Part shown: positions 1 through 13,831 of the stretch, one piece after another
Layout of the letters: each line of letters starts with the position of its first letter
Numbering within the stretch: the first letter of the stretch is position 1
Origin: Candidatus Cloacimonadota bacterium
GTDB taxonomy: Bacteria; Cloacimonadota; Cloacimonadia; Cloacimonadales; Cloacimonadaceae
Length of the DNA stretch: 13,831 nt
Direction of reading: 5' to 3'
NCBI GenBank assembly: GCA_028681035.1
Contig: JAQUJJ010000097.1
Span: 1-13,831, forward strand
Position numbers and translations under genes: made by a program
Notes under the pieces: generated by a model
Database searches by the model: none
Told to the model about the DNA's origin: nothing
Seen by the model: only the letters and a program-made list of their open reading frames with translations

Positions 1-51
1 GTGAACCGAATCGATTTTCTCTTTGATCTCAGGTTTGCACTGGCAGTCCAT
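1..51 (-). CDS. 5' end of an unrecognised phage gene (partial, 17 codons)
   Basis: An ATG at 51-49 on the minus strand opens a frame that stays open to the window edge and encodes MDCQCKPEIKEKIDSVH. An AAGGA Shine-Dalgarno sits 6 bases upstream, and the start lies 43 bases beyond the stop of the preceding phage gene in the same direction. The Cys-x-Cys near the N-terminus is notable, but 17 residues are too few to assign a family. By position, after a tail-tube-like gene, a tail-assembly or other tail gene is the default guess; this is inference only. Confidence 0.45.
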   Translation of the reverse strand, partial: MDCQCKPEIKEKIDSVH

Positions 52-94
52 AGCAGTTCCTTGTTTTCGAGTGTAGTTGCGAAGAGCAGTGATC

Positions 95-640
95 TTATAC
101 TCCCGGAGGGATATCCTTGAGCAGGAATATCTTGTTGGAGGTCACTCCAGAGAACTCGGTGGAGATGACTACGTTGAAGAGACCATCAGCCTCTCCCGAC
201 CAGTCAACTGTCCAGCGTAGCCCGGTGAAGATCACCACCCGATCCAGTTCCTTGGAAGCCACTACGATGGTGGTATCCTTGCTCATGAACAGGGTGCTTT
301 CCAGGAAGTTCTTCTGCTTGGTGGATAGTCCGGAGATGTTGAGTTCGACCGTACTGGTGCGCTTGCCGGGGATGGTATAGTTGCGGGTCTTGAGCTTGGA
401 CAGCTTAGAGTCCGTCTTACCGGGTTTCTCGGCCAGTTCACCAAGCAGGTCGAAGTTAGTGGTAAGCTCCGTTTTAACCGAAGCCTGACTGGCATACAAT
501 GTCCCGATGGAAGTGGCATCATAGGTGCCGATCCCGAAATAGACGAGATCGGCAATCAGCACGTCCATCAGCTGATTGAAAGCCAGATCAGCTTCGGTCA
601 TATTGGAGGGATAAGTGGGCTGTGAGATGGGATTGGGCAT
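95..640 (-). CDS. putative phage tail-tube-like structural protein
   Basis: This 181-residue protein has no signal peptide or membrane segment. After a short N-terminal region (residues 1-60), the remainder is rich in alternating beta-type segments: the stretch around RNYTIPGKRTSTVELNISGL (about residues 86-105) and the C-terminal stretch running from TIVVASKELDRVVIF to VVISTEFSGV. Such patterns suit a beta-sandwich tail-tube or similar virion protein, and the position after capsid genes agrees. I do not recognise a specific family, so this is inference from size, context and secondary-structure pattern. Its ATG overlaps the stop of the upstream membrane-protein gene in a TGATG, indicating translational coupling. 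A head decoration protein is the main alternative. Confidence 0.5.
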   Translation of the reverse strand: MPNPISQPTYPSNMTEADLAFNQLMDVLIADLVYFGIGTYDATSIGTLYASQASVKTELTTNFDLLGELAEKPGKTDSKLSKLKTRNYTIPGKRTSTVELNISGLSTKQKNFLESTLFMSKDTTIVVASKELDRVVIFTGLRWTVDWSGEADGLFNVVISTEFSGVTSNKIFLLKDIPPGV

Positions 641-990
641 CAGAACACCCCTTTGATCGCCTTGCCGATACTAAAGAGCCATTTGCGGTTGTGGAACACG
701 TATTCGATGGCTCCTCCGATGGTGCCAAATACCTTGAGGATGACATTGGTCTGCTTGGCCGGGAGGGACTTGGTAGCCCGCTCCACCGCCAGTTGCTTCT
801 TGGCATAGTCGTCCAGGTCCTTGGTGGCAGGGTTGATCTTGATATCCTGGATGATGTCCAGGATGATGGCCAGAGCCGAGTTAACCTTGGCCTTGTCGAT
901 CAGTTTGCCGGTAGTGCGGGATATGATCCAGACTACCAGAGCCGAGATCAGGCCCAGGATAAACTCGTGATTGGCGATGATGAAGTCCAT
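640..990 (-). CDS. small phage membrane protein, possibly holin-like
   Basis: A 116-residue protein with one clear hydrophobic segment near the N-terminus (about residues 8-24, FILGLISALVVWIIS). A polar, lysine-rich middle with amphipathic helices follows, then a second mildly hydrophobic stretch (about 84-98) and a basic C-terminus (KWLFSIGKAIKGVF). Size and topology would suit an LL-H-like holin or another small phage membrane protein, but I see no diagnostic motif. It starts 25 bases after the stop of the capsid gene, without a strong Shine-Dalgarno, and its stop overlaps the next start (TGATG). Holins usually neighbour the endolysin. Here the lysozyme lies more than 4 kb upstream at the other end of the block, so a role in the virion or in membrane-associated assembly is also possible. 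Confidence 0.5.
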   Translation of the reverse strand: MDFIIANHEFILGLISALVVWIISRTTGKLIDKAKVNSALAIILDIIQDIKINPATKDLDDYAKKQLAVERATKSLPAKQTNVILKVFGTIGGAIEYVFHNRKWLFSIGKAIKGVF

Positions 991-1015
991 AGATACTGCT
1001 TTATCTGGTTGTTGC

Positions 1016-2746
1016 TTAGGTGGTGAGTTTGAACACTTTCACGAAGCCCGAAATATAGGTGATGCCGGGCCGGATACGGATGTACCAGTGGTACTTCCAA
1101 TCGCTTCCGTGGTGTTCTACTTTGAGTTCGGCATCAGTGCGATAGCCGACGATGATGAACTTGGGTAGACCGCCGATGATGTAATCGGCATCCATGAGAC
1201 GGGGCTTGACCGGGATACCCGCAAAGGATACGTTGCCGCCTTCTAACAGCAGACGATCTCCGGCTCCGGTCTCACGCTTGGCGAGTTCGGCCCGGATGCG
1301 GATCAGATCCTTGTGAGCCACGTAGAACTTGAAGTTCTCCTGCTCTTCCAGCATCTCATCGGAGAAAGCCAGCAGAGCGGCTTCAAAGCGCTTCGCCCAG
1401 TCGGTGTAGGTGGTCTTGGAGAGGTTGGTGACATCAGTGGCGGTGGTAGCCAGTTTGACCACACCATCCAGAGCCTTGATCTTGGCAGTGGCAGAGGCTC
1501 TATCACCTTTGAAGAGAAGCAAGCGAATAGCTTTCTCGGTCTTCTTGGCGATGTGGTTCTCCACATAGGCTCCAAAGGCATCTTCACCGTACTTGTCCTT
1601 GTAGAACTCGACCACATCACGTCCCAAGGTGAACTCGGCATTGAGTATCCCGGTAGGGACGGAGAGATCGGCAGTCGAGACGTTCTGAGCCGTCAGAGCG
1701 CCATCCAGGGAGTTCTTGAAGACCAGATCATCGATCAGGCCGACGTCGATCTTCTCGTCTTTCAGCAGGGGCAAAACCGAGATATCGGAGAGGGTATCAC
1801 CCGGTTGGCTGCCGATCACTTCATCGATGAAGAGGCTGGTAGTATTGGCCGAGAGGATGTTCATGGCCTTGCCGGAGTCCACGTCGGAGATGCCTTTGTA
1901 GATCTCACGATGAGCAGCCTTGACCATGATCTTGTTGCCGTCGATGGTAACCTCTTTGTCCACATTGGACTGGTTAGCATCAGGTTCTCCGGGAATCGAT
2001 TTCGAGATGGCTCTACTCATGGTGACGGAAAGGTCTTTGAGGCTCTTCTCGATGCTGTGGATGGCATCGCCCAGCTGAAGATTCGGATTACCCTTCTCCA
2101 GTTCATTGATCTTTTCAGTGATGGCGGTAATGCCTTTCTGCAGCTCGGAGTTGTTGTTATGCTCCGCTACCTTGCGAAGCGAATTGAGCTCGTTCTTGAT
2201 CTCGGTAAGGCTGGCTTCCGCGTTGCGGTAGTCATCAGCTCGTCCGTAGATCGAGACACCATTGAACTCACCTTTCTCAACCTTCTGCCAGAGATCAGAG
2301 TTGAGATCTTCACACTTGAGGACTTGCACCCAAGAGCCAACTTTAGCATCGGGAAAATGCTCTCTGTCACTGGTCTTGAGGATGTAGTTCTCGACTACGG
2401 TAAACTCCGGTACGGGTTGCATGTTGTGATTCACATCGCACTTGCCCACAAGGCCATGCTTGGCGAAGTGATCGCAGGACTTCTGAATCTCTTCCCGGGT
2501 GTAATAGTCACCTTGGGAATCGTGGATATTGGGTTCCATTAGAGTGACGTAAAGCCGTCCCTGAGTGCCACTCGTTTCACTCTTGAACTTGGTCGAGTTG
2601 ATCTTGTGTTCGAAGCTTCTACCGGAAGCATTCTTGACCACAAAGCCCTTCTGATTGGCGGGAGTCATCTCATCGAATAGAAGCGAGACAAGCTCGACTT
2701 CCACGTTGCGAAGCTCTCCCTTGAGAATGGTGCGTTTACGATTCAC
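1016..2746 (-). CDS. prohead protease - scaffold - major capsid fusion protein
   Basis: One 576-residue polypeptide appears to carry three head-morphogenesis functions. Residues 1 to about 173 match the XkdF-type prohead serine protease (Peptidase_S78_2): a candidate catalytic His107 in DVNHN, a GSWVQVLK core strand, and a candidate nucleophile Ser165 in the FNGVSIYGRA motif. Residues about 175-250 are charged and heptad-like (SLTEIKNELNSLRK, then ITEKINELEKG), as expected of a scaffold/delta segment. Residues about 270-576 read as an HK97-fold major capsid protein, with an N-arm-like start, a long spine-helix-like stretch (FGAYVENHIAKKTEKAIRLL) and beta-rich C-terminal strands. I chose the GTG at 2746 because a perfect AAGGAGGT precedes it. 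An ATG at 2788, 3 bases after the portal stop, lacks a Shine-Dalgarno but would add 14 residues. The frame is uninterrupted. The protease would presumably cut itself and the scaffold away from the capsid part during maturation (inference). Confidence 0.88.
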   Translation of the reverse strand: MNRKRTILKGELRNVEVELVSLLFDEMTPANQKGFVVKNASGRSFEHKINSTKFKSETSGTQGRLYVTLMEPNIHDSQGDYYTREEIQKSCDHFAKHGLVGKCDVNHNMQPVPEFTVVENYILKTSDREHFPDAKVGSWVQVLKCEDLNSDLWQKVEKGEFNGVSIYGRADDYRNAEASLTEIKNELNSLRKVAEHNNNSELQKGITAITEKINELEKGNPNLQLGDAIHSIEKSLKDLSVTMSRAISKSIPGEPDANQSNVDKEVTIDGNKIMVKAAHREIYKGISDVDSGKAMNILSANTTSLFIDEVIGSQPGDTLSDISVLPLLKDEKIDVGLIDDLVFKNSLDGALTAQNVSTADLSVPTGILNAEFTLGRDVVEFYKDKYGEDAFGAYVENHIAKKTEKAIRLLLFKGDRASATAKIKALDGVVKLATTATDVTNLSKTTYTDWAKRFEAALLAFSDEMLEEQENFKFYVAHKDLIRIRAELAKRETGAGDRLLLEGGNVSFAGIPVKPRLMDADYIIGGLPKFIIVGYRTDAELKVEHHGSDWKYHWYIRIRPGITYISGFVKVFKLTT

Positions 2747-2755
2747 GCTACCTCC
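2747..2755 (-). promoter_or_regulatory. strong Shine-Dalgarno deciding the GTG start of the capsid fusion gene
   Basis: On the minus strand, AAGGAGGT precedes the GTG at 2746 by about 3-4 bases. The in-frame ATG at 2788 has only CTTTGGGTCTTAAACT upstream, with no purine-rich site. The ribosome-binding evidence therefore favours the GTG, despite the weaker codon and the slightly short spacing. Confidence 0.6.
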
Positions 2756-2791
2756 TTGTTGTTGATTGTCAGTTATGTAGTTGTACATAGT

Positions 2792-3985
2792 TTAAGACCC
2801 AAAGTTTCTGTTCTGCATGAAGAGCTGTTCATCAGCAGTCTGCAGCACCTCGGTCAGATCTCCGAAGTTGAAATCCTCCGGCTTTACGTTCCAGTCGAAG
2901 TCGAAGTTAAACTCGTTTGCCAGGGCTAAGGCGAGGCGATTCTGCAGCGGTCTGACCACGAACTGGTAAAACATCCGCATATCGCTGCTGTTATCGCCAC
3001 CAAGCTGCCCAGGAATGAGTTGTGAGACGATCCTGGCGGGTACCCTGTGATAGGCGAGGATACCTTCCCTGAGGTCTTTCTTGAGCCCTAAGAAGCCCCC
3101 TTCCCGGTCTTGCTGACGGAGGGGTTCAAGACGTATCTTCACGTCCCGGCTTTCACTCTCGATCAGGACTGTAGAGTGGCTCTTGGCATTGCCTTTGACC
3201 TCTGTAAGTGCCTTCTCGATTTCGGTATAGGCATCGGTCAGCACTTCATTACCCTGCTCATCGGTGACTGTTCCGTCTCTGAGCGTACCGCCTTCCACGA
3301 TCACGAAGTAGTCGATCATCAGGCCGTTCTTGAAGTTGTTGTAGTCGAAGGTCTTGATCTCGCCCAAGATCTCGATGTTGATGGCGATGGGCAAGCAAGC
3401 CAGGCCCCAGGCATTTGATCTATGGGTGGACTTCTTAACGTGGATGATGTCCTCGTAGGCAAAGTCTTTCTTCTGGTTATTTTTGACTTGGATGTAGTTC
3501 GGCTTGAAGAAGCCGAACTCGTCATAGTTCTCCACGATCTGCACTTCAGATGGCAGCATCCTCTCCAATCCCATCCACTGGCCTTGGGCGTTCCTCATCT
3601 TGATCAGGAAACCATTACCACAGGCCAGATAGAACTTCATCAGTTCCGCCAGGATGGTGGTCTGATCTTCACAGGCAGGGAACTCGGCGGCTTCCATCCA
3701 TGCTTTTACCTGGCTGTTCTTGCAGTCAAACTGCATGATGGTCGCCATTGTCAGTGCATCGATACAGCCTGAGTGGTACTCATCGGTATCCAGGAGATTA
3801 AGCAGATTGCTCATCGAGTAGGGCTGAGAAACCACTTTCTTGGTCTCGGAAGCCTTGGATACCAACTGCTTACCGATCCGCTGATACTTGGATAGATCAA
3901 TGGATTCCGGCTTGTACTTGCTCTCCAGGAGATCAGATGCGGAGCTGATAGCCAGGTTATAGGCACCGAGTCGCATTACTCTCAT
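2792..3985 (-). CDS. phage portal protein, PBSX family
   Basis: This 397-residue protein would form the dodecameric ring at one capsid vertex through which DNA is packaged and to which the tail attaches. Portal signatures of the PBSX/P2 type run in order: the segment around DTDEYHSGCIDALTMATIM (about 66-84); the stem-region GNGFLIKMRN (123-132); the DIIHVKKSTHRSNAWGLACLP block (179-199); the NNFKNG motif (216-221); the clip/stem stretch ending in AYHRVPARIV (311-320); and QFVVRPLQNRLALALANEFN (341-360). The C-terminus ends soon after, at MQNRNFGS, so the extended C-terminal tail seen in some relatives is short or absent. The start is well supported: ATGA overlaps the upstream stop, with AGGAG 7 bases away. 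The directly downstream gene is the protease-capsid fusion, the classic portal neighbour. Confidence 0.9.
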   Translation of the reverse strand: MRVMRLGAYNLAISSASDLLESKYKPESIDLSKYQRIGKQLVSKASETKKVVSQPYSMSNLLNLLDTDEYHSGCIDALTMATIMQFDCKNSQVKAWMEAAEFPACEDQTTILAELMKFYLACGNGFLIKMRNAQGQWMGLERMLPSEVQIVENYDEFGFFKPNYIQVKNNQKKDFAYEDIIHVKKSTHRSNAWGLACLPIAINIEILGEIKTFDYNNFKNGLMIDYFVIVEGGTLRDGTVTDEQGNEVLTDAYTEIEKALTEVKGNAKSHSTVLIESESRDVKIRLEPLRQQDREGGFLGLKKDLREGILAYHRVPARIVSQLIPGQLGGDNSSDMRMFYQFVVRPLQNRLALALANEFNFDFDWNVKPEDFNFGDLTEVLQTADEQLFMQNRNFGS

Positions 3986-4383
3986 GAAGATGCTCCTGCA
4001 CCGCTTTTCAGCAGGTCAATCTTGGCGATCCTGACCAAACGGGTGCCATCGATGCGGCTTGTATAGTATTCCACACTGGGTAGATCTCGGTTCATCAGCT
4101 TCTGATAATAACTCCGGAACTTCTCTTTGAGTGAGTATAGTTCAGAGTCTGGATCGGATACATTCTGTGCATTGACGATCAGGAAGACTGTCCAGGCGAT
4201 ATCGGTATCCACATACTGCCTGGAAGTGCCATGCTTGCCTGTCTCGGAATCGAGGATCAGAATGGCGCAGGGCAGGTTCTTGGGGATGCTGTCCTTGTTG
4301 TATAGAGTCTCGGCAACTCCTGCCAGTTTCAGTGCTTCGGAGATGCGGCTGCGTTCGGCTTGGTACTTCTCAAGTGCGGTCAC
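3982..4383 (-). CDS. putative tail-terminator/neck protein
   Basis: With the GTG at 4383 this is a 133-residue protein beginning VTALEKYQAERSRISEALK. The GTG overlaps the upstream stop as GTGA, and GAGGTGA lies about 7 bases away. An upstream ATG at 4422 would overlap the previous gene by 43 bases with no comparable ribosome-binding site. The composition is mixed alpha/beta: a leading helix, then strands CAILILDSE and AWTVFLIVNAQN, a helix (LYSLKEKFRSYYQKLMN), and closing strands YYTSRIDGTRLVRIAKIDL. That pattern and size are typical of tail terminators and gp37-like minor tail proteins, but I see no family-defining motif. The placement between a gp10-like protein and the portal fits a neck or tail-end role. 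Confidence 0.55.
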   Translation of the reverse strand: MTALEKYQAERSRISEALKLAGVAETLYNKDSIPKNLPCAILILDSETGKHGTSRQYVDTDIAWTVFLIVNAQNVSDPDSELYSLKEKFRSYYQKLMNRDLPSVEYYTSRIDGTRLVRIAKIDLLKSGAGASS

Positions 4384-4871
4384 AGGCTCACCTCGATATC
4401 GTTCAACTGCTGATAGATCCACTGCTCCCGGTTGGAGATGACTGATGCGAATACATTACGGGCGGCGACGCCCTCCCGCTTGATCTTTCCCCTAATGAGA
4501 TAGGCGATCTCGGTTACGGACAGAGCTTTCCCTGTCTCTCTATCAGTCCAAGACAGGTGTTTGCGTTCGACCCAAGCTATAAGTGGAGCGATCGGAGTCC
4601 AGGAAGGCACTTTGCCACCCAATACAAAGGGTTCATGTTTGACGTTGGAGCCTACTCTCAGGATCATGGCTGTATCAGTAGTCTGGAGCAGATAGCCGGT
4701 ATTGCCGTAGAAGTCGCCCTTGTCATAGATCTGCTGTGCCAGTATCTCCTTACGGGAGTCAGCATCGATAACCGAACCGATCAGATGCAGTCGGCTCTCC
4801 AGAGCGGCATAAATAGCCCGGTAGATCTCGACCATCAGTTCATCCGGAGAAGTAAGATCACGATCTGGCAT
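4380..4871 (-). CDS. HK97 gp10-like connector/tail-completion protein (putative)
   Basis: A 163-residue soluble protein. Its centre, VGSNVKHEPFVLGGKVPSW (about 73-91), is followed by APLIAWVERKH (95-105) and a helical AYLIRGKIKREGVAARNVF (123-141). This spacing, a beta hairpin with a 'GSNV..PFVLGG' core followed by 'W(V)xxK' and an 'IxxKIxxxGxxxRxxF' helix, resembles gp10-type head-tail connection or tail-completion proteins of siphoviruses. The resemblance is by pattern only, and the percent identity to any member is unknown. The ATG overlaps the preceding stop (TGATG), with AGGAG 7 bases upstream; the stop overlaps the next GTG (GTGA). It is therefore embedded in a tightly coupled virion operon. 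Confidence 0.6.
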   Translation of the reverse strand: MPDRDLTSPDELMVEIYRAIYAALESRLHLIGSVIDADSRKEILAQQIYDKGDFYGNTGYLLQTTDTAMILRVGSNVKHEPFVLGGKVPSWTPIAPLIAWVERKHLSWTDRETGKALSVTEIAYLIRGKIKREGVAARNVFASVISNREQWIYQQLNDIEVSL

Positions 4872-5329
4872 CAGATAACTCCTACTCGGATTGGACGAGC
4901 TTGTCTGGGCTTGAGTTCGTTCAAGCGATCCAGACCGGTAGGGTTGAGATAGGCTTGCATGATGGTCAGTGCTCTCAGTTCAAGGTTGGCTTTGAAGGCG
5001 TCAATTTCGCTCCCTGTGAGCAGTTCGGTTGCAGATTGGTCTAATCCTACGGTCTTGACTATTCCTTCGCCCAGGGTCTTCAAATTGAGAAACTCAGCAG
5101 TTGAGTGTAGCATCAGAAACGAAAACCCAAAACGAAAAGAAATCAGGAAAGGCTCCTCTTCAGGCAGGTCATCGTGAGTTGCCCGATCAAAATGCTCTTG
5201 CAGAACCAGTGAGTGGATTATCTCCAGAACCAGGCCCTGATGCTCCTTGAAGATGCCATTGTTGGACATCTCCTTGGGCAGATTGAGGATGGCGAGCATA
5301 ACGTCGGTTTCGACTGGGATGGGAATCAC
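4871..5329 (-). CDS. unrecognised phage virion-operon protein, connector-like position
   Basis: I do not recognise the family of this 152-residue protein. It is mostly helical and soluble: NGIFKEHQGLVLEIIHSLVLQEHFDRA near the N-terminus, an acidic DDLPEEEP turn (about 53-60), a fairly hydrophobic FRFGFSFLMLHSTAEFL (66-82), and a long C-terminal helix that includes FKANLELRALTIMQAYL. The end is basic (RQARPIRV). It starts with GTG in a GTGA overlap with the lysozyme stop, with AGGAAGG just upstream, and its own stop overlaps the next ATG (TGATG). By position it could be a head-tail adaptor, but no motif proves that. Confidence 0.6.
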   Translation of the reverse strand: MIPIPVETDVMLAILNLPKEMSNNGIFKEHQGLVLEIIHSLVLQEHFDRATHDDLPEEEPFLISFRFGFSFLMLHSTAEFLNLKTLGEGIVKTVGLDQSATELLTGSEIDAFKANLELRALTIMQAYLNPTGLDRLNELKPRQARPIRVGVI

Positions 5330-5751
5330 TGGCCCTTCCTCATCATCTCCGAAAGCTCAATAGCTCTCATTCCCACTTGCTTCGCCCACTTGGAGGCCAG
5401 CATGCCATTGGCTGCTCTTTCCCAGTCTCCAGCACCGATAAAAGCCAAGGTGTTGTTGAAGCCTAGTAGTCCCTTGATACCCAAATTGAAGCACATATTG
5501 AGCAGTACCGACTGGCGAACCTCATCCAATGCTTTGTAGATGGTTGGAATCTCATCCAATAATTGCTGTTCGAAGTCCAAAATGTCCCTTTCTAACATAG
5601 CATAGGCTTCTTTCTGGGAGATACCCCGGTCATCTAGATTGCGTCCGATACCGATGGTCAGCTTCCCTGAGGTACAGCGATATGGTTTCAGCCGCAGACC
5701 TTCATGTCTGACTAACTGAGCTTTGATTCGGTTCATCAATTCTTCGGTCAT
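5326..5751 (-). CDS. phage lysozyme (GH24 endolysin)
   Basis: This 141-residue muramidase would cleave the beta-1,4 bond between N-acetylmuramic acid and N-acetylglucosamine in peptidoglycan. Family hallmarks are clear: EGLRLKPYRC, then GKLTIGIGRNLDDRGIS, then FNLGIKGLLGFNNTLAFIGAGDWERAANGM. The catalytic spacing is Glu17, 8 residues, Cys26, 5 residues, Thr32. The Asp20 of T4 lysozyme is thus a cysteine, a variant known within GH24. No signal peptide or SAR membrane anchor is present, so release would need a holin or other help. Alternatively it could be a virion-associated lysozyme, as suggested by its place at the head of a structural operon. The ATG has AGGAG 7-8 bases upstream. It is the first gene of the leftward block; no terminase precedes it. 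Confidence 0.92.
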   Translation of the reverse strand: MTEELMNRIKAQLVRHEGLRLKPYRCTSGKLTIGIGRNLDDRGISQKEAYAMLERDILDFEQQLLDEIPTIYKALDEVRQSVLLNMCFNLGIKGLLGFNNTLAFIGAGDWERAANGMLASKWAKQVGMRAIELSEMMRKGQ

Positions 5752-5869
5752 GCTTTCTCCTAATTCCTTGAGTGATCATAGATCTGGAGCAAGGAAAGCA
5801 CTCCCCTGTATGTTGACAAATCAGGATGGGCAAGGATGAGACAAAAAATAACTTGAAAAAAAGAGCGAT

Positions 5870-5899
5870 AGAATATTAGTGACTACATGTTATTGTTAA
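5870..5899 (-). promoter_or_regulatory. candidate promoter of the leftward phage operon
   Basis: On the minus strand, TTAACA (5899-5894) is followed after 18 bases by TATTCT (5875-5870), a modest match to sigma-70 consensus. Transcription would start about 110 bases before the lysozyme ATG. This is the best pair I see in the spacer for the leftward genes, but the region is A+T-rich and chance matches are likely. Confidence 0.3.
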
Positions 5900-5924
5900 G
5901 AGCTAATCTAACTTCTAGAGTTTA

Positions 5925-5949
5925 CCTTATTGTCAAAGCGACAATTAGG
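5925..5949. repeat. 25-bp imperfect inverted repeat, candidate operator
   Basis: Arms CCTTATTGTC (5925-5934) and GACAATTAGG (5940-5949) pair at 9 of 10 positions around the 5-base centre AAAGC. No T-run follows on either strand, which argues against a terminator. It lies between the candidate leftward promoter and the toxin promoter, about 45 bases upstream of the latter's -35. HigA-type antitoxins bind such palindromes to repress their own operon, so it is a plausible autoregulatory site (inference). A further TTATTGT copy occurs at 5890-5896, 37 bases before the copy inside the left arm. Confidence 0.5.
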
Positions 5950-5991
5950 AAGTACCGTGCAACAGAATGTTCTATATTTATGAAATACCTC

Positions 5992-6020
5992 TTGACAAAA
6001 TCGGACTAGTGAGAAATAAT
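5992..6020 (+). promoter_or_regulatory. sigma-70-like promoter of the toxin-antitoxin operon
   Basis: A consensus -35 TTGACA (5992-5997) is separated by exactly 17 bases from AATAAT (6015-6020). The predicted transcription start, about 7 bases downstream, falls at or next to the higB ATG at 6026. The toxin message would thus have almost no leader, consistent with the lack of a convincing Shine-Dalgarno before that ATG. Confidence 0.65.
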
Positions 6021-6025
6021 GAACT

Positions 6026-6322
6026 ATGAAAGTGATAAGTAAAGACGTCCTTGACCGCTTCATTAAAAAACATAGCGAAATGAAAAATGCTGTTCTAACA
6101 TGGAAGGAAGTTGTACAAGGACAATCATGGGAAACACCCCATAATGTCAAAGAAACGTTTCCAAAAGCTAGTCACATTGGAAATTGTGATTGGTGGTTTG
6201 ATTTAAACTATGGCGGATATCGTTTATTAGCTAAGGTAAACTTCAATATGAAAGCTGTTATGGTCATTTCAGTTAATACTCATGATGAGTATTTAAGAAT
6301 CAGTAACAAAAGAAAATCGTAG
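6026..6322 (+). CDS. higB: HigB-family type II toxin (mRNA endonuclease)
   Basis: A 98-residue RelE-superfamily toxin of the HigB_toxin type, expected to cleave mRNA and stop growth when its antitoxin is lost. Family features are the N-terminal MKVISKDVLDRFIKKH, Trp26 and Trp35 flanking the WKEVVQGQSW helix-turn, the PKASHIGN block (46-53), the central strand GYRLLAKVNF with conserved Arg66, and the C-terminal THDEYLRI with His86 and Tyr89 as likely active-site residues. The usual length is about 95-105, so it appears complete. The toxin gene precedes the antitoxin, the normal order for higBA. It ends 16 bases before the antitoxin start. No clear Shine-Dalgarno is present at the start, and the promoter places the message start near the ATG. 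Base composition is A+T-rich, unlike the phage genes to the left. Confidence 0.9.
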   Translation: MKVISKDVLDRFIKKHSEMKNAVLTWKEVVQGQSWETPHNVKETFPKASHIGNCDWWFDLNYGGYRLLAKVNFNMKAVMVISVNTHDEYLRISNKRKS

Positions 6323-6338
6323 CGCCAAGGAGATTAAA

Positions 6339-7580
6339 ATGAGCTTTGATTTAAAAGTCATTAAAAGTGCTAAAGATTATCATATCGCTACTGAAAAATT
6401 GTCGATATTGATGGATCATAACCCTAATGTCGGCAGTAAAGAATACAAACTTATGGAGTTACTGATAGTTTTGATTGAAAAATATGAGGACGAGAAATTC
6501 GACTTAGGAACCTTAGATCCTATAGAAGCAGTAAAAATTCGAATGGGAGAAAAAGGATTGAAACAAAGGGATTTAGTTTCATATATCGGTAGCCCAGTTA
6601 AGGTCTCCGAAGTACTAAATCGTAAACGAAATCTAACATTTGAAATGATGAAATCACTTAGTGAGGTCTTAGATATCCCTGCAGAAGTGTTTTTCAGATA
6701 TAAGACAAATTCGATGCCTTCTACCACTTCAACGTTGGAGAATAGAATCCCTCTAAAAGAGATTGTCGGGAAGCATTGGCTACCTTATGCAAGCAGCATT
6801 GGTGGAGTAGCAAAAAAATCAAAAGAGCTATTGAGTAACTTTTTTTCAAATAAGGTTTTCTATGACTTTGCTTTCTCTAATGGTACAACTTATAAAAGAC
6901 AACTCATACGAAAAGGATCTAACATCGATGAAGTTTCTCTTGCTACGTGGATTTATATGGTTTTAGAGTTAGCTTCAAATGTCAGAACTCCAAAATCTTA
7001 TAGCAAATCGATGCTGACCGATGAAGCAATTGCTACAATTAGAAACTACAGCAATAGATGTGACGGTCCCTTGTTGGTGAGAGATTATCTACTGAGCTTA
7101 GGCATAATACTAGTGATTCTACCGCATCTAAAGAAAACGCATATAGACGGCGCAGCAATGATGATGCCAAACAAAAGAAATCCAATTATTGCCCTCACTC
7201 TAAGACATGATCGTGTTGATAATTTCTGGTTCTGTCTATTCCATGAGTTGGGGCATATCTTGCACCATTTAAGTAGCAATATGATAATAGCTGAAAATCT
7301 CGATGTAATTGATGATGATGACAATAACGAAAGAGAAGCAGATGCTTTTGCCAGAAACAAACTAATTCCAGAAGATAGTTGGAATGCTTTTTATATGAAC
7401 GGACTGGGGAATTTTTCGCCAGAGTCTGTAGAGAGATATGCACGAAATATTGGTATTAATCCTGCAATTGTTGCTGGGAGGATTCGATACCAAACCCAAC
7501 GTTGGATGATTCTATCAAGAATGGTAGGTCATCACGAGATTAGAAAAGTATATGGAAACGAGTATTACTCACTAGCATAA
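6339..7580 (+). CDS. higA: HigA-like antitoxin fused to ImmA/IrrE metallopeptidase
   Basis: This 413-residue protein has two recognisable parts. Residues 1 to about 122 resemble HigA antitoxins of the COG5499 type: an N-terminal helical segment (KDYHIATEKLSILMDHNP) and an Xre-like helix-turn-helix (about 61-120, including GLKQRDLVSYIGSPVKVSEVLNRKRNLT). Residues about 230-350 form an ImmA/IrrE-type peptidase with the zinc motif HELGH (His302, Glu303, His306) and the downstream EREADAFA, where Glu333 is the likely third ligand. All key residues are intact. The middle (125-230) and the tail (350-413) match nothing I recognise. ImmA-type proteases cleave Xre repressors during mobile-element induction, so the domain might degrade or process the antitoxin half, or another regulator, after a stress or phage signal (inference). 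The start is supported by AAGGAG 6-7 bases upstream. It presumably neutralises HigB and autoregulates the operon. Confidence 0.9.
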   Translation: MSFDLKVIKSAKDYHIATEKLSILMDHNPNVGSKEYKLMELLIVLIEKYEDEKFDLGTLDPIEAVKIRMGEKGLKQRDLVSYIGSPVKVSEVLNRKRNLTFEMMKSLSEVLDIPAEVFFRYKTNSMPSTTSTLENRIPLKEIVGKHWLPYASSIGGVAKKSKELLSNFFSNKVFYDFAFSNGTTYKRQLIRKGSNIDEVSLATWIYMVLELASNVRTPKSYSKSMLTDEAIATIRNYSNRCDGPLLVRDYLLSLGIILVILPHLKKTHIDGAAMMMPNKRNPIIALTLRHDRVDNFWFCLFHELGHILHHLSSNMIIAENLDVIDDDDNNEREADAFARNKLIPEDSWNAFYMNGLGNFSPESVERYARNIGINPAIVAGRIRYQTQRWMILSRMVGHHEIRKVYGNEYYSLA

Positions 7581-7588
7581 AAAAGAAA

Positions 7589-7616
7589 TCGACAGGAAGT
7601 TACATCCCCCTGTCGA
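7589..7616 (-). terminator. hairpin with T-run when read leftward
   Basis: TCGACAGG (7589-7596) and CCTGTCGA (7609-7616) form a perfect 8-bp stem with a 12-base loop. On the minus strand the stem is followed by TTTCTTTTTTATG, a convincing intrinsic terminator shape. On the plus strand no T-run follows, so it would at best slow rightward transcription from the antitoxin gene, which ends 9 bases before it. No leftward gene is evident just to its right. Confidence 0.5.
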
Positions 7617-7746
7617 CATGGAAATCGGCATTTCCTTTCAGCGAGGCCAATGATATGATTTCCTTGTTTGCCGTCAAGTTCTTTGTGATTTGGCAGCTTC
7701 GACTGGGAAACTTTCTGCGAAATAAAAAAAGCAAAGGAGGTAGTCA
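7617..7746 (+). other. gene-free spacer with a small hairpin and a strong ribosome-binding site
   Basis: No convincing gene is present. A perfect 6-bp hairpin, GGAAAT-CGGC-ATTTCC (7620-7635), is followed by TTT and could act as a weak rightward terminator. The spacer ends in AAAGGAGGT about 6 bases before the next ATG (7747). I see no good -35/-10 pair, so the next genes may depend partly on read-through or on an unrecognised promoter here. Confidence 0.4.
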
Positions 7747-7971
7747 ATGAGAAAGACTACCCATGTGGTTCCGGCACCAAATGGTGGCTGGAATGTAAAA
7801 CAAGGAGGTGGCCAAAGAGCTTCAGGTCATCATCCAACGCAGAAAGAAGCTATTGAACAAGCCCGAGAATTAAGTCTGAAACAACATTCTGAGCTCGTTA
7901 TCCATGGTCGTGATGGACGTATCAGGGAATGTGATAGTCACGGCAAAGACCCATACCCACCAAAGGGATAA
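7747..7971 (+). CDS. DUF2188 family protein
   Basis: This 74-residue protein closely follows the DUF2188 pattern: KTTHVVPAPNGGWNVKQGG, ERAS-like QRASGHHPTQKEAIEQARELS, then ELVIHGRDGRIRECDS ending in DPYPPKG. The family is small, soluble and of unknown function, probably a compact alpha/beta fold; members are often scattered near accessory genes. The ATG has a near-perfect AAAGGAGGT, suggesting strong translation. Its stop is followed after 2 bases by the ATG of the next small gene, and both precede a strong terminator, so they look like a two-gene unit. Nothing here reveals a biochemical activity. Confidence 0.85.
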   Translation: MRKTTHVVPAPNGGWNVKQGGGQRASGHHPTQKEAIEQARELSLKQHSELVIHGRDGRIRECDSHGKDPYPPKG

Positions 7972-7973
7972 GC

Positions 7974-8300
7974 ATGTTAAAAGTTGAACTTAAAGGTGCT
8001 GATTCAATTGTAAAAAAACTGGATTCGATTGCTCGAAAAGCAGAACAATTGAATGGTGAACACAGTGTACCGATAAACGACCTTTTTACGGCGCAATTCA
8101 TGCGATCTAATACACGCTTCTCAAGCATCAACGAGATGTTAGAGGCTGGTGGATTTAATATTGATTCACAAGCAGATCTGAAGGAAGTCCCTAATGATGA
8201 CCTCGATTGCTTAGTAAGAAAAGAAACTGATTTCAATAATTGGGATGAAATGCTTCATGCTGCATCCGAGCAGTGGATAAGCAAGCAATTGGGATTCTAA
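7974..8300 (+). CDS. unrecognised 108-aa protein paired with DUF2188
   Basis: I do not assign a named family. The protein is acidic and soluble, with three visible parts: a beta-then-helix N-terminus (MLKVELKGADSIVKKLDSIARKAEQL), a conserved-looking centre (VPINDLFTAQFMRSNTRFSSINEMLEAGGF, about 32-61) and a C-terminal segment with alternating acidic and aromatic residues (FNNWDEMLHAASEQWISKQLGF, about 87-108). The stretches SSINEMLEA and NNWDEMLHAA look like two copies of one short helical motif, which may point to an internal repeat. No catalytic motif or membrane segment is seen. It starts 2 bases after the DUF2188 stop, so the two are probably co-translated. It lies between a toxin-antitoxin unit and a restriction system. 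Confidence 0.75.
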   Translation: MLKVELKGADSIVKKLDSIARKAEQLNGEHSVPINDLFTAQFMRSNTRFSSINEMLEAGGFNIDSQADLKEVPNDDLDCLVRKETDFNNWDEMLHAASEQWISKQLGF

Positions 8301-8304
8301 ACTC

Positions 8305-8335
8305 AAGCTGCGGGGGATGTAATCCCCCGCAGCTT
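8305..8335 (+). terminator. strong intrinsic-type terminator hairpin
   Basis: AAGCTGCGGGGGAT (8305-8318) pairs perfectly with ATCCCCCGCAGCTT (8322-8335) across a 3-base loop, giving a 14-bp G+C-rich stem that starts 5 bases after the 108-aa gene. The tail after it (ATTATATTAG) is A/T-rich but not a clean T-run. It separates the small-protein unit from the restriction operon, which must therefore have its own promoter in 8336-8389. The best pair I see there, TTAGTT and TTATAT with an 18-base gap, is weak. Confidence 0.75.
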
Positions 8336-8389
8336 ATTATATTAGTTATCTCATACATATTAACATTATATTAAGAAGTTGGGAAGCGG

Positions 8390-10429
8390 ATGTTATCAAA
8401 ACAAGCACTAGGCAACATACTCTGGGGGATGGCCGACATCCTAAGAGATAAAGTTGAGGATTACAAGGCATATATCCTCTCACTACTCTTTTTTAAACGT
8501 CTTTCGGACAACTACCTATGGGAAAATGAAAACGGGATTAAAGAGTTCATTCGGCAGTATGGTACTGAACCCAATGAAAAGCAGAGACAGAAGATAATCC
8601 GTGAGAGGCATGATTTTATAATTCCGCCTGAATGCTTTTGGAAAGATGTTAAAGAATCGCAAATTGACAAGAAAAACGAAACGCTAAATCATGCAGTTGT
8701 CACAATCTCTGACACAAACCCAATTTTAAAAGGCATTATAAACACCGTGCGTTGGAATGAGCCAGCACCAGATGGCTCTGGAGGCAAGAAACTGCAGCCA
8801 GATGTTCTTAGTTCTCTAATAAACTACCTTGATCCTGTAGACCTAAGTAATCGCAATGCCTCAGTAGACATATTGGGTGATGCTTATGAATACCTTATTA
8901 AACGTTTTGCAGACGAAAACAAAGGTGGTACAACAGCTGGGCAGTTTTATACTCCTCAGGAAGTTGTTGATATAATAGTGCGTTATTTAAAACCTCAAAA
9001 AGGCAATCAGCTCTATGATCCCACCTGTGGATCAGGCGGATTTCTCATTAATGCTGCCAAATATGTAAAAAGCGAGACTGGTTCTGCTAAAAACATTCGG
9101 CTTTGTGGCCAGGAAAATGTTTGGAATACTTGGGCAATAGCCAATATTAATATGATCTTGCATGGGTTAGATGCTCAAATCAAGCAGGGCGATACAATCT
9201 TAGAACCTAAGTTTCTGGAAGAGGACAATGAACTGCATATTAGAACATTTGACTTAGTTATGGCTAATTTCCCTTTCTCTCAGGAAAACTGGTGGAAAAA
9301 TGGTAAGCCTAAAACTGACAATAAAGGCAAGGCTGTTCTAAAGAAAGATGGCTCACCTCAGCTCGAATATCCTGACAAGTCAACATTCAATGATCCTTAT
9401 GAACGTTTCATCTATGGCATACCTCCTTTTTCTAATGGGGATTTCACGTTTTTACAGCATATAATTGCCTCGCTTGATGATATTGGTAAGGCGGGGGTTG
9501 TTTGTCCCCAAGGTGTACTATTTCGTGGGCAACCAGAAAAAAATGAGGAAGAGGACGGACAAAATCGCAAAGCAGATGACGAGTATTTGATTCGGCGAGG
9601 ATTTCTTCAGGGTATAGCAAACAGCGCGGGTGAATTCAATAAGGGTATTGATATCATTGACGCTATAGTTGTATTACCTCCCAACCTGTTCTATGGCACC
9701 ACTATACCAGGATCAATCATATTCTTTAACAAACAAAAACCTGAGGATCGAAAAGGTAAGGTCCTAATGGTTAATGCTGCTAAAGAAGGATGGTACAAAG
9801 AATCAGCAAATATGAACACCCTATTACCTCCCGATATTCTGAGAATATCAACTATGTTGGAATCATGGGGAGATCTTGATAAGGCGAAGATATGGATTGA
9901 TTCGCAAAAACAAAGACTTATGAATCTAATCCAGGATGATTTGGATTTCAAACTGAACGAAATCGAACTGGATACTGCAGAAGATCTTCAAATACAGGAA
10001 CAAAAGACTACAAAAACCCAGGAATTGGTTCAGGTGAAAACTGAAGCTGGTAAGAAACCAACGAAGACTGAGCTTACCACTCTTGAAAAAGCGCAGGAAA
10101 AACTAACTATGCTACTGGATAAGAAACAGCAGAGAATCAATGATGCAGAAGTATTTGCTGAACATGAACGATTAGCTATATCTCAGGTGGAAATTGAGCT
10201 TATTGATATGCTCAATGATCCCGAAAAGCGCAGAAAGTATTTCTCGGTAGTCGATATGGAAGAGATAGAGGAAAACGAGTTTAATCTCAATCTGCCACGT
10301 TATGTTGATACATTTGAACCTGAGGAAGAAATCGATCTGAAAACGGCTATTCAGGGCTTTAAAGATTGTCTAGCGAAAGAGGATGAACAAATAAAGTCTC
10401 TCATAGATCTGCTGGAGATTATTCAGTGA
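8390..10429 (+). CDS. hsdM: type I restriction-modification DNA methyltransferase subunit
   Basis: HsdM transfers a methyl group from S-adenosylmethionine to adenine N6 in the site chosen by HsdS, protecting host DNA. The N-terminal helical HsdM domain runs about 1-150 (ILWGMADILRDKVEDYKAYILSLLFFKRLSD). The methylase core begins with GQFYTP (184-189), followed by the cofactor-binding DPTCGSGGFL (210-219) and the catalytic motif IV as NFPF (293-296), where NPPF is more usual. The characteristic C-terminal stretch, with FSVVDMEEIEENEFNLNLPRYV spread over about 618-639, is present. At 679 residues it is longer than the roughly 500-540 of the best-known HsdM proteins. The extra length is a Lys/Glu-rich, probably coiled-coil segment (about 500-600). 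Its stop overlaps the hsdS start. The start is preceded by a modest GGGAAG. Confidence 0.97.
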   Translation: MLSKQALGNILWGMADILRDKVEDYKAYILSLLFFKRLSDNYLWENENGIKEFIRQYGTEPNEKQRQKIIRERHDFIIPPECFWKDVKESQIDKKNETLNHAVVTISDTNPILKGIINTVRWNEPAPDGSGGKKLQPDVLSSLINYLDPVDLSNRNASVDILGDAYEYLIKRFADENKGGTTAGQFYTPQEVVDIIVRYLKPQKGNQLYDPTCGSGGFLINAAKYVKSETGSAKNIRLCGQENVWNTWAIANINMILHGLDAQIKQGDTILEPKFLEEDNELHIRTFDLVMANFPFSQENWWKNGKPKTDNKGKAVLKKDGSPQLEYPDKSTFNDPYERFIYGIPPFSNGDFTFLQHIIASLDDIGKAGVVCPQGVLFRGQPEKNEEEDGQNRKADDEYLIRRGFLQGIANSAGEFNKGIDIIDAIVVLPPNLFYGTTIPGSIIFFNKQKPEDRKGKVLMVNAAKEGWYKESANMNTLLPPDILRISTMLESWGDLDKAKIWIDSQKQRLMNLIQDDLDFKLNEIELDTAEDLQIQEQKTTKTQELVQVKTEAGKKPTKTELTTLEKAQEKLTMLLDKKQQRINDAEVFAEHERLAISQVEIELIDMLNDPEKRRKYFSVVDMEEIEENEFNLNLPRYVDTFEPEEEIDLKTAIQGFKDCLAKEDEQIKSLIDLLEIIQ

Positions 10430-11634
10430 GTGAGTGGAAAGAGTTAAGACTAAAGCAAATAGTTGAAATAATGGGAGATGGTGGAACCCCATCTACTTTG
10501 ATTGATGGTCATTTTAATGGTTGTATCCCATGGGTTGTTATTGGTGACATAAAATCTGAAATTTACGATACAAAAGATAAGCTCACTGAAAGTGGCTTTC
10601 GCTCATGTTCTGCAAAATTATGGGATGCAGAAACAATAATCCTATCTACTGGAGCAACTATTGGATTAGTTGGTATAGCCAAAGTTCCTTTGTGTACTAA
10701 GCAAGGAATTACGGGAATTGTAGTCAACGAGCATGCATATAATATGTTTATTAAGTACTGGTTTGAATACCATACAAATTTACTTCTCAGATATGCTCAA
10801 GGCACGACTTTCAAAGAAATCCGAACTAGACCATTAGGAAATCTACGGATACAAATACCAGCCCCATTTTCGATTGATGGTTTATCAGAACAAATCGCTA
10901 TAGCGTGCTTAGTTAAAAAAACAGATATAGCCATAGATGCTATTGAAGCAAGTACACTAGCTTTAGAAAGAGTTAAGATTGCATTTGAACAGAACCTCAT
11001 GACGGGGAAACTTAAACCAGATGGGTTATATAGAGAGGAAGAGGAGTTTGTAGTAGATGCAAAAATCGGTAAGGTACCTAAGGATTGGTCTGTTGGGAAG
11101 TTTAAGCAACTTGCAGTTCTGCAAAGGGGAAAAGATCTTACTGATAATGAAGTTATCCCCGGCGATTATCCAGTAGTTAAGTCTAATGGAGTCCAAATAT
11201 ATCATAATGAGTATTTTGTAAAAGCTCCGGGAGTAATCACGGGTAGGTCAGGTACTATTGGTAAGGTCTTTTACATTGAAACAGATTTCTGGGCTCACAA
11301 TACAAGCTTGTATATAAAGGATTTTAAAGATAATTGCCCAAAATTCATATATTATTTGATTAACAGAATGAAGTTTGAACAGCATCATGCTGGTACGACA
11401 GTACCAACGCTGAACAGAAATGATGTTCACAAAGTTCGTATAGCATACCCGAGCCCTGAAGTGCAAGAGCAGATCGTAAGCATTTTGGACATGTTTGAAT
11501 TATCATTACGTGATAAGACACTCAAAATGGCTGAGTTAAGAAGACTAAAACAAGCGCTTTTACAGAATCTGATAACTGGTAAGATGCAGTTATCTAATAA
11601 ACAAATCTCGGTAATAAATAAGTCTAGGCCCTAA
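10426..11634 (+). CDS. hsdS: type I restriction-modification specificity subunit
   Basis: HsdS reads the bipartite DNA target and bridges the two HsdM and two HsdR subunits. Its 402 residues show the expected duplicated plan: target-recognition domain 1 (about 1-150, with GDGGTPST and WVVIGDI), a first conserved helical spacer (about 152-200) ending FEQNLMTGKLKPDG, target-recognition domain 2 (about 215-345, with GKVPKDWSVGKFKQL and ITGRSGTIGK), and a second conserved helix (about 346-390) ending LLQNLITGKMQLS. The repeated NL(M/I)TGK motif (190-195 and 380-385) marks the two spacer helices. Translation starts at a GTG that overlaps the hsdM stop as GTGA, with GGAG 8 bases upstream. The recognition sequence cannot be read from the protein; the two halves differ, so the target should be asymmetric. 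Confidence 0.96.
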   Translation: MSEWKELRLKQIVEIMGDGGTPSTLIDGHFNGCIPWVVIGDIKSEIYDTKDKLTESGFRSCSAKLWDAETIILSTGATIGLVGIAKVPLCTKQGITGIVVNEHAYNMFIKYWFEYHTNLLLRYAQGTTFKEIRTRPLGNLRIQIPAPFSIDGLSEQIAIACLVKKTDIAIDAIEASTLALERVKIAFEQNLMTGKLKPDGLYREEEEFVVDAKIGKVPKDWSVGKFKQLAVLQRGKDLTDNEVIPGDYPVVKSNGVQIYHNEYFVKAPGVITGRSGTIGKVFYIETDFWAHNTSLYIKDFKDNCPKFIYYLINRMKFEQHHAGTTVPTLNRNDVHKVRIAYPSPEVQEQIVSILDMFELSLRDKTLKMAELRRLKQALLQNLITGKMQLSNKQISVINKSRP

Positions 11635-11655
11635 CAGTGTTATTGTGAGGTTGAT

Positions 11656-13831
11656 ATGAATACATTATCTGAGTTAAATGTAGTTGAAAAACCAGTGGCT
11701 GATTGGTTGAGCAAAATGGGATGGGTGAGCCAAAGCAGTGATGATCTAAAAGTGTATAAACGCCCATTATCCAGTTCTATCATTATGCCCATTTTAGTTA
11801 ATAAAGTTGCTGAACTGAATTCAATTCCAATTTCTGTTGCCGAGCAAGCTGTTGAGTTGTTAATCCATGATTTGCGAAATCCGAGTCCAATCTTGGGGAA
11901 TGAGAGTTTTCTGGATAAACTGGCTAAATGTGTCACAATAACTATAGATAAAGAAGACAGAGATATACATTTTATTGATTTTAATCACATCTGGCAAAAC
12001 AGCTTTATTGTAACCAATCAATATATGGTACAAGGCTTTAAAATAGTAAAACCTGATATAGTTTTGCTTGTAAATGGTATTCCTTTAGTGTGTGTTGAAG
12101 CAAAGCAATGTGCCAGAAAAGGCACTAACTGGCTTGAAGGAGTGAAACAGTTTTCCACCTATGAACAGAGATCAGACAAGCTTTTCATGAGTAATCTCTT
12201 TGGGGTAGCATGTAATGGGAGAATAGCCAAGTTTGGCATTCCAGGAGCATCAGCATCATATTTTAATGAGTGGAAAGATGACTCCTTGGATAACTCAGCA
12301 TCTAATCCAATACTTGATCCTACAAATGACTTATGCGGTAGTCGTCTTGATGCTACTGATGGACTTCAGCATTTTGAGGTAGGGAGATATCCTAATGGTG
12401 AAGTGATGGAAAGGATGAAGTTGGGAATAGTTGGGTTATTACAGCCTGCGAGAATCTTAGACATACTTAAGAACTTCATCGTGTTCGAACGAACCGAAGG
12501 TAAAGTAATCAAAAAGGTATCCAGATACCAGCAACTAAGAGCAGCAAATAAAATAGTAAGCCGAGTCATAGAATCAAATCAAAAAAAAGGTGTTATCTGG
12601 CATACACAGGGTTCAGGTAAAAGCCTAACAATGCTTTATACTGCGTACAAGCTCTGCCATGCGCCAGAATTAAAAGACCCCACTGTATATATCGTGGTAG
12701 ATAGGAAAGACTTAAGAGAACAGATAGGTGGCACATTTGAAGATTGCATATTTCCTAACGCTCGCCCGGTCTATAATATTGGTGATCTTAAACAGATAAT
12801 CTCAAGAGCTCCTTCAGGAGTTTTTATTACTACTATCCAGAAATTTGCTGAACTCGGTGATAGGATTGACCTTCGTGATAATGTTATTGTATTGATAGAT
12901 GAAGCACACCGAACTCAATATGGGGATTTTCACACCGAATTAATGAGTGTTTTGCCCAACGCACGCAAATTTGCGTTTACGGGCACTCCAATCCCTAAAA
13001 CATACCAAGTATTCGGTGAGAAGAAACAGGAGCATTTTGAGCACTATTTGGATAGGTATAGCATCAAAGACTCTATCGATGATGGTGCTACTGTCCCAAT
13101 ACGTTACACTTATGGACCTCAAAGGTTTTTTCTCGATAAAGAGAAGCTTAAACAAGGCTATGAAGAGATAACTCAAGATTTGGAAGAGGATCAAAAACGC
13201 TTAGTTGAGAAGAGAGCCCAACCTTGGAAGGTTTTCTTGAAACACCCGGAGAGGGTAGCTGTATTGGCTTCTGATATTGCAAATGACTTCAGAGAAATCG
13301 TTGAACCTCAGGGATTCAAGGTTCAGATTGTGGCTTGTGACAAAGAAGCTTGCGTCCTTTACTATAATGAGTTACTAAAGTACTTCGACCATTCTGAAAT
13401 GACAATCATTTTCTCTACTGGGCAGTATGATGATAGTGATAAATACGATCTTTTCAGCCCCCACTATAAAGAGGACACAGAACGTAAAAGACTTATATCT
13501 CAATTTAAAAGGAGAATAACTCCTGAAGAACACCGTAATGGTAACAACCTCAAGTTGTTAATAGTATGCAATATGCTTCTTACCGGCTTTGACGCTCCGA
13601 TTGAACAAACAATGTATTTAGACAGCCCATTACGTGACCATAACCTTTTACAAGCAGTTGCCAGAACAAACAGACCTTACGATGACCCGATATCAAAACT
13701 CTCTAAAGCGTTCGGGCGCATTGTTGATTACATTGGGATTTTTGAGAATTATCGAGATGCCTTGAATTATGAACCTGAAGATATAGGCGAGTTTGAGGAT
13801 GTTGACAGCCTTGTCCTTCAATTCCCAGATG
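11656..13831 (+). CDS. hsdR: type I restriction enzyme R (translocase/nuclease) subunit, 3' truncated by window
   Basis: The frame stays open for 725 codons from the ATG at 11656 to the window end. GAGGT lies 6 bases before the start. HsdR translocates DNA using ATP and cuts unmethylated DNA at a distance. Visible motifs are the PD-(D/E)xK-type nuclease site in PDIVLLVNGIPLVCVEAKQ (Asp134, Glu148, Lys150); Walker A GSGKS (319-323, Lys322); DEAH box (415-418); helicase motif III TGTP (442-445); MLLTGFDAP (motif V) near residue 640; and motif VI QAVARTNR (666-673, arginine finger Arg670/Arg673). Family members are usually about 1,000 residues, so roughly a quarter to a third, the C-terminal helical domain that contacts HsdM/HsdS, lies beyond the edge. 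The gap from hsdS is 21 bases, consistent with one operon in the order M-S-R. No frameshift or stop is seen. Confidence 0.97.
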   Translation, partial: MNTLSELNVVEKPVADWLSKMGWVSQSSDDLKVYKRPLSSSIIMPILVNKVAELNSIPISVAEQAVELLIHDLRNPSPILGNESFLDKLAKCVTITIDKEDRDIHFIDFNHIWQNSFIVTNQYMVQGFKIVKPDIVLLVNGIPLVCVEAKQCARKGTNWLEGVKQFSTYEQRSDKLFMSNLFGVACNGRIAKFGIPGASASYFNEWKDDSLDNSASNPILDPTNDLCGSRLDATDGLQHFEVGRYPNGEVMERMKLGIVGLLQPARILDILKNFIVFERTEGKVIKKVSRYQQLRAANKIVSRVIESNQKKGVIWHTQGSGKSLTMLYTAYKLCHAPELKDPTVYIVVDRKDLREQIGGTFEDCIFPNARPVYNIGDLKQIISRAPSGVFITTIQKFAELGDRIDLRDNVIVLIDEAHRTQYGDFHTELMSVLPNARKFAFTGTPIPKTYQVFGEKKQEHFEHYLDRYSIKDSIDDGATVPIRYTYGPQRFFLDKEKLKQGYEEITQDLEEDQKRLVEKRAQPWKVFLKHPERVAVLASDIANDFREIVEPQGFKVQIVACDKEACVLYYNELLKYFDHSEMTIIFSTGQYDDSDKYDLFSPHYKEDTERKRLISQFKRRITPEEHRNGNNLKLLIVCNMLLTGFDAPIEQTMYLDSPLRDHNLLQAVARTNRPYDDPISKLSKAFGRIVDYIGIFENYRDALNYEPEDIGEFEDVDSLVLQFPD

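Follow-up and report, generated by a model that had tools for sequence, protein, structure and literature searches.

Does a single gene of this locus really encode a prohead protease, a scaffold and a major capsid protein as one polypeptide, and what would such a fusion mean for shell maturation? The window, which is the whole analyzed stretch of 13,831 nucleotides from a Candidatus Cloacimonadota bacterium (contig JAQUJJ010000097.1), had been proposed in its initial annotation to join these three functions, normally found in two or three genes, in one frame. We conclude that the fusion is real and conserved, and that the protease thought to mature the shell is joined to the shell protein.

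Domain architecture of the fusion gene

The frame is uninterrupted on the minus strand from 2746 to 1016, a strand that the initial annotation had not named; the plus strand of 1016 to 2746 contains stops. The GTG at 2746 is preceded by AGGAGG at 2756-2751, and an alternative in-frame ATG at 2788 would add 14 residues (590 aa). A 5' start with an SD-like motif is present in all 58 fusion sequences. The features of the window are listed in Table 1.

Table 1. Features of the fusion gene and its surroundings in the window
Feature	Position	Strand	Remarks
XkdF protease - scaffold helix - HK97 major capsid protein fusion	1016..2746	-	576 aa, GTG start; stop 1016-1018
Shine-Dalgarno AGGAGG of the fusion gene	2751..2756	-	four bases ahead of GTG 2746
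XkdF-type (PF14550, Peptidase_S78_2) protease domain	2228..2746	-	residues 1-173
Candidate catalytic His107	2426..2428	-	invariant in both alignments
Candidate catalytic Ser165	2252..2254	-	invariant in both alignments
Variable, predicted helical scaffold-like segment	2015..2227	-	residues 174-244
Conserved island RAISKSIPGEP, candidate maturation cleavage region	1982..2014	-	residues 245-255
HK97-fold major capsid domain (phrog_1623)	1019..1954	-	residues 265-576
Portal protein, directly upstream of the fusion	2792..3985	-	PF04860, E 1e-14
Downstream small ORF, 116 aa	640..990	-	equal-length ORF with similar sequence start in L105, 8820-9170
Downstream ORF, 181 aa	95..640	-	equal-length ORF with similar sequence start in L105, 8275-8820
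PD-Lambda-2-like gene	6339-7580		PADLOC PD-Lambda-2_B, E 1.5e-116; small flanking ORFs
Type I restriction-modification hsdM	8390-10429		
Type I restriction-modification hsdS	10426-11634		
Type I restriction-modification hsdR	from 11656		runs off the window

The first half of the protein matches PF14550 (Pfam; E 9.1e-36, 123.1 bits versus a gathering cutoff of 24) and the head maturation protease family phrog_3017 (PHROGs; E 1e-23). His107 and Ser165, already suggested by the initial annotation as catalytic, were invariant both in an alignment of 58 rows picked for diversity and in an alignment including three distant separate XkdF proteins. Together with the PF14550 match, this upholds the assignment of a putative XkdF-type protease with His107 and Ser165 as its presumed active site. 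T4 gp21 was a weak Foldseek match to the protease domain (E 0.021). HK97 gp4 and herpes assemblin were absent among the structure matches listed for this domain but may nevertheless be related to it.

The second half has the HK97 fold and matches the virion structural family phrog_1623 (PHROGs; E 7.4e-17), as expected from the capsid region proposed earlier. Members of phrog_1623 are annotated as major capsid protein, and the family profile also matches RcTiptonus 33 and the capsid protein of Dulem virus 37. In the latter (L059, 5276-6376), an insertion relative to the other aligned rows overlaps a CBM_5_12 match (E 3.9e-6). PF05065 (Phage_capsid) matched neither the window protein at 0.1 nor any of five phage records, the window protein had no match to PDB sequences at an E value of ≤1, and its three weak NCBIfam matches were all below the cutoff. 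Each of nine phage records contained one phrog_1623 match, located in every case within a fusion frame of 580-619 aa. As far as seen, the fusion is the only capsid gene; because these records could be incomplete, a further one may exist. Taken together, the profile matches and the predicted helices described below place three parts in one conserved frame, with the scaffold part recognized from predicted helices only.

Conservation of the fusion in related loci

No stop was found within the fusion frame at any of 57 related loci, which are partly non-independent. Two loci whose contigs end inside the match (L045, L046) were excluded from this count, and two cut near the end of the capsid part (L024, L040) were included. 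A frameshift or a sequencing error joining two adjacent genes, the objection that the initial annotation had itself raised, was looked for and is ruled out by these open frames.

At least 222 homologues were detected at 1e-5, and all 120 listed carry PF14550 and measure 522-597 aa. A search with the capsid part yielded 181 matches; five of the 120 listed were without a precomputed PF14550 (P0121, P0122, P0125, P0126 and P0134), and two of these five are marked partial in their records. P0126 is of full length and contains both the His and the Ser residue. P0134 (399 aa, on an 8,966-base contig) and P0122 (492 aa) start inside the protein, the former in the scaffold part; they may reflect truncation, a contig or start-call artefact, or a version that lacks part or all of the protease domain. 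The listed homologues are named only "XkdF-like putative serine protease domain-containing protein" or "hypothetical protein." Since the capsid function is missing from these names, surveys of major capsid proteins could miss these phages.

Viral contigs contributed 46 fusion loci, 44 of them spanning both parts, and species genomes contributed 11. Ten of these come from records with Cloacimonetes or Cloacimonadota in the title; the eleventh (L048), a 96% identical fusion, lies on a 5.4-kb contig of a MAG labeled Spirochaetales, which could mean misbinning or a wider host range. We also surveyed 124 genomes from the phylum to which G006 belongs; G006, titled Candidatus Cloacimonadota, contains locus L057. 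PF14550 was present in 13 of them at 23 places, 18 of which are in frames of 583-619 aa; phrog_1623 was present in 12 at 22 places, 18 of them within these PF14550 fusion frames; the other 4 have frames of their own, 298-370 aa long. The database search for the same fusion that the initial annotation had recommended found these 18 two-domain frames, among others. One assembly (G018) has seven PF14550 places, six fused and one unfused, suggesting that a single genome may harbor prophages of both kinds, or that the bin is mixed.

A variable helical segment and a conserved island link the two domains

Helices were predicted between the domains in the structure model at residues 176-197, 200-218 and 225-250. 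The mean information content was 2.24 bits at residues 174-243, versus 3.29 at 1-173 and 3.56 at 265-576. The initial annotation had described a charged, heptad-like segment. Its helical nature is consistent with the model, and in the segment 176-250 the a/d positions are 64% hydrophobic versus 33% overall, a heptad signal to be read as the best of seven registers with no chance level set. Matches of the scaffold part to serine-tRNA ligase and spanin were far under the cutoffs, look like coiled-coil matches and were rejected.

The most conserved nine-residue window between the domains (174-262) falls in the island at residues 245-255, in which Glu254 is invariant. A variable, gappy stretch comes right after it, and the model is predicted to be disordered around it (pLDDT of <50 at 244-259). 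The island lies within the cut region proposed earlier (about 245-275). Because it is conserved and yet predicted to be disordered, it resembles a protease recognition site, and the surroundings of Glu254 are the best candidate for a cleavage that we infer. T4-type cleavage follows the rule (I/L)xE. The island conforms to it inexactly, usually reading I/L/V-x-G-E in these sequences, and L039 is among the exceptions.

In one alignment, the start of separate capsid proteins falls near residue 268, whereas a profile comparison starts only at about 294, so that the position of the protease/capsid junction is approximate. The tails of some separate XkdF proteins seem weakly similar to the linker beyond the island. 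The best score was reached by 4, 11 and 19 of 300 shuffles for L114, Dulem virus 37 and L109, respectively, and by 76, 131 and 289 of 300 for L108, L111 and RcTiptonus. This likeness is a lead only, according to which part of the linker may derive from the protease gene.

Candidate internal start sites

We searched codons 171-300 for an internal start with an SD motif of at least 4 bases located 5-16 bases ahead of it. Such a combination was found at scattered codons in 12 of the 58 sequences and was absent from the other 46, including the window. Five relatives (L032, L035, L036, L037 and L040) carry AGGAG ahead of codon 238-242, and L056 carries AGGAG ahead of codon 267 and GGAGG ahead of codon 300; in all six, the motif is followed by an in-frame ATG, GTG or TTG close to the island or to where the capsid part starts. 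For the first five relatives, AGGAG may be a codon coincidence (conserved Lys-Glu-Leu) or a real internal start, and judging by these motifs additional, protease-free capsid protein could be produced in some relatives. The internal ATG243, which is common in the main clade, shows no SD. Given the 46 sequences without an internal start and SD, synthesis of the three parts at 1:1:1, as proposed in the initial annotation, holds as the simplest reading, and the single capsid match per phage record agrees with it. Each capsid subunit probably carries its own protease.

Unfused relatives suggest the origin of the fusion

In two prophage stretches of the same phylum (L108 and L109), an XkdF gene of 224-226 aa lies just ahead of a phrog_1623 capsid gene, with 12 and 9 bases, respectively, between them; these are two of the four separate phrog_1623 frames in the phylum. 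The viral contig L114 is laid out alike, its gap being 9 bases; its capsid ORF was located by eye because it resembles the one in L109. In both L109 and L114, GGAGG stands directly before the ATG of the unfused capsid gene, whereas the window fusion is without such an internal SD. Of the five shorter PF14550 frames in the phylum, those of L108, L109 and L111 were checked for a capsid neighbor: L108 and L109 have one that matches phrog_1623, and in L111 the neighbor matches only at an E value of 0.0069. The other two are L110, with unread bases, and a 66-aa frame in G060. Otagovirus (phiPsa315) was rejected as a second unfused example, since its capsid is Phage_cap_E rather than phrog_1623.

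Rhodobacter phage RcTiptonus (proteins 31 and 33), Dulem virus 37, L108 and L109 have the same protease and capsid families in the same order, but as two genes that are adjacent or one gene apart. The fusion probably arose by stop loss between adjacent xkdF and capsid genes, which is the simplest origin; other prophages of this phylum still keep the two genes adjacent and unfused.

Phage context and defense cargo

A relative's record (G001) contains the same gene set alongside a large terminase, a Mu gpF-like protein and a tape measure. It also encodes a transposase (phrog_310, E 1.4e-84) with Mu-transpos_C and a MuB-like DNA transposition protein (phrog_296, E 1.4e-21). This MuA and MuB pair, the mark of a Mu-like transposable phage, was detected in G001 only, and the window excludes the corresponding region. 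One genome (G009) contains two copies that are 7-9% divergent over the aligned pieces. The window thus most likely belongs to a Mu-like phage or prophage of Cloacimonadota. The 181-aa ORF downstream of the fusion had no family match in Pfam or PHROGs.

Positions 6026-13831 of the window contain defense cargo adjoining a lysozyme gene. Upstream of the head genes in L075, L079, L083, L086, L090, L102 and L065, the defense genes differ between relatives and include a GajB/UvrD-like helicase, a type III methylase, a type I M-S fusion, type I and type III restriction enzymes, a type IIG enzyme and another type I system. PADLOC matches were obtained for 6 of 10 relatives' proteins in one set and for 2 of 4 from L065/L081; proteins of L066 (two), L077 (1472 aa), L071 and L081 (two) had no PADLOC match at 1e-5. 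The stretch upstream of the head genes looks like a defense-cargo hotspot of this Mu-like phage group.

Discussion

The HK97 capsid protein gp5 carries its scaffold as an N-terminal delta domain, and the gp4 protease is encoded by a separate gene. The fusion described here is like gp5 in combining the HK97 fold with a scaffold as an N-terminal extension of the capsid protein. It differs in that the protease, of which HK97 has about 60 copies per 415 subunits according to an excerpt of the source (PMC12749128), is fused to the capsid. For T4 gp21, a separate protein, the figure is about 55 or about 100 in each prohead (PMC9958956, PMC5694885), and phage D3 packages about 90 proteases per prohead (PMC12749128).

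The view that these functions normally occupy two or three genes needs qualification: the fusion is confirmed here, but protease-capsid fusions were already published and are curated in NCBIfam. Excerpts of earlier reports describe fused protease-capsid genes in the Arthrobacter phages Circum (gp12) and Maggie (gp7) and in a Rhodococcus phage (PMC5513430), as well as in the Rhodobacter RcC cluster (PMC8601537), where the capsid subunit and its maturation protease likewise share a gene; in this respect they are like the present fusion, although the excerpts name no protease type. Of the 70 records that the window protein matches at 1e-5, 4 are from Rhodobacter, the three listed by name being RcTiptonus, RcKickapoo and RcDurkin, and none is from Arthrobacter or Rhodococcus. 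In the thaumarchaeal proviruses Nvie-Pro1 and NCAV2-Pro1, a protease domain is fused to the capsid protein (PMC6563490); compared by the description in that excerpt, it is chymotrypsin-like or "typical caudoviral prohead," whereas here it is XkdF-type. The curated models NF045540 (scaf_prot_MCP1, 652 positions) and NF045541 (scaf_prot_MCP2, 634 positions) by their names unite scaffold, protease and capsid, as here. However, they share no sequence match with our XkdF-type fusion: both were absent from the NCBIfam matches of the window protein at an E value of ≤1, and neither matched the phage records of two relatives, while 12 and 4 of 14 control genomes, respectively, gave some match. In titles and abstract beginnings of the open-access literature, we found neither an XkdF-type protease-capsid fusion nor a Cloacimonadota Mu-like phage. 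As far as searched, the XkdF/phrog_1623 pairing, the host phylum and the Mu-like background are new.

With reasonable though far from full confidence, we propose that the fusion is the major capsid precursor of a Mu-like phage, which carries its own XkdF-type protease and scaffold at the N terminus and would be cut near residues 245-255 after assembly. In the main lineage, translation would begin at one start (GTG 2746), so that each procapsid subunit would bring one protease and one scaffold segment into the shell. The precursor would assemble at 1:1:1 with built-in scaffold and protease, and the protease domains, which look most like T4 gp21, would become active only after assembly. They would then cut near the island, at best guess after Glu254 and most likely in trans between neighboring subunits. 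This would free a 28.7-kDa piece made up of protease and scaffold, and the capsid subunit that remains would measure about 35.6 kDa. The protease activity, its timing, the site and the cleavage in trans are thus presumed steps. Whether every subunit indeed has its own gp21-like protease, with hundreds inside the procapsid, none packaged separately and a coordinated cut between neighbors, is evenly balanced in our judgment. By our estimate, a T=7 interior with an assumed radius of 19-20 nm would be filled to roughly 43-50% by 415 N-terminal parts of 28.7 kDa each. For a T=9 prohead of the D3 size given in an excerpt of PMC12749128, with an assumed 5-nm wall, 535 such parts would fill about 30%. 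By these estimates (roughly 30-50% of the interior), one protease per subunit would be crowded but possible.

Other readings lead to different products. The gene could give rise to both the full-length fusion and a capsid-only protein from an internal start, with the protease as a minority component like that of HK97 or T4; Mu gene I/Z and lambda C/Nu3 are examples of two products from one gene. This would fit the candidate starts in 12 of 58 sequences, including those ahead of codon 238-242 in five relatives and the two pairs in L056, and also the low protease-to-capsid ratio of HK97 (PMC12749128, in excerpt). It is unlikely, however, since most sequences, including the window, have no such start, ATG243 shows no SD, and the AGGAG in the five relatives may stem from the Lys-Glu-Leu codons, whereas the unfused capsid genes of L109 and L114 do have GGAGG directly before the ATG. 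We consider it quite unlikely that the precursor undergoes an early cut in cis, shortly after it is made and ahead of assembly, with the fusion acting like two separate genes made equally. The disorder of the site region and the unfused versions in related phages would suit such an early cut, but the activity of prohead proteases is delayed until the procapsid closes, and the only scaffold candidate recognized beside the capsid would be lost, the two unassigned downstream ORFs aside.

Possible, but doubtful, is that the island is a shell-binding scaffold peptide and that the cut lies elsewhere (175-245 or 255-296). The D3 scaffold clamps the inner surface of the capsid (PMC12749128, in excerpt), and some separate XkdF tails are loosely similar next to the island, from L114 (4 of 300 shuffles) to L108 (76 of 300). 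Against this, the island combines the highest conservation between the domains with predicted disorder, as for a protease recognition site. An assembly artefact, or a stop codon lost in one genome, has a negligible probability given the 57 open loci and the fusion size of all 120 listed homologues, and no point in its favor was found.

Well-studied phages recruit the protease as a minority component, and a natural 1:1 fusion removes this recruitment. It raises the questions of what holds the enzyme inactive before the shell is finished, how the interior is cleared and whether cleavage occurs in cis or in trans. With fused and unfused versions of both families in one phylum, these phages offer a natural before/after comparison. 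If one protease per subunit is true, the control point of maturation would be shell geometry, that is, procapsid closure, and not protease recruitment.
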